Below are positions 1 through 64,000 of a stretch of 64,000 bases of DNA, in pieces. The stretch is from an uncultured Bacilli bacterium (GTDB lineage Bacteria; Bacillota_I; Bacilli_A; RFN20; CAG-449), in the NCBI GenBank assembly GCA_944332075.1, contig CALVJL010000002.1, forward strand, positions 62,001 to 126,000, in the 5' to 3' direction. Position 1 is the first letter of the stretch. Each line of letters begins with the position of its first letter. Under the pieces are notes generated by a model. It saw only the letters and a program-made list of their open reading frames with translations, was not told where the DNA came from and ran no database searches. Made by a program: the position numbers and the translations under genes.

Positions 1-108
1 CTCTTACCAATGAGTTCGTCCTTGATTGATATTGAAAAGAAAGAACTTTATAATAGAAAAATACAGAAAGAAATAAAGGATTATTTTAAAGCTTATGAGC
101 AAGATTAA
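1..108 (+). CDS. C-terminal end of an unidentified protein (partial)
   Basis: An open frame enters at base 1 and ends in TAA at 106-108, giving 35 residues, rich in Lys, Glu and Tyr and ending KAYEQD. It overlaps the dnaD start by 14 nt, so it is probably the upstream gene of the dnaD-nth operon. In Bacillus subtilis that place is taken by asnS, but this tail does not look like the end of an asparaginyl-tRNA synthetase. There are too few residues to name a family. Confidence 0.55.
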   Translation, partial: LLPMSSSLIDIEKKELYNRKIQKEIKDYFKAYEQD

Positions 109-757
109 ATTTGATCAACTAAACTATCTAAATATATTAATTTCTCAATACAAAGAGCTCGGATTAACGGAGAATGAATTAATCGTTTTATTATTAATCG
201 ATTTATATGATAAAGAAAATCCTTCGTTAATTACCGGTGAATTACTTCAAGGCAAAATGAACTTACCTTCTAAAGAAATTGATGATATTATCGTTTCTTT
301 ATTAGAAAAAAAGTTTGTTTCTTATGAGATGAAGGATTCTTTGATGGTGACTTCTCCAAAACCGATGAAAGAAAAAGTATTAAATTATTTTGTTAATAAT
401 ATTATTAACTCAAAATCTGAAGAAGAACAGAAAGTTAAAGACGATGAATTCCAAGAAGTATTAAAGGTCTTGCAAGACCGTCTTGGCAGAGTCTTAACAC
501 CTTTAGAAATCGATAAAGTCTCATCTTGGTTTGATGATGATATCGATAAAGATTTAATTATAAAAGTTATTGACTCTTTAATGGCAAAAAGAGGAAAAAT
601 CTCTTCATTAAATGTTATTGATAAAGCTTTGGTCAAAGAAATTTCTCATCAAGATGTTCTCGATGAAGGATTTACTTCGGTTGATAGCACATCGAAAAAG
701 AATATTAAAGATGCTTTAGAAATCGCTTCTTATGACTGGGTTAAAAAAGATGAGTAA
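95..757 (+). CDS. dnaD: DnaD-family replication initiation protein
   Basis: 220 residues. DnaD helps remodel DNA and load the replicative helicase during initiation and restart in Bacilli. Residues about 1-100 fit the winged-helix N-terminal domain, with a helical pattern starting at LNYLNILISQYKELGL. Residues about 120-185 (FQEVLKVLQDRLGRVLTPLE onward) match the DnaD/DnaB_2 C-terminal domain, followed by a short acidic-basic tail. The immediate neighbour nth, overlapping its stop codon, is the classical Firmicutes dnaD-nth pairing and supports the call. The ATG overlaps the upstream frame by 14 nt, which suggests translational coupling. The family is poorly conserved at sequence level, so identification leans partly on context. 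Confidence 0.85.
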   Translation: MSKIKFDQLNYLNILISQYKELGLTENELIVLLLIDLYDKENPSLITGELLQGKMNLPSKEIDDIIVSLLEKKFVSYEMKDSLMVTSPKPMKEKVLNYFVNNIINSKSEEEQKVKDDEFQEVLKVLQDRLGRVLTPLEIDKVSSWFDDDIDKDLIIKVIDSLMAKRGKISSLNVIDKALVKEISHQDVLDEGFTSVDSTSKKNIKDALEIASYDWVKKDE

Positions 758-1439
758 AGAAACAGATATTATGGAGTATTTTGATGAAATACTTCCAAAT
801 GCCGCGTGCGAATTAAATTATTCAAAAGACTATGAATTAGTAATTGCAGTTATGTTAAGCGCACAGACGACGGATAAATCGGTTAATCAAGTTACTGCGC
901 ATCTTTTTAAAGACTTTCCGACTTTAAAGTCTTTAGCGGACGCTAAATACGAAGATATCGCTAATGAGATAAGATCATTAGGCCTCTATCAGACAAAAGC
1001 AAAAAATATTATTTTAATCGCTAAGCAAATCTTAGATGTGTTTGATGGTAAGGTTCCATCTGATAAACAGAAATTAATGACTTTACCGGGGGTCGGTAAT
1101 AAGACAGCAAATGTGATTCGCGCGGAGATTTTTAAAATTCCCGAATTCCCTGTTGATACCCATATTGCGAGAATTAGTAAAAGACTTGGCTTAGCGAAAA
1201 ACGATGACGATGTGTTAACAATAGAAAAAAAGCTCCGGAGAAAGTTTCCCCGCGAGCGTTATATTTTGCTTCATCATCAGTTTATTCATTTTGGTAGATA
1301 TCTTTGCAAAGCCAAAAATCCTGATTGTAAAAATTGTAAGTTGACTAAATATTGCCGTGAAAATAAACTTTCTCAACAATCTTCAAAAAATCTAAACGCG
1401 GCCGATAGCCCTGTTCAACTAGATAACCATTCTCTTTAA
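750..1439 (+). CDS. nth: Endonuclease III (DNA glycosylase/AP lyase)
   Basis: About 229 residues. Removes oxidised pyrimidines and nicks the abasic site in base excision repair. The helix-hairpin-helix LPGVGNKTANV carries the catalytic Lys, and PVDTHI supplies the catalytic Asp. The four cysteines of the [4Fe-4S] cluster are present with the family spacing C-x6-C-x2-C-x5-C near the C terminus. I chose ATG 750, which overlaps the end of dnaD by 8 nt; 732 and 771 are other in-frame starts. After the last cluster cysteine there is a tail of about 25 residues, rich in Ser, Asn and Gln, whose DNA is also the 3' end of recU on the other strand. That tail is probably not functional. Confidence 0.93.
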   Translation: MSKETDIMEYFDEILPNAACELNYSKDYELVIAVMLSAQTTDKSVNQVTAHLFKDFPTLKSLADAKYEDIANEIRSLGLYQTKAKNIILIAKQILDVFDGKVPSDKQKLMTLPGVGNKTANVIRAEIFKIPEFPVDTHIARISKRLGLAKNDDDVLTIEKKLRRKFPRERYILLHHQFIHFGRYLCKAKNPDCKNCKLTKYCRENKLSQQSSKNLNAADSPVQLDNHSL

Positions 1440-1932
1440 TTTGTTTTAAGGTGATAGATTTTCTGTCACCTTTTTCATATGCTTCAATAATATAAGAAGC
1501 ATCGATAAGATAAACTTCTTGCAAAGTGATAAAGTAGATTAAAAAGAAAGCAATTCCTTGATGACGAATTACGCTTTTTAAATGTTTGATTTGCTGAGAA
1601 GGAATATTATGAAATGATAACGAGGTAGTTGATTTGGTTTCTTTGCATTCAAAATCAATATATCTTCCTTTATAAACACCGTTATAATCAGTTGTCGATT
1701 GTTTTTCAAAATATGCGTCAGTAATTTTAAAATTATGCGCATAATCTACCTTTACTACATGAATTGGTGTAGGTCTTTTATAGATGACAGCGAGATCTTG
1801 TTCAAGATAATATGATGCGGATAAACTAACACTTTTTTCAAAGTCCATGCCGCGGTTAGCAAACACTGTAGCCTTAGTATTGTTGACGACACTATTATCA
1901 ATTTGATTTTTAGCTCCGTTAGGGTATTTCAT
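1345..1932 (-). CDS. recU: Holliday junction resolvase RecU
   Basis: 195 residues. RecU cuts four-way junctions and modulates RecA in Firmicutes. The sequence starts MKYPNG and contains NRGMDFEKSVSLSASYYL, the Asp-bearing YNGVYKGRYIDFECKETKS core (E-x-K nuclease motif), then FHNIPSQQIKHLKSV and HQGIAFFLIYF, all typical of RecU. In B. subtilis recU also lies near dnaD-nth, but there with ponA; here it is convergent with nth and overlaps its 3' end by 95 bp. No ponA is adjacent. The start is the first ATG, 9 nt downstream of the exonuclease gene's stop, so the two form a minus-strand pair. Confidence 0.93.
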   Translation of the reverse strand: MKYPNGAKNQIDNSVVNNTKATVFANRGMDFEKSVSLSASYYLEQDLAVIYKRPTPIHVVKVDYAHNFKITDAYFEKQSTTDYNGVYKGRYIDFECKETKSTTSLSFHNIPSQQIKHLKSVIRHQGIAFFLIYFITLQEVYLIDASYIIEAYEKGDRKSITLKQIKENGYLVEQGYRPRLDFLKIVEKVYFHGNI

Positions 1933-1941
1933 ATCTGCCTC

Positions 1942-2670
1942 TTATTTAAGATAATCATACATCATTTGCTTAAATTCTTCACTTGATAAATCTAATCCCG
2001 ATGACAGTTTTTTTATCATGCTTTTTATTGGATCCGGTATTTTTTTCTCATGGAGTAATACGTTTAAGTATTTTGAATAGACGACATCTTTTTCTTTTAA
2101 AAATGCGAAAAAGAGATTCATTAAATCAAAAGCGTCATTTAACGGGTCATGACTAACTCCATGCGGGGTTAAATTGAAGAGATGAAGATAATTTACTAAG
2201 GAATAATTATTTCCGCGTTCATCGCGGATATAGTTATTGATAAACGTTAAGAAATCAAAATAATGATTAAACCATTTTTTGGTTATATGCAAATTTTTAG
2301 GATGTGAATAACGATTTGAATCATGAATCATCCGCGCGTCATTATTTCCAAAAGAAATAATACAGGTATCATCTCTATCTTCACCTAAATAATTATCAAT
2401 CATTAAAATTGCCTCATCCCAAGAAATACCTTTTTCTTTCAAAAGACTCTCATTGATTGAGGTCATTTTACTAACTAATGGTCCGATTTGTGAACGGGCT
2501 TTAACGTAACATTTTAAGCCTTCTTTATCATAATCAAGTAAATTACCATTTTCGTCGATATAGCATTTTACTGCTCCGACAGCGATAATTTCATGGGTGA
2601 ACTGCGTTCCTTCAAAATCGATAAAGAGGAGGCAGTTAGCTTTTTTTAATTTTTTTAAAAGTTCTCTCAT
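1942..2670 (-). CDS. DEDDh-type 3'-5' exonuclease-like protein
   Basis: About 242 residues. The motif FIDFEGT near the N terminus is the first exonuclease motif (D-x-E), and the C-terminal half holds HDPLNDAFDL, the H-x4-D of the DEDDh (RNase T / DNA polymerase III epsilon) superfamily. The substrate cannot be told; DNA or RNA trimming are both possible. A frame from 2706 adds MCEFINKSIIFL, but no ribosome binding site precedes it. ATG 2668-2670 fits better because a perfect TATAAT lies 7 nt upstream, which implies an almost leaderless mRNA. It sits directly before recU on the same strand and may be co-transcribed with it. Confidence 0.75.
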   Translation of the reverse strand: MRELLKKLKKANCLLFIDFEGTQFTHEIIAVGAVKCYIDENGNLLDYDKEGLKCYVKARSQIGPLVSKMTSINESLLKEKGISWDEAILMIDNYLGEDRDDTCIISFGNNDARMIHDSNRYSHPKNLHITKKWFNHYFDFLTFINNYIRDERGNNYSLVNYLHLFNLTPHGVSHDPLNDAFDLMNLFFAFLKEKDVVYSKYLNVLLHEKKIPDPIKSMIKKLSSGLDLSSEEFKQMMYDYLK

Positions 2671-2677
2671 AAGAAAA

Positions 2678-2683
2678 ATTATA
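2678..2683 (-). promoter_or_regulatory. -10 box of a predicted leaderless promoter for the exonuclease gene
   Basis: A perfect TATAAT on the minus strand ends 7 nt before the ATG at 2670, so transcription would start at or next to the start codon. No -35 match and no Shine-Dalgarno sequence is visible. Confidence 0.5.
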
Positions 2684-2818
2684 CTCTTATTTATAAATTC
2701 ACACATAGAGAAAATAGTAATTTAATTTTTTTAAGCATAAAATAAAATGACGTCCAAGAAAATTGATTTATCGCTTTGATTAATCTATAATTTTATTGTT
2801 TGAGAAACGAGGATTTGT

Positions 2819-3190
2819 ATGGCAAAGTTATCGCTTAAACTCACACCTGAAGAAATCAATTCCAAAGTCTTCTCCGGCAAGGATGGAGGCTATGATGCTT
2901 TAGAGGTTGATAAGTATCTCGATTTAGTTGTTAACGACTATATCGCCTTTGATCAATATCATCTCGAATGCGTTAAAATGGAAAAAGAACTTACAGAACT
3001 GAGAAGAACATTAAATAACTATAAGGCTAAACTTTCCGAAGAAGAATATGAACGAGCTCTCTTACAAGAAAAAGTTGAAGCTATGACTAAAAATGGTTCT
3101 AACTTAGAAAATATTGAACTCCTTCAAAGAATCTCCTTACTCGAACAAGAATTATACAAACTAGGGAAGGATCCTTCCCGGATAAAATAA
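2819..3190 (+). CDS. gpsB: GpsB/DivIVA-family cell division protein
   Basis: 123 residues. GpsB couples cell wall synthesis to division in Firmicutes. LTPEEINSKVF...GGYDALEVDKYLDLVVNDY is the DivIVA-type membrane-binding N-terminal domain (compare LTPEDIFEKEF...GYNQDEVDKFLDDVIKDYE in Bacillus). Residues about 45-115 are a predicted coiled coil with heptad leucines. It is slightly longer than typical GpsB (about 98-115). The position directly before rnpB matches B. subtilis, favouring gpsB over divIVA. A GAGG sequence lies about 8 nt before the ATG and a TATAAT about 30 nt upstream. The last codons contain a perfect 16-bp palindrome. Confidence 0.85.
   Translation: MAKLSLKLTPEEINSKVFSGKDGGYDALEVDKYLDLVVNDYIAFDQYHLECVKMEKELTELRRTLNNYKAKLSEEEYERALLQEKVEAMTKNGSNLENIELLQRISLLEQELYKLGKDPSRIK
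3164..3179 (+). repeat. Perfect 16-bp palindrome at the end of gpsB
   Basis: GGGAAGGATCCTTCCC lies in the last gpsB codons, 11 nt before rnpB. It can fold as a short hairpin, but no T-run follows, so it is not an ordinary terminator. It may be a processing or protection element for the gpsB/rnpB junction. Confidence 0.5.
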
Positions 3191-3523
3191 TTGACCCGGA
3201 TAATTGCTGGTAGCAATACTAGAGGAAAGTCCATGCTCGCACGGTCTGCGATGGCCGTAGTGATTGTGCCAGAGGAAAAAATAACTCTGGATAGATGGGA
3301 GCATCTAATGGCGGGAAGAGGCCTAAACCTTCGGCATGGCCGATGCCCTGAAAGTGCCACAGTGACGTAGTTAAATAGAAATATTTAAGTGGAACGCGGT
3401 AAACCCCTCAAGCGAGAAACCTAAATTTGGTAAGGGAAGAAATCTGAGCGAACTGAAGTAAAGATTTCATGCGTAAGCATAGATAAATAATTATCCTCGA
3501 CAAAACATGGCTTACACGGTCAA
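3191..3523 (+). ncRNA. rnpB: RNase P RNA, bacterial type B
   Basis: The catalytic RNA that matures the 5' ends of tRNAs. The 5' part carries GAGGAAAGTCCATGCTCGCAC, the middle AAAGTGCCACAGTGACG and GTGGAACGCGGTAAACCCC, and the 3' part ACAAAACATGGCTTAC, all nearly identical to the B. subtilis RNA and in the same order. TTGACC at 3191-3196 pairs with GGTCAA at 3518-3523 as helix P1, which sets the ends. The 5' end touches the gpsB stop codon (TAA 3188-3190), so the RNA is probably cut out of a gpsB transcript or made from a promoter inside gpsB. An open frame on the opposite strand here is meaningless. Confidence 0.96.
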
Positions 3524-3544
3524 TACTCACTATTGGAGAAAATT

Positions 3545-4138
3545 ATGAATTTACCTAACAAAATCACAACATTTAGAATGATTTGCGTCATCTTTGTGGT
3601 GGCTTTTCTTTTGTTACCGATTAATTGGACGGTGATTCCTTATTTAAATATCGGAGTAAATTATTTAATAGCTTGGATTATTTTCCTCGTAGCCTCCATT
3701 TCTGATATGGTCGATGGAAAAATTGCTAGAAAATATAATTTAATCACTGATTATGGAAAATTAATGGATCCTATCGCAGATAAAATGTTAGTAAATTCTG
3801 CACTTATAATTTTATCGGTTGTCGGACCGATTAGAATTCCGGTTATCTGTACGGTTATCATGGTCGCGCGCGATATCGTTGTCGATGCGATTAGGATGAA
3901 TGCGGTTAAAAAGAATAAAGTTATCGCGGCAAATATTTTTGGAAAATTAAAAACTGTTTTCCAAATGGTAGCTTTGATATTCGTGATGATTAATGATTTT
4001 GGATTAAGCGATTTACTCACTTTACCTAACTATCTCAAAATCGGTCAAATATTGATTTATTTAGCCACAGCGATGTCCTTTATTTCCGGAGTTATTTATG
4101 TTTATCAAAACCGCGATTTATTCCGGGAGATGAAATAG
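3545..4138 (+). CDS. pgsA: CDP-diacylglycerol-glycerol-3-phosphate 3-phosphatidyltransferase
   Basis: About 197 residues. Makes phosphatidylglycerol phosphate, the first committed step to phosphatidylglycerol. The CDP-alcohol phosphotransferase motif D-x2-D-G-x2-A-R-x8-G-x3-D-x3-D is intact (DMVDGKIARK...GKLMDPIADK), and several hydrophobic segments fit an integral membrane enzyme. The frame is open upstream from a TTG at 3533, but ATG 3545 has GGAG about 8 nt before it and starts MNLPNKIT like its homologues. The stop codon is followed with no gap by cinA. The pgsA-cinA-recA order is as in B. subtilis. Confidence 0.93.
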   Translation: MNLPNKITTFRMICVIFVVAFLLLPINWTVIPYLNIGVNYLIAWIIFLVASISDMVDGKIARKYNLITDYGKLMDPIADKMLVNSALIILSVVGPIRIPVICTVIMVARDIVVDAIRMNAVKKNKVIAANIFGKLKTVFQMVALIFVMINDFGLSDLLTLPNYLKIGQILIYLATAMSFISGVIYVYQNRDLFREMK

Positions 4139-4603
4139 ATGGTAAAGACTTTACTTGAAGAATTAAGCAAAAGAAACTTAACTTTATCCTCGGCTGAGAG
4201 TTTAACTGGTGGATTATTCGCTTCTACTTTGGTTGATCAAAGCGGAATATCAAAAGTATTTAAGGGCGGAATTGTCACGTATTGGAGCGAGATTAAAAAT
4301 CAAGTTTTGCACGTCGATGAAAAGATTATTGCAAAATTCGGTGTCGTCTCTAAAGAATGCGCCTATGCGATGGCAGAAAATTGCCGAGAGATGTTCTCTA
4401 CCTCGATTAGTGTTTCCTTTACTGGAAATGCTGGCCCAGAAACATTAGAGGGTAAACCTGTTGGTGAAGTCTTTATCGCAGTTAATTATTTAGGTGATAT
4501 CAAAGTCTACGAATGCCATTTCTCTGGCTCTAGATCAGAAATAAGAAAAGCATCAGTAGATTTTGGAATTAAAAAAATTATCGATTTATTTAAAGAAAAT
4601 TAA
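4139..4603 (+). CDS. cinA: CinA C-terminal-domain nicotinamide-nucleotide amidase
   Basis: 154 residues. This is only the C-terminal CinA (PncC) domain, which deamidates NMN to nicotinic acid mononucleotide in pyridine nucleotide salvage. SAESLTGG and SFTGNAGPE are the family motifs. B. subtilis CinA has about 416 residues with an N-terminal MoCF-like domain that is absent here. The gene still occupies the canonical place before recA, so it may be a reduced form of full-length cinA. The start abuts the pgsA stop; recA follows after 37 nt. Confidence 0.87.
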   Translation: MVKTLLEELSKRNLTLSSAESLTGGLFASTLVDQSGISKVFKGGIVTYWSEIKNQVLHVDEKIIAKFGVVSKECAYAMAENCREMFSTSISVSFTGNAGPETLEGKPVGEVFIAVNYLGDIKVYECHFSGSRSEIRKASVDFGIKKIIDLFKEN

Positions 4604-4640
4604 TTTTTAGCCCCTACTTATTATTTAAAGGAGTATCTAT

Positions 4641-5642
4641 ATGCAAGAAAAAACAAGAGAAGAAAAACTTTCCCAAGCTTTAACTGCTATTGAAAAAGTC
4701 TATGGAAAAGGTTCAGTCATGAAATTAGGTGATAAACCGAATATTGATGTCGATGTAATTCCTTCTGGATCTATTTGTCTTGATGCCTGCTTAGGTATAG
4801 GAGGATATCCTAAGGGAAGAATCATTGAAATTTATGGACCTGAGTCTTCTGGTAAAACAACTTTAGCTCTTTCAGCAATTGCTGAATGCCAAAAGAAAGG
4901 CGGCCAAGCCGCTTTCGTCGATGCTGAACATGCGATTGATCCAACTTATGCCGCGCGGTTAGGTGTCAATATTGATGAATTAATTTTATCGCAACCAGAT
5001 AGCGGTGAACAAGCTTTGGAAATTGTTGATATGCTCGCCGGAAGTGAAGCTATCGATATCATTGTTGTCGACTCGGTTGCCGCTTTAGTTCCGCAGGTTG
5101 AACTTGATGGTGGAATGGCTGATTCTAATGTCGGAGCCCATGCTAGATTGATGTCAAAAGCGATGAGAAAGCTCGCAGGTGTTTTAAATAAATCAAACTG
5201 CACGGTAATTTTCATTAACCAGTTAAGAGAAAAAGTCGGGGTTGTTTATGGCAATCCAGAAGTTACTACTGGCGGTCGGGCTTTAAAGTTCTATGCTTCA
5301 ATCCGCGTTGATATTAGAAAGGCAGAAGCGATTAAAGACGGCGATAAAATTATCGGTAATTCCGTCAATATCAAAGTTGTTAAAAATAAAGTTGCTCCAC
5401 CATTTAAGTCTTGCAAAGTTGATTTAATCTATGGCGAAGGTTTCTCAAAAATTGGTGAAGTTCTCGACTTAGCTTTAGAAAACGGATTAGCTAAAAAGTC
5501 TGGAAGCTGGTTTGAAGTTTTAGGTGAACGCGTCGGTCAAGGTCGGGATGCAGCGAAAACTTATCTTTCTGAACACGAAGATGTCTATCAAGCTTTAAGA
5601 GAACAAATTTACCGCCTTCTTGGCTTTGAAAAACAAAATTAA
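4641..5642 (+). CDS. recA: Recombinase RecA
   Basis: 333 residues, full length. RecA forms filaments on single-stranded DNA for homologous recombination and repair. Walker [10 protein letters not shown] is at residues 66-74; [19 protein letters not shown] and [14 protein letters not shown] are highly conserved, as is the L2-region INQLREK. AAGGAG precedes the ATG at a good distance. I saw no Gram-positive LexA box (CGAAC-N4-GTTCG type) upstream, so SOS control cannot be supported from this sequence. A strong terminator follows. Confidence 0.98.
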
Positions 5643-5651
5643 TAAAACTTT

Positions 5652-5673
5652 AGCTCGGGTAACCGAGCTTTTT
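5652..5673 (+). terminator. Intrinsic terminator after recA
   Basis: AGCTCGG, a GTAA loop and CCGAGCT form a 7-bp stem followed by five T. Confidence 0.9.
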
Positions 5674-5724
5674 ATTTATTAATATATTTATATTTTATTA
5701 ATGATACCTCTTAACTATTTTCTA

Positions 5725-5733
5725 TGTTATAAT
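5725..5733 (+). promoter_or_regulatory. Extended -10 promoter of the rny operon
   Basis: TGTTATAAT is a TGn-extended perfect -10. No clear -35 is seen. Transcription would start near 5740, leaving an untranslated leader of about 115 nt before rny, in which I recognise no known riboswitch. Confidence 0.6.
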
Positions 5734-5854
5734 CTAAGTGCACATAGGTGCTGATTTTTATCATGCTCAACGCTATTTTTAAATAGATTATTAATAGAAA
5801 TGAATCAATTGATAAAAAAATAATTTTTATAAAGCAAATATAGAGGAGGTTATT

Positions 5855-7429
5855 ATGGAAATTTGGATAGCTATTTTGCTATGCATCATCTGCCTTATTA
5901 TCGGTGTTGGCGGTTCACTTGGCATCGCATATCTAATTCAAGTAAGCAAGGCGAAAAAGAGAGCTGAAGAGGAAGATAAAGAAGCATCATCTAAGATTGA
6001 AATGGCTAATAAAAGAGCTGAAGAAATTATTAATAATGCTACCATTCAAGCTAAAAATTTAACAATTGAGCTCAAACAACAAGCTGATCAAGAAGCTAAG
6101 GAAAAGAGAGCTGAATATGCTGCTCAAGAAAATAAATTAGCTCAAAGAGAAGCAAATATTGATAGAAGAGATAACGCTCTTATCGATAGAGAAAATAATC
6201 TCGATGCAAAAATTGAAGAATATAAAAAGAGAGTTGAAAAACTTGAATTCAAAGAACAAGAAGTCGCGAATAAAGAAGCTTCTATTGATGATGAATTAAT
6301 GAAAGTTGCTGCTTTGACTGAACAAGAAGCAAAGAGACAAGTCCTTGAAAAAGTTGAAAGTAAGTTGACTATTGAAATTGCTAATATGATTAAGCAAAAA
6401 GAAGATGAAGCTAAAGAAGAATGCGATAAAAAAGCTAAAGAAATGCTTGCTTTAGCAATGTCTAAATATTCTCAAGAAGTCGTCACTGAAAGAACTGTTT
6501 CTGTCGTCGCTATTCCTAATGATGAGATGAAGGGCAGAATTATTGGACGTGAAGGAAGAAATATTAGAACGCTTGAACAATTGTTAGGCGTGGATATTAT
6601 CATTGATGATACTCCAGAAGTTATTCAAGTATCTTGCTTTGACCCTATTCGCAGAGAAGTCGCTCGTTTATCTTTAGAGTACTTAATTAAAGACGGACGT
6701 ATTCAACCTGGCAGAATTGAAGAGGTTGTTGAGAAAGCCCGTAATGAAGTAAATCAATCTTGTCACGAAGCCGGTATTAATGCCGCGTTTAAACTAGGCT
6801 TACCGCGTATTAATAAAGATTTGCTCGACTATGTCGGAAGATTAAAATATCGGACTAGTTATACTCAAAATGCTTTAGAGCATTCTATGCAAGTCGCATA
6901 CTTAGCCGGAATTATGGCTGCTGAACTCGGACTTGATCAAAATTTAGCTAAGAGAGCTGGATTACTTCACGATATTGGTAAATCCGCAGACTTTGAACTT
7001 GATGGATCACACGTAGAAATCGGCGCTAGATTAGCTAAAAAATATGGTGAACCAGATGTCGTTATCAATGCGATTATGTCTCACCACGGCGATGTTGAAC
7101 CAAACAATATTATTTCTGTATTAGTCCAAGCAGCTGATACTTTATCTGCTGCTCGCCCAGGTGCAAGAAATGAAAGCTTAGAAAATTACATTCAAAGAAT
7201 TGAACAATTAGAAACTATTTCTAAGTCGTTTAACGGAGTTAATCAAGCTTATGCAATGCAGTCAGGACGTGAACTTAGAGTCATGGTAGTCCCAGAAAAA
7301 GTTTCTGATGCTGAAATTGCTAAGCTCGCATTCGATATTAAAGAGAAAATTGAAAATGAGATGACATATCCTGGACAAATCAAAATCTCTGTCATCAGAG
7401 AAACGAGAGCTAACGAGATTGCTAAATGA
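5855..7429 (+). CDS. rny: Ribonuclease Y
   Basis: 524 residues. Membrane-bound endoribonuclease that starts mRNA decay in Firmicutes. Residues about 3-27 form one transmembrane helix; a long charged coiled coil follows to about 215; a KH RNA-binding domain contains GRIIGREGRNIRTLE near 226; and the HD metal-dependent domain has HSMQVAYLAG and LLHDIGK (H372, D373). Length matches B. subtilis RNase Y (520). GAGGAGG precedes the ATG. The stop TGA overlaps the ymdB start. The operon also holds ricA, an RNase Y specificity factor in B. subtilis. Confidence 0.97.
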   Translation: MEIWIAILLCIICLIIGVGGSLGIAYLIQVSKAKKRAEEEDKEASSKIEMANKRAEEIINNATIQAKNLTIELKQQADQEAKEKRAEYAAQENKLAQREANIDRRDNALIDRENNLDAKIEEYKKRVEKLEFKEQEVANKEASIDDELMKVAALTEQEAKRQVLEKVESKLTIEIANMIKQKEDEAKEECDKKAKEMLALAMSKYSQEVVTERTVSVVAIPNDEMKGRIIGREGRNIRTLEQLLGVDIIIDDTPEVIQVSCFDPIRREVARLSLEYLIKDGRIQPGRIEEVVEKARNEVNQSCHEAGINAAFKLGLPRINKDLLDYVGRLKYRTSYTQNALEHSMQVAYLAGIMAAELGLDQNLAKRAGLLHDIGKSADFELDGSHVEIGARLAKKYGEPDVVINAIMSHHGDVEPNNIISVLVQAADTLSAARPGARNESLENYIQRIEQLETISKSFNGVNQAYAMQSGRELRVMVVPEKVSDAEIAKLAFDIKEKIENEMTYPGQIKISVIRETRANEIAK

Positions 7430-8223
7430 TGAATATATTATTTTTAGGTGATGTAGTTGGCAAGCCGGGTAGGATTGTCATTAAATATTTTCTCGATAAT
7501 TATCTTGATAAATATAATATCGATTTTGTTATCGCTAATTTAGAAAACGCATCGCATGGTAAAGGATTAACTAAAAATAATTTTCTTGATGTAGTTTCGC
7601 ATGGAATTGACGTTGTAACCTTAGGGAATCACTATTTAGCTAAGAAAGAAATTACAACATTTATTGATGATTATGATAATTTGTTAAGACCATTGAATCT
7701 TAATAAAGCTCATCCCGGTAAAGGAAGTAACGTCTTTGAATGTCTCGGTAAAAAGATTCGGGTAACAAATTTAATTGGACGCGTTTTTATGAATGAGGGT
7801 GCAGATAATCCTTTTGATGCTTTAGAAAGCGTTGTTGCTACCGATGAAGCAGATATTCATATCGTTGATTTTCATGCAGAAGCTACTGGTGAAAAAGAGT
7901 CGTTGGCTTGGGCATTTGACGGAAAAATTAGCGCGTTAATTGGAACGCATACACATGTTCAGACTAATGATGCTAGACTTTTAAAAAATAAAACATTTTA
8001 TCTCTCGGATGTAGGGATGAACGGACCATATAACGGAATTCTCGGCGCGAGCAGAGAAAGCGTTATTAAAAGAACTTGGACCGGTTTACCAAGCGTCTTC
8101 GGCGTTGAAGATGATGATACTTATCTCCTAAACGGAGTGATACTCACTTTTAATGATCTTAATCAAATAACTGATTATCAACTTTTAAATCTCACATTTG
8201 CAGCAAAGGAAATCAATCAATGA
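7429..8223 (+). CDS. ymdB: YmdB-family metallophosphoesterase (cyclic nucleotide phosphodiesterase)
   Basis: About 264 residues. In B. subtilis YmdB hydrolyses 2',3'-cyclic nucleotides, lies next to rny and affects biofilm and motility genes. The calcineurin-like motifs are present: MNILFLGDVVGKPGR (metal Asp), ANLENASHGKGLT, VTLGNHYL, IVDFHAEATGEKESLAW, and IGTHTHVQT followed by SDVGMNGPYNGILG. Two ATG codons are adjacent at 7426 and 7429; I took the second because it gives the family's usual N terminus and a TGATG coupling with rny. Confidence 0.93.
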   Translation: MNILFLGDVVGKPGRIVIKYFLDNYLDKYNIDFVIANLENASHGKGLTKNNFLDVVSHGIDVVTLGNHYLAKKEITTFIDDYDNLLRPLNLNKAHPGKGSNVFECLGKKIRVTNLIGRVFMNEGADNPFDALESVVATDEADIHIVDFHAEATGEKESLAWAFDGKISALIGTHTHVQTNDARLLKNKTFYLSDVGMNGPYNGILGASRESVIKRTWTGLPSVFGVEDDDTYLLNGVILTFNDLNQITDYQLLNLTFAAKEINQ

Positions 8224-9665
8224 AAAAAGAATTAGATTTAAGAAGCGAGCCATCGCTAGCGGAGGCTGCTAAAAGAAGCAAGACTCCTTTCAAAATTAAC
8301 TATGATGCTTTAATAATCCCGGAAAGATTAATCGCTTACTGCGCGAATAAGAAATATTTAATTAGAACTTATGGCTGCCAAGCTAATGTGGTCGATAGCG
8401 AGAATATTAAAGGTATTTTAGCTAAGGCTGGATATTCTGAAACAGAAAATCTTGAAGAAGCTGATTTGATTATTCTCAATACATGCGCGATTAGAGAAAA
8501 TGCTGAAGATAAAGTTTTCGGTGAAATTGGCGCATTAAAGAGATTAAAGAAAGCTAACAATGACTTAATTATCGCTATCGGGGGCTGCATGATGCAAGAA
8601 CCGACAATCGTTAAAAAAATTGAAAAAATCTATCCGCAAGTCGATTTAGTTTTTGGTACGCATAATATTCCTTCTTTATTAACTTTACTTGATGAAGTTA
8701 TCTTTGAAAAAAAGAGAGTTATCGAAGTTTATTCTAAAGAAGGTGAAGTTTTTGAAAATTTACCAATTGTTAGAAGTAGTAAAGTTAAGGCTTCGGTCAA
8801 TATTCAATATGGCTGCGATAAATTCTGCACATATTGTATTGTTCCATATACCCGCGGAAAGCAGCGTTCAAGAAAGAAAGAAGATATTATTAAAGAATGC
8901 GAAGAACTCGTAGCTTTAGGTTATCAAGAAATTACCTTGCTCGGTCAAAACGTTAATAGTTACGGAAAAGATCTTTATGAAGATTATACTTTCGCTTCCT
9001 TATTAGAGGATGTCGCAAAAACTAATATCACTAGATTACGCTTCATGACCAGCCATCCTTGGGATTTTACTAAGGAAATGTTTGTCGTAATGTCAAAATA
9101 TAAAAATATTTGTCCGTTTATCCATTTACCGATTCAATCAGGTTCAGACGACGTTTTAAGAAGAATGGGTAGAAGATATACTTTAGAGAGTTATAAAGCT
9201 TTAGTCGATGAATTAAGAAGATTAATTCCTAATGTCGGCTTATCGACCGATATCATCGTCGGTTTCCCTAATGAAACTGAAGAAGATTTTCAAAAGACTT
9301 TAGAAGCTGTTGAATATTGCCAATACGATTCAGCTTTCACCTTTATTTATTCTCCGCGTGAAGGCACTCCTGCCGCGAGAATTAAAGATACAACCCCGAT
9401 GGAAGTTAAGCATGAACGCTTTGATAGACTATTAAAACTCGTTAATGAAATCGGCTTAAAGAAATATGGTGAATGCGTCGGCAAGGTGATGGAAGTTCTT
9501 GTTGAAGGTACATCCAAGAAAGATGAAACTTTACTTACCGGCTATACTGACACGATGAAACTTGTTAATTTCCACGGAAATCCTAATCATATTGGTAAAA
9601 TTGTTAAGGTAAAAATTACTAAAGGTCACTTATTCTATTTATCTGGAGAAGAAGTAAATGACTGA
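8220..9665 (+). CDS. miaB: tRNA-2-methylthio-N6-dimethylallyladenosine synthase MiaB
   Basis: 481 residues. Radical-SAM methylthiotransferase that converts i6A37 to ms2i6A37 in tRNAs reading U-starting codons. The N-terminal UPF0004 domain has its three cysteines (RTYGCQAN, NTCAIREN, GGCMMQ). The radical-SAM cluster is C199-x3-C203-x2-C206 in YGCDKFCTYCIVPYTRG, and a TRAM domain closes the protein. ATGA overlap with ymdB and 8-nt overlap with ricA show tight coupling. miaA, which makes the i6A substrate, is further down at 14364. Confidence 0.95.
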   Translation: MKKELDLRSEPSLAEAAKRSKTPFKINYDALIIPERLIAYCANKKYLIRTYGCQANVVDSENIKGILAKAGYSETENLEEADLIILNTCAIRENAEDKVFGEIGALKRLKKANNDLIIAIGGCMMQEPTIVKKIEKIYPQVDLVFGTHNIPSLLTLLDEVIFEKKRVIEVYSKEGEVFENLPIVRSSKVKASVNIQYGCDKFCTYCIVPYTRGKQRSRKKEDIIKECEELVALGYQEITLLGQNVNSYGKDLYEDYTFASLLEDVAKTNITRLRFMTSHPWDFTKEMFVVMSKYKNICPFIHLPIQSGSDDVLRRMGRRYTLESYKALVDELRRLIPNVGLSTDIIVGFPNETEEDFQKTLEAVEYCQYDSAFTFIYSPREGTPAARIKDTTPMEVKHERFDRLLKLVNEIGLKKYGECVGKVMEVLVEGTSKKDETLLTGYTDTMKLVNFHGNPNHIGKIVKVKITKGHLFYLSGEEVND

Positions 9666-9975
9666 AGAATTGCAAAATTTATTAGATATGTATATTGATA
9701 AATTTCTTGATCAAGAAGTTGTCAAAAAGTATTTAGCGTTAGAAAAAGAATTAGATACCAATGAAGAAATTATCTCGCTTAAGAATCAACTTAAAGAGGT
9801 AAAAAATAAAATGCTTCACTGCTCGCAAGAAGAGTATCAAGAATTATCTAAACAATATCAAAAAGTGAAGACAGAAATAGAAAATCATCCGTTAGTTAAT
9901 AACTATAATCTTCTGCAAGAAGAAGTCGCTCAAATGATTAAACATTTAGAAAAAACATTAAAGCAAGAGAAATAA
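9658..9975 (+). CDS. ricA: YlbF/YmcA-family protein, probable RicA
   Basis: 105 residues, an all-helical acidic protein of the Com_YlbF family (VVKKYLALEKELDTNEEIISLKNQLKEVKNKM). In B. subtilis YmcA (RicA) works with YlbF and YaaT to direct RNase Y cleavage. The gene there also follows miaB and precedes mutS, so synteny supports ricA rather than ylbF. Only one cysteine is present, and Fe-S binding as described for the Bacillus complex cannot be inferred from this protein alone. It overlaps miaB by 8 nt and ends in a terminator hairpin. Confidence 0.8.
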   Translation: MTEELQNLLDMYIDKFLDQEVVKKYLALEKELDTNEEIISLKNQLKEVKNKMLHCSQEEYQELSKQYQKVKTEIENHPLVNNYNLLQEEVAQMIKHLEKTLKQEK

Positions 9976-9993
9976 AATTTCTTGCTTTTTTAA
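9961..9993 (+). terminator. Intrinsic terminator after ricA
   Basis: AAGCAAGA and TCTTGCTT form the stem; the ricA stop codon lies in the loop and a T-run follows. Confidence 0.8.
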
Positions 9994-9999
9994 AAGCCA

Positions 10000-10017
10000 T
10001 TAATTATTTATAATTAA
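10000..10017 (+). promoter_or_regulatory. AT-only palindrome over the likely mutS -10 box
   Basis: TTAATTAT-TT-ATAATTAA is a perfect palindrome, and its right arm lies within the TATAAT about 22 nt before the mutS start. It may be only an AT-rich -10 region; an operator role is a guess. Confidence 0.4.
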
Positions 10018-10033
10018 TAAAGAAGGTAAAACT

Positions 10034-12547
10034 ATGGAAAAATACACTCCGATGATGATGCAGTATCTCAAAATAAAAAATAAATATCCGGATACTTTAA
10101 TTTTGTTTCGCTTAGGCGATTTTTATGAATTATTTTTTGATGATGCAAAGATTGCTTCTCGTGAATTGCAGCTCGCATTAACTGGAAAAAGCGCTGGAAC
10201 GGAAGAAAAAGTCCCAATGTGTGGAGTCCCCCATCACGCGATTTCTTCATATATAGATAAATTAATTGCAAAAGGATATAAAGTCGGTATTTGCGAACAA
10301 TTAGAAGATCCAAAACTCGCAAAAGGTATCGTTGAGCGCGATATTATTCAAATCATCACACCGGGTGCTTTTATCGATATTAAAGATAAAGAGAATAACT
10401 ATATCGCTTCTTTAGGCGCTAGCGATAATTTCTTTTCTTTTGCTTATAGCGATGTTTCCACTGGCGAAGTCTATGTGGAAAACATTGAAAGAAGTATAGA
10501 TTCCTTAGTATCGGAACTTGAAAATTTAAATATTAAAGAACTTGTTGTCTCTACTTCTTTCCCAGCTAATATCATCTCTCAAATCAAGGAAAGATATCCT
10601 TTGTTAATCTCTTATGAAAATGATGATAAAGAAACGCTTGAACATCAAAATGTTTTAGAGTTCGTTAGAGAATATCATATGCGCGAGACAATCGTTAGAT
10701 TGCTTAACTATTTAAAAGAAACTCAAAGAAAAGAGCTCGATTACTTAAAAAAAGCTCAAGTTTTAAAGAGAAATGGCTATTTGCAGATTGATAATTTTTC
10801 GAGAATTAATCTTGAATTAACAAAGACAATCCGTAATGAAACTACTTATGGAACTTTGCTTTGGTTACTTGATCAAACTTCAACGAACATGGGCTCAAGA
10901 TTACTTAAGCAATGGATAAATAAACCTTTAGCTGATGAAGAGCAAATTTTAAAACGGCAAAGCGTTATCGCTTCTTTGATGGATAAGTTTCTTATCCGTG
11001 CGGATATTAAACAAGAATTAAAAGATATTTACGATTTAGAGCGGTTATGCGCGAAGATTTCTTTTGGCTCTTGTAATGGCAGAGATTTATTACAGTTAAA
11101 AAAGTCTCTTAGCGTAGTCCCTAGTTTGAAAAAAAGCGTTGAAGATTTAAATAACGCCTATTTAAATACTCTTCCGGGTATTGAAAACGATTTTAAGAAT
11201 TTAACTTCATTATTAGAAAAAGCAATTTCTGATGATGCTCCGATTACCGTTAAAGACGGGGAAATTTTTAAAAAAGGCTATAATGCTGAACTTGATGAAT
11301 TAATAACCCTGTCAACTGATTCTCGTTCTTACTTAGCTCAGCTGGAAGCTAGAGAAAAAGAAAGAACCGGCATTAAAACTTTAAGAATTGGTTATAATAA
11401 GGTCTTTGGATATTATTTAGAGGTTTCTAAAGGTGCGGTAGCTTCTTTACCAGCTGATTTTAATTATGAAAGAAAGCAGACGACTGTCAATTCGGAAAGA
11501 TTTGTTTCTCAAGAGCTTCGCGATTATGAAAATAAAGTTTTAAATGCGATGGAAAAGAGAAAAAATCTCGAATATGTTTTATTTAATGCTTTAAGAGACG
11601 AAGTAAATAAATATACCGAACAAATTCAAAATCTAGCGACATTTGTATCGACTTTGGATGCTTTATTATCTTTAACTGAGGTAAGCTTAGAAAATCATTA
11701 TGTCTGCCCAACTTTTAACCATGAAAGAAACATTCATATTATTGATGGGCGGCATCCAGTTCTTGAAAAGGTGTCTTCCAATTATATTCCTAATTCAATA
11801 ATTTTAGATAAGGATACAGATATTCAAATTATTACCGGGCCTAATATGGGCGGTAAATCCACCTATATGCGGCAGCTTGCTTTGATCGTTGTCTTAGCTC
11901 AAATCGGTTCATATGTTCCTTGCACAGAAGCTTCATTGCCGATTTTTGATGCGATTTATACTCGAATCGGTGCTTCGGATAATTTAGTATCCGGGCAATC
12001 AACATTTATGGTAGAAATGAGCGAAACCAATTTTGCCTTGAGACATGCGACTAGCGAATCATTACTTTTATTTGATGAAATCGGTAGGGGAACAGCAACC
12101 TTTGACGGAATGGCTTTAGCTGAAGCGATACTTGAATATATCGCTCAAAAGATTAAGGCGAAAACTCTTTTCTCAACCCATTACCATGAGATTACCAAGA
12201 TTGAAGAAAAACTGCCGACTTTAAAAAATGTACATGTCGCAGTTGATAATCAAAAAGATAAAATAACCTTCTTATATAAGGTTCTTCCAGGTGCAATGAA
12301 TCGTTCATACGGAATTAATGTTGCCTCATTAGCTTCTTTACCAGATGAAGTTATTAATCGGGCAAAACAGATTTTAAGCGAATTAGAAAATAATGAAATT
12401 GTCGTAAATCAGGAAGTTATACCTGAAGAAAAAACTGAGAAAATTGATTATATTGAAGAATTAAAAACTTTAGATGTTTATTCTATGTCACCTCTTGAAG
12501 CTTTAAATTATCTTTATAATCTCCAAAAGAAAGCGAAGGGTAAATAA
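10034..12547 (+). CDS. mutS: DNA mismatch repair protein MutS
   Basis: 837 residues, normal MutS1 length. Recognises mismatches and recruits MutL. The N-terminal mismatch-binding domain begins TPMMMQYLKIKNKYPDTLIL with FRLGDFYELFFDDA, which holds the Phe-x-Glu type wedge motif. The ATPase at the C terminus has Walker A GPNMGGKST near residue 602, STFMVEMSET and Walker B LLLFDEIGRGTATFDG, then TLFSTHYHEI. AGAAGG precedes the ATG. The stop TAA shares one base with the mutL ATG. Confidence 0.97.
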   Translation: MEKYTPMMMQYLKIKNKYPDTLILFRLGDFYELFFDDAKIASRELQLALTGKSAGTEEKVPMCGVPHHAISSYIDKLIAKGYKVGICEQLEDPKLAKGIVERDIIQIITPGAFIDIKDKENNYIASLGASDNFFSFAYSDVSTGEVYVENIERSIDSLVSELENLNIKELVVSTSFPANIISQIKERYPLLISYENDDKETLEHQNVLEFVREYHMRETIVRLLNYLKETQRKELDYLKKAQVLKRNGYLQIDNFSRINLELTKTIRNETTYGTLLWLLDQTSTNMGSRLLKQWINKPLADEEQILKRQSVIASLMDKFLIRADIKQELKDIYDLERLCAKISFGSCNGRDLLQLKKSLSVVPSLKKSVEDLNNAYLNTLPGIENDFKNLTSLLEKAISDDAPITVKDGEIFKKGYNAELDELITLSTDSRSYLAQLEAREKERTGIKTLRIGYNKVFGYYLEVSKGAVASLPADFNYERKQTTVNSERFVSQELRDYENKVLNAMEKRKNLEYVLFNALRDEVNKYTEQIQNLATFVSTLDALLSLTEVSLENHYVCPTFNHERNIHIIDGRHPVLEKVSSNYIPNSIILDKDTDIQIITGPNMGGKSTYMRQLALIVVLAQIGSYVPCTEASLPIFDAIYTRIGASDNLVSGQSTFMVEMSETNFALRHATSESLLLFDEIGRGTATFDGMALAEAILEYIAQKIKAKTLFSTHYHEITKIEEKLPTLKNVHVAVDNQKDKITFLYKVLPGAMNRSYGINVASLASLPDEVINRAKQILSELENNEIVVNQEVIPEEKTEKIDYIEELKTLDVYSMSPLEALNYLYNLQKKAKGK

Positions 12548-14367
12548 TGTCAGTTATTAAAGTGATGGATCCGCATCTAGCGAATATGATTGCCGCGGGT
12601 GAAGTTGTCGAAAGACCTTCATCAGTAATTAAAGAGCTGGTTGAAAATTCTTTAGATGCTGGAAGTAAAAATATCATTGTTAAAATCTACCAATCAGGCA
12701 GAAAAAAAATAATCGTTAGCGATGATGGATGCGGAATGGATAAAGATGATGCTTTACTTTGTTTTAAGCGTCATGCCTCAAGCAAACTTTATGATGAATA
12801 TCAGCTTTTCCATATTAAGACTATGGGATTCCGCGGAGAAGCTTTGCCAAGTATCGCTTCCGTTAGTAAAATAGCGATGGAAACCTCGCAAGATGGGATT
12901 AGCGGAACAAAGGTACTCGCTAATGAAGAAGATATTAATTCTTCTGTTTGCGCGTGTAAAAAGGGTACGACATTTACTGTCGAAGAATTATTTTATAATA
13001 CTCCAGCACGTTTAAAATATTTAAAAAGCGATTATACAGAAACAGCTTCTTGTTTAGAAATAATGCAAAAATTAGCTCTATCTAGAAGCGATGTCGCTTT
13101 TTCATTTTACATTGATGATAAACTTTCTTTTAAAACTACTGGACGCGGCGATGATTTAGAGGTTATCGCTTCAATTTATGGCGTTGACGCGGCTAAAAAG
13201 ATGCTAAAAATATCCTATGACAGCGACTCGTTTTCTTTTGAGGGATATATTTCTAAACCGGAGCTTAGCCGTTCAAATCGTTATTCAATGTTAACTTTTA
13301 TCAATGATAGAAATGTTTATTTGCCATTGATTCAAAAAGCAATTATTGAAGGATATGGCAGTTATTTATTTTCTAATAGATATCCTATTTGCATGATAAA
13401 ATTCCGCATTGATTCTTCATTAGTCGATGTCAATGTCCATCCTAGTAAGAAAGAAGTTAGGTTATCTAACGAAAGCGAAATTATAAATGTTATTAGAGAA
13501 ACGGTTAAAGATACTCTAAGATTGTTAAACCCTTTGCAAAAAGCTAATATTGATTTAATTAGCAAAAAAGAAGCACAATATATACCTTTAAGTGAAAACC
13601 TTGAAGAATTAGCTAAAGAAGAATTTAGTGAGCCAAAAGTGGCAGAAAACACAGTAATTGATGAAGAAAAGCAACCAGAAAATTCTAATAATGATATAGA
13701 AGTTGCTGTTGATTATACTTCTTATGATGAAGATTTACCAGAAGAGCAGGTAATGACTTTTAACGAAAAAGAAGAAGAGGAAGAACCTCTTAATTACAAG
13801 ATAATTGGACAAATTCATAACACATATATTGTGATGGAAGGTGAAGACGGTTTTTATTTGGTGGATCAACATGCCGCGAACGAAAGAATTAATTATGAAA
13901 AATTTGATGCGATTATGAATTCACATTTAGAAATTATGACTCCATTAACACCGATTATGATTTCTTTTTCACCTAGCGAAATTGCTTTGTTTAGTGAAGA
14001 AAAGCAAAATCTTTTAAAGCAAATAGGAATTAATGCTTATGTATTTGGTAATAATGTTATCAAAGTAGAATCATATCCTCTGTCGTTTGAAGAAGATTCA
14101 GTCGATAAATACCTTGAAGAATTAATTACTTCAGTAATCAATGAAAAACATCTTTCACTTTCGCAGTTAAGACAGCATGTTATCGCGACAAAAGCTTGCA
14201 AAGCTTCAATTAAGGCTAATGATAAATTGACGATGTTAGAGATGGGAACTCTAATTAAGAATTTATTTAAATGCCATAATCCAACCACTTGTCCTCATGG
14301 CAGGCCAACAATTATTCATTTTACTAATTACGATATTGAAAAATTGTTTAAGCGGAGCGGAATATGA
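12547..14367 (+). CDS. mutL: DNA mismatch repair endonuclease MutL
   Basis: 606 residues. The N-terminal GHKL ATPase has AAGEVVERPSSVIKELVENS, DDGCGM and GFRGEALPSIASV. The C-terminal domain keeps the endonuclease motif D-Q-H-A-x2-E-x4-E starting at D440, plus ACKAS and CPHGRP, so this is the nicking type of MutL found in bacteria without MutH. An acidic, low-complexity linker of about 80 residues separates the two. ATGA overlap with miaA follows. Confidence 0.97.
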   Translation: MSVIKVMDPHLANMIAAGEVVERPSSVIKELVENSLDAGSKNIIVKIYQSGRKKIIVSDDGCGMDKDDALLCFKRHASSKLYDEYQLFHIKTMGFRGEALPSIASVSKIAMETSQDGISGTKVLANEEDINSSVCACKKGTTFTVEELFYNTPARLKYLKSDYTETASCLEIMQKLALSRSDVAFSFYIDDKLSFKTTGRGDDLEVIASIYGVDAAKKMLKISYDSDSFSFEGYISKPELSRSNRYSMLTFINDRNVYLPLIQKAIIEGYGSYLFSNRYPICMIKFRIDSSLVDVNVHPSKKEVRLSNESEIINVIRETVKDTLRLLNPLQKANIDLISKKEAQYIPLSENLEELAKEEFSEPKVAENTVIDEEKQPENSNNDIEVAVDYTSYDEDLPEEQVMTFNEKEEEEEPLNYKIIGQIHNTYIVMEGEDGFYLVDQHAANERINYEKFDAIMNSHLEIMTPLTPIMISFSPSEIALFSEEKQNLLKQIGINAYVFGNNVIKVESYPLSFEEDSVDKYLEELITSVINEKHLSLSQLRQHVIATKACKASIKANDKLTMLEMGTLIKNLFKCHNPTTCPHGRPTIIHFTNYDIEKLFKRSGI

Positions 14368-15260
14368 TTTTTGTTATTTGCGGACCAACCGGAGTTGGAA
14401 AATCTTCTTTAAGCGAAGCCTATTTAAAAATGCAGCCAGCATATATCGTAAATGGTGATGCTTTTCAATGCTATAAAGAGATGAATATTGGAACGGCTAA
14501 AATTTCTGAAGAGCTAATTAATGATGGCAATCATTTTCTTTTTGATATCGCTTCTGTGGATAATGAATATACCATTTACGAATATCAAAAAGATTTAAGA
14601 AATATTCTTGATAAGTTAAGCAAGGATAAAACTAAAGATATTTTAATCGTTGGTGGATCTGGCCTTTATTTAAAATCGGCATTATACGATTTTTCTTTTT
14701 CAGAAAATAAAAAAGTGGATTTAAGCGCGTTTGAAAAAATGAGCGATGAAGAGCTACATAGCTACTTGAAAACAATTGATCCTCAGCAAGCGGAAAAGAT
14801 TCATTTTCATAACCGTAAAAGAGTGTTAAGAGCTATCGAAATATATTTAGTTAATGGAGAGAATAAAACTTCTTTAGAAAGTAAGCAAGAACATAAACTT
14901 CTCTATGATGTGCATTTTATCGGATTAAGTAAGGATAGCCGCGAGGAGCTTTATAAATTAATCGATGAACGAGTTGACCAGATGTTTAAAGACGGACTTG
15001 TTGACGAAGTGAAAAATCTTATAAAATCGCATAATCCTTCATTAAGAGCTTTTCAGGCTATTGGTTATAAAGAACTAATTAGCTATTTTGAGGGTAAAAT
15101 TTCTCTTGATGAGGCTAAAGATTTAATAAAAAAGAACTCGCGTCATTACGCGAAAAGACAATATACCTATTTTAATCACCAAATGAATGTCAGATGGTTT
15201 AATTCGCCTCAAGAGGCGTTACAATATATGAAAGAGGTAAAGGGCAATGAGACTATATAA
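14364..15260 (+). CDS. miaA: tRNA dimethylallyltransferase MiaA
   Basis: 298 residues. Adds a dimethylallyl group to A37 of tRNAs, giving the substrate of MiaB encoded in the operon just upstream. P-loop GPTGVGKSSL, the family motifs GGSGLYLKSALYDF and RKRVLRAIEIY, and the tail motif RHYAKRQYTYF are all visible. The mutS-mutL-miaA order is common in Firmicutes; hfq, which often follows, is absent. The start overlaps the mutL stop by 4 nt and the end overlaps fhs by 14 nt. Confidence 0.94.
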   Translation: MIFVICGPTGVGKSSLSEAYLKMQPAYIVNGDAFQCYKEMNIGTAKISEELINDGNHFLFDIASVDNEYTIYEYQKDLRNILDKLSKDKTKDILIVGGSGLYLKSALYDFSFSENKKVDLSAFEKMSDEELHSYLKTIDPQQAEKIHFHNRKRVLRAIEIYLVNGENKTSLESKQEHKLLYDVHFIGLSKDSREELYKLIDERVDQMFKDGLVDEVKNLIKSHNPSLRAFQAIGYKELISYFEGKISLDEAKDLIKKNSRHYAKRQYTYFNHQMNVRWFNSPQEALQYMKEVKGNETI

Positions 15261-16857
15261 TATTGAAACAATCGCCAAAAAAATTGGAATCAGTAAAAAG
15301 TATTTGATTCCATATGGTCATTACAAAGCTAAAATTGATTTAAAATGCTATGAGAGTTTAAAAAATAAACAAGACGGCAAATTAATTTTAGTAACTGCCT
15401 TGACTCCGACTAAGGCTGGAGAAGGAAAAACCACGACCACGATTGCATTACTTGACGGTCTTAATAAAATTCATCAAAAAGCAATTGCGGCCTTGCGAGA
15501 GCCATCTTTAGGACCGGTTTTTGGTTTAAAGGGCGGTGCGACAGGCGGAGGAAAAGTTACCGTTGAACCAAGTGAAGATATCAATTTACATTTTAACGGA
15601 GATTTCCATGCCTTAACTAGCGCGATTAATTTAATTGCCGCGGTTATCGATAATTATCTCTATCAAGGAAATCCATTAAATATTGATAAAGATAGAATTG
15701 TTTGGTCGCGCGCGCTTGATATGAACGATCGGACTTTGAGAAATATCATTATTGGACGCGGGAAGGGAAACGGCGTCGAAAGAGAAGCACATTTCTTAAT
15801 TACGGTCGCTAGTGAATTGATGGCGGTTTTCTGCTTAGCTAAGGATGAAAATGATTTTATTGACCGCGTTAAGAAAATTATTGTTGCGTATACTCATGAC
15901 GGGAAACCTATTACCATCGCTGATTTAAAAATTTCTAATGCGATTAGAAAGCTTATGAAAGAAGCGATGAATCCAAATTTAGTTCAAACAAGAGAGCATA
16001 ATCCGGTTTTAATTCACGGAGGACCTTTTGCTAATATCGCACATGGCTGCAATTCGTTAATCACGACTAAACTTGCTTTAAAATTAGCTCCAATTGTTGT
16101 GACTGAAGCCGGCTTTGGCGCGGATTTAGGCGCAGAAAAATTCTTAGATATCGCTTCTCAAGAAGGTAATTTGCATCCAGATTTAGTGGTGATGGTAGCA
16201 ACTATTAGAGCTCTTAAACTACATGGCGGAGTTCTCTATGAAGATTTAGAAAAAGAAAATGTTGAAGCTCTTCGCGAAGGCTTAAAAAATTTGCAGCAGC
16301 ATCTTGAAAACATTTCAAAATTCGGAATGGATTTTGTTGTGGCTATTAACCATTTTTCTAGCGATAGCGAAGCAGAGATTGCTCTTTTAAGCGATTATTG
16401 CCGTCAAAAAGGATATAAATTTGCTTTCTTAGATGGATTTAATAAAGGCGGCGCAGGTGCTGTTGAATTAGCTGAAGAAGTTATTAAAGCTTTAAAAGAA
16501 AATGCTTCAAAATATCATCCTCTTTATAAGAAAGATGAACCGATAAAGGAAAAGATTGAAAAGATCTGCAAAGAGATTTATCGCGCGGATAATGTTATTT
16601 ATTCAGATAAAGCTCTTGAACAAATCGCTTTATACGATAAGATGGGCTTTTCTAATAGCTATATCTGCATGGCGAAAACTCCAAATTCCTTCTCTGATGA
16701 TAATTCTCTGTTAAATGCTCCAAGAAACTTTTCAATCCATATTAGGGAATGCAATCTCGCATCTGGCGCGGATTTCATTATCCCTCTTACCGGATCTATT
16801 TTAACTTTACCAGGTTTACCAAAAGTTCCTCAAGCTGTGAAGATGGAGGAAGAATAA
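15247..16857 (+). CDS. fhs: Formate-tetrahydrofolate ligase
   Basis: 536 residues, slightly shorter than the usual 555. Makes 10-formyl-THF from formate, ATP and THF, for purines and formyl-Met-tRNA. The ATP site TPTKAGEGKTTTTIAL, REPSLGPVFGLKGGATGGG and the conserved TEAGFGADLGAEKF, FNKGGAGAVELA and GSILTLPGLPK blocks are intact. It overlaps miaA by 14 nt and its stop shares one base with the folD start, so the two folate genes are translationally coupled. Confidence 0.96.
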   Translation: MRLYNIETIAKKIGISKKYLIPYGHYKAKIDLKCYESLKNKQDGKLILVTALTPTKAGEGKTTTTIALLDGLNKIHQKAIAALREPSLGPVFGLKGGATGGGKVTVEPSEDINLHFNGDFHALTSAINLIAAVIDNYLYQGNPLNIDKDRIVWSRALDMNDRTLRNIIIGRGKGNGVEREAHFLITVASELMAVFCLAKDENDFIDRVKKIIVAYTHDGKPITIADLKISNAIRKLMKEAMNPNLVQTREHNPVLIHGGPFANIAHGCNSLITTKLALKLAPIVVTEAGFGADLGAEKFLDIASQEGNLHPDLVVMVATIRALKLHGGVLYEDLEKENVEALREGLKNLQQHLENISKFGMDFVVAINHFSSDSEAEIALLSDYCRQKGYKFAFLDGFNKGGAGAVELAEEVIKALKENASKYHPLYKKDEPIKEKIEKICKEIYRADNVIYSDKALEQIALYDKMGFSNSYICMAKTPNSFSDDNSLLNAPRNFSIHIRECNLASGADFIIPLTGSILTLPGLPKVPQAVKMEEE

Positions 16858-17675
16858 TGGAAATTTGGGATGGTAAACAAATTTATGAAAAAGAATTTGC
16901 TAGATTAAAAAATGATTTTACTTCAATTGATAAAACTTTAAAAATAGTTATTTTGCTTAATAAGGATGATAAATCGTCGGAGTTTTATGCAAAAGCAATC
17001 GTTAGAGAGGCCGACAAACTCAATGTTAAATGCGATGTTTTACCATTAGAGCAAGATGAAAAAATTTATCTTGATAAAATCAAAAAACTAAATGCTGATA
17101 ATTCAGTTTATGGTGTTTTAATTACTAGACCTTTATCAAAGAAACTTGATGAAAATAAAATTCTTCGCGCGTTAAAACCTAGTAAAGATTTAGACGGCAT
17201 TCATCCTTATAATCTCGGTAATTTATTATCCGGCGATGAAATGATGATTCCTAACACCGCGTTAGCCATGATCAAATTAGTCGAAGGACATAATTTATCT
17301 CTTAAAGGAAAAAAAGTCTTAATTATAGGCAGATCGATTTCAGTTGGTAAACCAGTTGCTTTACTTGTTCTTAACCGCGATGCAACAGTGACTGTTATGC
17401 ATTCAAAAAGCGAAAACCTCAATGAAGAATTAAAAAATTACGATGTTATTTTTGTCGCGATTGGTAAGCCGCACTTCATCGACTCTAAATATATGAAAGA
17501 AGGAGCTATTGTCATTGATGGGGGAATTCATTACTTAGAAGATAAAATAGTCGGTGATGTAAAACCAGATGAAAAATTAAAAGCGATTTCTAAAGTTCCA
17601 GGTGGTGTAGGTAAATTAACTACGCTTTATCTATTTGAAAATTTATTACGCGGAGTTAAATATGGTCAGCAATAA
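16857..17675 (+). CDS. folD: FolD-family methylene-THF dehydrogenase/cyclohydrolase, atypical active site
   Basis: 272 residues. FolD interconverts 5,10-methylene-THF and 10-formyl-THF. The family blocks KDLDGIHPYN (D113), LIIGRSISVGKPVA (NADP site), AIGKPHFI, GAIVIDGGI and VPGGVGKLT are present. The catalytic region differs: E. coli has Y-V-A-S-K, with K54 essential for cyclohydrolase chemistry, while here Y44 is followed by AKAI, putting Ile48 at that place. The conserved V-Q-L-P-L-P glutamine is Thr90 (ITRPLS), and P-C-T-P-x-G is PNTALA. Dehydrogenase activity without normal cyclohydrolase, or a changed role, is possible. The ATG at 16857 overlaps the fhs stop; the frame is open upstream but only as a shadow of fhs. 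Confidence 0.9.
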   Translation: MEIWDGKQIYEKEFARLKNDFTSIDKTLKIVILLNKDDKSSEFYAKAIVREADKLNVKCDVLPLEQDEKIYLDKIKKLNADNSVYGVLITRPLSKKLDENKILRALKPSKDLDGIHPYNLGNLLSGDEMMIPNTALAMIKLVEGHNLSLKGKKVLIIGRSISVGKPVALLVLNRDATVTVMHSKSENLNEELKNYDVIFVAIGKPHFIDSKYMKEGAIVIDGGIHYLEDKIVGDVKPDEKLKAISKVPGGVGKLTTLYLFENLLRGVKYGQQ

Positions 17676-17859
17676 TGATTATCAAATTGGATCGATAGTT
17701 AAAATGAAGAAACCTCATCCATGTGAAAAAAGATCATATGAATTTGAAGTAGTGAGATTGGGAGCAGACATAAAGATTAAATGTTTGGGATGCGGAAATG
17801 TCTTAATGCTTCCGAGAAATGATTTTAATTCTAAAGTTAAGGAAATACTAAAAAAATAG
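17662..17859 (+). CDS. DUF951 family small protein
   Basis: 65 residues. MKKPHPCEKRSYEFEVVRLGADIKIKC with CLGCGN and MLPRNDF matches the DUF951 (YyzM) family, whose function is unknown. In many Firmicutes this gene is beside ychF; here two ABC-permease genes separate them. The frame extends back to 17635, but ATG 17662 gives the family N terminus (NDYQIGSIVKMKKPHPC) and overlaps folD by 14 nt. The two Cys of CLGCG and the earlier PHPC Cys might bind a metal; this is inference. Confidence 0.88.
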   Translation: MVSNNDYQIGSIVKMKKPHPCEKRSYEFEVVRLGADIKIKCLGCGNVLMLPRNDFNSKVKEILKK

Positions 17860-17865
17860 AATTAG

Positions 17866-17886
17866 CCGGATTTATCCGGTTTTTTT
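17866..17886 (+). terminator. Intrinsic terminator after the mutS-to-DUF951 operon
   Basis: CCGGA, a TTTA loop and TCCGG, followed by seven T. Confidence 0.88.
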
Positions 17887-17932
17887 AATGAAAAAGAATA
17901 TTTTTACCCTATCTATTAGATAAAGGTAAAAA

Positions 17933-19864
17933 ATGTTAGAAGTAAAAAGTGTAAAAAAAAGTTATGATCGAGTATTATTCCAAAAACTTAATTTAGTTTT
18001 TCCTTCCACGGGAATGGTTTTGATAACTGGAAAATCCGGATGTGGAAAAAGTACTTTTTTAAATTGTTTAGGCGGACTAGATTATTTTGATGAAGGACAT
18101 GTTTATTATAATAGTAAGTTAATTGAAAAGAAAAACTTCGATGAATTTAGAAAAGAGCATATTTGCTATTTATTTCAAGATTTTGTTTTATTAGAACAAG
18201 AATCTATTTATGAAAACCTTCAACTAGCTAATGAATTAAATAGAAAAAAGAAGTCAGAAGAAGAATTAATTTCTTTATTAAAACAATTTAATTTGAACAA
18301 AAATCTCAATGAAAAATGTAAAAATTTATCTGGTGGGGAAAAGCAGAGACTATCTTTAATTAGAGCGTTAATTAATGATAAAGATATAATTTTATGCGAT
18401 GAACCAACTGCATCATTAGATGAAGATAATAGTCGGATATTATTGAATTTTTTAAAAAATATAGCATATTCACATTTGATAGTTATAGTTAGTCATAATG
18501 AAAAACTTTTAGAAGGATATTGTGATTATCATTATAATTTATACAATAATAAAAAAATTAAAATAGAACATAAAGACGGATTGATAGTATCTAAGCAGCT
18601 TATAAATCCATCAATAAGTTGTCTGATAAAAATCATGTTAAAAGAAATTAAATATAACTTTGGAAAAATATCTTTATCAATTTTATCTTTTTCATTTGTC
18701 TTTTTGATTGCATTACTTTGCTTATCTTTTGCTTTTTCTATTTTTCCATCTGTAACAAACTTAACAAAAAATTATTTTGACTACAATATTTTACGAGTTG
18801 AGGAAAGCTATAAGGAAGAAATAAATGATTTAATTTCCTTTAATAAAGCATCGCGTCCTTCTTTTATCGAACTATCTTCTCTTTTACAAGAGGGCGATAG
18901 AATTTTTTATTCGTTAGATGGGGTAATTAATAAGGGACATATAAAGAACGGCGATAAATATTTAGACATTTTATTTAAACCTGCTTTTTTTGAAAGCAGT
19001 TCGCCTTCAGAAGTTTATCTTAATCAGTTGGCTAATGAATTATTCACAGATGGATATTTTGAATTAGAGTTTACCTTATTAAGCGAGGGAGAGGGGTATT
19101 TACGTGCGAAAGATAATGTCTATTTTCGTTTAAATTTAACGAAAGTTGCTGTTATAGAAGAGTTTTCATTTTTATTAACTCCAGTTATCTATTATTCGTA
19201 TTCAGCTTTCCAAAAGATGTTTTCTGAATATGTTTTGCCATCTGCAAGCAAATTATTTAATAAAAATATTTCACTTTTTGAAAGAATCATCAATGCAAAA
19301 GAAGATGAAGATATTTCTGACTATTCTTTATTAATTTATAGCGATAATCCTAATTATCTTTATGATTATTTTAATTCTAGTAATCGCTTTACTGCAACTT
19401 CCATTGCGCTTGATACTAAAAAGAATTTACTTGATATTTTTTCTTCTCTAGCAAAATTACTCACTCTGTTTGTAGTAATTGCTTTTATTATATCTCTTGT
19501 ATTAGTAATACTGGCATTATACTCTCTTATCATCGCTCATCAAAAAGATATCGCCTTACTAAAAATCATTGGTTATTCAGATAAAGACATTCAAAAAGTT
19601 TTTATTTGCCTTGGTGAAATGATAATTTTCTCAGCTATTTTTTTGACAATTATTTCATATTCTTTTTCTTTAAACTTATTGAATAAAATTTTAAATAATT
19701 ATTTTGAAGTTAATTTAATTTTAAATATTAATAATTTTTTGGATATCTTTGATTATTTTTTGATTTTTATTTTATCTCTGATTATTGGGTTATTGATTAG
19801 CTTATTCTCGTTAATGTCGTTAAAAAAGATTAAACTGACTGATTCATTGAGGGAAGAAGTATGA
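17933..19864 (+). CDS. Fused ABC transporter: ATPase plus FtsX-like permease (first of pair)
   Basis: 643 residues. Residues 1-210 are an ABC ATPase: Walker A GKSGCGKST, signature LSGGEKQRLSL, Walker B IILCDEPTASLD, H-loop VSHNE. The rest is an FtsX/MacB-type permease: one TM helix at about 240-265, an extracytoplasmic part to about 500, then three TM helices with the ALLKIIGYSDKDIQKVF cytoplasmic motif. The layout is that of MacB-like, energy-coupling rather than channel-type, exporters. Substrate unknown. No two-component system or substrate gene is adjacent. The DNA looks richer in A+T than the flanking genes. The stop overlaps the next gene by 4 nt. Confidence 0.85.
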   Translation: MLEVKSVKKSYDRVLFQKLNLVFPSTGMVLITGKSGCGKSTFLNCLGGLDYFDEGHVYYNSKLIEKKNFDEFRKEHICYLFQDFVLLEQESIYENLQLANELNRKKKSEEELISLLKQFNLNKNLNEKCKNLSGGEKQRLSLIRALINDKDIILCDEPTASLDEDNSRILLNFLKNIAYSHLIVIVSHNEKLLEGYCDYHYNLYNNKKIKIEHKDGLIVSKQLINPSISCLIKIMLKEIKYNFGKISLSILSFSFVFLIALLCLSFAFSIFPSVTNLTKNYFDYNILRVEESYKEEINDLISFNKASRPSFIELSSLLQEGDRIFYSLDGVINKGHIKNGDKYLDILFKPAFFESSSPSEVYLNQLANELFTDGYFELEFTLLSEGEGYLRAKDNVYFRLNLTKVAVIEEFSFLLTPVIYYSYSAFQKMFSEYVLPSASKLFNKNISLFERIINAKEDEDISDYSLLIYSDNPNYLYDYFNSSNRFTATSIALDTKKNLLDIFSSLAKLLTLFVVIAFIISLVLVILALYSLIIAHQKDIALLKIIGYSDKDIQKVFICLGEMIIFSAIFLTIISYSFSLNLLNKILNNYFEVNLILNINNFLDIFDYFLIFILSLIIGLLISLFSLMSLKKIKLTDSLREEV

Positions 19865-20673
19865 TCAAAGGAAAAAATATTTGTAAAAAGTTTTCTAAGC
19901 AAGTTATTTTTGATAATTTAAATTTTGAATTTTCTAAAGGATTAATTATTATTAATGGTGAATCTGGTTCTGGAAAAACCACATTATTAAATCTTCTTTC
20001 ATCACTTGATACTGATTATGATGGTGAATTAATTTTTCAAAATAAGAATTATAAAACGATTTTTGACAAGGAAAAATTCCGTTATCAAAACTTTGGCTTT
20101 GTTTACCAAAATTATCATTTGTTTAATTCTTTAACCGTTAAAGAAAATTTAAGTTTTCTTAATGTTGGAGATGCAGAAATAAGTGATGTTTTAACATTAT
20201 GCGGATTGTATGTTTCGTTAAATCAAGAAGCCGGGTCGCTTTCAGGCGGAGAAAAGCAGAGGTTAGCCATAGCAAGAGCTATTTTAAGTCATCCGAAAGT
20301 ATTACTTTGCGATGAGCCTACTGGAGCTTTAGATTATGAAAATTCTCTAGCGATAATGAAACTTTTGAAAAAAATTAGCGAAGAACATTTGGTAATTATG
20401 ATTTCTCATGATGAAGATTTGTCTAGAAAATTTGCTTCTGAACTATATAAGTTGCAAGATTATAAATTAAAGCTCGTTTTCAAAAATGATAGTCCAAGCA
20501 AGATAATTAATAGTTCCAAGAAAGAAAATAAACTCTCATTTAGCTATATGATTACCTATATCAAAAGACATCTTTTAAAGAAAAAAAATTCGGAGCCTTT
20601 TGACAATCTTTGCTTCCTCGCTTGGATTAATTTTTATTTCGCTTTCTCTAATTTTAACCTCATTGACAGTTAA
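19861..20673 (+). CDS. ABC transporter ATPase part (second of pair), frameshifted from its permease
   Basis: 270 codons. Residues 1-215 are a complete MacB-type ATPase: Walker A GESGSGKTT, signature LSGGEKQRLAIARA, Walker B VLLCDEPTGALD, H-loop ISHDE. About 25 basic linker residues follow, ending HLLKKK at the A8 run 20581-20588; beyond it the frame yields a short non-homologous tail. One base removed from the A-run joins this frame to the permease frame and gives one protein of about 911 residues with the same layout as the gene before it. It could be a real frameshift, a sequencing or assembly error, or a slippage-expressed gene. Confidence 0.8.
   Translation: MIKGKNICKKFSKQVIFDNLNFEFSKGLIIINGESGSGKTTLLNLLSSLDTDYDGELIFQNKNYKTIFDKEKFRYQNFGFVYQNYHLFNSLTVKENLSFLNVGDAEISDVLTLCGLYVSLNQEAGSLSGGEKQRLAIARAILSHPKVLLCDEPTGALDYENSLAIMKLLKKISEEHLVIMISHDEDLSRKFASELYKLQDYKLKLVFKNDSPSKIINSSKKENKLSFSYMITYIKRHLLKKKNSEPFDNLCFLAWINFYFAFSNFNLIDS
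20581..20588 (+). other. A8 homopolymer at the frame junction
   Basis: Eight A in a row follow TTTTAAAG. Reading 7 A instead of 8 continues the ATPase linker into KKIRSLLTIFASSLG, the basic residues and first TM helix of the permease. Confidence 0.75.
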
Positions 20674-22597
20674 TGATATTATTTCTTCTTTAGGTTCGCT
20701 TTACGATGAAGAGCGAATACTTTTAAAATCGCAGAATGATGATTCGTTAAATGAGATTTATAGTGTTAGTAAAGAAGAAGTAGAATTAATAAAATCGCAG
20801 TATCAGAATAATTTTTTACTTACGGGCAGTTATTATTTTCAATCTTTTGAAACGCTTTTAGAGGAATCACATCTTAAAATATTGTCAACGTCTTATCCTT
20901 TAACAATGGCTTCATTTTCAGTGAGAAATATCAATGAATACTATCTTTATCAAGATGTAGACGTCTCTTTTAGAGACTTAGAAAATGATGAAGTTATTTT
21001 GATGTTAAGAAATACGGACATAAAACGTATTTGCGATAGTTTGAGAATTGAAAATAATTTATTGACACTTAATGAAGTATTAAAAGATAATCCATTAAAA
21101 TTAGGCTATTTTTTTAAAAATAGCTCTTGGGATTATCAAGATGAGATCACATTGTTTTGCCCATATATAATCAAGGGAAATGAATCGGGATTAGTTCATT
21201 CTTCTGGTTATTTTAATGAGTATGTTTTTGAAGAAAAAATGCATTTTAAATCAAGTGATGATTTAGTTTCCTCAGAACCAATCCCTTGGACATTGAAGAA
21301 AGTATATTATTTAAAATGCCGTGAAAATAATACTATTGGGCTGCTTAAGCGTTTGCTGATGGATAAAAATCTTAATGACTATCGTTTTGATATAATAAAT
21401 TCATTATATGATTCAAGACTGAATCGCGGGGAAGACAATGGTAAAATCTATGTTTATTATGAAAGCAAAAAAGATTTATCATTAGCGGATATTAATACTT
21501 TTTTAAGCGATGAAAAAATTTCAAAATATTCGCTTAATATTCCCCAAACCTATCAAATGATCAATGAATTCGCCCTAAGTGGATTTTCTCTGCCGACATA
21601 TCTTTTCACTAAGGAAGAAGATTATATAGCTTTAGCAGATGATTATTACATAACGGAGAATAATATTATTTATGAATCTCCGGAATTTGATAATATGTCT
21701 TATTCATCAGGATCTTTAGGAAAATTAGGCAATAATGACAATCTTCAAGTTATTAATTATTTCAATCCGCTTATTGGTAGAATACCTGATAATTATCAAG
21801 AAGTGGCTATTTCTTCTGCATTAGCTAAAAAGTTATTCTCAGCAAAATCGCTTGATGAAATAATCAATAAGCCGCTTTATTTTAGCACGCTTCTTATGAC
21901 TTATTATGACGGAGTGAGTTACGAAAATCATTTTGCATACCAACAATTGCTGATAACCGGAATTACTGATAATGATTATGAGTGTATTTATTTGCCAGAA
22001 TATTTTAATGTTTTTTTCTATATTGATAATTTTGATATTCCCTTATCTTCGCTTATTATTGATAGTGTCAACTTGTTTATAAAAAATGCAAATGTTTCAA
22101 ATTATTTAAACAATCTTCAAAACAAATATCCAAATTTTTATTTTTCTAATCCATCTGAAGAAATTAATGACTCGATTAACTCTATGATAAAGTATGTTAA
22201 TATTGCTTTAGTGTCTTTTGGCGGAGTTATAGTTGTTAGCGCGATATTATTAAGCGGACTAACAATGTTTTTATTTATCTCAGAAAATAAAAAAGAAATT
22301 GGTTTGCTTAAAGCTATAGGAATCAAAAAAAGCAATATCTTATTTTTGTATTTTATGTTTACTGCCAGTTTGTTTTTTATCGCTTTTATCTATAGTGCAG
22401 GTGCTGTTTTATTCTTGACTTTAGTTCTTGAAAGAAATCTTGATTTTATTTTTTCCCCATCTTATCTAAAAGTATACGGATTGAGTTTAAGTGTTACGTT
22501 TTTAATTAGTCTATTTGAGACATTTCTTATCTCATCAATTACCGCGAAAAGGATAAAAAACTATTCTCCTTTAACGTTATTGAAAGAAAAATCGTAA
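20600..22597 (+). CDS. FtsX-like permease part (second of pair), probable C-terminal part of a fused ABC protein
   Basis: Open frame of 665 codons from a TTG at 20600. TM helix at about residues 3-25, a large extracytoplasmic domain of about 500 residues, then three TM helices at the C terminus around the KKEIGLLKAIGIKKSNILFLYF motif, typical of FtsX/MacB permeases. GGAG lies only 4 nt before the TTG, too close for good initiation, so separate translation is less likely than joining with the upstream ATPase frame across the A8 run. Nothing in the permease itself looks decayed: no other stop or shift over about 2 kb, which argues against an old pseudogene. Substrate unknown. Confidence 0.8.
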   Translation: MTIFASSLGLIFISLSLILTSLTVNDIISSLGSLYDEERILLKSQNDDSLNEIYSVSKEEVELIKSQYQNNFLLTGSYYFQSFETLLEESHLKILSTSYPLTMASFSVRNINEYYLYQDVDVSFRDLENDEVILMLRNTDIKRICDSLRIENNLLTLNEVLKDNPLKLGYFFKNSSWDYQDEITLFCPYIIKGNESGLVHSSGYFNEYVFEEKMHFKSSDDLVSSEPIPWTLKKVYYLKCRENNTIGLLKRLLMDKNLNDYRFDIINSLYDSRLNRGEDNGKIYVYYESKKDLSLADINTFLSDEKISKYSLNIPQTYQMINEFALSGFSLPTYLFTKEEDYIALADDYYITENNIIYESPEFDNMSYSSGSLGKLGNNDNLQVINYFNPLIGRIPDNYQEVAISSALAKKLFSAKSLDEIINKPLYFSTLLMTYYDGVSYENHFAYQQLLITGITDNDYECIYLPEYFNVFFYIDNFDIPLSSLIIDSVNLFIKNANVSNYLNNLQNKYPNFYFSNPSEEINDSINSMIKYVNIALVSFGGVIVVSAILLSGLTMFLFISENKKEIGLLKAIGIKKSNILFLYFMFTASLFFIAFIYSAGAVLFLTLVLERNLDFIFSPSYLKVYGLSLSVTFLISLFETFLISSITAKRIKNYSPLTLLKEKS

Positions 22598-22682
22598 AAT
22601 AGTAATTTTTTTAGAATAAAATATCATTTTATGCTAGTATAACATAGGAAAAAGAAAATATTATTTTCTTGAGGTGTTTTTT

Positions 22683-23783
22683 ATGTCTTTAAAAGCAGGT
22701 ATTGTCGGTTTGCCTAATGTTGGAAAATCGACATTGTTCAACGCGATTACTTCTTCGCACGTAGAAGCTGCAAACTATCCGTTTGCTACAATCTCTCCAA
22801 ATTCTGGAGTTGTTAATCTTAACGATGTTCGTTTTGATAAACTTGTCGATATCTTTCATCCAAAGAGAGAAATCAGAGCAACATTTGAATTTATTGATAT
22901 CGCTGGATTAGTTAAAGGTGCTTCACAAGGTGAAGGATTAGGAAATCAATTCTTAGCTAATATCCGTTTGGCGGATGCAATATGCCATGTCGTTAGATGT
23001 TTTGATAATAACGAGATTATCCATGTTGAAGGTTCAATTGATCCAAAGCGTGATATTGAAACAATTAATTTTGAATTAATTATGGCTGACCTTGATACAG
23101 TTACAAAGAGACTTGGAAAAGTCGAAGTCAAGGCTCGGACTAGTAAAGAAAAAAGTGCAGTTGAAGAATATGAAGCTTTGAAAATTCTTAAAGAAGGGTT
23201 AGAAAAAGGTATTGTCGCTAGATTGCTTCCATTAAGCGATGAGCAGATGGAAATCGTAAAAAACTATAATCTTCTTTCAATGAAGAAAGTTATTTACGTA
23301 GCAAATGTTTCAGAAGAAGATTACGCTAATCCAGAAGCATGCAAATACTATCAAGTAGTCAAGCAAATCGCTGATAGTGAAGGTGCTGAATGCATTGCAA
23401 TCTGTGCAGAAACTGAAGCTGAATTATCTTCTCTTAGCAAAGAAGAAAGAAATGAATATCTTGAATCTTTAGGAATTGAAGAAACAGGATTAGATAAACT
23501 TACCCGTTCAGCTTATCATCTTCTCAATTTAGCAACATTCTTTACAGTTGGAGAGGATGAAGTTAGAGCTTGGACTTTCTCTAATGGCTGGAAGGTACCG
23601 CGCTGCGCTGGTATCATTCATACCGATTTTGAGAAGAAGTTTATTAGAGCGGAAGTTTATTCTTGCGATGATATATTTGAATATGGTTCTGAAAAAGCTT
23701 TAAAAGAAGCTGGCAAACTGAGAATTGAAGGAAAGGATTATCTGGTTCAAGACGGCGATTGCCTAATGATCAGACATGGTTAA
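22683..23783 (+). CDS. ychF: Redox-regulated ATPase YchF (OBG family)
   Basis: 366 residues, the normal length. A ribosome-associated P-loop ATPase of the Obg/YchF family that prefers ATP. MSLKAGIVGLPNVGKSTLFNAIT holds the G1 loop; NYPFATI and DIAGLVKGASQGEGLGN are G2 and G3; the C-terminal TGS-like domain ends in FEYGSEKALKEAGKLRIEGKDY...GDCLMIRHG. A GTG at 22674 is in frame, but it is part of the ribosome binding site GAGGTG, so ATG 22683 is the start. The gene begins a new operon with ispF and gltX. Confidence 0.95.
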   Translation: MSLKAGIVGLPNVGKSTLFNAITSSHVEAANYPFATISPNSGVVNLNDVRFDKLVDIFHPKREIRATFEFIDIAGLVKGASQGEGLGNQFLANIRLADAICHVVRCFDNNEIIHVEGSIDPKRDIETINFELIMADLDTVTKRLGKVEVKARTSKEKSAVEEYEALKILKEGLEKGIVARLLPLSDEQMEIVKNYNLLSMKKVIYVANVSEEDYANPEACKYYQVVKQIADSEGAECIAICAETEAELSSLSKEERNEYLESLGIEETGLDKLTRSAYHLLNLATFFTVGEDEVRAWTFSNGWKVPRCAGIIHTDFEKKFIRAEVYSCDDIFEYGSEKALKEAGKLRIEGKDYLVQDGDCLMIRHG

Positions 23784-23784
23784 T

Positions 23785-24267
23785 ATGGGATTTAGGATAG
23801 GTCAAAGTGAAGATATCCATCGCCTTGAAGATAATCAGAGAGCTTTTATTCTTGGTGGAGTGAAAATTCCTTATCATTTAGGCCTTGTTTCTCATAGCGA
23901 TGGCGATGTCGTTTATCATGCTTTAGCTGAGGCTTTTCTCGGAGCATTAGCGTTAGGCGATTTAGGAACGTTTTTCCCGGATAATAGCGATTTATATCTA
24001 GATATGGATTCGTCGCTGATATTAAAAAGATGCTATGAGATGGTTTTGGAGAAAGGTTATCATCTAGTGAATGCCGATATTTCAATAATCTTAGAAAAGC
24101 CAAAGATTAAAGATTATATCTTACAAATTAGAACCAATATTGCGGAAGCTTTAAAAACAGATATTGATAATATTTCTGTTAAAGCGATGACTAATGAAAA
24201 ATGTGATGATCTTGGAAATGGCAAATGTGTTAAAGCAACTGCTATTGTCCTAGTAGAAAGAGATTGA
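23785..24267 (+). CDS. ispF: 2-C-methyl-D-erythritol 2,4-cyclodiphosphate synthase
   Basis: About 160 residues. MEP-pathway enzyme of isoprenoid synthesis. The metal ligands are in EDIHRL and HSDGDVVYHALAEAFLGALALGDLG; FPDNS, SIILEKPKI, and the C-terminal KAMTNEKCDDLGNG also fit. ispD of the same pathway is at 48393, so the organism uses MEP rather than mevalonate. Two starts are possible (23776 and 23785); the second gives the usual N terminus and lies 1 nt after the ychF stop. The gene overlaps nothing at its 3' end; gltX begins 2 nt downstream. Confidence 0.93.
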   Translation: MGFRIGQSEDIHRLEDNQRAFILGGVKIPYHLGLVSHSDGDVVYHALAEAFLGALALGDLGTFFPDNSDLYLDMDSSLILKRCYEMVLEKGYHLVNADISIILEKPKIKDYILQIRTNIAEALKTDIDNISVKAMTNEKCDDLGNGKCVKATAIVLVERD

Positions 24268-24269
24268 TT

Positions 24270-25706
24270 ATGGAAGTTAGAGTTAGATATGCTCCGTCCC
24301 CAACAGGATATCTTCATATCGGTGGGGCGAGAAGTGCATTGTTTAATTATCTGTTTGCTAAAAAGCATAACGGAAAACTCATTTTTAGAAGTGAAGATAC
24401 CGACATTGAAAGAAATGTTGCAGGTGGAGAAGAAAGCCAATATAACGATTTACTTTGGTTAGGTATTGTCCCTGATGAATCACCGTTTAATCCTAATCCA
24501 AAATATGCACCTTATCGGCAAACTGAAAGATTAGAAATTTATCGTAAATACGCTCAGCAACTTCTAGACGAAGGCAAAGCATATTATTGCTATTGCACTG
24601 AAGAAGAAGTCGAGGCAAGAAAACAAGAGCAATTAGATAACGGGGTTAAGGCCCCTAAATATGATGGAAAATGCCGTAATTTAACTCCTGAAGAAATTAA
24701 AAAATATCAAGAAGAAGGCAGAGTTCCATGCATTAGAATTAAATTGACTCCGCATAAAGAATATCGCTTCCATGATTTAGTTCGCGGTGAGATGAAGTTT
24801 TCTAGTGATGATTTAGGTGGCGATTTTGTCATTATGAAATCAAATGGACTTCCTACTTATAATTTTGCTGTTGTTATCGACGACCATTTAATGGATATCA
24901 CCCATGTTTTAAGAGGTGAAGAGCACTTATCTAATACTCCTAAACAATTAGCGGTCTATGAAGCTTTTTCTTGGGTACCACCAGAATTTGGTCATATGAC
25001 GATTATTGTTAATAAAAACGGTAAGAAATTATCAAAGCGCGATTTAAATGTTTTGCAGTTTATGTCTCAGTACCGCGAGATGGGATATCTTCCTGAAGCA
25101 ATCGTCAATTTCATTTTATTACTTGGATGGAATGGTAAGGATAATAAAGAAATTTATTCGTTAAAAGAAGCTGAAGAAGCATTTAATGAAAAGAACTTAT
25201 CTTTAGCTCCATCGACATTTGATGAAGAAAAAATGAAATGGATGAACAATTACTATATTAAAAACTTAAGCGACGAGAAATATTTAGAATTCGCTCTGCC
25301 GTTTATGGGTAAAGTTTTAGATGTTAATAAATATAGTAAAGAGGAACTTTTACATATCGCTGATATGTTTAAGAGTGAAATTTCTTATGGAGCAATGTTA
25401 ACTGATGGCTTAAAGAAAATTATTACTCCGACATATGATCTTGATGAAGAAGCTGTCTCTTATCTTAACCTTGAGACTAGTCCAAAAGTTTATCAAGCTT
25501 TTATCGATGCATTAAGTGAAGTAACAGATTTAAGTAAAGATTCTTTAAAGGCTGCTTTCAAAAAAGCGATGGTTGATTCTGGAGTAAAAGGTAAAAACTT
25601 CTATATGCCGTTAAGGTTAAAATTGACAGGCTCTCACGAAGGAATTGAACTTTATAACATTATCGCAATTCTAGGAAAAGAAGAGACAATCAAACGCTTA
25701 AGATAG
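24270..25706 (+). CDS. gltX: Glutamyl-tRNA synthetase
   Basis: 478 residues. Charges tRNA-Glu. The class I motifs are RYAPSPTGYLHIGGARSALFN (HIGH-like HIGG) and KLSKRD (KMSKS-like). FRSEDTDIERN and DDHLMDITHVLRGEEHLSNTPKQ are typical. The frame opens at TTG 24264, but ATG 24270 gives the canonical N terminus. The Cys pair region CYCTEEE suggests a zinc-site remnant. Genomes of this kind usually make Gln-tRNA by GatCAB transamidation, so it may also charge tRNA-Gln; no glnS or gatCAB lies in the window to test that. Confidence 0.95.
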   Translation: MEVRVRYAPSPTGYLHIGGARSALFNYLFAKKHNGKLIFRSEDTDIERNVAGGEESQYNDLLWLGIVPDESPFNPNPKYAPYRQTERLEIYRKYAQQLLDEGKAYYCYCTEEEVEARKQEQLDNGVKAPKYDGKCRNLTPEEIKKYQEEGRVPCIRIKLTPHKEYRFHDLVRGEMKFSSDDLGGDFVIMKSNGLPTYNFAVVIDDHLMDITHVLRGEEHLSNTPKQLAVYEAFSWVPPEFGHMTIIVNKNGKKLSKRDLNVLQFMSQYREMGYLPEAIVNFILLLGWNGKDNKEIYSLKEAEEAFNEKNLSLAPSTFDEEKMKWMNNYYIKNLSDEKYLEFALPFMGKVLDVNKYSKEELLHIADMFKSEISYGAMLTDGLKKIITPTYDLDEEAVSYLNLETSPKVYQAFIDALSEVTDLSKDSLKAAFKKAMVDSGVKGKNFYMPLRLKLTGSHEGIELYNIIAILGKEETIKRLR

Positions 25707-25714
25707 TTTGATTG
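25687..25714 (+). repeat. Hairpin over the gltX stop codon
   Basis: CAATCAAAC, a 10-nt loop and GTTTGATTG form a perfect 9-bp stem. No T-run follows directly. It may form the 3' end of the gltX mRNA. Confidence 0.6.
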
Positions 25715-25720
25715 AAAATT

Positions 25721-25742
25721 AAATATTAATTAATTAATATTT
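25721..25742 (+). repeat. Perfect 22-bp AT-only palindrome
   Basis: The palindrome consists of AAATATTAATT and its reverse complement, between the gltX hairpin and ywiB, and ends in a T-rich stretch. It may act as a weak terminator or an operator, or contain the ywiB promoter. Confidence 0.5.
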
Positions 25743-25748
25743 TGTTGT

Positions 25749-26153
25749 ATGGAAAAGATAAAAAAAGTATTAATCAATGAAATTTATGATTTAAATACTA
25801 ACGAGAGAACGAGAAATCTTTATCAAGGATACCGGCTCAATCAAGGTGAAGATCATCAATATGTCTTCAAAGTTGAAGATGGCTTGGTGAGAATGAATTT
25901 AACTGGTGATGAAAGTAAGATAATCATTAAGCAAAGCTATTCTGATAGCGAAGTCGAGATTATCTTGCCGAATAAAGATTACGGCGAATACCATTTATCT
26001 TTAAAAAATGGATATTCTCTCACGATGAAACTTCATAGTGAATCGTTAGTGAAAACTGAAAACAATATCGAATTAAAATTTTATTTACTCGATGAAAAAG
26101 AAACACCTGTTTCCTTTCATAAAGTAATTATCATATCGGAGGAGGAAGCATGA
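25749..26153 (+). CDS. DUF1934 (YwiB-like) beta-barrel protein
   Basis: 134 residues, mostly predicted beta-strands (YVFKVEDGLVRMNLTGDE, SEVEIILPNKDYGEYHLSLKNGYSLTMKLH). The family is known as DUF1934, with B. subtilis YwiB as member; it is lipocalin-like and of unknown function. The order ywiB-argS-rpoE is also that of B. subtilis, which supports the assignment despite low similarity. The stop overlaps argS by 4 nt. No clear ribosome binding site precedes the ATG. Confidence 0.72.
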   Translation: MEKIKKVLINEIYDLNTNERTRNLYQGYRLNQGEDHQYVFKVEDGLVRMNLTGDESKIIIKQSYSDSEVEIILPNKDYGEYHLSLKNGYSLTMKLHSESLVKTENNIELKFYLLDEKETPVSFHKVIIISEEEA

Positions 26154-27781
26154 GCGATATAGAAACCCTACTTAAAAATCTGCTTGCATCGGCTTTAAAA
26201 ACATTAGGTGTTGAAATGTCAGCGGAAGATATCGTTATCGAACGTTCAAAAGAAAAAGCCCATGGTGATTTTGCTGCTAATGTAGCGATGCAGCAAGCTA
26301 GAACATTGCATCAAGCTCCGCGTACCATTGCGGAAAAAATCGTTACTTTAATTAATGATGAAGCAATTGATAAAATAGAAATTGCTGGACCGGGATTTAT
26401 TAATTTCTTTATTAAGCAAGAATCTCTAAATTCTTTAATTAAGGAAATTATTACTAAAGGTGATCATTTTGGTGATTCCACATTTGGTAATCATAAGAAA
26501 ATTAATGTTGAATTTGTTTCGGCTAATCCAACAGGTGATTTACATCTTGGACATGCTAGAAATGCGGCTATCGGCGATGCTATTTGCCGCCTTTATACGA
26601 AAACTGGTTTTGATGTAACTAGAGAATACTATGTTAATGATGCCGGAAATCAAATTAACAATTTAGCTAAATCAATTAAAGCGCGTTATCACCAATTACT
26701 TGATAATAAAGATTATCCTTTCCCTGAAGATGGATATCACGGAGAAGATATTTTTGATATCACCAAGCAAATTATTTCTGAAGTTGGCGATAAGTATCTC
26801 GATGATTCTGAGGAAGGTTTCAATTTCTTCAAGAAGAGAGGTACTGAGCTGGAATTAAAGAAACTTGAAAAAGATTTAGATATGTTCCGCGTTAAATTTG
26901 ACGTTTTTTCAAGTGAATTAAAGATTCGTCAAGACGGCGGAATTGAAAAAGTCTTGAAGCAATGCAAAAATTATATCTATGAACAAGACGGAGCAACTTT
27001 CTTAAGAACAACCACTTTCGGCGATGATAAAGACCGCGTCATTATTAAATCCGATGGCTCTTATACCTATTTATTGCCGGATATCGCTTATCACGTTAAT
27101 AAATTAGAACGCGGATTTGATTTGTTAGTTGATTGCTTAGGCGCTGATCACCACGGCTATATCGCAAGAATGAAAGCAGCTTTGCAGATGTTTAATTATC
27201 CTGCAGATATCTTAGAAATCGAATTAATTCAAATGGTTAGATTGTTTAAAGACGGAGCAGAATATAAAATGTCCAAACGTACGGGCAATGCAGTTTCGAT
27301 GAAAGAACTCTGCGAAGAGACAAGCATTGATGCTGTTAGATACTATTTCGTCGCTAGAGCAGCTTCGTCACATCTCGATTATGATATTGACTCAGCTAAA
27401 AAGATGGAAGCTTCTAATCCGGTTTATTATGCTCAATATGCGCATGCCCGTTTAAATGCTTTATTATCGCAAGGTAAAGATATCGCTCTTGATGAAGACG
27501 GAAAATTATTAAGCGATGAAAGAGAAAAGAAATTGCTTAAAATCCTCTCTGAATATCCGCGCGAGGTCCTTGCAGCGGCAGTCAACCGCGCACCTTATAA
27601 AATTACTACTTATATTCAAAAACTTGCGACGGCAATTAACGAATTCTATACATTCAACCGCGTTATCGACCGTAGCAATGTAGAATTATCCGCTTCGCGC
27701 TTAGGACTTTGCTCTGCCGCGAAGATTGTCTTAAAAAATGCTTTGGAATTAATCGGTGTTTCGTCACCTGATCATATGTAG
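26150..27781 (+). CDS. argS: Arginyl-tRNA synthetase
   Basis: 543 residues. The N-terminal Add-1 domain is followed by the class I signature NPTGDLHLGHARNAAIGD, and by KMSKRTGNAVSM (KMSKS). YYVNDAGNQINNLAKSI and AHARL...LALE-type anticodon-binding residues at the C terminus fit ArgRS. GGAGGAGG lies before the ATG, which overlaps the ywiB stop. The spacing to rpoE is 12 nt, so the genes form one operon. Confidence 0.95.
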   Translation: MSDIETLLKNLLASALKTLGVEMSAEDIVIERSKEKAHGDFAANVAMQQARTLHQAPRTIAEKIVTLINDEAIDKIEIAGPGFINFFIKQESLNSLIKEIITKGDHFGDSTFGNHKKINVEFVSANPTGDLHLGHARNAAIGDAICRLYTKTGFDVTREYYVNDAGNQINNLAKSIKARYHQLLDNKDYPFPEDGYHGEDIFDITKQIISEVGDKYLDDSEEGFNFFKKRGTELELKKLEKDLDMFRVKFDVFSSELKIRQDGGIEKVLKQCKNYIYEQDGATFLRTTTFGDDKDRVIIKSDGSYTYLLPDIAYHVNKLERGFDLLVDCLGADHHGYIARMKAALQMFNYPADILEIELIQMVRLFKDGAEYKMSKRTGNAVSMKELCEETSIDAVRYYFVARAASSHLDYDIDSAKKMEASNPVYYAQYAHARLNALLSQGKDIALDEDGKLLSDEREKKLLKILSEYPREVLAAAVNRAPYKITTYIQKLATAINEFYTFNRVIDRSNVELSASRLGLCSAAKIVLKNALELIGVSSPDHM

Positions 27782-27793
27782 GAGGTTAAGTAT

Positions 27794-28180
27794 ATGAGAA
27801 AATCAAATTTAGATGTAGCATTTGAAATCGTTTCAAAACGTGATTCAGCAATTAGCTTTAATGAACTTTGGGATGAAATTAAAAAGATTCAAGGTATTGA
27901 AGATGATGCTGAGGGAAATCACATTGCTAAATTTTATACCGCTTTATCTTTAGACGGACGTTTTATCACTATTGGTGATAATAAATGGGATTTAAGAACT
28001 CGTTATACCTTTGATAAAGTTCATATTGATATGAATGATGTTTATGTTGATGAAGATACCGATGAAGTTATCGAAGTCAGCGATGATGCTTCAGAAAAAG
28101 AACTCTTTGATGATAAAGACGAAGATGATGATGAAGACGTCGATGACGAAGAAGACGACGAAGACGAAGACGAAGAGTAA
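27794..28180 (+). CDS. rpoE: DNA-directed RNA polymerase delta subunit
   Basis: 128 residues. Delta binds RNA polymerase in Firmicutes, helps recycling and makes promoters sensitive to initiating NTPs. Residues 1-85 form the HARE-HTH-like folded domain (FEIVSKRDSAISFNELWDEI, KFYTALSLDGRFITIGDNKWDLR). The tail from about 95 is almost entirely Asp and Glu, as in the family. AGGAGG is perfectly placed. The stop TAA overlaps the next ATG by one base. Confidence 0.93.
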   Translation: MRKSNLDVAFEIVSKRDSAISFNELWDEIKKIQGIEDDAEGNHIAKFYTALSLDGRFITIGDNKWDLRTRYTFDKVHIDMNDVYVDEDTDEVIEVSDDASEKELFDDKDEDDDEDVDDEEDDEDEDEE

Positions 28181-29133
28181 TGATGTTCAATCCTTTAAAT
28201 ATTCAGTTGCTCAATAGAGTAAAGGCTTATCATTCAATTGTTATTTTCGGACATACGTCTCCAGACGGAGATTGCTTTAGCTGTCAAAGTTCATTAAAAC
28301 AATTTATCAAAGAAAATTTTCCTGATAAAGAAGTTTATGTAACGGGTTCAGGTTTTAGAAAAGCTCTTCCTTATTTTGGGGAAATGGATATCGTTAGCGA
28401 TGATATTATCTCTAATAGTCTAGGAATTGTTGTCGATGTTTCTGATTTAGAAAGAATTGAAGATCAAAGAGTTGTTAACTGCAAAGAAATTGTGAAATTT
28501 GATCATCATATAAATTCTGATCGTGAAGGTTTTGCTTCAGTTAATATCGCGGATATTTCGGCTGGATCATGCGCGGAAGTAATTGGAAAATTTATTCTTG
28601 ATAATGGCTATGAAATTTCTAAAGATGTCGGAGAACGCTTATATTTAGGCATTACTACTGATACGGGAAGATTTTTATATTTAAATAAAGATGCGGATTC
28701 TTTTATCGTTGCTGATAAAATATTAAAATCCGGAGCTGATTTAAAGAAGATTTATAACTTTCTTTATGAAAGTGATATTATCTCAGCTCGCGCGAAAGGA
28801 TACATTGGCTATAACTTTATGGTAAAAGAAGGTGTAGCGTATATTGTGCTTAATAAAGAAGTATTAAATAAATTAGGCATAGATTATAACTATGCTTCGA
28901 CGATGGTTAATGTTATGAGCAATCTTAAAGGCGTTGAATCTTGGGTTAGCTTTGCTGAAAACATCGATGGCGAAGTCAGAGTTGAATTAAGAAGTTCACA
29001 TCTCAACGTTCAAAAAGTAGCAGTCAAATTTGGCGGCGGCGGACATGAAAATGCTGCTGGTTGCAAATTAAAAGACATCAACAAATATATCGATGTTGTT
29101 GATTGCCTCATCGAGGAGATTAAAAATGTTTAG
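28180..29133 (+). CDS. nrnA: DHH-family nanoRNase/pAp phosphatase (NrnA-like)
   Basis: 317 residues. NrnA degrades 2-5 nt RNA oligomers and dephosphorylates pAp. The DHH domain has HTSPDGDCFSCQSSL, the DHH triad in VKFDHHINSD, and TTDTGRFLY; the DHHA1 domain has the substrate motif GGGGHENAAGCKL. The usual Gly-Ser after the first motif is CFSCQSS here, a minor variant. It sits between rpoE and a CysQ-like phosphatase, which would also remove pAp. Two ATG codons are adjacent (28180, 28183); either may be used. Confidence 0.87.
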   Translation: MMFNPLNIQLLNRVKAYHSIVIFGHTSPDGDCFSCQSSLKQFIKENFPDKEVYVTGSGFRKALPYFGEMDIVSDDIISNSLGIVVDVSDLERIEDQRVVNCKEIVKFDHHINSDREGFASVNIADISAGSCAEVIGKFILDNGYEISKDVGERLYLGITTDTGRFLYLNKDADSFIVADKILKSGADLKKIYNFLYESDIISARAKGYIGYNFMVKEGVAYIVLNKEVLNKLGIDYNYASTMVNVMSNLKGVESWVSFAENIDGEVRVELRSSHLNVQKVAVKFGGGGHENAAGCKLKDINKYIDVVDCLIEEIKNV

Positions 29134-29917
29134 AAATGAATTATTAGAAATGATTAAGGTCAGCAAAATGGCTAGGGAAGAAATTTTAAAAGTCTATCAT
29201 AGCGACTTTGCTGTTGAAATCAAAAGCGATGATTCACCAGTTACTCAAGCTGATAAAAATTCTGACAAATTAATTCGTGAATATCTTCACGAAAAATTTC
29301 CTTCCTATGCTTTTCTTACCGAAGAAAGTAATGATGATGTAAAACGCTTAACTAATGATTTAGTTTTTATCGTTGATCCATTAGATGGAACAGCGGATTT
29401 CTGCGCGAAAAACGATGAATTCACCATTAATATCGCTTTATCTTATCAACACCAAATCGTTGCCGCGGTAATTATGATTCCGGTTTCCGGCGATATATAT
29501 TATGCGGAAAAAGGTTTTGGAGCTTATCATTTATATCCAGATAATTCTTTGAAAAGAATCCATGTTGATAATAAAGATGATGATTTAGTCATGTATACTT
29601 CTAGATTTCATCCTTCTGAGCAAGAAAAACTCTTACCGCTTCTCGATAAAAGAATTAAAACAGTTGAAAAACGCGGATCATCTTTAAAAGGCTGTTTTAT
29701 TGCAGAAGGTAAAGGTGAAGTCCATTATCGTCTTAATGAAGGAACTAAAGAATGGGATATCGCTCCGATGGATTTACTTGTTAAAGAAGCTGGGGGAGTA
29801 TTTATCAAGCCAGATTTAACCTCTTATCAATATAACAAGGTTGATGTTTATAATCATAACGGATACATCATTGCTAATAAGATGAGCAATATCTATCCCG
29901 CTTATTTAAAAAAGTAA
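29126..29917 (+). CDS. cysQ: CysQ-like 3'(2'),5'-bisphosphate nucleotidase (inositol monophosphatase family)
   Basis: About 263 residues. The family's magnesium motifs are FLTEES, DPLDGTADF and WDIAPMDLLVKEAGG, and DDSPVTQADKNSD is typical of CysQ rather than SuhB. Likely substrate: pAp, the by-product of 4'-phosphopantetheine transfer to ACP and of sulfate activation. The frame starts at 29093, but ATG 29126 has GAGGAG in front and overlaps nrnA by 8 nt. The stop codon abuts the stop of the convergent MATE gene, and its terminator lies inside that gene. Confidence 0.87.
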   Translation: MFRNELLEMIKVSKMAREEILKVYHSDFAVEIKSDDSPVTQADKNSDKLIREYLHEKFPSYAFLTEESNDDVKRLTNDLVFIVDPLDGTADFCAKNDEFTINIALSYQHQIVAAVIMIPVSGDIYYAEKGFGAYHLYPDNSLKRIHVDNKDDDLVMYTSRFHPSEQEKLLPLLDKRIKTVEKRGSSLKGCFIAEGKGEVHYRLNEGTKEWDIAPMDLLVKEAGGVFIKPDLTSYQYNKVDVYNHNGYIIANKMSNIYPAYLKK

Positions 29918-31240
29918 TTAATTATTATCAGGAAGTTGTAGCTTCCTGATTTTTTTAATTTCTAATATCATAAAGCATATTGATAAAATAGCGGTAATAA
30001 TTTCTGATGAAGGGAAAGATGAGAATACTCCGTCGACATTGAAAAAATGCTCTAAGAGAAAAGCTAAGGGAATCAAAAGTATTAATCCCCGGCAAGCGGA
30101 AATAATTTGACCTTTTAAAGGATTAGATATCGCGGCAAAATAAACAGAAATTAGCATATTGATACCGACAAATGGTAAAGCGATAAAGTATTCTCTTAGA
30201 CCTTTTTCACCGACTTCTTGCAAGATTGGATTATTTTCGTGATTAAACATTGAGGTAATTAAGCCGTTTCCAAAGAAAATAAAAGCATATATAACTGTTG
30301 AAAGAACAATAATCGTTATTAATGCTGCTTTAAAATAATACATTCTTTCTTCGTTAGCTTCTTTGTCTTGGCATTTACTAATTAAAGGTTGCACACCTTG
30401 ACTGATGCCGGTAAAGACTGCTATGAAGACTAACGAAAGATTTGCAACAACCCCGTATGCAGCTATTCCAATGTCTCCAAGTGATTTTCCAATAAGGTAA
30501 TTAAATACAATAACAACAATGCCCGCGGATACTTCAGAAATTAATGATGGCAAACCGGATAAAATAATTTTTTTACATTCGAGAAAATCAACAAAATATT
30601 TACTAATTTTGAATCCGTTTTTCTTTTGAATAAAATGAATCATCATTATTGAAATAGAGATTATTGGTGATAAACCAGTCGCTAAAATAGCTCCGAATAT
30701 CCCCATTTTTAAAGGAAAGATAAAAATATAATCTAATAATACATTGCTTAGAGATCCAACAATTTGCCCTGCCATAGCTAGTGATGGAGCGTTATCATTT
30801 CTCATAAATCCAAGTAATAAATTATTTAATAAAAATGCTGGAGAAAAGAAAAACATGACGCTTAAATAAGTTGTACCAAGCTCTAAGACTTTTCCTTCGG
30901 CAGAGAAAAATTTTAAGATATCGGAAGCAAAAAAGCCGGAAATGATAAAGAAGATAGAAAAGAGTAAAGCTAAATATAGCGATGTCATAAAAACTTTATT
31001 AGCTTTGATATCATCGCCTTGACTTTTATGAATAATATAACGGGAACCTCCTCCAAAACCAATTAAAAGTCCTAATCCGTTTAAGAGATTAAATAATGGT
31101 AAAATGATATTTAAAGCGGTTAAACCATTGCTTCCCACGCCTAAGGATATAAAAAAAGTATCTGCTAAAATATAAGCTGACAAAAATATCATTCCGATGA
31201 CGCTTAAACTGACGTAGCGAGCGAATAGTTTGCTTTTCAT
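29918..31240 (-). CDS. MATE-family efflux transporter
   Basis: 440 residues, about 12 TM helices in two homologous halves, typical for multidrug and toxin extrusion pumps driven by Na+ or H+. Typical elements: ILADTFFISLGVGSNGLTALNIILPLF near the N terminus, and GIGIAAYGVVANLSLVFIAVFTGISQGVQPLIS opening the second half. Substrates cannot be told; the upstream ABC exporter pair suggests a drug-efflux neighbourhood. The frame continues to a TTG at 31255, but that codon is inside the Shine-Dalgarno region TTGGAGG, so ATG 31240 is the start. A promoter and a terminator-like hairpin lie in its leader. Confidence 0.88.
   Translation of the reverse strand: MKSKLFARYVSLSVIGMIFLSAYILADTFFISLGVGSNGLTALNIILPLFNLLNGLGLLIGFGGGSRYIIHKSQGDDIKANKVFMTSLYLALLFSIFFIISGFFASDILKFFSAEGKVLELGTTYLSVMFFFSPAFLLNNLLLGFMRNDNAPSLAMAGQIVGSLSNVLLDYIFIFPLKMGIFGAILATGLSPIISISIMMIHFIQKKNGFKISKYFVDFLECKKIILSGLPSLISEVSAGIVVIVFNYLIGKSLGDIGIAAYGVVANLSLVFIAVFTGISQGVQPLISKCQDKEANEERMYYFKAALITIIVLSTVIYAFIFFGNGLITSMFNHENNPILQEVGEKGLREYFIALPFVGINMLISVYFAAISNPLKGQIISACRGLILLIPLAFLLEHFFNVDGVFSSFPSSEIITAILSICFMILEIKKIRKLQLPDNN
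29927..29956 (+). terminator. Intrinsic terminator of the ywiB-cysQ operon, inside the MATE gene
   Basis: ATCAGGAAG, a 6-nt loop and CTTCCTGAT form a perfect 9-bp stem, followed by six T. It lies in the last codons of the convergent MATE gene. Confidence 0.88.
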
Positions 31241-31259
31241 GGTTTCCTCCAACAAAATA

Positions 31260-31298
31260 AAAACATTGAAGAGACCTTTATTTTGAGATTCTTCAATG
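31260..31298 (-). terminator. Terminator/attenuator hairpin in the MATE leader
   Basis: On the minus strand CATTGAAGA and TCTTCAATG pair (9 bp, 17-nt loop), followed by TTTTTATTTTG and, at once, GGAGG of the MATE gene. It may end the ABC transcript, control MATE by attenuation, or both. Confidence 0.7.
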
Positions 31299-31301
31299 CT
31301 C

Positions 31302-31316
31302 TTTCTTTAAGAAAGT
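31302..31316 (-). repeat. Inverted repeat in the MATE leader
   Basis: CTTTCTT and AAGAAAG separated by one base form a perfect inverted repeat upstream of the attenuator hairpin. It could be an operator or an alternative RNA stem. Confidence 0.5.
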
Positions 31317-31328
31317 ATGCCTAAAATG

Positions 31329-31357
31329 AGTGTAATTGAAATAAATATTTAAGTCAA
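31329..31357 (-). promoter_or_regulatory. Promoter of the MATE gene
   Basis: TTGACT (31352-31357), a 17-bp spacer and TACACT (31329-31334) on the minus strand. Start near 31322, giving a leader of about 80 nt. Confidence 0.6.
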
Positions 31358-31364
31358 GAGAGCT

Positions 31365-33182
31365 TTAGCTCAACTCTTTATTACCGGTGCAGAGTTGATA
31401 GTAATGACCTTTTAATTTTAATAATTCGTCGTGATTACCTCTTTCAATAATCTCTCCATTTTCTAAAACGATAATCGCATCAGCATTTCTGACGGTTGAA
31501 AGTCGGTGAGCGATAACGAAGACAGTTCGATTTTCCATCAATTTATCCATTCCCTTTTGAATTAGTTTTTCCGTATATGTATCAACAGAAGATGTAGCTT
31601 CATCAAGAATTAATACTTCTGGATTAGAAACAGCCGCGCGGGCGATAGCTAAAAGCTGTCTCTGACCTTGTGAGAGATTTTCTCCGTCTGAAGAAATAAC
31701 TGTATCATAGCCATTTGGCAATCTTTTAATAAAGGAATCAGCATTAGCTAATTTACAAGCCGCGATTACTTCTTCTCTTGTAGCGTCAAGTTTTCCGAAG
31801 CGGATATTTTCCATAATCGTTCCAGCAAAAAGGTGAGTATCTTGTAAGACCATACCTAAAGCTTGTCTTAAAGATTTTTTCTCAATATTCTTTATATTTA
31901 TTGAATCAAAGGTAATTTCACCTTCATCGACATCATAGAAGCGATTAATTAAATTGGTAATTGTCGTTTTACCGGCGCCGGTTGAACCGACAAAGGCGAT
32001 TTTTTGACCTGGTTTTGCATAAAGAGAAAGGTGCTTTAAAATCATCTTGTCTTTGTTGTAACCAAAAGAAACATCATTAAAACGGACGTCGCCGCAGACC
32101 TTAATTAATTTGTCTCCGTCTTTCCAATAGGAAATGCGTTTGCCGTTTTCTTCTTTTTCGACTAAAGTAAATGTCCCTTCATTGATTTCTGGTTTTTCTT
32201 CAGCTAATGCAAAGATTCTTTCAGCAGAGGCTAGAGCGTTAAGGATGATATTAGCTTGCTGGGTAAATCTATTGATAGGAATCGTTGTCTGTCGAGTAAA
32301 TACTAGATATGAAGCTAGAGACGGAATGGAAAAGCCTAAGAAAGAGTTCATCGCAGCTATGCCTCCGACTACTGCGACAATCGCGTAGTTAAAATATGAT
32401 AAAGACATGACCATCGGTACCATTGAGTTAGAAAATGATAATGCGTGATATGATGAATTAGATAAAGTTGTTGAAACATTTTTAAATTCTTTTAATGATT
32501 CTTGCTCGTGATTAAAGACTTTAATTACTTTCATTCCCTGAATAGCTTCTTCAGTGTATCCTGATAATTCTCCAAGCGTATTTTGCTGCATTTTAAAATA
32601 ATATTTAGATTTTTTACCAGATATCACTAAATAAACAGCCATTATCACATAGAAAACCATTACTAGTAACGATAAAAACCATGATAAAACAAAGATACAA
32701 ATTGTCGTACCGACTAATTGAACGAAATATTCTACTGTGCTAGCAAAGGAATTATTTAATGCCTCTGAGACGGTTTCCACATCGCTGGTGAAGACCGACA
32801 TAATATCTCCGTTTGAGGTATTATCAAAATATTTAACTGGTAATTTTTGCAAATTTTTAAAGACATCACGTCGCATTTCATAGACGACTTTTTGAGCTAG
32901 ATAAACCATTATTTGCGTATATCCTAAAGTAGCGACTGCACCTAAAATATAGCATAGTCCGACAACAATGCAGGTAGTGAGAAGACCATCGACATTAGCG
33001 TCTAAAGCGTATTGCACAACGATTTTTATTGAAAAAGTTCCTAAAAGATTAGCTAATGAAGAAATAACGACTAAAACGGCCACGATTAATAAAGTCCATC
33101 TGTGATGGCCGAGATAAGACATCAATTTTTTGAACGTCTGTTTTAAGTCCTTTGGACGTTTATATGTATAAACTTTAGCCAT
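31365..33182 (-). CDS. Heterodimeric ABC exporter subunit with intact ATP site (BmrD/LmrD-like)
   Basis: 605 residues: six-TM export domain at about 30-330, then an ATPase with Walker A GSTGAGKTT, signature LSQGQRQLLAIARA, Walker B VLILDEATSSVD and H-loop IAHRLSTVRNAD. The catalytic Glu and His are both present. The partner gene upstream lacks both, so the pair fits the asymmetric multidrug exporters of the LmrCD/BmrCD type. An insertion of about 20 residues before the ATPase (EEKPEINEGTFTLVEKEENG...) is usual for this subunit. It overlaps its partner by 8 nt. Confidence 0.9.
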   Translation of the reverse strand: MAKVYTYKRPKDLKQTFKKLMSYLGHHRWTLLIVAVLVVISSLANLLGTFSIKIVVQYALDANVDGLLTTCIVVGLCYILGAVATLGYTQIMVYLAQKVVYEMRRDVFKNLQKLPVKYFDNTSNGDIMSVFTSDVETVSEALNNSFASTVEYFVQLVGTTICIFVLSWFLSLLVMVFYVIMAVYLVISGKKSKYYFKMQQNTLGELSGYTEEAIQGMKVIKVFNHEQESLKEFKNVSTTLSNSSYHALSFSNSMVPMVMSLSYFNYAIVAVVGGIAAMNSFLGFSIPSLASYLVFTRQTTIPINRFTQQANIILNALASAERIFALAEEKPEINEGTFTLVEKEENGKRISYWKDGDKLIKVCGDVRFNDVSFGYNKDKMILKHLSLYAKPGQKIAFVGSTGAGKTTITNLINRFYDVDEGEITFDSINIKNIEKKSLRQALGMVLQDTHLFAGTIMENIRFGKLDATREEVIAACKLANADSFIKRLPNGYDTVISSDGENLSQGQRQLLAIARAAVSNPEVLILDEATSSVDTYTEKLIQKGMDKLMENRTVFVIAHRLSTVRNADAIIVLENGEIIERGNHDELLKLKGHYYQLCTGNKELS

Positions 33183-34905
33183 TTTCTTGCACCTTCATTT
33201 GACTCTTATAGAATTCTTTGAAAATCTCATTGTTTTCAAGTAATTTTTCTTTTGTATCAAATCCAGATATTTGTCCATCAGATAAAACCATCACGCGGTC
33301 AGCTAAAATTAAAGAATTTAATCTTTGAGTAATGATAATGGTTGTCATGTTATGCATTGAAGATAAATTTTGCATTAATCGCTTCTCGGTATTATTATCA
33401 AGCGCAGAAGTTGAATCGTCGAGAATTAAAATTTTTGGTTTCTTTAAAAGCGCTCTAGCGATACAGATTCTTTGTTTTTGCCCGCCGGAGACATTGCCCC
33501 CATTAACGCCTAATTCATAGTTTAATCCGCCTTGTAAACGCGGGAAAAATTCATCGACGCAGGCATCTTTCATCGCTTGAAAGAGTTCTTCGTCACTAGC
33601 CTGTTTGTTACCCCAAAGAAGATTATCTTTTAATGTTCCTGAGAAAAGATAGTTCTTTTGTAAGACAATAGCGATGTTTTCACGTAGATTTTCTAAAGAA
33701 TAATCCTTAATATTTTCTCCATCAATTGATATTTTTCCGTTAGTAATATCATATAAACGCAACATTAATTCTGCTAAAGTTGATTTACCAGATCCGGTTT
33801 CACCGATAATACCAATAATTTCACCGGATTTTATAGTAAATGAAATATTTTTTAAGACATAGTTATCAGCTGAGGAAGAGTATTTGAAATCGACATTTTC
33901 AAAAGTTATTTCTCCATCTTTAACCTTCTTTAAATCTTCTCCGTTAACAATAGTTGGTGTTTCTTTTAAAACTTCATCAACGCGGTATAAAGAAGCTAAA
34001 GAACGCGCGATTGAAATAAGAATATTAGAAAGCATCATTATCGAGTTAAAGGTTTGCATCGTATAGGAAAAGACGCCGGTTAAATCACCTTCTTGAATAA
34101 CGGAGTTAATCATTAAATTACCGCCCACCCACATGATTACTACAGTCGCTGTATAAATCATAAATTGAGATAATGGTGTCCCAATATTAATGATTCTAAA
34201 TGTTTTTTCAACTATAGAAGTATAACCGCGGTTTACTTCCTCAAATTTTTCTTCTTGATAGCCTTCCTTAACAAAAGCTTTGATAGTCTTTATGGAAATA
34301 AGTGTTTCTTGTAAAACTAAATTTAGATTATCTAAGCCTCTTTGCAGTTTAAGAAACCGCGGAGAAACTATCTTAAATAAAATGAGCATTATAGCCGCGA
34401 GAATCGGTGTCATTATGATGAAAACTAACGAAAGAGTCGGATTTATGATAAATGATAAAACGATACCGAGAATTAACATAATCGGTGAACGGGCTAATGG
34501 ACGTAAAACCGTCGTCAAAGTATTTTGCATCAATTGGGCATCGTTAATAACTCTAGTGACTAATGAAGAACTTTGAAAATGATCAAGATTGCTAAAAGAA
34601 AATGATTCAATTTTTTCAAAGAGAGCATTACGGATATTTTCTCCAAAAACCGCGGCAGCTTTCGCGGCAAATTTTGAATAGAGATAACCGGTTAATAAGG
34701 AGATTATCGCGCAGATAAAGATAATAATGCCGGTGAAATAAATATGATTCATATTCCCGGTTTTTACTCCGTCATCAATTAAAGATGACATTACAAACGG
34801 AATAAGTAGTTCAAAAGAAGTTTCAATTACAACTAAAATAAAAGCGATAATAATATATCTCTTCGGTTTGAATGCATATTTAAATACTCTTTTAATACTA
34901 TCCAT
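33175..34905 (-). CDS. Heterodimeric ABC exporter subunit with degenerate ATP site (BmrC/LmrC-like)
   Basis: 576 residues: six-TM export domain followed by an ATPase with Walker A GETGSGKST and signature VSGGQKQRICIARA. After Walker B (ILILDDSTSALD) the catalytic Glu is Asp, and the H-loop His is Gln (TQRLNSL). These two changes in one subunit are the hallmark of the degenerate site in TM287/288- and BmrCD-type exporters. No Shine-Dalgarno is visible; a TATAAT stands 9 nt before the ATG, suggesting a nearly leaderless mRNA. Likely substrates are hydrophobic drugs or lipids, but this cannot be read from sequence. Confidence 0.9.
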   Translation of the reverse strand: MDSIKRVFKYAFKPKRYIIIAFILVVIETSFELLIPFVMSSLIDDGVKTGNMNHIYFTGIIIFICAIISLLTGYLYSKFAAKAAAVFGENIRNALFEKIESFSFSNLDHFQSSSLVTRVINDAQLMQNTLTTVLRPLARSPIMLILGIVLSFIINPTLSLVFIIMTPILAAIMLILFKIVSPRFLKLQRGLDNLNLVLQETLISIKTIKAFVKEGYQEEKFEEVNRGYTSIVEKTFRIINIGTPLSQFMIYTATVVIMWVGGNLMINSVIQEGDLTGVFSYTMQTFNSIMMLSNILISIARSLASLYRVDEVLKETPTIVNGEDLKKVKDGEITFENVDFKYSSSADNYVLKNISFTIKSGEIIGIIGETGSGKSTLAELMLRLYDITNGKISIDGENIKDYSLENLRENIAIVLQKNYLFSGTLKDNLLWGNKQASDEELFQAMKDACVDEFFPRLQGGLNYELGVNGGNVSGGQKQRICIARALLKKPKILILDDSTSALDNNTEKRLMQNLSSMHNMTTIIITQRLNSLILADRVMVLSDGQISGFDTKEKLLENNEIFKEFYKSQMKVQENG

Positions 34906-34914
34906 GGCAAAAAA

Positions 34915-34920
34915 ATTATA
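34915..34920 (-). promoter_or_regulatory. -10 box of a predicted leaderless promoter for the ABC exporter operon
   Basis: GAGTATAATTTTTT on the minus strand, with TATAAT 9 nt before the ATG at 34905. The surrounding bases closely resemble those before the exonuclease gene at 2670. Confidence 0.5.
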
Positions 34921-34960
34921 CTCTTTTTATTTTTTTAGGCTATATTTTATATTACAAAAA

Positions 34961-34982
34961 TAAAAAATCAGGCAAGCCTGAT
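34961..34982 (-). terminator. Intrinsic terminator after nfu
   Basis: ATCAGGC and GCCTGAT with a 2-nt loop (7-bp stem), then TTTTTT on the minus strand. It overlaps the nfu stop codon. Confidence 0.85.
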
Positions 34983-35233
34983 TAATTATTTTCATCATTT
35001 TTTACTAATTTGACATCAACTACGCCAGGAACTTCTTCTTGAAGTAAAACTCCTACTCCATATTGAAGAGTTTCATCGATGGCCGCGCAGCCTTCACAAG
35101 CGCCGAGTAATTTGATATAGACTGTTCCGGTGCTTTCCTCATAGCGAACAAAGAGAACATCTCCGCCATCTCTTTGGATAAATGGACGAATTTTATCTAA
35201 TGTATCTTTTATCTGATCTTCGATGGTATACAT
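34982..35233 (-). CDS. nfu: NifU C-terminal-domain Fe-S scaffold protein (Nfu)
   Basis: 83 residues, a stand-alone Nfu domain. It carries or delivers Fe-S clusters; clients in this window would include Nth and MiaB. RPFIQRDGGDVLFV and the cluster ligands C46-x2-C49 in LLGACEGCAAID are the family signature. GAGAGGAT precedes the ATG. The gene sits immediately after the terminator hairpin of the tRNA operon, with no room for an obvious promoter, so it may depend on read-through from tRNA transcription. Confidence 0.92.
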   Translation of the reverse strand: MYTIEDQIKDTLDKIRPFIQRDGGDVLFVRYEESTGTVYIKLLGACEGCAAIDETLQYGVGVLLQEEVPGVVDVKLVKNDENN

Positions 35234-35250
35234 ATCTTATCCTCTCTTAA

Positions 35251-35275
35251 ATAAAAAGCATGCCTGACGCATGCT
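35251..35275 (-). terminator. Intrinsic terminator of the tRNA operon
   Basis: AGCATGC and GCATGCT with a 5-nt loop, then TTTTTATTT on the minus strand. It ends about 18 nt before the nfu start. Confidence 0.88.
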
Positions 35276-35287
35276 GAACATATAAAG

Positions 35288-35376
35288 TGGTGCCCAGAAC
35301 CAGAATCGAACTGGCACGACCGGCAAAGGTCGCAAGATTTTAAGTCTTGTGCGTCTACCTGTTCCGCCATCCGGGC
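35288..35376 (-). tRNA. tRNA-Leu (anticodon UAA)
   Basis: Read on the minus strand: acceptor GCCCGGA pairs with TCTGGGC, a long variable arm typical of class II tRNA-Leu, T-loop GTTCGATTC, anticodon TAA in GACTTAAAATC, and encoded CCA. Last tRNA of the five-gene operon. Confidence 0.96.
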
Positions 35377-35383
35377 ACAAAGA

Positions 35384-35459
35384 TGGTGACTCGTATGCGA
35401 TTCGAACGCATGACCCCTTGATTAAAAGTCAAGTGCTCTACCGGCTGAGCTAACGAGTC
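35384..35459 (-). tRNA. tRNA-Lys (anticodon UUU)
   Basis: Minus strand: acceptor GACTCGT pairs with ACGAGTC, D-arm TAGCTCAGCCGGTAGAGCA, anticodon TTT in GACTTTTAATC, T-loop GTTCGAATC, encoded CCA. Confidence 0.97.
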
Positions 35460-35464
35460 AAGTT

Positions 35465-35539
35465 TGGCTGGGGTACCTGGGATCGAACCAGGGAATGTTA
35501 GAGTCAAAGTCTAATGCCTTACCGCTTGGCTATACCCCA
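35465..35539 (-). tRNA. tRNA-Gln (anticodon UUG)
   Basis: Minus strand: acceptor TGGGGTA pairs with TACCCCA, D-arm TAGCCAAGCGGTAAGGCA, anticodon TTG in GACTTTGACTC, T-loop GTTCGATCC, encoded CCA. Confidence 0.97.
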
Positions 35540-35543
35540 ATAG

Positions 35544-35627
35544 TGGTGGAAGAAGGCGGATTTGAACCACCGAACCCGAAGGAACTGATTTACAGTCAGC
35601 TGCGTTTGGCCACTTCGCTATTCTTCC
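35544..35627 (-). tRNA. tRNA-Tyr (anticodon GUA)
   Basis: Minus strand: acceptor GGAAGAA pairs with TTCTTCC, anticodon GTA in GACTGTAAATC, a long variable arm as in bacterial tRNA-Tyr, T-loop GTTCAAATC, encoded CCA. Confidence 0.97.
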
Positions 35628-35639
35628 AGTTTATCTAAA

Positions 35640-35715
35640 TGGTGGAGACTATAGGGCTCGAACCTATGACATCCACCTTGTAAGGGTGGCGCTCTCCCAG
35701 CTGAGCTAAGTCTCC
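35640..35715 (-). tRNA. tRNA-Val (anticodon UAC)
   Basis: Minus strand: acceptor GGAGACT pairs with AGTCTCC, D-arm TAGCTCAGCTGGGAGAGC, anticodon TAC in CCCTTACAAGG, T-loop GTTCGAGCC, encoded CCA. First tRNA of the operon. Confidence 0.97.
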
Positions 35716-35738
35716 ATGCGCTCTTAACACGCTTAAAT

Positions 35739-35767
35739 AATATATCAAGATAATTGGATGTAGTCAA
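35739..35767 (-). promoter_or_regulatory. Promoter of the tRNA operon
   Basis: TTGACT (35762-35767), a 17-bp spacer and TATATT (35739-35744) on the minus strand, about 24 bp before tRNA-Val. A strong sigma-A-type promoter. Confidence 0.85.
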
Positions 35768-35882
35768 CTATTTTTTTCTAAATTTTTTTAAAATTTTCAC
35801 TTACCCTTTATTTTTAAAAATACTTTAAATATTATGTATATGATTAAATGAATTATTGAATTGGAGGATATTTATTAAAAGT

Positions 35883-37595
35883 ATGAAAGCATCAAAAATG
35901 ATTATCCCTACTTTGAAAGAAGCACCTAACGAGGCTGTTATCGCATCACATATCTTGATGCTCAGAGCAGGATTAATAAAGAAACTTGTTTCCGGCGTTT
36001 ATAACTTCTTGCCGATGGGTTTAAGAACTCTTCATAAAATTGAAAACATCATCAGAGAAGAAATGGATAGAAGTGGCGCTCAAGAAATTCTTTCTTCCGC
36101 AATGCAGCCAAAAGAACTTTGGGTTGAATCTGGTAGATGGAGCAAATACGGACCAGAATTAATCCGTTTTAAAGATCGCCACGACCATGAATATTGCTTA
36201 GGACCTACCCATGAGGAAATTTTTACTGATTTAGTCAAAGACTTAGTAAAATCTTATAAACAATTACCCCTCAATATTTATCAAATTCAAACTAAGTACC
36301 GCGATGAGATGCGTCCGCGCTTTGGTTTGATGAGAGGAAGAGAATTCATTATGAAGGATGCCTATTCTTTTGATGTTGATGAAAAGGGATTAGAAGCTTC
36401 TTATCAAAATATGTATGAAACATATAAAAGAATTTTTGATCGCTTAGGAATCAATTATAAAATTGTTCTTGCTGATACAGGTGCTATTGGTGGAAATGGT
36501 TCACATCAATTTATGGCTCTTTCAGATGTCGGTGAATCAACTATTGTTTATTGTGACCACTGCCATTATGCTGCTGATGAAGAAAAAGCGACATCAATTG
36601 CTGCAATTCGCTATGAAAAAGAAGAATTTAAAGATGTTGAAGAAGTTTTGACAGAAAATAAGCATACAATTGAAGAAATCTCAGAATTCTTAAATGTACC
36701 AGCTGGCAAAACTGTTAAAACGATGATTTATTATACTGAAGATAATAAGACTTTTGGAGCGTTTTTAGTCAGAGGCGACTACGAAGTCAACGAAATTAAG
36801 GTAGCTAATGCTCTTAATTCTTCAGAAGCTTTTATTAGATTAGCTACTGATGAAGAAATCTTATCTTTAGGATCTGTTCAAGGATTTATTGGCCCAGTTA
36901 ATTTAAATAAAGATGTTAAAATCTTTGTCGATAATGAAGTAAAAGAATTAACTAACTTTGTTGTCGGAGCTAATAAGAAAAATTATCACTTAATCAATGT
37001 TAATTTCCAAAGAGACTTTGATGGTGTTGTCGGAGATTATAAAAAAGCTAAAGCCGGCGATCTCTGCCCGGTTTGCCATCAACCATTAAAGAGTGAACGC
37101 GGAATTGAAGTTGGACAAATCTTCAAATTACAAACTAAATATTCTTTACCGATGAACTGCGTCTATTTAAATGAGCAAGGAAAGAGTTTGCCAATGGTTA
37201 TGGGATGCTATGGAATTGGTGTAACAAGAACTTTCCAAGCGATGATTGAACAGCATCATGATGATGACGGGATCGTTTTCCCTCTTCAAGTAGCACCTTA
37301 TCATGCCGTTATTGTTCCGGTTAATTATAATGATGAAGCTCAAAAAGCTTTAGCAGAAAGCATTTATGAAAAACTTTCTTCTCAGCATGTTGAAACAGTT
37401 CTCGATGACCGTCTATTGAAAATTGGATTTAAACTTAAAGACTGGGAACTTATCGGTATTCCAAATATTATCATTGTTGGCAGAAGAGCTAGTGAAAATA
37501 TTATTGAATATAAAGATAGAAAAATTAATGATAAAGTTGAAATGTCTTCAGATGAAGTCGTTGAAAAAATTGTTAATTTAGTTAAGGCTCTTTAA
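35883..37595 (+). CDS. proS: Prolyl-tRNA synthetase, bacterial type with editing domain
   Basis: 570 residues. Charges tRNA-Pro. The class II core has TSG-like KLVSGVYNFLPMG, GPTHEEIFTDLV, RFGLMRGREFIMKDAYSF, and GCYGIGVTRTFQAMIEQ. The insertion between motifs 2 and 3 (about residues 225-390) is the YbaK-like editing (INS) domain of the bacterial type. ATG 35883 aligns with the B. subtilis start. GGAGG lies 15 nt upstream, farther than usual; an ATT at 35874 is at ideal distance, but use of it is unproven. No T-box leader is seen in the 110 bp upstream. A terminator follows. Confidence 0.95.
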   Translation: MKASKMIIPTLKEAPNEAVIASHILMLRAGLIKKLVSGVYNFLPMGLRTLHKIENIIREEMDRSGAQEILSSAMQPKELWVESGRWSKYGPELIRFKDRHDHEYCLGPTHEEIFTDLVKDLVKSYKQLPLNIYQIQTKYRDEMRPRFGLMRGREFIMKDAYSFDVDEKGLEASYQNMYETYKRIFDRLGINYKIVLADTGAIGGNGSHQFMALSDVGESTIVYCDHCHYAADEEKATSIAAIRYEKEEFKDVEEVLTENKHTIEEISEFLNVPAGKTVKTMIYYTEDNKTFGAFLVRGDYEVNEIKVANALNSSEAFIRLATDEEILSLGSVQGFIGPVNLNKDVKIFVDNEVKELTNFVVGANKKNYHLINVNFQRDFDGVVGDYKKAKAGDLCPVCHQPLKSERGIEVGQIFKLQTKYSLPMNCVYLNEQGKSLPMVMGCYGIGVTRTFQAMIEQHHDDDGIVFPLQVAPYHAVIVPVNYNDEAQKALAESIYEKLSSQHVETVLDDRLLKIGFKLKDWELIGIPNIIIVGRRASENIIEYKDRKINDKVEMSSDEVVEKIVNLVKAL

Positions 37596-37622
37596 TTAAA
37601 ATTAATATATTATTAGATTATT

Positions 37623-37660
37623 AAAGTATTCATGGATTAAAGCTGTGAATACTTTTTATT
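37623..37660 (+). terminator. Intrinsic terminator after proS
   Basis: AAAGTATTCA and TGAATACTTT form a 10-bp stem (13-nt loop) followed by a T-run. It may also serve the convergent histidine kinase gene, though its T-run on that strand is weaker. Confidence 0.82.
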
Positions 37661-38924
37661 TGTTAGATAGATTAATTGATAAAGGAATCATTATTTTGAC
37701 TAAGAAAATATTATTTTCACAAGTCATTTTGGTATAGCCGTGATATAAAGAAACAATCGCTTTGACGCTTTTTGTTCCAAAGCCATGGTTTTCCTTATCT
37801 TCTTTTATCGTTTGCGGTAAACCATTTTTCATCGATGGTATAATAGAAGTATAATTTTCTATTTCAATTATTACATTGTCTTGATGTTGAAAAACGCGAA
37901 TTTTAATGTATTTTAAATTGAGATTATTAACTTTACTGGCGCTTTCAATCGCATTGTCGATTAAATTTCCGAAGAGAGAATATATTTGATATGATTTTAT
38001 GAAATTTAATAGTTTTCCGTCTGCTGTTACAAACAACTGAATCTGCCTCTTATCACATAGTGTTTTCTTTTCTGAGAGAATAATGTCAAGAGGTTTACAT
38101 TGAGTATAATAGACTGATTCATAGTCTCTGGTAGCATTTTCAATATCGTTAACCGCATCTTGATTGAGATTATTTTGATGAATTTGGTGCTTTAAATCGT
38201 GGATGCGGATATTCATTTTTTCTGCATTCATCGTCGCTAGGCGATAACGTTCCTCATCTTTTTTTAGTAATAATTCCAATGTTTTATTTTCTTTTTGTAA
38301 ACCGACATTAAGAGAATTAAAAAATAATAGAACAATACCAAAAACGCAGATAATTCCCCCATAGAGATTTACTTGGATAAATAGCAAATTATTATCTAAT
38401 CTCAATAAAGTATCTTGGGTCCAGTAGCTGAGAAAGATTGTGACAAACAATAGTGAGGTGGCTGCGAGAAGAATGGTAATAGAATTAACACGTATTTCAT
38501 TATCTTCTTTAAATCTTCTTGTATAGAGATAATAAAAAATCGGTAAGGTTACACCTACTACGAGAAAATATATTAAAAAATAATAATATGAATGCCAAAT
38601 TTTATTTCCTCCGAAGAGAAAAACTAGAGAAATCGTTATTTTATATATCAAATGTTGAAGAGAATAGCTTCCGGTCAATAAAAAGAGCATTTGAAAAAAA
38701 TTAACCTTAAATGCACATAAAAGCATTATTGCGAAAATAATTAAAATTAAAAAGTAATTATATAATCCTGGTAGGAGATTTGCATGCCAAAAGATTTCTA
38801 AAACTAAGAAACCAATTAATAAAGACACAATAAAAAGTTTACGTTTCGGAATATAAATAACGTAAATAATTAATGCAACAAATAATGAAAATATGTATTC
38901 TGATGAAAAAAGAAAATTAAACAT
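37656..38924 (-). CDS. AgrC/ComD-type sensor histidine kinase
   Basis: 422 residues. Six to seven TM helices in the first 210 residues, a coiled coil (LQKENKTLELLLKKDEERYRLA), then the HPK10-type dimerisation motif RIHDLKHQIHQN with H242 the likely phosphate acceptor. The GHKL ATPase has the N box NLIDNAIESA and G box NHGFGTKSVK. This architecture is that of peptide-sensing kinases (AgrC, ComD, PlnB). No agrD-like peptide or agrB protease gene is near. The gene follows the LytTR regulator with a 2-nt gap. It may sense a peptide, a sugar, or the cell surface state. Confidence 0.9.
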   Translation of the reverse strand: MFNFLFSSEYIFSLFVALIIYVIYIPKRKLFIVSLLIGFLVLEIFWHANLLPGLYNYFLILIIFAIMLLCAFKVNFFQMLFLLTGSYSLQHLIYKITISLVFLFGGNKIWHSYYYFLIYFLVVGVTLPIFYYLYTRRFKEDNEIRVNSITILLAATSLLFVTIFLSYWTQDTLLRLDNNLLFIQVNLYGGIICVFGIVLLFFNSLNVGLQKENKTLELLLKKDEERYRLATMNAEKMNIRIHDLKHQIHQNNLNQDAVNDIENATRDYESVYYTQCKPLDIILSEKKTLCDKRQIQLFVTADGKLLNFIKSYQIYSLFGNLIDNAIESASKVNNLNLKYIKIRVFQHQDNVIIEIENYTSIIPSMKNGLPQTIKEDKENHGFGTKSVKAIVSLYHGYTKMTCENNIFLVKIMIPLSINLSNK

Positions 38925-38926
38925 AT

Positions 38927-39628
38927 TTATCTTATATTATTCATAAAAGCTTCGACAAAAGCTTTTTTCTTAGCACGCGAAATTTCTAGCTTACCAACCC
39001 CTGTTATCACTTCGTCATCAATAATTGATTTTACATGATTGAGGTTTACTAAATAACAAGAATTGCATTTTGCAAATACATTTGGATCAAGAAGTGATTC
39101 AACATCTTTAAGTGTGCCCCTAGTCGTAAATATTTCTCCAGTTACACTATGAAAATTTAAGTCGTGTTTTTTGACTTCAATATAAACTATTTCATTATAA
39201 CTAATAGCTTTAAAACCACCTTTAACTCTTATCATTAAGCGACGGGCTTCTCCCTTGTTAATATATTTTAATGCTCTTGTTAAAACTATCGACAATTGTT
39301 CTTCAACAATAGGTTTAACAAGAAAATCTAAAGCTGTTACTTCATAGCCATTTATTGCCATTGAAGCAAGATTGGTGGTGAAGATAATAATGACTTTATC
39401 GTCTTGTTGACGTAATTTCTTTGCTACTTCTAAACCATTCATCACGGGCATATCGATATCAAAAAAAACGATATCATATTTCTTTTTTAAATTATCAAGA
39501 AACGTTAATCCGCGGTTATAGCAATCGACAGAGAATTGTTCTTTGCTTGTTTTAGCAAAGTTAGATAATAATTTTTTTAAGTTTTGAATATCGTTTTGTG
39601 AATCATCTAGAATGGCTATGTTTATCAT
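38927..39628 (-). CDS. LytTR-family response regulator (AgrA-type)
   Basis: 233 residues. Receiver domain with LDDS acid pocket, D57 in VFFDIDMPVMNG and K in LVKP; C-terminal LytTR DNA-binding domain from about 130 (RLMIRVKGGFKAISYNEIVYIEV, FTTRGTLKDVESLL, CYLVNLNHVKSI). It pairs with the AgrC-type kinase downstream. The gene is divergent from the beta-glucanase genes, so it may control them, but I could not find a convincing pair of LytTR direct repeats in the shared intergenic region. Confidence 0.92.
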   Translation of the reverse strand: MINIAILDDSQNDIQNLKKLLSNFAKTSKEQFSVDCYNRGLTFLDNLKKKYDIVFFDIDMPVMNGLEVAKKLRQQDDKVIIIFTTNLASMAINGYEVTALDFLVKPIVEEQLSIVLTRALKYINKGEARRLMIRVKGGFKAISYNEIVYIEVKKHDLNFHSVTGEIFTTRGTLKDVESLLDPNVFAKCNSCYLVNLNHVKSIIDDEVITGVGKLEISRAKKKAFVEAFMNNIR

Positions 39629-39663
39629 TTTATATTACCCCAGGGAGGACTAGTTATAAATTA

Positions 39664-39693
39664 ATTATATCAAGCAAAAAATGATTTCGGCAA
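39664..39693 (-). promoter_or_regulatory. Promoter of the response regulator-kinase operon
   Basis: TTGCCG (39688-39693), an 18-bp spacer and TATAAT (39664-39669) on the minus strand, about 36 bp before the regulator start. Confidence 0.6.
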
Positions 39694-39715
39694 TGTTTTA
39701 ATAACTTTACTCCTC

Positions 39716-39734
39716 TTGATATCTATAATATCAA
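39716..39734. repeat. Inverted repeat between the divergent regulator and glucanase operons
   Basis: TTGATAT-CTATA-ATATCAA, a perfect 7-bp inverted repeat, located upstream of both predicted promoters. Likely an operator; on the + strand a T-run follows, but no gene there needs a terminator. Confidence 0.5.
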
Positions 39735-39771
39735 TTTTTCCTAATCAAAAAAAGAAAAAGAATGTTTTGTA

Positions 39772-39785
39772 TGTAAACGCTTACA
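39772..39785. promoter_or_regulatory. cre-type operator (CcpA/LacI family)
   Basis: TGTAAACGCTTACA is a perfect match to the catabolite response element consensus TGWAANCGNTNWCA. It lies about 38 bp upstream of the -10 box of the GH3 gene, so it overlaps or just precedes the -35 region. CcpA or a dedicated LacI-type regulator could bind it. Confidence 0.8.
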
Positions 39786-39822
39786 AAAAATGACAAATAA
39801 ACGACTGATTATTCCATACTCC

Positions 39823-39828
39823 TATAAT
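39823..39828 (+). promoter_or_regulatory. -10 box of the glucanase operon
   Basis: A perfect TATAAT 46 bp before the GH3 start. The -35 region is poor (about AACGAC), which suggests that an activator may be needed. Confidence 0.55.
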
Positions 39829-39874
39829 TTTTTTTCACTTTGAATTAATGTTTTAATGAAAGGTAGGCATTGTT

Positions 39875-42800
39875 ATGGCTAAAATGAAAAAATCCAAGTT
39901 AGTTGGTACAATTCTTTCTGCTACAGGTATTATCTTGGCAGTAACAATTGGAATTGTTGCTAATGTTATTGTTTTCTCTAGTCAATATTCAGCGACTATT
40001 GAAGCAGCATTAGGCGATACAGGTAGACGTTATACTAGTGTGACTTATGATGGAGTCGACCCGACCTATTATAATAAAGACTATGAAACTAAAGCTGATC
40101 GCGAAAAATATCAGAAAGGCGTATCTGAATCAATTTGTGAAGAAGGAATGACTCTTCTTGAAAAAGGCAATATGCCTTATAAAGCTGAAGAAACCAAAAT
40201 CTCTTTCTTCTCTGAATCCTCAGCGCGTTTGATTTATGGTGGAACAGGATCAGGAACGGCATCTTCTGATTTAACATTAAAGAAAGTTTTCGAAGATGAA
40301 GGATTCCAAGTTAATGATAAGTTATGGGATTTCTATACAAAGGGTAAAGGTAAAAAATATGTTCGCGGAACTGGTTCAATCAACTATGGTGATAGCGACG
40401 ATTATTCAATCAATGAATGCCCATTATCGGTAATCCAAAGCGAAAAGGGACTTGAAGATACATTCAAAGAATATAATACAGCAGTCTTTGTTTTATCCCG
40501 TACCGGCGGTGAAGGAAATGACTTAGCTAGAGGTATGGATGATTATGTCGATACTAGTAAAGATCTTTCTAAAGGCGCTCATCCGGATGCTCTCGGCGAT
40601 AAAATGCGTTCATATCTTGAACCGGATTCTATCGAATTACAAATTATTGATTATTTAAATAAAAATTTTGATGATGTTATCCTCGTTGTTAACTGCAATA
40701 ACCCTATTGAATTAGGATGGGTTAAAGACTATCAAAATATCGGCACAGTGATTTCTGTTCCAGGTACTGGATCAACCGGGTTACAAGCTTTACCAAGAAT
40801 CTTAAAAGGTGAAGTTAATCCTTCTGGTCACTTGACCGATACATACGCTTATAACGCTTTCTCTTCTCCAGCAATGATGAATATGGGCGATTTCCAATTC
40901 ACAGAAAACGGAAATAAGATTGCTAACTATGGCGGCTATGATGGCTTTAATGGCTACTATTACGTTAACTATCTTGAAGGTATTTATGTCGGTTATCGCT
41001 ATTACGAAACTCGTTACTACGATACAGTAACTCATAGCGGAAATGCTTCAGAACTAGCTTCTTACGAAGTCGGTCAAAGCAAAGAAGAAGGACGGACAAC
41101 CTGGGATTATGCTACTGAAGTTCAATATCCTTTTGGATATGGTGTCTCTATGACTGATTTCACTTGGTCTGATTATCAAGTTACTGAAAGCGAAGACAAA
41201 GAAGACTTTATCGTTACTGTCAAAGTTACAAATACCGGCGATGTCGCTGGCAAAGAAGTTGTTCAGTTATATGCTCAAACACCTTATGGTGATTATGAAA
41301 AAACTAATGGTGTAGAAAAATCTGCAGTTGAACTCATCGGATTTGAAAAGACATCATTATTGGAACCTGATGCTTCAGAAACTGTTACAATTTCTTTCCC
41401 AAAGAGCGATTTAGCTTCTTATGATAGAAATGGTGCAAAAACCTATGTCATGAGCGAAGGACAATACTATTTCACTGTTGCTAGCGACGCTCACGCAGCT
41501 GTTAATAATATTTTAAGAAAACAAGGCTATCAAGAAGGTGCTTTGGAAGCTTCACCATCAGAAACAGAAAGCATCGGTAATCCAGATTTAGTTTATGATG
41601 GATTCCACGTTGATGAATTAGACACTACAACTTATTCTGTTGATTCTGAAACCGGCAATAAAGTAACTAACTTATTTGATTTTGCTGATTTAACAAAATA
41701 TGATGAAGGCAAAGATTTAAAATATCTCACTAGAAACGATTGGGCTGGAACCTATCCTCAAACCTATGGTGAAGTTTCTTCAACTCCATCAATTCACTCA
41801 GAAAGAAATAACTCTACTGATCCAAATAACCCAGAAGGATATGAATATCATACTGAGTTATCACCAGATTCCGAAATCTATAAATTGATGAGAAGCTATA
41901 ATTCTTTGAATCCAAATACGGAAACTGATGTTCGCTATACTTGGGGCGTTAATGATAACGACCTTGAATTAATCGATATGAGAGGCAGAGATATCAATGA
42001 TCCGCTTTGGGAAAAGTTAATTCAAAAAATGACTTTAAGCGAAGCTGCTCAATTAATTCAAAATGGTGGATTTAAGACTGAATCTATCGCTTCAGTTAAT
42101 AAACCTGAAACCTCTGATAAAGATGGTCCTGCTGGATTAAACAATGTTTCTGGACACTTCCCAATCGGTTTAACTTATCCATGTGCAGTTATGATTGCTC
42201 AAACTTGGAACCGCGATTTAGCAGAAGCTAAAGGCGATGCAATCGCTGAAGAATGCTTAGCAGTTTCTATTACCGGTTGGTATGGACCTGGTAATAACAT
42301 TCATAGAACACCATTTGCTGGCCGTAACTTTGAATATTATTCAGAAGATCCAATGATCTCTGGAGCAATGGCAGAAAGAGAAGTTGTCGGAGCTGCTAAA
42401 AAGGGTGTCTATGCATATATCAAACACTTCGTTCTCAATGACCAAGAAGTTCATAGAGAAAAAGAATCAGGCATCTGCACCTTTACAAATGAACAAGGAA
42501 TGAGAGAAATTTATCTCAAAGCTTTCGAAAATGTTGTAAAAGGTGAAGAAATTTCTGAAAAATATTACGAAATCAAGATGGATAGCGATGGAAATGCTAT
42601 TCTTGATGAAAACGGAAACTATCAATTTACAGAAAAAACAGCTAATATCAAATCATGTACTGCTATCATGTCTTCATTTAACAGAATTGGACCTGTTTGG
42701 GCAGGAGGCTGCTATCCATTAATCACATCTTTATTAAGAGATGAATGGGGCTTTGAAGGAACTGTTTGTACAGACTATTATCACTTCTGGTTTATGAACG

Positions 42801-43135
42801 GAACTCAAGCTGTTATGGCTGGCGGATCATTAATGCTCGATCCAACTGAAGAAAACTTTACAATTCCATCTGATAATTACGTCTTACAAGAACAAGCATT
42901 TAAAGCTGTTAGATCAATTCTTTATACGGTTGCTAATTCAAATGGTGTTGATGGTTATATCCATGGCACTAGAGAAAAAGCTAGATGGAAAAACATCTAT
43001 AGCGTCATGATTGGCGTTAATGCTTTCTTAGTCTTACTTGCTGGCGGATTAGGTGTTGTCTTATATTTCAATTTAAGAAAGAAGAAAAATAAAAATATTG
43101 AAGTTGTTGAAACTCCAACTGAAGAAACTAAATAA
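39875..43135 (+). CDS. Membrane-anchored, domain-permuted GH3 beta-glucosidase-like enzyme
   Basis: 1086 residues. Domain order is permuted compared with most GH3 enzymes: TM helix (about 9-36), GH3 alpha/beta C-type domain (about 90-330), fibronectin III-like domain (about 445-540), linker, then the TIM-barrel GH3 N-type domain (about 700-1035), and a second TM helix (about 1043-1068) with a Lys-rich tail. The barrel has DGPAGLNN, GRNFEYYSEDP, KHFVLNDQE and the nucleophile D967 in VCTDYY. Both ends are Lys-rich and so cytoplasmic, which tethers the enzyme outside the cell at both ends. Permuted GH3 enzymes are known from Ruminococcus and Butyrivibrio. It probably cleaves glucose or oligosaccharides from beta-glucans. 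Confidence 0.9.
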   Translation: MAKMKKSKLVGTILSATGIILAVTIGIVANVIVFSSQYSATIEAALGDTGRRYTSVTYDGVDPTYYNKDYETKADREKYQKGVSESICEEGMTLLEKGNMPYKAEETKISFFSESSARLIYGGTGSGTASSDLTLKKVFEDEGFQVNDKLWDFYTKGKGKKYVRGTGSINYGDSDDYSINECPLSVIQSEKGLEDTFKEYNTAVFVLSRTGGEGNDLARGMDDYVDTSKDLSKGAHPDALGDKMRSYLEPDSIELQIIDYLNKNFDDVILVVNCNNPIELGWVKDYQNIGTVISVPGTGSTGLQALPRILKGEVNPSGHLTDTYAYNAFSSPAMMNMGDFQFTENGNKIANYGGYDGFNGYYYVNYLEGIYVGYRYYETRYYDTVTHSGNASELASYEVGQSKEEGRTTWDYATEVQYPFGYGVSMTDFTWSDYQVTESEDKEDFIVTVKVTNTGDVAGKEVVQLYAQTPYGDYEKTNGVEKSAVELIGFEKTSLLEPDASETVTISFPKSDLASYDRNGAKTYVMSEGQYYFTVASDAHAAVNNILRKQGYQEGALEASPSETESIGNPDLVYDGFHVDELDTTTYSVDSETGNKVTNLFDFADLTKYDEGKDLKYLTRNDWAGTYPQTYGEVSSTPSIHSERNNSTDPNNPEGYEYHTELSPDSEIYKLMRSYNSLNPNTETDVRYTWGVNDNDLELIDMRGRDINDPLWEKLIQKMTLSEAAQLIQNGGFKTESIASVNKPETSDKDGPAGLNNVSGHFPIGLTYPCAVMIAQTWNRDLAEAKGDAIAEECLAVSITGWYGPGNNIHRTPFAGRNFEYYSEDPMISGAMAEREVVGAAKKGVYAYIKHFVLNDQEVHREKESGICTFTNEQGMREIYLKAFENVVKGEEISEKYYEIKMDSDGNAILDENGNYQFTEKTANIKSCTAIMSSFNRIGPVWAGGCYPLITSLLRDEWGFEGTVCTDYYHFWFMNGTQAVMAGGSLMLDPTEENFTIPSDNYVLQEQAFKAVRSILYTVANSNGVDGYIHGTREKARWKNIYSVMIGVNAFLVLLAGGLGVVLYFNLRKKKNKNIEVVETPTEETK

Positions 43136-43146
43136 GGAGAGAAAAT

Positions 43147-45537
43147 ATGAAAAATAATAGAATAGCATTATTTGCTTTATCGGCAGTAGGTTTATTCGGT
43201 CTCGTCGCTTGTGGAGGATTCTCGTCATCGACATCATTCAACCCATCTAATATATCTAATACTTGGGGTGAATCATTTGAAACACATGTTTTAGCTGATT
43301 TTGAAGATAATCAACTTCCAAGTGGATTTGAAAAATCAGATGGTTGGTCCAATGAAGGTGTTTTTGAAAATACTTATTGGAACCAAGATAATGTTAGTTA
43401 TAGTGATGGAAAAATGGAATTAAGCTTAACTGATAATCCAAATCCAGATGATTCAGGAAAATATAAGTATTTAAGTGGTGAACAAAGAACTACGACCCAT
43501 TTCGGATATGGTAACTATTCTGTAAGGATGAAACCGATGAAAGCTGTCGGAACTTGCTCAGCATTCTTTGGCTACACCGGAGAAGCTTTTGATGGTAATG
43601 ATGATGGTGAACCAGATCAATGGGAAGAAATTGATATTGAATTCTTAGGAAAATATCATGACCGCGTTCAATTTAACTATTATTCTATTGAAGGCGGAAA
43701 TGGTGTTGGACACGAATACTGGTATGATTTAGGATTTGATGCTACCGAAGAATACCATGAATATGGATTTAGATGGGAAGAAGACAGAATCGTTTGGTTT
43801 GTCGATGGTGAAGCTGTTTATGAAGCTACCAAAGATATTCCTTCTACTCCATTAAGAATTTTCACTAATGCTTGGGCTGGAAATGAAGAAGCTGCTGGCT
43901 GGATGGATACTTTCCAAGGCGTTGATGAAAACACTTGCACAGCTTATTATGAGGAAATTGGCTGGGCTGATTTAGATGGTAATGCCTATGAACCACCTGT
44001 AGTTGAAGAACCACCTGTAGAAGATGTTGAAATTACTTACGAAGATGTCGAAACTTCATTCATAGCAAGTAACGAAGCCTATACTGTAACAACTGCTGAC
44101 GGGGCAACAAATGTCACATATGATAATGTCGTTGGTAATAGCTATATCAATGTCTATACAGATTTACCAGAAAAGGCTAAAGACATGAATGTTGTTAACC
44201 TTAAATTAACTAACAATGGTGATAAGACAGCTAATGCTAGAGTTAATGTTGTAGATAAGAATATTATCCCAAACAACACTACAATCAAGACAGCTGCTGT
44301 CAATACATCGGCAACCCAAGATGGTGAGGAAGTCAGAACAGATCTTGAATGGGGTGGATCATTCTTCACAATTGAACCTAATACTACTATCGACTGCGTT
44401 ATCTTCTATAAATCTACAGAAGATATGGTCGCTAATAGATTAGAAGTTATGCTTGATTCCTTTGACGGAACTACAACAGTCTCAGCCGGTGATGTAACTA
44501 TTTCTGATGTTAAATTAGGTATTACTGAAGAAAAAGAACCTAGTGATGACCTAACTTTCGAAGCTGTTGACTTAACTTGGGCTGCTAATGCTGACAATAC
44601 ATATACTGTTACAAAAGAAGAAAGCGGCGCAACTAACGTTACTTACACTAATGCTGTCGGTAATTCTTATCACAATGTTACAAGTGCTTTACCAGCTGAT
44701 ACCGCCGATAAAGGCGCATTCAAAATGAAATTAACTAATAATGGTGATAAACTCGTCAATGCTAGAGTTGATTTACTTGATACTTCAATTACAGTTGATG
44801 GCAGCACTGTCAAAACTGCAGCTGTCAATACCTCAGCTACACAAGATGGGGAAGCAGTTAGAACTGATCTTGAATGGGGTGGATCATTCTTCACAATTGA
44901 GCCAAAGGCAACTATTGAAGCAATCATTATGTATGAGGGAAATGCTCAATCAATTAATTTAATGATCGATTCCTTTGACGGAACTACTACCGTTTCTGCT
45001 GGTGATGTTACGATTTCTGATTTTGCTTTAGCCGCAATTGAGGAAGGTGAAACTCCTGATGAACCAACCTTAGGTACTGCTGCACCATTTGATTTCTCAA
45101 TTGATGGCGGCAATACTGACATCTACAATGTTAGCAAGGATGATGAAACAGGTGCTTCAACCATCACTTATGAAAGCACTGGAAGCTATACTAATATCTC
45201 TGGTGCAATCGGTTCTGTGGCTACAGCTGCTCATGGACAAATCTCCTTTAAAGTCAATAATACTGGAACTGAAAATGTCGCAATCCGCGTCGATATCTAT
45301 CATTACAATGCTTGGGGAACAAGCTTGGTATCAGCTGCTACATTAGATGGAAATACTGTCGTTATCGGCAGCGATAAAACCGCAACTTTAGATGTTGCAC
45401 CAGGTGAACATGTTGTCACTGTCGATCACACTGGCGCAGTTACTAACCTTTGCTTCTATATCGATTCAATGGAGGGTACCTCTAAAGCTGGCTCATTCGT
45501 TATTAGCGATTTCACATACGCAGCTTATAATATCTAG
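43147..45537 (+). CDS. GH16 licheninase-like lipoprotein with three C-terminal repeats
   Basis: 796 residues. Lipoprotein signal with lipobox LVAC (C22). The GH16 domain (about 45-290) has WEEIDIEFLG with nucleophile E161 and acid/base E165; the E-I-D-I-E-F form without an inserted Met is the lichenase (1,3-1,4-beta-glucanase) type. After a Pro/Glu/Val linker come three beta-rich repeats of about 150 residues (about 298-460, 470-630, 640-796). Repeats 1 and 2 share a nearly identical stretch (KTAAVNTSATQDGE...RTDLEWGGSFFTIEP), so they arose by recent duplication. They may bind carbohydrate; I do not recognise the family. It lies 11 nt after the GH3 gene. Confidence 0.9.
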   Translation: MKNNRIALFALSAVGLFGLVACGGFSSSTSFNPSNISNTWGESFETHVLADFEDNQLPSGFEKSDGWSNEGVFENTYWNQDNVSYSDGKMELSLTDNPNPDDSGKYKYLSGEQRTTTHFGYGNYSVRMKPMKAVGTCSAFFGYTGEAFDGNDDGEPDQWEEIDIEFLGKYHDRVQFNYYSIEGGNGVGHEYWYDLGFDATEEYHEYGFRWEEDRIVWFVDGEAVYEATKDIPSTPLRIFTNAWAGNEEAAGWMDTFQGVDENTCTAYYEEIGWADLDGNAYEPPVVEEPPVEDVEITYEDVETSFIASNEAYTVTTADGATNVTYDNVVGNSYINVYTDLPEKAKDMNVVNLKLTNNGDKTANARVNVVDKNIIPNNTTIKTAAVNTSATQDGEEVRTDLEWGGSFFTIEPNTTIDCVIFYKSTEDMVANRLEVMLDSFDGTTTVSAGDVTISDVKLGITEEKEPSDDLTFEAVDLTWAANADNTYTVTKEESGATNVTYTNAVGNSYHNVTSALPADTADKGAFKMKLTNNGDKLVNARVDLLDTSITVDGSTVKTAAVNTSATQDGEAVRTDLEWGGSFFTIEPKATIEAIIMYEGNAQSINLMIDSFDGTTTVSAGDVTISDFALAAIEEGETPDEPTLGTAAPFDFSIDGGNTDIYNVSKDDETGASTITYESTGSYTNISGAIGSVATAAHGQISFKVNNTGTENVAIRVDIYHYNAWGTSLVSAATLDGNTVVIGSDKTATLDVAPGEHVVTVDHTGAVTNLCFYIDSMEGTSKAGSFVISDFTYAAYNI
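44266..44500 (+). repeat. First copy of a duplicated segment in the GH16 gene
   Basis: The coding sequence from TIKTAAVNTSATQDG to SFDGTTTVSAGDVTISD closely matches that at about 44800-45020, at DNA level too (for example TTGAATGGGGTGGATCATTC in both). Confidence 0.6.
44800..45020 (+). repeat. Second copy of the duplicated segment in the GH16 gene
   Basis: Partner of the repeat at about 44266-44500. The two are in frame and in the same orientation, about 520 bp apart, so recombination between them could remove or add one repeat domain. Confidence 0.6.
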
Positions 45538-45546
45538 GTGTAGTTT

Positions 45547-46662
45547 ATGAAAAAACAAATATTGCCGCTTTTGTTATTGTTGCCCTTAGTTACTTTGTCG
45601 GGCTGCGTCCAAACTAATCCAGATGTTAATATTGGAAAACCAGAAGTTGATTATTCCGCGAAAGAAATGTTCTCAAACATTAAGCTTGGATATAACATTG
45701 GAAATACTTTAGATGCTCATCCAGGGTTTAACAATTATAAGTTTACTCCTCAAGGTGTTGGCACAGAAAATTCATGGAGAAATCCGAGCATTACTAAAGA
45801 ATATATTCACTATATTAAGGAATGCGGATTTGATTCTATTCGCTTACCAGTAACTTGGTATCCACATGTCGATTCAAATTGGAAAATTGAAGATGCGTGG
45901 ATGAACCGCGTTAAAGAGGTTGTCGATTATTGCGTTGATGAAGAATTACCTGTTATCCTTAATCTTCACCACGATACTGGAGTTGATGGTTGGCTAAAGG
46001 CTACGGAAGATGATACGCGTCAAGATCAAGAATTAGTCCAGTTAACTACTTTATGGGAACAAATTGCCGACACATTTAAAGATTATGATGTTCATGATTT
46101 AATGTTTGAAGGTTTTAATGAAATGATTGATGATGAAGGTGACTGGAATACTCCATCCAATAAATCAATTGATTTCATCAATGAAGCCAATCAAGCTTTT
46201 GTCGATACAGTTAGAGCTTCAGGCGGAAATAATGATGAGAGAATTCTTCTCTGCGTTACTTATGCCGGGACTAATTACGACAATATGCTTAGCCGGTTTA
46301 AAATTCCTCAAGATACTGTTCACGGAGCAATTGCCTTTGAAGTTCACGCCTATACACCTTGGGAATTCTGCGACGGACAAACCGATAGTTATGATCAAGG
46401 ATCAATTACTGGAGCGATGGATAATGTTTATAACATGTTCAAAGGTACTGACATTCCGGTGATAATTGGTGAATTCGGTGCAGTCTTTACTAGAGGCGAT
46501 TACAATAAACGCGTTGAATGGGCTGATTTTTATGCCAAAACTGCTTATGAAAGAGATATTTCACTTTATCTTTGGGATGATAACGGAAGCTTTGGCTTAA
46601 TTAATAGAGATAATTTATCTGTTAGACATCAAGAATTTCTTGATGCGTTATTACAAAAATAA
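45547..46662 (+). CDS. GH5 endo-beta-glucanase lipoprotein
   Basis: 371 residues. Lipoprotein signal with lipobox LSGC (C20). The GH5 barrel has LGYNIGNTLDAH, GFDSIRLPVTWYPH, ILNLHHD, the acid/base E192 in EGFNEM, HAYTPWEF and the nucleophile E309 in VIIGEFGAVF. The pattern resembles subfamily GH5_4 (endoglucanase, lichenase, xyloglucanase), but subfamily is inference. It is the third gene of the operon, 9 nt after the GH16 gene, and ends in a bidirectional terminator. With GH16 and GH3 it could degrade cereal beta-glucan stepwise. Confidence 0.92.
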   Translation: MKKQILPLLLLLPLVTLSGCVQTNPDVNIGKPEVDYSAKEMFSNIKLGYNIGNTLDAHPGFNNYKFTPQGVGTENSWRNPSITKEYIHYIKECGFDSIRLPVTWYPHVDSNWKIEDAWMNRVKEVVDYCVDEELPVILNLHHDTGVDGWLKATEDDTRQDQELVQLTTLWEQIADTFKDYDVHDLMFEGFNEMIDDEGDWNTPSNKSIDFINEANQAFVDTVRASGGNNDERILLCVTYAGTNYDNMLSRFKIPQDTVHGAIAFEVHAYTPWEFCDGQTDSYDQGSITGAMDNVYNMFKGTDIPVIIGEFGAVFTRGDYNKRVEWADFYAKTAYERDISLYLWDDNGSFGLINRDNLSVRHQEFLDALLQK

Positions 46663-46696
46663 AATTACCCTCCAACTGAAGTAAAATTCAGTTAAA

Positions 46697-46729
46697 AAAA
46701 GTTCACCTTCAATGGTGAACTTTTGTTTT
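46697..46729. terminator. Bidirectional terminator between the glucanase operon and pgi
   Basis: AAAAGTTCACC, a 6-nt loop and GGTGAACTTTT with T-runs on both strands. Confidence 0.9.
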
Positions 46730-46742
46730 GCCTTTTTATTAA

Positions 46743-48020
46743 TTAATAACCAGGTTTTCCAAGTAAATGGAACATATTTTTCTTATAAATTTCAACGCCT
46801 GGTTGGTTAAATGGGTTAATCTTTAATAAGTATGCAGACATCGCGCATGATCTCATAAAGAAGTAGAAAAGATATCCAAGATTATATTCATCTAATTTTT
46901 CAACGTGGAGAACAATATTAGGAACTCCTCCATCGACGTGAGCTTTTAAGGTTCCTAAGAAGGCTTGTTCGTTAACTTCTGAGAGTTTTTTGCCTTCTAA
47001 GTAATTTAATCCGTCGAGATTATCTTCATCGTGAGGAACAGTTAAATCAAGTAAAGGTGAATCGACTTTGACGACTGTTTCAAATAAGACGTGTGAGCCT
47101 TCTTGAATGAATTGTCCTAAGGAGTGAAGGTCAGTTGTGAATGTGACTGAATCTGGTAATAATCCTTTGCCGTCTTTTCCTTCGCTTTCACCGAAAAGTT
47201 GTTTTAACCATTCACCGATTTGGGTGTATTGAGGTTCATAAGTAACGAACATTTCAACTTGCTTATTGTTGTTGTAGAAATAATCTCTAGTAGCAGCATA
47301 TTGATAGGCTGGGTTCGTAAAGATGTCTTCGTTGTTTAAATCATTCATTGCATCTCTGCAGCCTTTCATTAATTGATCAATATCGCAGCCAGCGCAGGCG
47401 ATTGGTAATAAACCGACTGCAGTAATAACTGAGTAACGGCCTCCGATGTCATCAGGGATAACAAAGGTTTCGTAGCCTTCTTCATCAGCTTCTTTCTTTA
47501 AAGCACCTCTTGCTTTATCGGTTGTTGCAAAGATAGCTTTGCTAGCAGCTTCTTTACCAACTTTCTTGATTAATAATTCCTTTAATAAACGGAAAGCAAC
47601 GCTGGTTTCAGTTGTTGTTCCTGATTTTGAAATAACATTAATTGCAAATTTCTTATTCTCAAGATAGGTTAATACTTGTTTGATATAAGTAGGTGAAAGA
47701 GTATTTCCGAAGAAGATAATTTCTAATTTATCATCCCCATAAAGTCCTTTAAGAGCTTCAATTGCTGCTCTAGCGCCTAGATATGATCCACCGATGCCGG
47801 CGACAACTAAAACATCATAATTCTTTCTAATGTTTTTTGCGGCTTCTTTGATTCTGGCAAATTCTTCTTTGTCATAATCTTTTGGCCAGGTTGTCCAACC
47901 TAAAAAATCGTTTCCTAATCCGGTCTTTTCGTTGATCATCTTATGAATCTTTTTGACTTCTTCAGCATAAGATTTAAACGGAATAGGGTTGATGGTGTTA
48001 CTTAAATCTAGTTTAATCAT
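46743..48020 (-). CDS. pgi: Glucose-6-phosphate isomerase
   Basis: 425 residues, short type as in Firmicutes. Interconverts glucose-6-P and fructose-6-[20 protein letters not shown], the phosphate-binding [31 protein letters not shown] and the C-terminal [12 protein letters not shown] are all conserved. GGAGG lies before the ATG. It overlaps the S1-domain gene by 8 nt. It would take the glucose released by the adjacent glucanase operon into glycolysis, after phosphorylation by a kinase not seen in the window. Confidence 0.96.
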
Positions 48021-48408
48021 TTTTTTCCTCCTTGATTCTAGTAAGTTCTGTTTCTATCCATTCAGGTAATTTGTTGGCTAACGGAGTAAAATCGGCATGC
48101 GAAATGGTAACTTTCTTTTTTCTTGTCGTTACTGCTTGAGAATTGATTCTTCTAATGTTTTGCCTTCTTCTTTCCGCGACTTGTTTTAACGAGAGGCGGT
48201 AAAGATTTTTATCTTCGAGCAAAGCAATAATCTTAACTCTAACATGTTGACCGATATTGACATAATCGGTGATATTTCTAACAAAGAAAGAAGAAATTTC
48301 TGAGATATGAATCAGTCCGCATTCGTTATTTGGAAAACGGATAAAGGCTCCATATGGCTGTATGCCGGTGACTTCACCGACCATGATATCTCCTACTTGG
48401 AATTCCAT
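48013..48408 (-). CDS. S1-domain RNA-binding protein (CvfD/YugI-like)
   Basis: 131 residues. One S1 domain in residues 1-75 ([49 protein letters not shown]), then a basic linker (RRRQNIRRI) and a short helical tail. This matches general stress protein 13 (YugI) and CvfD, ribosome- or sRNA-linked regulators. In B. subtilis yugI is also near pgi. It overlaps ispD upstream by 16 nt and pgi downstream by 8 nt. Confidence 0.85.
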
Positions 48409-49085
48409 GTTGCTACCTCGCTTAGATAATTCTTTAGCAATAGTAAATCATCTTGATCAGTAATTTTAATATTGGTTTTTTCACCTTCGACATAGCATAT
48501 TTGAGCATTAAAGCGTTTAGCTAGTTGTCCGTCATCAGTTAAATTGGTGATTCCTTGTTCACTTAAACTTTTATGCCAAAGAAGTATTTGACCATAGATA
48601 AAAGTTTGAGGGGTTTGCACGCTTAATAACTGATCGCGGTCAAGCGGGTTATAGGCTAAATCGACAATAGTATCGCTGATATGGGTAACTGAAATAGCCG
48701 CGGCTTGATTTTGTCCGCAGCAACGAATATTTTCTGTTATCAAATTTTTGCTAAGCAATGGGCGAGCTCCGTCATGAATAATGACAATATCATCATTTTG
48801 GCTCTTCATTGATTTTAAAGCATTATAAACTGATTCCTGACGAGTTACTCCTCCTGGAATAAGCTTTTTGACTTTACTAATTTGATATTCCTTCAAATAT
48901 TGCTCATATAAACTGCGATATTCTTCGTTGATGACAAGATAGATATCATCAATCAACTCATGTGAAGAAAATTTTTCCAGAGTGTAGATAAAAAGTGGCT
49001 TATCATTAATTTTGATAAATTGCTTTGGTAACGAAGATTGCATCCTCGTTCCTTTTCCTCCGGTTAAAATTACTGCGTGATTCAT
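48393..49085 (-). CDS. ispD: 2-C-methyl-D-erythritol 4-phosphate cytidylyltransferase
   Basis: About 230 residues. Third step of the MEP isoprenoid pathway. MNHAVILTGGKGTRMQSSLPKQFI is the CTP-binding motif (usually A-A-G-x-G-x-R-M). PGGVTRQESVYNAL, VIIHDGARPLL and LLSVQTPQTFIYG also fit; DDGQLAKRFNAQICYVEGEKTNIKITDQDDL closes the domain. TarI-type ribitol-phosphate cytidylyltransferases are close relatives, but ispF elsewhere in the window and the absence of tar genes favour IspD. ATG 49085 is preferred over the upstream start at 49112, as AAGG precedes it. Confidence 0.87.
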   Translation of the reverse strand: MNHAVILTGGKGTRMQSSLPKQFIKINDKPLFIYTLEKFSSHELIDDIYLVINEEYRSLYEQYLKEYQISKVKKLIPGGVTRQESVYNALKSMKSQNDDIVIIHDGARPLLSKNLITENIRCCGQNQAAAISVTHISDTIVDLAYNPLDRDQLLSVQTPQTFIYGQILLWHKSLSEQGITNLTDDGQLAKRFNAQICYVEGEKTNIKITDQDDLLLLKNYLSEVATWNSK

Positions 49086-49184
49086 ATTGCTTACCTTAAT
49101 TATTATAATCATTTATTTCAATGAATATAAAGATTAAATAAAGATATTCATCATAATATGATAAAATGAGTTTAAGGAATTATT

Positions 49185-51107
49185 ATGAGAAAAGTAATCA
49201 ATATTAATCATGGATGGAAAGTTATTTTGCCTAATCAAAATAAAGAAATTTCTATTTCCTTACCGCATACATTTAATAATGTTGATGGCCAAGATGGCGG
49301 AAATGATTATTTACGCGGAAAATGCAATTATTATTATCGCTTTAAAAATACTTTTTCTCAAAATGAAGATGTTTATTTAGAAGTTAAAGGCGCTAATAGT
49401 GTTGCATCAGTCTATTTAAATAATAATTTTTTGATAGTTCATAAGGGTGGATATTCATCATTTATAGTTAAGCTTAGCCAATATCTTCAAGACGATAATC
49501 TTTTAAAAATAATGGTGGATAATTCTAACTTTAGCGATGTCTATCCTTCTCGTGCTGATTTTACTTTTTATGGAGGATTATATCGTGATGTTAATTTAAT
49601 TATCGTGAATAAAGAACATTTTGAATTTGATGACTATGGCGGAAATGGGTTAAGAGTTAATATCAAAAAAGAAAATGGAGAATGGTTTATATCTCCGATA
49701 GTAAAAACTAATTCTCAGAATAAAGCTGAAATCGTCCTTAAAGATGATAAAGATAAAGAAGTATGTAAATTAGTGAATAATAAATTTGTTAAAATAAATA
49801 ATCCTCATCTTTGGAATGGAATTTCAGATCCATATTTGTATAAAGTTGTCGCCTCATTAGGAGATGATGATCTTCTTGATCAAATAGAAACTTTTTGCGG
49901 ATTTAGAGAATTTTCTTTTTCACCTAAAAGTGGTTTTATATTAAATGGTAAAAAATATCCATTACGCGGAGTGGCGCGTCATCAAGATTATTTAAACAAA
50001 GGCAATGCTTTAACTAAAGTAGATCATGAAAAAGATATCTCGCTAATTTTAGAAATGGGTGCGAATTGCCTTCGCTTAGCCCATTATCAACAAGATGATT
50101 ATTTTTATTATCTTTGCGATAAAAATGGGTTGCTAGTTTATAGCGAGATTCCTTTGATATCTCAATATTTACCTAATGGCGATGATAATGCTATATCACA
50201 GCTTAAAGAGCTAATACATCAAACGTATAACCACCCAAGTATTTTTGTTTACGGAATCGCTAATGAGATAACCATGTTTAAAAATAATAAACAAGAAAAG
50301 TTACAGTTATTAAAAGTTTTAAATAATATTTGTCATAGAGAAGATAATACTAGACTGACATCTTTAGCATGCTTTGCTATGTGTTCACCTTTTAATAAAA
50401 CCAGTAAGATAACTGATATTGTTGGTTGGAATTTATATTTGGGATGGTATGTTCCTTTCTTATTTCTCAATGATATTTGGTTAAGTTTATTTCACTTTTT
50501 ATTTCCTAAAAGAATTTTAGCTTTTTCTGAATATGGTGCAGAAGGCATGATAACTTTGCATTCAGCGCATCCTAAAAGAATGGATAATAGCGAAGAATAT
50601 CAATGTAAGTATCATGAATATATGCTTAGATGCTTTCAAAGACATCCGTATCTTTATTTATCTTTTGTTTGGATTATGTTTGATTTTGGATCAGATGGAA
50701 GAGAGCAAGGAGGGGATAATGGCAAAAATCATAAAGGTTTAGTTACCTTTGATAGAAAAACAAAAAAAGATGCATTCTATCTTTATAAAGCTTTTTGGTC
50801 GAGCGAAGATTTTATTCATATTTGCTCCAAGCGTTATAAGAATCGACATGAAAAGAAAACCGAGATAAAAATTTATTCGCATACTGATAAAATTATTTCA
50901 GTTTTTCAAAACAATATATTGATTAAGCAGTTTAAAAATAAAAAAATCTTTAAATTTCGTTGCTTGCTAAAAGATAGAGAAAATATTTTCGTAGTCACTG
51001 ATGGACAGCATTCTGATACGATAATTATTAATAAAGTAGATAGTATAGATAATTCGTATATTCTTAAAGATGGCAACAATTATAGCTGGGAAAAGGATTT
51101 AAAATAA
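49185..51107 (+). CDS. GH2-family glycoside hydrolase (beta-galactosidase/glucuronidase-like)
   Basis: 640 residues. N-terminal sugar-binding jelly roll (about 1-175), an immunoglobulin-like domain, and a TIM barrel with the acid/base E361 in GIANEI and the nucleophile E449 in AFSEYGAEG. The arrangement is typical of GH2. No signal peptide, so it should act in the cytoplasm on imported oligosaccharides. The substrate could be beta-galactosides, beta-glucuronides or beta-mannosides. It is transcribed away from ispD; AAGGA lies before the ATG. Confidence 0.9.
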   Translation: MRKVININHGWKVILPNQNKEISISLPHTFNNVDGQDGGNDYLRGKCNYYYRFKNTFSQNEDVYLEVKGANSVASVYLNNNFLIVHKGGYSSFIVKLSQYLQDDNLLKIMVDNSNFSDVYPSRADFTFYGGLYRDVNLIIVNKEHFEFDDYGGNGLRVNIKKENGEWFISPIVKTNSQNKAEIVLKDDKDKEVCKLVNNKFVKINNPHLWNGISDPYLYKVVASLGDDDLLDQIETFCGFREFSFSPKSGFILNGKKYPLRGVARHQDYLNKGNALTKVDHEKDISLILEMGANCLRLAHYQQDDYFYYLCDKNGLLVYSEIPLISQYLPNGDDNAISQLKELIHQTYNHPSIFVYGIANEITMFKNNKQEKLQLLKVLNNICHREDNTRLTSLACFAMCSPFNKTSKITDIVGWNLYLGWYVPFLFLNDIWLSLFHFLFPKRILAFSEYGAEGMITLHSAHPKRMDNSEEYQCKYHEYMLRCFQRHPYLYLSFVWIMFDFGSDGREQGGDNGKNHKGLVTFDRKTKKDAFYLYKAFWSSEDFIHICSKRYKNRHEKKTEIKIYSHTDKIISVFQNNILIKQFKNKKIFKFRCLLKDRENIFVVTDGQHSDTIIINKVDSIDNSYILKDGNNYSWEKDLK

Positions 51108-51222
51108 AAGTTTTTTAATTTTTGCTTCACCTTTATTTTAATATTTTAAGAAAATTCTTCTTTCAGCTTCTTTTTCTTTAATAATTAAAGCATTTCCTAG
51201 ATAATTGAAATGTTAATTTTGA

Positions 51223-52856
<1,634 letters not shown>

Positions 52857-52860
52857 TTTT

Positions 52861-52895
52861 GAGAAAAAGCCGGTTAAGGTTTTTTCTCTTTTTTT
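52861..52895 (+). terminator. pyrG terminator and possible 5' stem-loop of the next gene
   Basis: GAGAAAAAGCC, a GGTTAA loop and GGTTTTTTCTC (11 bp with one G-T pair), then seven T. The Shine-Dalgarno GGAGG of the next gene follows at once. Confidence 0.85.
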
Positions 52896-52905
52896 GGAGG
52901 ATTTT

Positions 52906-53511
52906 ATGAAATTTGTTCTCGTAACAGCAAAGTGGAAAGATAATATGGCAGTTTTTTACCGTAAAATGTGGGTAAGAGAAGATATTTCTTTAGTTAAATT
53001 TGGATATCAATTAACCAAGCTTATCAAGGCAAAATTTAGTCATATGTTCTTTTTTAAGACAATGGATGAAAATAAATATTATGTTGATGAACTTTGGCTC
53101 AATCAGCAGAAACATGCAGAAGATTATAGTAAATTCAATCTTATTGATGAATTAGATAAATATCAAAAATTAATTTATGAATACGATTCTAATCAAGATT
53201 ATGAATTTGTTATCGAGATGGATAAAAATCAGACTTTAGAAATTCCTTTGATGACAGATGTTCTTTTATTTGAAGCAGAAGGAGACGGAATATTTGAAGA
53301 CAATATTCAAGGATTAAGAGATTTTCTTAACGGAAATGTTTCTGAAAAGACTTTATATTCCGCTGGTGAAAAATTATCGAAAAACTATTCTTTTAAAACA
53401 ATTTTTGATTACGATTATGTCAATTTAATGTTAATTTATGATCTTCCATATTTTTTATCTTGGGAAGATGATGGTCTAAATGATGATATAAGCGACGAAA
53501 ATGATATTTAA
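52906..53511 (+). CDS. Plasmid pRiA4b ORF-3-like protein
   Basis: 201 residues. The middle resembles the pRiA4b ORF-3/IS1096-passenger fold: MWVREDISLVKFGYQLTKLI, YVDELW, YEYDSNQDYEFVIEM, then a LLFEAEGDG...ED..GLRDFLNG tail motif (compare Y-x-Y-D-F-G-D and G-x-G-x-x-x-E-D-x-G-G in the family). Function is unknown. The family is scattered among bacteria, often near mobile elements, but no such element is seen here. The frame begins at 52894; ATG 52906 has GGAGG in front, directly after the hairpin. Acidic C terminus. Confidence 0.6.
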   Translation: MKFVLVTAKWKDNMAVFYRKMWVREDISLVKFGYQLTKLIKAKFSHMFFFKTMDENKYYVDELWLNQQKHAEDYSKFNLIDELDKYQKLIYEYDSNQDYEFVIEMDKNQTLEIPLMTDVLLFEAEGDGIFEDNIQGLRDFLNGNVSEKTLYSAGEKLSKNYSFKTIFDYDYVNLMLIYDLPYFLSWEDDGLNDDISDENDI

Positions 53512-53610
53512 TTAATATTTCTGATTTGATAGCTTAATCGAGACCTTAAATTCTTTATTTCTTTTAATCATAAATATATAATAGTTTTGTAACCAAAAGG
53601 AGAACTTTTT

Positions 53611-55212
53611 ATGTCAAATAAACCAGTTATTTTATGCATCATGGATGGATATGGTTTGGCTCCAGCTTCTTCTGGAAATGCAATTAGCCAAGCAAAAAAA
53701 CCACATCTCGATGCAATTTTTAAAGAATATCCATATACCACGATTAAGGCTTCTGGTGAAGCAGTCGGTTTACCTGATGGTCAAATGGGTAATTCAGAAG
53801 TCGGTCACCTCAATATCGGTGCTGGCAGAATTGTTTATCAATCATTAACTTTAATTAATAAAGCTGTCAAAGATGGCACATTCTTTAAAAATGAAAAATA
53901 TTTAGATGCGATGAACCACGCTAAAAAGCATCATTCACATCTCCATATTTTTGGTTTGATGTCTGATGGCGGAGTCCATTCTCACGTCAACCACATCTGC
54001 GCGATTATTAAAATGGCAAAGCAACAAGGATTAGATGATGTCTTTGTTCATGCCTTTATGGATGGACGTGACGTCGATCCTCAATCCGGCGTTAAATATC
54101 TTGATATGGTCCAAAAAACTATGGATGAAGAAGGAATTGGACATATCGCTTCAATTTCCGGTAGATATTGGGCGATGGACAGAGATAAAAACTTTGACCG
54201 TATTGATGTCGCCTACAAGGTAATGGTCGATCATGAAGGTAAGTCTTTCACTGATTACCACGCTTATTTAAAAGAGCAATATGAATATTTGCCGACAATC
54301 GGTAAAGAACCTAGTGATGAATTTGTCACACCGGCTTATAACGCAAATGTCGATGGCAGAATTAAAGATGATGATGCAATTATCTTTATGAATTTCCGTC
54401 CAGATAGAGCTATTCAAATTTCTACTTTATTTACCAATCCATATTTCTATGAACATCCAACTCTCAAAGCTGATGGTACTCCAGCATTCAAGCCATATGT
54501 TCCTTCACATGTTTTAAAGAACATCTTCTATGTCTGCACGATGAAGTATGCTGATTCAGTTAAAGGTGAAATCGCTTTTGCTTTACCAAAGACTGATAAT
54601 GTCCTCGGTGAATTCTTAGCAGATCACGGCTATCATCAATTAAGAATTGCTGAAACTGAAAAATACGCTCATGTAACTTTCTTCTTTGATGGAACTAAGA
54701 ACTATGATGGAGTCGAAAGACCTGAATTAAAGAATTGCCGCCGCGTATTAATTAATTCACCAAAAGTTGCTACATATGATATGAAACCAGAAATGTCAGC
54801 TTATGAAGTAACTGATGCATTAATTAATGAATTAAATAAAGGCGATCTCGATGTTGTTATCGTTAACTACGCAAACTGCGATATGGTTGGTCACACAGCA
54901 GTCATCCCAGCAGCAATCAAAGCTGTTGAAACTGTTGATGAATGTGTTGGTAGAGTCTTTGATTGGACGCAGAAGCACGGCGGAGTGATGATTATTATCG
55001 CTGATCACGGTAATGCTGAAAAAGAACTTGATGAACATGGTAATCCATTTACCGCGCATACAACAAACGTTGTTCCTTGCTGCATCACTAAGAAAGGTCT
55101 CACCTTAAGAGAAGATGGTAAATTAAGCAATATCGCTCCGACAATTATTGAATTATTAGGCGATAAGGCACCAAAAGAAATGGATGAGCCTTCAATGATT
55201 ATTAATAAGTAA
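53611..55212 (+). CDS. gpmI: 2,3-bisphosphoglycerate-independent phosphoglycerate mutase
   Basis: 533 residues, slightly longer than usual (about 510). Converts 3-phosphoglycerate to 2-phosphoglycerate. The phosphatase-type metal site starts LCIMDGYGLAP; S62 in MGNSEVGHLNIGAGR is the phosphoserine; VHAFMDGRDVDP and ADHGNAEKELDEHGNPFTAHTTN complete the two manganese sites. AAAGGAG lies before the ATG. It stands alone rather than in a gap-pgk-tpi-gpmI-eno cluster. A terminator follows. Confidence 0.97.
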   Translation: MSNKPVILCIMDGYGLAPASSGNAISQAKKPHLDAIFKEYPYTTIKASGEAVGLPDGQMGNSEVGHLNIGAGRIVYQSLTLINKAVKDGTFFKNEKYLDAMNHAKKHHSHLHIFGLMSDGGVHSHVNHICAIIKMAKQQGLDDVFVHAFMDGRDVDPQSGVKYLDMVQKTMDEEGIGHIASISGRYWAMDRDKNFDRIDVAYKVMVDHEGKSFTDYHAYLKEQYEYLPTIGKEPSDEFVTPAYNANVDGRIKDDDAIIFMNFRPDRAIQISTLFTNPYFYEHPTLKADGTPAFKPYVPSHVLKNIFYVCTMKYADSVKGEIAFALPKTDNVLGEFLADHGYHQLRIAETEKYAHVTFFFDGTKNYDGVERPELKNCRRVLINSPKVATYDMKPEMSAYEVTDALINELNKGDLDVVIVNYANCDMVGHTAVIPAAIKAVETVDECVGRVFDWTQKHGGVMIIIADHGNAEKELDEHGNPFTAHTTNVVPCCITKKGLTLREDGKLSNIAPTIIELLGDKAPKEMDEPSMIINK

Positions 55213-55239
55213 TAATCTAGATAAGTTGATATTTTAAGA

Positions 55240-55267
55240 CCAAAGTCAATGGGCTTTGGCCTTTTTC
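55240..55267 (+). terminator. Intrinsic terminator after gpmI
   Basis: CCAAAGTC, an AATG loop and GGCTTTGG, then CCTTTTT. Confidence 0.82.
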
Positions 55268-55338
55268 TTCATAAATTATAATATTTCTTTGATATTATGG
55301 CTTATTCAGTTAACATGGTGATTACTTAGGAGGAATTT

Positions 55339-57033
55339 ATGAAATTAGAAGAAATGAAATATCAACGCGTTAACATTGATAAGTTGACAAAAAAAGTTAA
55401 TGCTTTATTAGATGAATTTAATAATGCTGAATCTTTTGAAATACAAGATAAAGTTTTTAATAAATTAAATAAAGTATTTGATGATGCGGCATCGGATTAT
55501 ACTTTGATTTCTATTCACTATACTTGTGATACGAATAATGAAAAATATGTTGCCGATCAAGAAGATGCTTCTACGACCGAACCACTTCTTTCTGACCTCG
55601 CTCAAAAGATGAATAAAGCCTTAATCGCTTCAAAGTTTAAAGATCAATATATTGAAAAATATGGTGAACACCTCTTTAAAATGATTGAAGCATCATTGAA
55701 ATCTTTTTCACCAGAAGTAATTGATGAACTACAAAAAATTAATTTACTTGTAAATAAATATGATGCTTTAATCGCTTCAGCAAAGATTGAATTTAATGGT
55801 GAAACATATAATTTATCGCAGATGGCTAAGTTTGCTCAATCTCTTGATAGAAATGTGAGAAGAGAAGCCGCGCTTAAAGCTGCAAAATTTTTTGAAGATA
55901 ATGATCAAGAACTCGGTGACATTTATGATCAGCTCGTTAAATTAAGAACGCAGATGGCCAAAAAACTCGGTTTTAATAATTATGTTGAACTCGGGTATTT
56001 ACGCCTAGGAAGAACTGATTATAACGCTCAAGACATCGCGTTATACCGCGATGAAATTTATAAACACATCGTCCCAATTACTAATAAATATTTCTTAGAG
56101 CAAAAAGAAAGAATTGGTGTTGAGAATCCTCAATATTACGATTTTAATGTTGAATTTAAAAACGGAAATCCTGCTCCTAAAGGAGATGTGCAGACATTAG
56201 TTAATAAAGCTCAAGAAATGTATCATCAGCTTTCTAAAACTACTGATGAATTCTTTGCTTTTTTAAGAGAAAACCATTTAATGGATTTAGAAGCGAGAAA
56301 AGGTAAAGTTGGCGGAGGATATATGACATTTATTCCTCGTTATAAATCACCATTTATCTTTGCTAATTTCAACGGAACATTAAGCGACGTTAATACATTA
56401 ACTCATGAATTTGGGCATGCCTTACAGGGCTATCTCACCAGAAATTTCAAAATCAGCGATTATCGCTCACCGACATTAGAAGCCTGTGAAATCCATTCAA
56501 CTAGTATGGAATTATTTACATACCCATGGATGGACTTGTTCTTTGAAGAAGATGTTGAAAAATATCGTTATCAAAATTTAAAGGACGAACTCTGCTTTAT
56601 CCCTTATGGAACAGTTATCGATGAATTCCAACATTTTGTTTATGAGCATCCTGAGGCTTCTCATGAAGAGAGATGTCAAGCTTATAAGAGGATTGAAGAA
56701 AAATATTTACCGCATAAAAAATATGATGACTGCGAGATTTATAGCCGTGGTCGTTTCTGGTTAAAACAAGGCCATGTCTTCTCAACCCCATTTTATTATA
56801 TCGATTATACTTTAGCTCACCTCTGCGCCTTCCAGTTCTTCACTCTCGATTTAAAAAATCATGAAAAAGCTTGGAATAAATATTTAAGATTTTCCAAGAT
56901 GGGAGGCAAATACGGCTTTAGAGAATTGCTTGCTAAAGCTCATTTACTTAATCCTCTTGATCAAGGTAATATCAACAAAATCATTAAACCGATTGAAAAT
57001 TATTTAGATGAATTTAAGTTACCTAATGAATAA
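55339..57033 (+). CDS. pepF: M3-family oligoendopeptidase F
   Basis: 564 residues. Zinc peptidase that cuts short peptides in the cytoplasm. The active site is THEFGHALQGY (H356, E357, H360), and E in TLEACEIHSTSMEL is the third ligand; YYIDYTLAHLCAFQFF is typical of PepF. No signal peptide. A clear AGGAGG site lies 7 nt before the ATG. It stands alone, with its own terminator. Confidence 0.94.
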   Translation: MKLEEMKYQRVNIDKLTKKVNALLDEFNNAESFEIQDKVFNKLNKVFDDAASDYTLISIHYTCDTNNEKYVADQEDASTTEPLLSDLAQKMNKALIASKFKDQYIEKYGEHLFKMIEASLKSFSPEVIDELQKINLLVNKYDALIASAKIEFNGETYNLSQMAKFAQSLDRNVRREAALKAAKFFEDNDQELGDIYDQLVKLRTQMAKKLGFNNYVELGYLRLGRTDYNAQDIALYRDEIYKHIVPITNKYFLEQKERIGVENPQYYDFNVEFKNGNPAPKGDVQTLVNKAQEMYHQLSKTTDEFFAFLRENHLMDLEARKGKVGGGYMTFIPRYKSPFIFANFNGTLSDVNTLTHEFGHALQGYLTRNFKISDYRSPTLEACEIHSTSMELFTYPWMDLFFEEDVEKYRYQNLKDELCFIPYGTVIDEFQHFVYEHPEASHEERCQAYKRIEEKYLPHKKYDDCEIYSRGRFWLKQGHVFSTPFYYIDYTLAHLCAFQFFTLDLKNHEKAWNKYLRFSKMGGKYGFRELLAKAHLLNPLDQGNINKIIKPIENYLDEFKLPNE

Positions 57034-57037
57034 TTAT

Positions 57038-57061
57038 AAGGCATCGAAAAGATGCCTTTTT
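57038..57061 (+). terminator. Intrinsic terminator after pepF
   Basis: AAGGCATC, GAAAA loop and GATGCCTT, then TTTT. Confidence 0.88.
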
Positions 57062-57085
57062 ATATTAAAATGTGACCTAATGAAT

Positions 57086-58384
57086 TTATTTTAATTTAGG
57101 CAATGATATTTTTATAAATATATATTGTTCAATATATGATACGAATAGATGAGTTACCATTCCAAATCCAAACATTAATATTATCAGATCTAAACTCATA
57201 GAAATAATTGAAAATGATGTCAATAAATAAAATATGCCATAGTAAATAAAATTTATTATTAAGGAATTACATAGATTATATACGGTTTTCCCGTATCCTA
57301 TGAATATATTATCAGGTATAACACATAGTGAATATGCTATATAAAATGGAACAAGTTTCAAAAGAATATTATTTATTTCTAGAAAGTTTTCTAGTTTTTC
57401 AATTTTAGCTAAATAAAAATTCCAAGTTGGCATGGTTGCTAACCAAATTATTGAAGTAATAATCACGATGAAATAATAATTTGATTGCATAAGCGATTTG
57501 TATGGCTTTTTGCAATCGCTACGAATGATTTCTGTAAGAGCAGTAATTGGTATTAATAGCCAGCCATAAATGAAATTATTAGCTAACCAATATGAGCCCT
57601 GATTTGCAACCATATTCACCATTTTTACAACCATTAACATATAGACAAAGTTATCTACAAATGATTGTAATCCAGAAAACATACCAATTTTTAAATACAT
57701 TTTAAAAACGGGAAGATCAGATGTGTTTAATAATGATGGCTTAATAAATTTATTAAGAATTAGTATTATCAAAGTTGATAATGATAAAAGTGAATTAACA
57801 AAAATATTAGAATATGCAACACCTAAAGCTCCAATATTTGGAATGATTATAAAATCAGAAATAACAAGTAAAACGCATTTAATTACTAAAAATAAGTAGA
57901 CATAAATATTTTTGCTTAAAACGACAAAAACAACCATCGCTAGGGAAGAAATAATTTCGATTGCAAAACTAATAGTTTCTAATCTAAGGTATTGAGTTGT
58001 CAATTCTACATTATCTTTAACCATTATTGATATTAGATATTGCCCATAAAAATAACAAATAATTTGAAAAATAAAATATATGATAAATGCAATAATACCA
58101 GTTTTGAAAATTACTGATGAGAAATTCTCTTTTTCTGTTACATATATTATGTTAAAAACTGAATAAAGAGGAATAACTAGAAAGGCTTTTAATGTTTCAC
58201 TTATTAAATCATACCATTCCATTTGACCGAGAATGTTTATGATAGATGTATCGGAATTTAAAGAAATTAATGCCGTTCTAATGGCTTGATAGATGGCAGG
58301 CACCAATGCTAAAAGACATAATGAAATAAAAAGTTTCCAGTTAAAGTATTTTAAATTATTTAACCATATTTTAATTGTTGCCAT
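57086..58384 (-). CDS. MATE-like multi-pass membrane transporter
   Basis: 432 residues, about 12 TM helices in two halves. The repeat of GALGVAYSNIFVNSLLSL and the second-half KIGMFSGLQSFVDNFVYMLMVVKMVN suggests MATE/MVF (flippase) superfamily, but it is divergent and lacks strong family marks. The DNA is more A+T-rich than in its neighbours, and the gene carries many ATA and AAA codons. It is divergent from the DUF2130 gene, with 132 bp between the starts. AGGGG lies before the ATG. Substrate unknown; drug, lipid-linked or oligosaccharide transport are all possible. Confidence 0.72.
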   Translation of the reverse strand: MATIKIWLNNLKYFNWKLFISLCLLALVPAIYQAIRTALISLNSDTSIINILGQMEWYDLISETLKAFLVIPLYSVFNIIYVTEKENFSSVIFKTGIIAFIIYFIFQIICYFYGQYLISIMVKDNVELTTQYLRLETISFAIEIISSLAMVVFVVLSKNIYVYLFLVIKCVLLVISDFIIIPNIGALGVAYSNIFVNSLLSLSTLIILILNKFIKPSLLNTSDLPVFKMYLKIGMFSGLQSFVDNFVYMLMVVKMVNMVANQGSYWLANNFIYGWLLIPITALTEIIRSDCKKPYKSLMQSNYYFIVIITSIIWLATMPTWNFYLAKIEKLENFLEINNILLKLVPFYIAYSLCVIPDNIFIGYGKTVYNLCNSLIINFIYYGIFYLLTSFSIISMSLDLIILMFGFGMVTHLFVSYIEQYIFIKISLPKLK

Positions 58385-58408
58385 AAATACCCCTAACTCA
58401 TCTTATTT

Positions 58409-58437
58409 ATTATATGACAAGTCAATCTTTTTGTTAA
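58409..58437 (-). promoter_or_regulatory. Promoter of the MATE-like gene
   Basis: TTAACA (58432-58437), a 17-bp spacer and TATAAT (58409-58414) on the minus strand. Confidence 0.65.
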
Positions 58438-58451
58438 AAATTTGTTGTCAT

Positions 58452-58473
58452 GTTTAAAAACAACTTTTTAAAC
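58452..58473. repeat. Perfect inverted repeat in the MATE-like/DUF2130 divergent region
   Basis: GTTTAAAAA-CAAC-TTTTTAAAC, 9-bp arms. It covers the -35 region of the DUF2130 gene and lies just upstream of the opposite promoter, as an operator for both would. Confidence 0.55.
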
Positions 58474-58488
58474 AAACCGTAAGATATC

Positions 58489-58497
58489 TGCTAAAAT
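58489..58497 (+). promoter_or_regulatory. Extended -10 promoter of the DUF2130 gene
   Basis: TGCTAAAAT is a TGn-extended -10, 19 bp before the start codon at 58517. Confidence 0.5.
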
Positions 58498-58516
58498 ATT
58501 AATAAAGGTGGTTTAT

Positions 58517-59971
58517 ATGAAAAAATTAAATGTTATTGTTAGAGATAAAAATACTCTTGTTTTAGAAGAAAATGGAGAAAAAGGTGATTATATTGATTTA
58601 TCTACGCTTAATAATGTCGATTTTAGTCAAATCGAAGAGATTATTGAACAAGGTAAAGATATAACATATCAAAAAAAGATAAGTGAAGTCTTAACTAGTT
58701 TAGAAAATCAAAAAGATTTAGAAATTGCAAAATTGAAATCAGATAATGAAAATGCTCTTAAGTTACTCAAATCTGATTTGGAAACAGCTCATAGCGAAAA
58801 AATCCATCAATTGACCGATGATAAGACTAGACAGATAAATGAATTAAAAGAAAAAATAAGTATTTCTGAAAAGACGTATAATGCTAATCTTGAAAGTGAA
58901 AAGCAAAAGCTTATTAACGAATATCAAAATAAGTTAAACGCTCAACAAACGGAATTTGCCAATAGAATCAATATGCTAAATAGCAAGATTCAATTATTAG
59001 AATCAACGGCTGATAAAAATTTAGAAAATGAAAAAATGAAAATCAGCAAGGAATATGAAGATAAGATTAATCAGCTTAATTTAGCATTGCAGGCTAAAGA
59101 GATAGACTTTAATAAAAAAGTTGATGAAATAAAAATTGCTAACGATAAAGTCTTACAAGAAAAAACCGAGCAGATAAAAGAAGTCGAAGATAAATATAAT
59201 ACTTTGGCAAGAAGAAAATCGGAATTCAACGTAAAGCAAATCGGTGAAGATCTTGAATCTTGGTGCAATAATGAAATGGTTTCTTATATGCAAAACGGGT
59301 TTACTAATTGCCGTTGGAATAAGGATAATGAAGTAGTAAAAAACGAAGATGAATTTAAAGGTAGTAAAGCGGATTTTATCTTTAAAATCTATGCTTCTGA
59401 TCAATGCCTTGATGAAGAATTATTAACATCGGTTTGCTTAGATATGAAGGACGAAGATCCTAATTCAAAAAACAAAAAGAAAAATAGTGACTACTATAAA
59501 GATTTAGATAAAAATAGGACTAAAAAGAATTGCAAATATGCGGTTTTAGTTAGTAACCTTGAATTAGATAAACCAAATGATCTACCGATTATGAAAGTTA
59601 GAGAATACGAAGATATGTATGTAGTGAGACCATCATACATGGTGACTTTCCTTAACATGGTCGTTTCTTTAACTAATAAATTTAAAAATCTTCTTTTGAG
59701 TGATATTAAAGCGAGAGAAGAACTTAAGTCGCAAGAAGAATTAATGGAAGAATTTGCTAGATTAAAAGAAACTTATCTCGATAAACCATTAGAATCTTTA
59801 AGAAAAAATATTGATGATTTATCTTCTAGTAATGAAAGTATTATTAAATCTGCTAGAAAAATTGAAGATATTATTGAAAAGATTAAGAAAAGCTATCTTG
59901 AAAGTATTGATGCAAAGATTTCAAAGTTTGACATTAGTATTAATAAAGCGTATAGGAAAGCTGATAAATAA
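58517..59971 (+). CDS. DUF2130 protein: coiled coil plus nuclease-like core
   Basis: 484 residues. A long charged coiled coil fills about residues 40-240. The conserved core follows: IGEDLESWCNNEM, GSKADFIF, CLDMKDE, KKKNSDYYKDLDKNR, KKNCKYAVLVSNLE and MYVVRPSYMV, which match the DUF2130 family. D286 and the D309-x-K311 pair have the spacing of a PD-(D/E)xK nuclease site; that link is inference. A second helical region ends the protein. Function is unknown. The frame extends to a GTG at 58508, but that codon lies in the ribosome binding site AAAGGTGG. Confidence 0.82.
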   Translation: MKKLNVIVRDKNTLVLEENGEKGDYIDLSTLNNVDFSQIEEIIEQGKDITYQKKISEVLTSLENQKDLEIAKLKSDNENALKLLKSDLETAHSEKIHQLTDDKTRQINELKEKISISEKTYNANLESEKQKLINEYQNKLNAQQTEFANRINMLNSKIQLLESTADKNLENEKMKISKEYEDKINQLNLALQAKEIDFNKKVDEIKIANDKVLQEKTEQIKEVEDKYNTLARRKSEFNVKQIGEDLESWCNNEMVSYMQNGFTNCRWNKDNEVVKNEDEFKGSKADFIFKIYASDQCLDEELLTSVCLDMKDEDPNSKNKKKNSDYYKDLDKNRTKKNCKYAVLVSNLELDKPNDLPIMKVREYEDMYVVRPSYMVTFLNMVVSLTNKFKNLLLSDIKAREELKSQEELMEEFARLKETYLDKPLESLRKNIDDLSSSNESIIKSARKIEDIIEKIKKSYLESIDAKISKFDISINKAYRKADK

Positions 59972-59975
59972 AAAA

Positions 59976-59999
59976 TTATCCCAAATATGGGATATTTTC
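59976..59999. terminator. Hairpin between the convergent DUF2130 and lipoprotein genes
   Basis: ATCCCA, AATA loop and TGGGAT, with an A-run before and a T-rich run after; it could end transcripts from both sides. Confidence 0.65.
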
Positions 60000-60004
60000 T
60001 TTTG

Positions 60005-61285
60005 CTAGATAGAAAAATTATAGCAGTATACCATAGGATATTTTGAAGTATTCCACATATAAGGAAATACCACCAAACTAACTTTTATTTCTTCTAAAGC
60101 GTATTCGTAGAGCGGGCAATAATCAACGTTGCTATCTGTTAATTGCCGGCAGTTTTCATTATCTATCATAATGCTCTTAGCGGACTTAGCATTTTCAATA
60201 GTAGAAAATGGAGAATTGTAGTAATTATCCGTTAAAACTAGATTACCTTTTCCATCTTTTAAATAGTAGTTTATATATCCTTCAACTAATTTTGGGGTTT
60301 CAAAGAATTTGGTATATTCTGGATATTTTTCTTCTTCGTCAACTTGATAAGTGTATTTATAAAAATCTGATGCTTTCAATGAAGATGAATCATTATAATT
60401 AAAAGCTATTTCTTCGGAGATAGGCTCGCTATAAACGTATTCTAAACTTGGACGATAATTATAGACGCTTAAAGCACCGACTAAGATATAAGATGATCCT
60501 TTTGTAAAATTATTCGTCACTTTATCATTGCCGTGAACGTTGATAATATATTGCCCGTTTCCAAAATAAAGATTAGTGCTATTGATATCTTTAGCTAGGC
60601 AGGTAACTTTAGTTTTTATAACAGATGAATATGCTACTCCTTTGCAATTAAGAGACAAATTGTTTAAATGGTCGTAGATGTCAGAAAGAGACAATTCCTC
60701 TGCTAATGATAAATAGTCTGTTGAAATTATATCGTCACCGATATATTCTATTTCACCATCTGAAATAATTTCTGGCTCGGTTTTATTATAAAGACCTATG
60801 ACACCTTTAACGTGATATGTTTGACGTTCTGTGATATATCTTTTTAAATCTTTATATTCATTATCAGTGATTTTTACATAGATATAGTCTTCTCCGTCGC
60901 TCATTAAGGCTTTATAACGGCTTCCATATCCTTGCTTAGTGGTAATCGCATCAAGAACAGCAATTAACTGCAAATCTATTTCAACTTCTTCTGTTGATTC
61001 ATAGACTCCGACTTCGTTAACGGATGAAAGATAATTTGCTGCTTTGCTTTTAATATCTTTCACTGAAATTTTTTCAGCAGCTGAATTACTTGACGAAGAA
61101 CTCTGCTCGGAAGAGTTGTTACTTGATGTGATATTACTTGAAGAGCTTGTTGTTTGCACAGCAGTGGATTGTGAACTAGATGTGGATAAAGAAACCGAAG
61201 TTCCTGAGATGATATTTGCTCCTTGGCAAGCGGTTAATCCCGTTAAAAAAATCAGGCCTGATAAGATAAAATTTTTCTTTTTCAT
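60005..61285 (-). CDS. Ser-rich-linker lipoprotein of unknown function
   Basis: 426 residues. Lipoprotein signal with lipobox LTAC (C20), then a Ser/Thr-rich linker of about 50 residues (many SSS runs). The folded part from about 75 appears to hold two beta-rich units (about 85-190 and 210-310) with OB-fold-like patterns such as YIYVKITDNEY...GVIGLYNKTEPEI and NLYFGNGQYIINVHG...SSYILVGALSVYNYRPSLEYV. The last 100 residues match nothing I know. OB-like lipoprotein domains of this kind are common in gut Bacilli; function not known. A TATAAT lies about 50 nt upstream. Confidence 0.7.
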   Translation of the reverse strand: MKKKNFILSGLIFLTGLTACQGANIISGTSVSLSTSSSQSTAVQTTSSSSNITSSNNSSEQSSSSSNSAAEKISVKDIKSKAANYLSSVNEVGVYESTEEVEIDLQLIAVLDAITTKQGYGSRYKALMSDGEDYIYVKITDNEYKDLKRYITERQTYHVKGVIGLYNKTEPEIISDGEIEYIGDDIISTDYLSLAEELSLSDIYDHLNNLSLNCKGVAYSSVIKTKVTCLAKDINSTNLYFGNGQYIINVHGNDKVTNNFTKGSSYILVGALSVYNYRPSLEYVYSEPISEEIAFNYNDSSSLKASDFYKYTYQVDEEEKYPEYTKFFETPKLVEGYINYYLKDGKGNLVLTDNYYNSPFSTIENAKSAKSIMIDNENCRQLTDSNVDYCPLYEYALEEIKVSLVVFPYMWNTSKYPMVYCYNFSI

Positions 61286-61350
61286 AAACTATTCCTATAC
61301 ATATTTTGATGAACATTTTTATTATATGCATAGTTAATTTAATAGTCAGT

Positions 61351-61378
61351 AAAAATATCTTATCAGACCTGAAATATT
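61351..61378 (-). terminator. Probable terminator of the groES-groEL operon
   Basis: On the minus strand AATAT-TT-CAG pairs imperfectly with CTG-ATAAG-ATATT, followed by TTTTT. The bulge makes it less sure than others here. Confidence 0.5.
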
Positions 61379-61407
61379 ATTAGATTTTTAAATTACTTAA
61401 TGAAGTC

Positions 61408-63311
<1,904 letters not shown>

Positions 63312-63333
63312 TATTTCTTGCCTCCTACATGAT

Positions 63334-63361
63334 ATTGTAGTCCAATTTTTAGCACTGTCAA
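63334..63361 (-). promoter_or_regulatory. Promoter of groES-groEL
   Basis: TTGACA (63356-63361), a 16-bp spacer and TACAAT (63334-63339) on the minus strand. The -35 box lies inside the CIRCE element. Confidence 0.8.
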
Positions 63362-63375
63362 TATCTGAGTGCTAA
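63349..63375. promoter_or_regulatory. CIRCE operator (HrcA binding site)
   Basis: TTAGCACTG, 9 bp, GAGTGCTAA: one mismatch to the consensus TTAGCACTC-N9-GAGTGCTAA. Standard heat-shock control by HrcA; hrcA itself is not in the window. Confidence 0.95.
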
Positions 63376-63452
63376 CTTTTTTATAGGAATTAAAACAGGT
63401 TATCATAAATAAAATCCATGCTTATAAACTATATGCAGCAATTGTTTTATGT

Positions 63453-63458
63453 TATAAT
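63453..63458 (+). promoter_or_regulatory. -10 box of a predicted leaderless promoter
   Basis: TGTTATAAT (TGn-extended) ends 7 nt before the ATG at 63466. No Shine-Dalgarno is present. Confidence 0.5.
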
Positions 63459-63465
63459 AACAATA

Positions 63466-64000
63466 ATGAAAAACGAATTAATTTTTAACGAAGAAAGCCT
63501 AGATAATCTTCATCAAGAAGCAATCGCTTTGTTTGCTGAAAAGAAAAAAATTAATTTTAAGGATGACTTCGCCCGTAGCCAATTTAATAAAATTCTTTAT
63601 TCTAAAACTAATGAAAATAAAATTTATGGCGAACTAGGATACTATGATCAAAGCCATAAATATTTTTCTGATTTATCAAAGGTTACGAATATAAAAAAGA
63701 AAAAGGTCAAAGGATATCATTTTGAATATCTATTTGAAAATAATATTCTCAAATTTTTAATACGTTATAGTAAGGACAATCATCCTTTCTATCACGAATT
63801 TAGAAGGCTCGATGGGGAATTTATTTATGTTTTTGACTATGAAAATAATTCGTTAAGATATTTTACGCATTTTCAAAGAAATAAAGAATATTGGATTTAT
63901 GATCAAATTAGCGATAACGGACTAACATTAGAACGATATATCATTTTCCCAAATGATAATAAAATGATTGAAGTGTTTATTAATTTATTCCTTTATCAAG
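63466..64000 (+). CDS. Hypothetical protein, cut by the window end
   Basis: At least 178 codons, open to the end of the window. It starts MKNELIFNEESLDNLHQEAI, and is rich in Tyr, Phe, Asn and Lys (GYHFEYLFENNILKFLIRYS, YIIFPNDNKMIEVF). The pattern of short beta-strands around YGELGYYDQ and GEFIYVFDYENNSLRYF suggests a cytoplasmic, beta-rich protein. No signal peptide or TM helix. I do not recognise the family. It is divergent from groES. Confidence 0.6.
   Translation, partial: MKNELIFNEESLDNLHQEAIALFAEKKKINFKDDFARSQFNKILYSKTNENKIYGELGYYDQSHKYFSDLSKVTNIKKKKVKGYHFEYLFENNILKFLIRYSKDNHPFYHEFRRLDGEFIYVFDYENNSLRYFTHFQRNKEYWIYDQISDNGLTLERYIIFPNDNKMIEVFINLFLYQ

Follow-up and report, generated by a model that had tools for sequence, protein, structure and literature searches.

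An eight-A tract divides an ABC ATPase/FtsX-permease gene in an uncultured Bacilli genome: probably a recent one-base frameshift

In a draft genome of an uncultured Bacilli bacterium, two adjacent open reading frames (ORFs) encode the ATPase and the permease of an ABC transporter in different frames, and the frame changes at a run of eight A's. We asked whether this arrangement is a recent mutation, an error in the sequence, a device for switching or recoding expression, or a transporter made as two chains. All coordinates refer to the window, the whole stretch of 64,000 nucleotides that was analysed, unless another contig is named; the features of the locus are collected in Table 1.

The tract lies between a G at position 20580 and a T at position 20589. 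The ATPase frame starts with an ATG at 19861 that overlaps the stop codon of the upstream partner gene by 4 bases, and it consists of 240 normal codons followed by the tract and a 28-codon out-of-frame tail that ends at a stop codon at 20671-20673. The +1 frame, which carries an FtsX-type permease domain at its end, has no stop from shortly ahead of the tract through 22597; it measures 672 codons from stop to stop, or 665 aa from its first possible start, a TTG situated 11 bases past the tract. As assembled, the ATPase and the FtsX domain are not in one chain. The computed translation of the upstream product is 270 aa with eight A's and 911 aa with seven. The gene also contains GAAAAAAATT twice. 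A preliminary description of this DNA had proposed that two intact frames meet exactly at this run, and that removal of one A would join them in a protein of about 911 residues. The sequence and the ORFs bear out both the intact frames and the fused length, and the frame does change at the tract; however, the frames overlap there, since the ATPase frame reads on for 28 codons.

Table 1. Features of the divided transporter gene and its partner in the window
Feature	Coordinates	Strand	Basis
A8 tract, site of the frame change	20581..20588	+	Sequence; one A more than the sister species (A7 in L038/G001)
ATPase half as assembled	19861..20673	+	ORF, 270 aa; PF00005, E = 6.9e-30
Permease half, FtsX-type, +1 frame	20600..22597	+	ORF; PF02687, E = 2.9e-11; no stops
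GGAG, possible weak ribosome-binding site	20592..20595	+	Sequence; four bases before TTG 20600
Intact partner gene (643 aa), ABC ATPase and FtsX-type permease in one chain	17933..19864	+	ORF; PF00005, E = 4.1e-28; PF02687, E = 4.8e-9

The partner gene carries both domains in one chain, in the order ABC_tran then FtsX. The fused protein had been described as laid out like this partner, which holds for the domain order and not for the size, the partner being about 270 aa shorter. The best sequence match in the PDB is MacB (5lil), covering the ATPase and the first part of the permease. Among the NCBIfam matches listed, all fell below the cut-off; hits from PADLOC were explained by the generic ATPase domain alone, and a viral-contig scan of the tract region gave no match. 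The neighbours of the two-gene operon read as housekeeping genes, with folate genes upstream and a ychF-like gene downstream. A terminator-like hairpin with a T tail lies just upstream of the operon, at 17864-17881; the count of such sites is not above that in shuffled sequence.

We compared the locus with its relatives. The genome containing the window is a 1.47 Mb draft in 20 contigs, estimated to be 98.75% complete, and it is the one genome representing its species. The sole close relative in the collections is a sister species, G001, whose contig CALVKD010000027.1 (L038) is the same record and hence not a second independent witness. Across the gene, the sister is about 98% identical to the window at the DNA level with a single gap, which falls exactly at the tract: the sister has seven A's, and its ATPase and FtsX domains are in one unbroken frame of 911 aa. 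The permease halves are 99% identical, and no second indel or stop distinguishes the two copies. The preliminary description had suggested comparing the tract in close relatives, and the difference of seven A's from eight is what that comparison yields. An unshifted tract within an intact gene in a close relative, the pattern that marks a recent homopolymer frameshift, is therefore found here.

More distant relatives agree. A homologous permease was identified in 17 of 18 genomes of the family, and all homologues other than that of the window and that of L182, which was left out because its match runs off the end of a contig, occupy one frame each, of 907-928 codons, which leaves room for the ATPase. 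In G002, the third genome of the genus (39% protein identity), the frame is fused as well, at 926 codons, and there are likewise seven A's at the position of the tract. Runs of A occur at this position because most homologues encode a lysine-rich stretch there, with AAA and AAG codons, just before the first membrane helix. The longest run of A's at the spot varies from 4 to 8 among relatives and never changes the frame; one genome (L180) has eight A's with the frame intact. No split or shifted frame was found in any other family genome examined. Since all complete family homologues are fused, the fused gene is, as judged from these sequences, the ancestral form and the eighth A is derived. The suggestion in the preliminary description that the split reflects an indel is thus strengthened by the sister's seven A's and by the undivided genes of the rest of the family.

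We then considered selection on the two halves. Relative to the sister, the permease part has 30 synonymous and 10 non-synonymous differences (dN/dS 0.09; 0.091 before rounding), the ATPase part has 6 and 3 (dN/dS 0.13), and the partner gene has 17 and 5 (dN/dS 0.08; 0.078 before rounding). Hence, the permease is constrained as much as the ATPase and the partner gene. Decay of the permease, which the preliminary description had raised as evidence against its reading, is not seen in this comparison, there being no other stops. With neither decay nor further stops or indels, the split would be too recent for decay, or not real, or corrected at expression, alternatives that sequence alone cannot separate. 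Equal constraint on both sides of the tract and the lack of a second lesion fit a consensus error or a corrected frameshift equally well.

How often do such runs change length in this lineage? From 1.43 Mb read in the window's genome and 0.94 Mb in the sister's, about 431 kb could be aligned at a mean identity of 96%. Among the sister's A/T runs of 7 or more, 15 of 102 in non-coding DNA have another length in the window's genome, from which we conclude that slippage during replication happens often here. In coding stretches the count is 3 of 188, the other 185 having identical length. Thus, slippage mutation is common in the lineage but is purged from genes. One of the three changed coding runs (L134) is near a gene end, another (L146) is at a gene junction, and the tract described here is the only change in the middle of a gene; a single recent change in coding DNA is close to what mutation would be expected to yield. 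Sense-strand A8 runs are numerous, the 1.43 Mb containing 88 within ORFs of 100 aa or more, so that an A8 run alone is not unusual, whereas a frame change at one is. Sense A7 and A8 runs together number some 840 in ORFs of this genome, and one recent frameshift among them is unremarkable.

A broader search for broken genes gave few comparable cases. A full-length counterpart exists for 402 sister ORFs, and 8 of these were marked as disrupted in the window's genome, most of them by a stop in the first few dozen codons, probably reflecting start-site ambiguity, or by a change near one end; the gene studied here is absent from the 8 because it is cut by a stretch boundary in the sister. A simple scan of the window's genome for frame splits at A/T runs returned 12 candidates. 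We inspected six other candidate sites: five resemble normal boundaries between genes, and the sixth is a pair of transposase frames with a -1 shift. A candidate at L146:2312 was rejected, as it consists of two separate genes. On the minus strand of L094 (G000:C6), near position 2428, two overlapping frames whose translations resemble an IS3-type transposase orfA/orfB pair meet at an A7 run in the -1 register, a layout that is usual for programmed -1 frameshifting and opposite in direction to the shift in the window. Near 17363-18210 of L092, the counterpart of a sister ORF (L157:3169-4059) is out of frame in its last fifth, with one extra T in a TTT; this site is possibly another recent frameshift, away from any long homopolymer. 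ORF 27794-28180 of the window ends in an acidic Asp/Glu repeat, in which the window and the sister differ in length by six bases, in frame, at position 28167.

Taking these observations together, we consider it somewhat probable that the window carries a recent frameshift allele produced by ordinary replication slippage, with no dedicated recoding or switching device; the likelihoods given here and below are judgements rather than computed values. Slippage would have added one A to a run of seven in the sequenced lineage or strain, breaking what was formerly a single 911-aa ABC ATPase/FtsX-permease gene into an ATPase with a wrong tail of 28 residues and an orphan permease frame. The result would be loss of function at the level of the strain, or else an allele that segregates in its population. 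We infer that the DNA does contain the eighth A, and the transporter would then be lost or reduced. A genuine mutation of this kind, with strain-level loss or polymorphism, was absent from the explanations listed in the preliminary description; we rank it first, as the moderately likely one.

The principal rival holds that the organism has a normal fused gene and that the eighth A arose as an error of assembly or of the consensus, or is a minority variant picked by the assembler. The site is a homopolymer, the genome is a draft in 20 contigs, the permease shows no decay, and all relatives are fused, each of which is as expected of an error. A systematic homopolymer error in the assembly can be rejected, given the agreement of 185 of the 188 coding runs with the sister. 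The same agreement weighs against an error at the tract, as the only mid-gene change. We regard an isolated error as doubtful, while giving it appreciable weight.

Alternatively, the tract could flip between seven A's (fused, on) and eight A's (split, off) by slipped-strand mispairing. Its length is compatible with such phase variation, since poly-A tracts of 8-9 switch wbeL and manA in Vibrio cholerae O1 (PMC3441752); both frames are intact, and the product is a membrane transporter, a class that is often phase variable (PMC3711429). Nevertheless, the sister has only A7, one allele is known per genome, relatives with 4 to 8 A's at the spot are never shifted, and the tract is not special, there being 88 other A8 runs on the sense strand of coding stretches in this genome. 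We therefore judge phase variation improbable. We attach similarly little likelihood to the broader proposal that the tract works as a true on/off contingency tract, or as one that slippage rescues, in either case yielding free ATPase alongside fused transporter, and that the A-rich lysine stretch is a recurrent switching hotspot in the family. Mixed tract lengths, if they exist, would turn the locus into a phase switch open to testing, in a group represented here by metagenome-assembled genomes only.

Transcriptional slippage at the eight A's could restore the frame in some mRNA, and the cell would then make fused transporter as well as free ATPase. Such slippage is known at poly-A runs in endosymbionts (PMC3017870) and at the A11 run of Citrobacter tssM (PMC4256274), and the retained constraint on the permease is consistent with it. 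However, our computed translations show that the frame is restored only by the loss of one A or the gain of two (911-912 aa), whereas the gain of one A gives a product of 247 aa; in the transcriptomes of E. coli and Buchnera, homopolymer slippage consists mostly of one-base insertions, with deletions rare (PMC5574713), so the commonest product would not have the restored frame. Moreover, slippage by E. coli RNA polymerase was undetectable on fewer than eight A's in a reporter study (PMC6260861), placing the tract at the lower limit, and the shifted state is not conserved, all complete relatives reading straight through. We consider this reading very improbable. Phase switching and transcriptional slippage had both been put forward in the preliminary description; both are conceivable, and with one genome and no conserved shifted state neither gains positive support.

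The ATPase and the permease could instead be made as two functional chains, with the permease initiated at TTG 20600 behind the GGAG. In many FtsX-type transporters the ATPase is a chain of its own, the closest solved ATPases include LolD and BceA, and the TTG of the window is a CTG in the sister. In addition, most frame transitions in ABC-transporter genes detected by GeneTack were put down to translational coupling (PMC3711429). Against this, the TTG is a weak start with a short spacer to the GGAG, and it falls within the ATPase frame that is itself translated, whose stop is 71 bases further on; the ATPase would carry 28 wrong residues and the permease would lack its cytoplasmic leader. The one-base difference between TTG and CTG could easily be chance. 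Such a fission is accordingly hardly likely. Programmed -1 ribosomal frameshifting is rejected, since the shift needed is +1 and the -1 frame (equal to the nine-A frame) stops within a few codons; RNA downstream of the tract has no more structure than shuffled sequence (z 0.40) and no repeat.

Our analysis has a practical consequence for annotation: where adjacent ORFs meet at a homopolymer in a draft genome, relatives should be checked before a two-subunit transporter or recoding is annotated. The ancestral gene resembles MacB-like permeases in that a single chain has the ATPase at its N-terminus and the FtsX permease at its C-terminus, and differs in belonging to an unequal pair, of 643 and 911 aa. 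The tract resembles those of wbeL and manA of V. cholerae O1 in its length of about 8 A's and in an on/off effect of one base, but variation there is seen within a strain and across isolates (PMC3441752), while here there is one allele per genome. In Citrobacter rodentium tssM, an A run also precedes the frame change, but it has 11 A's, insertion restores the frame and the effect is proven with RNA (PMC4256274), in contrast to the eight A's here, where the usual insertion leads to the wrong frame; more generally, tssM and the Blochmannia cases (PMC3017870) have longer tracts, conserved shifted states or RNA evidence. The closest class is that of poly-A/T frameshift alleles, as among the GeneTack fs-genes (PMC3711429) and in Blochmannia (PMC3017870); with no difference of note beyond being a single instance in a draft genome, the locus shares with them a one-base indel in an A run, frames that are otherwise intact, and relatives that are unshifted.
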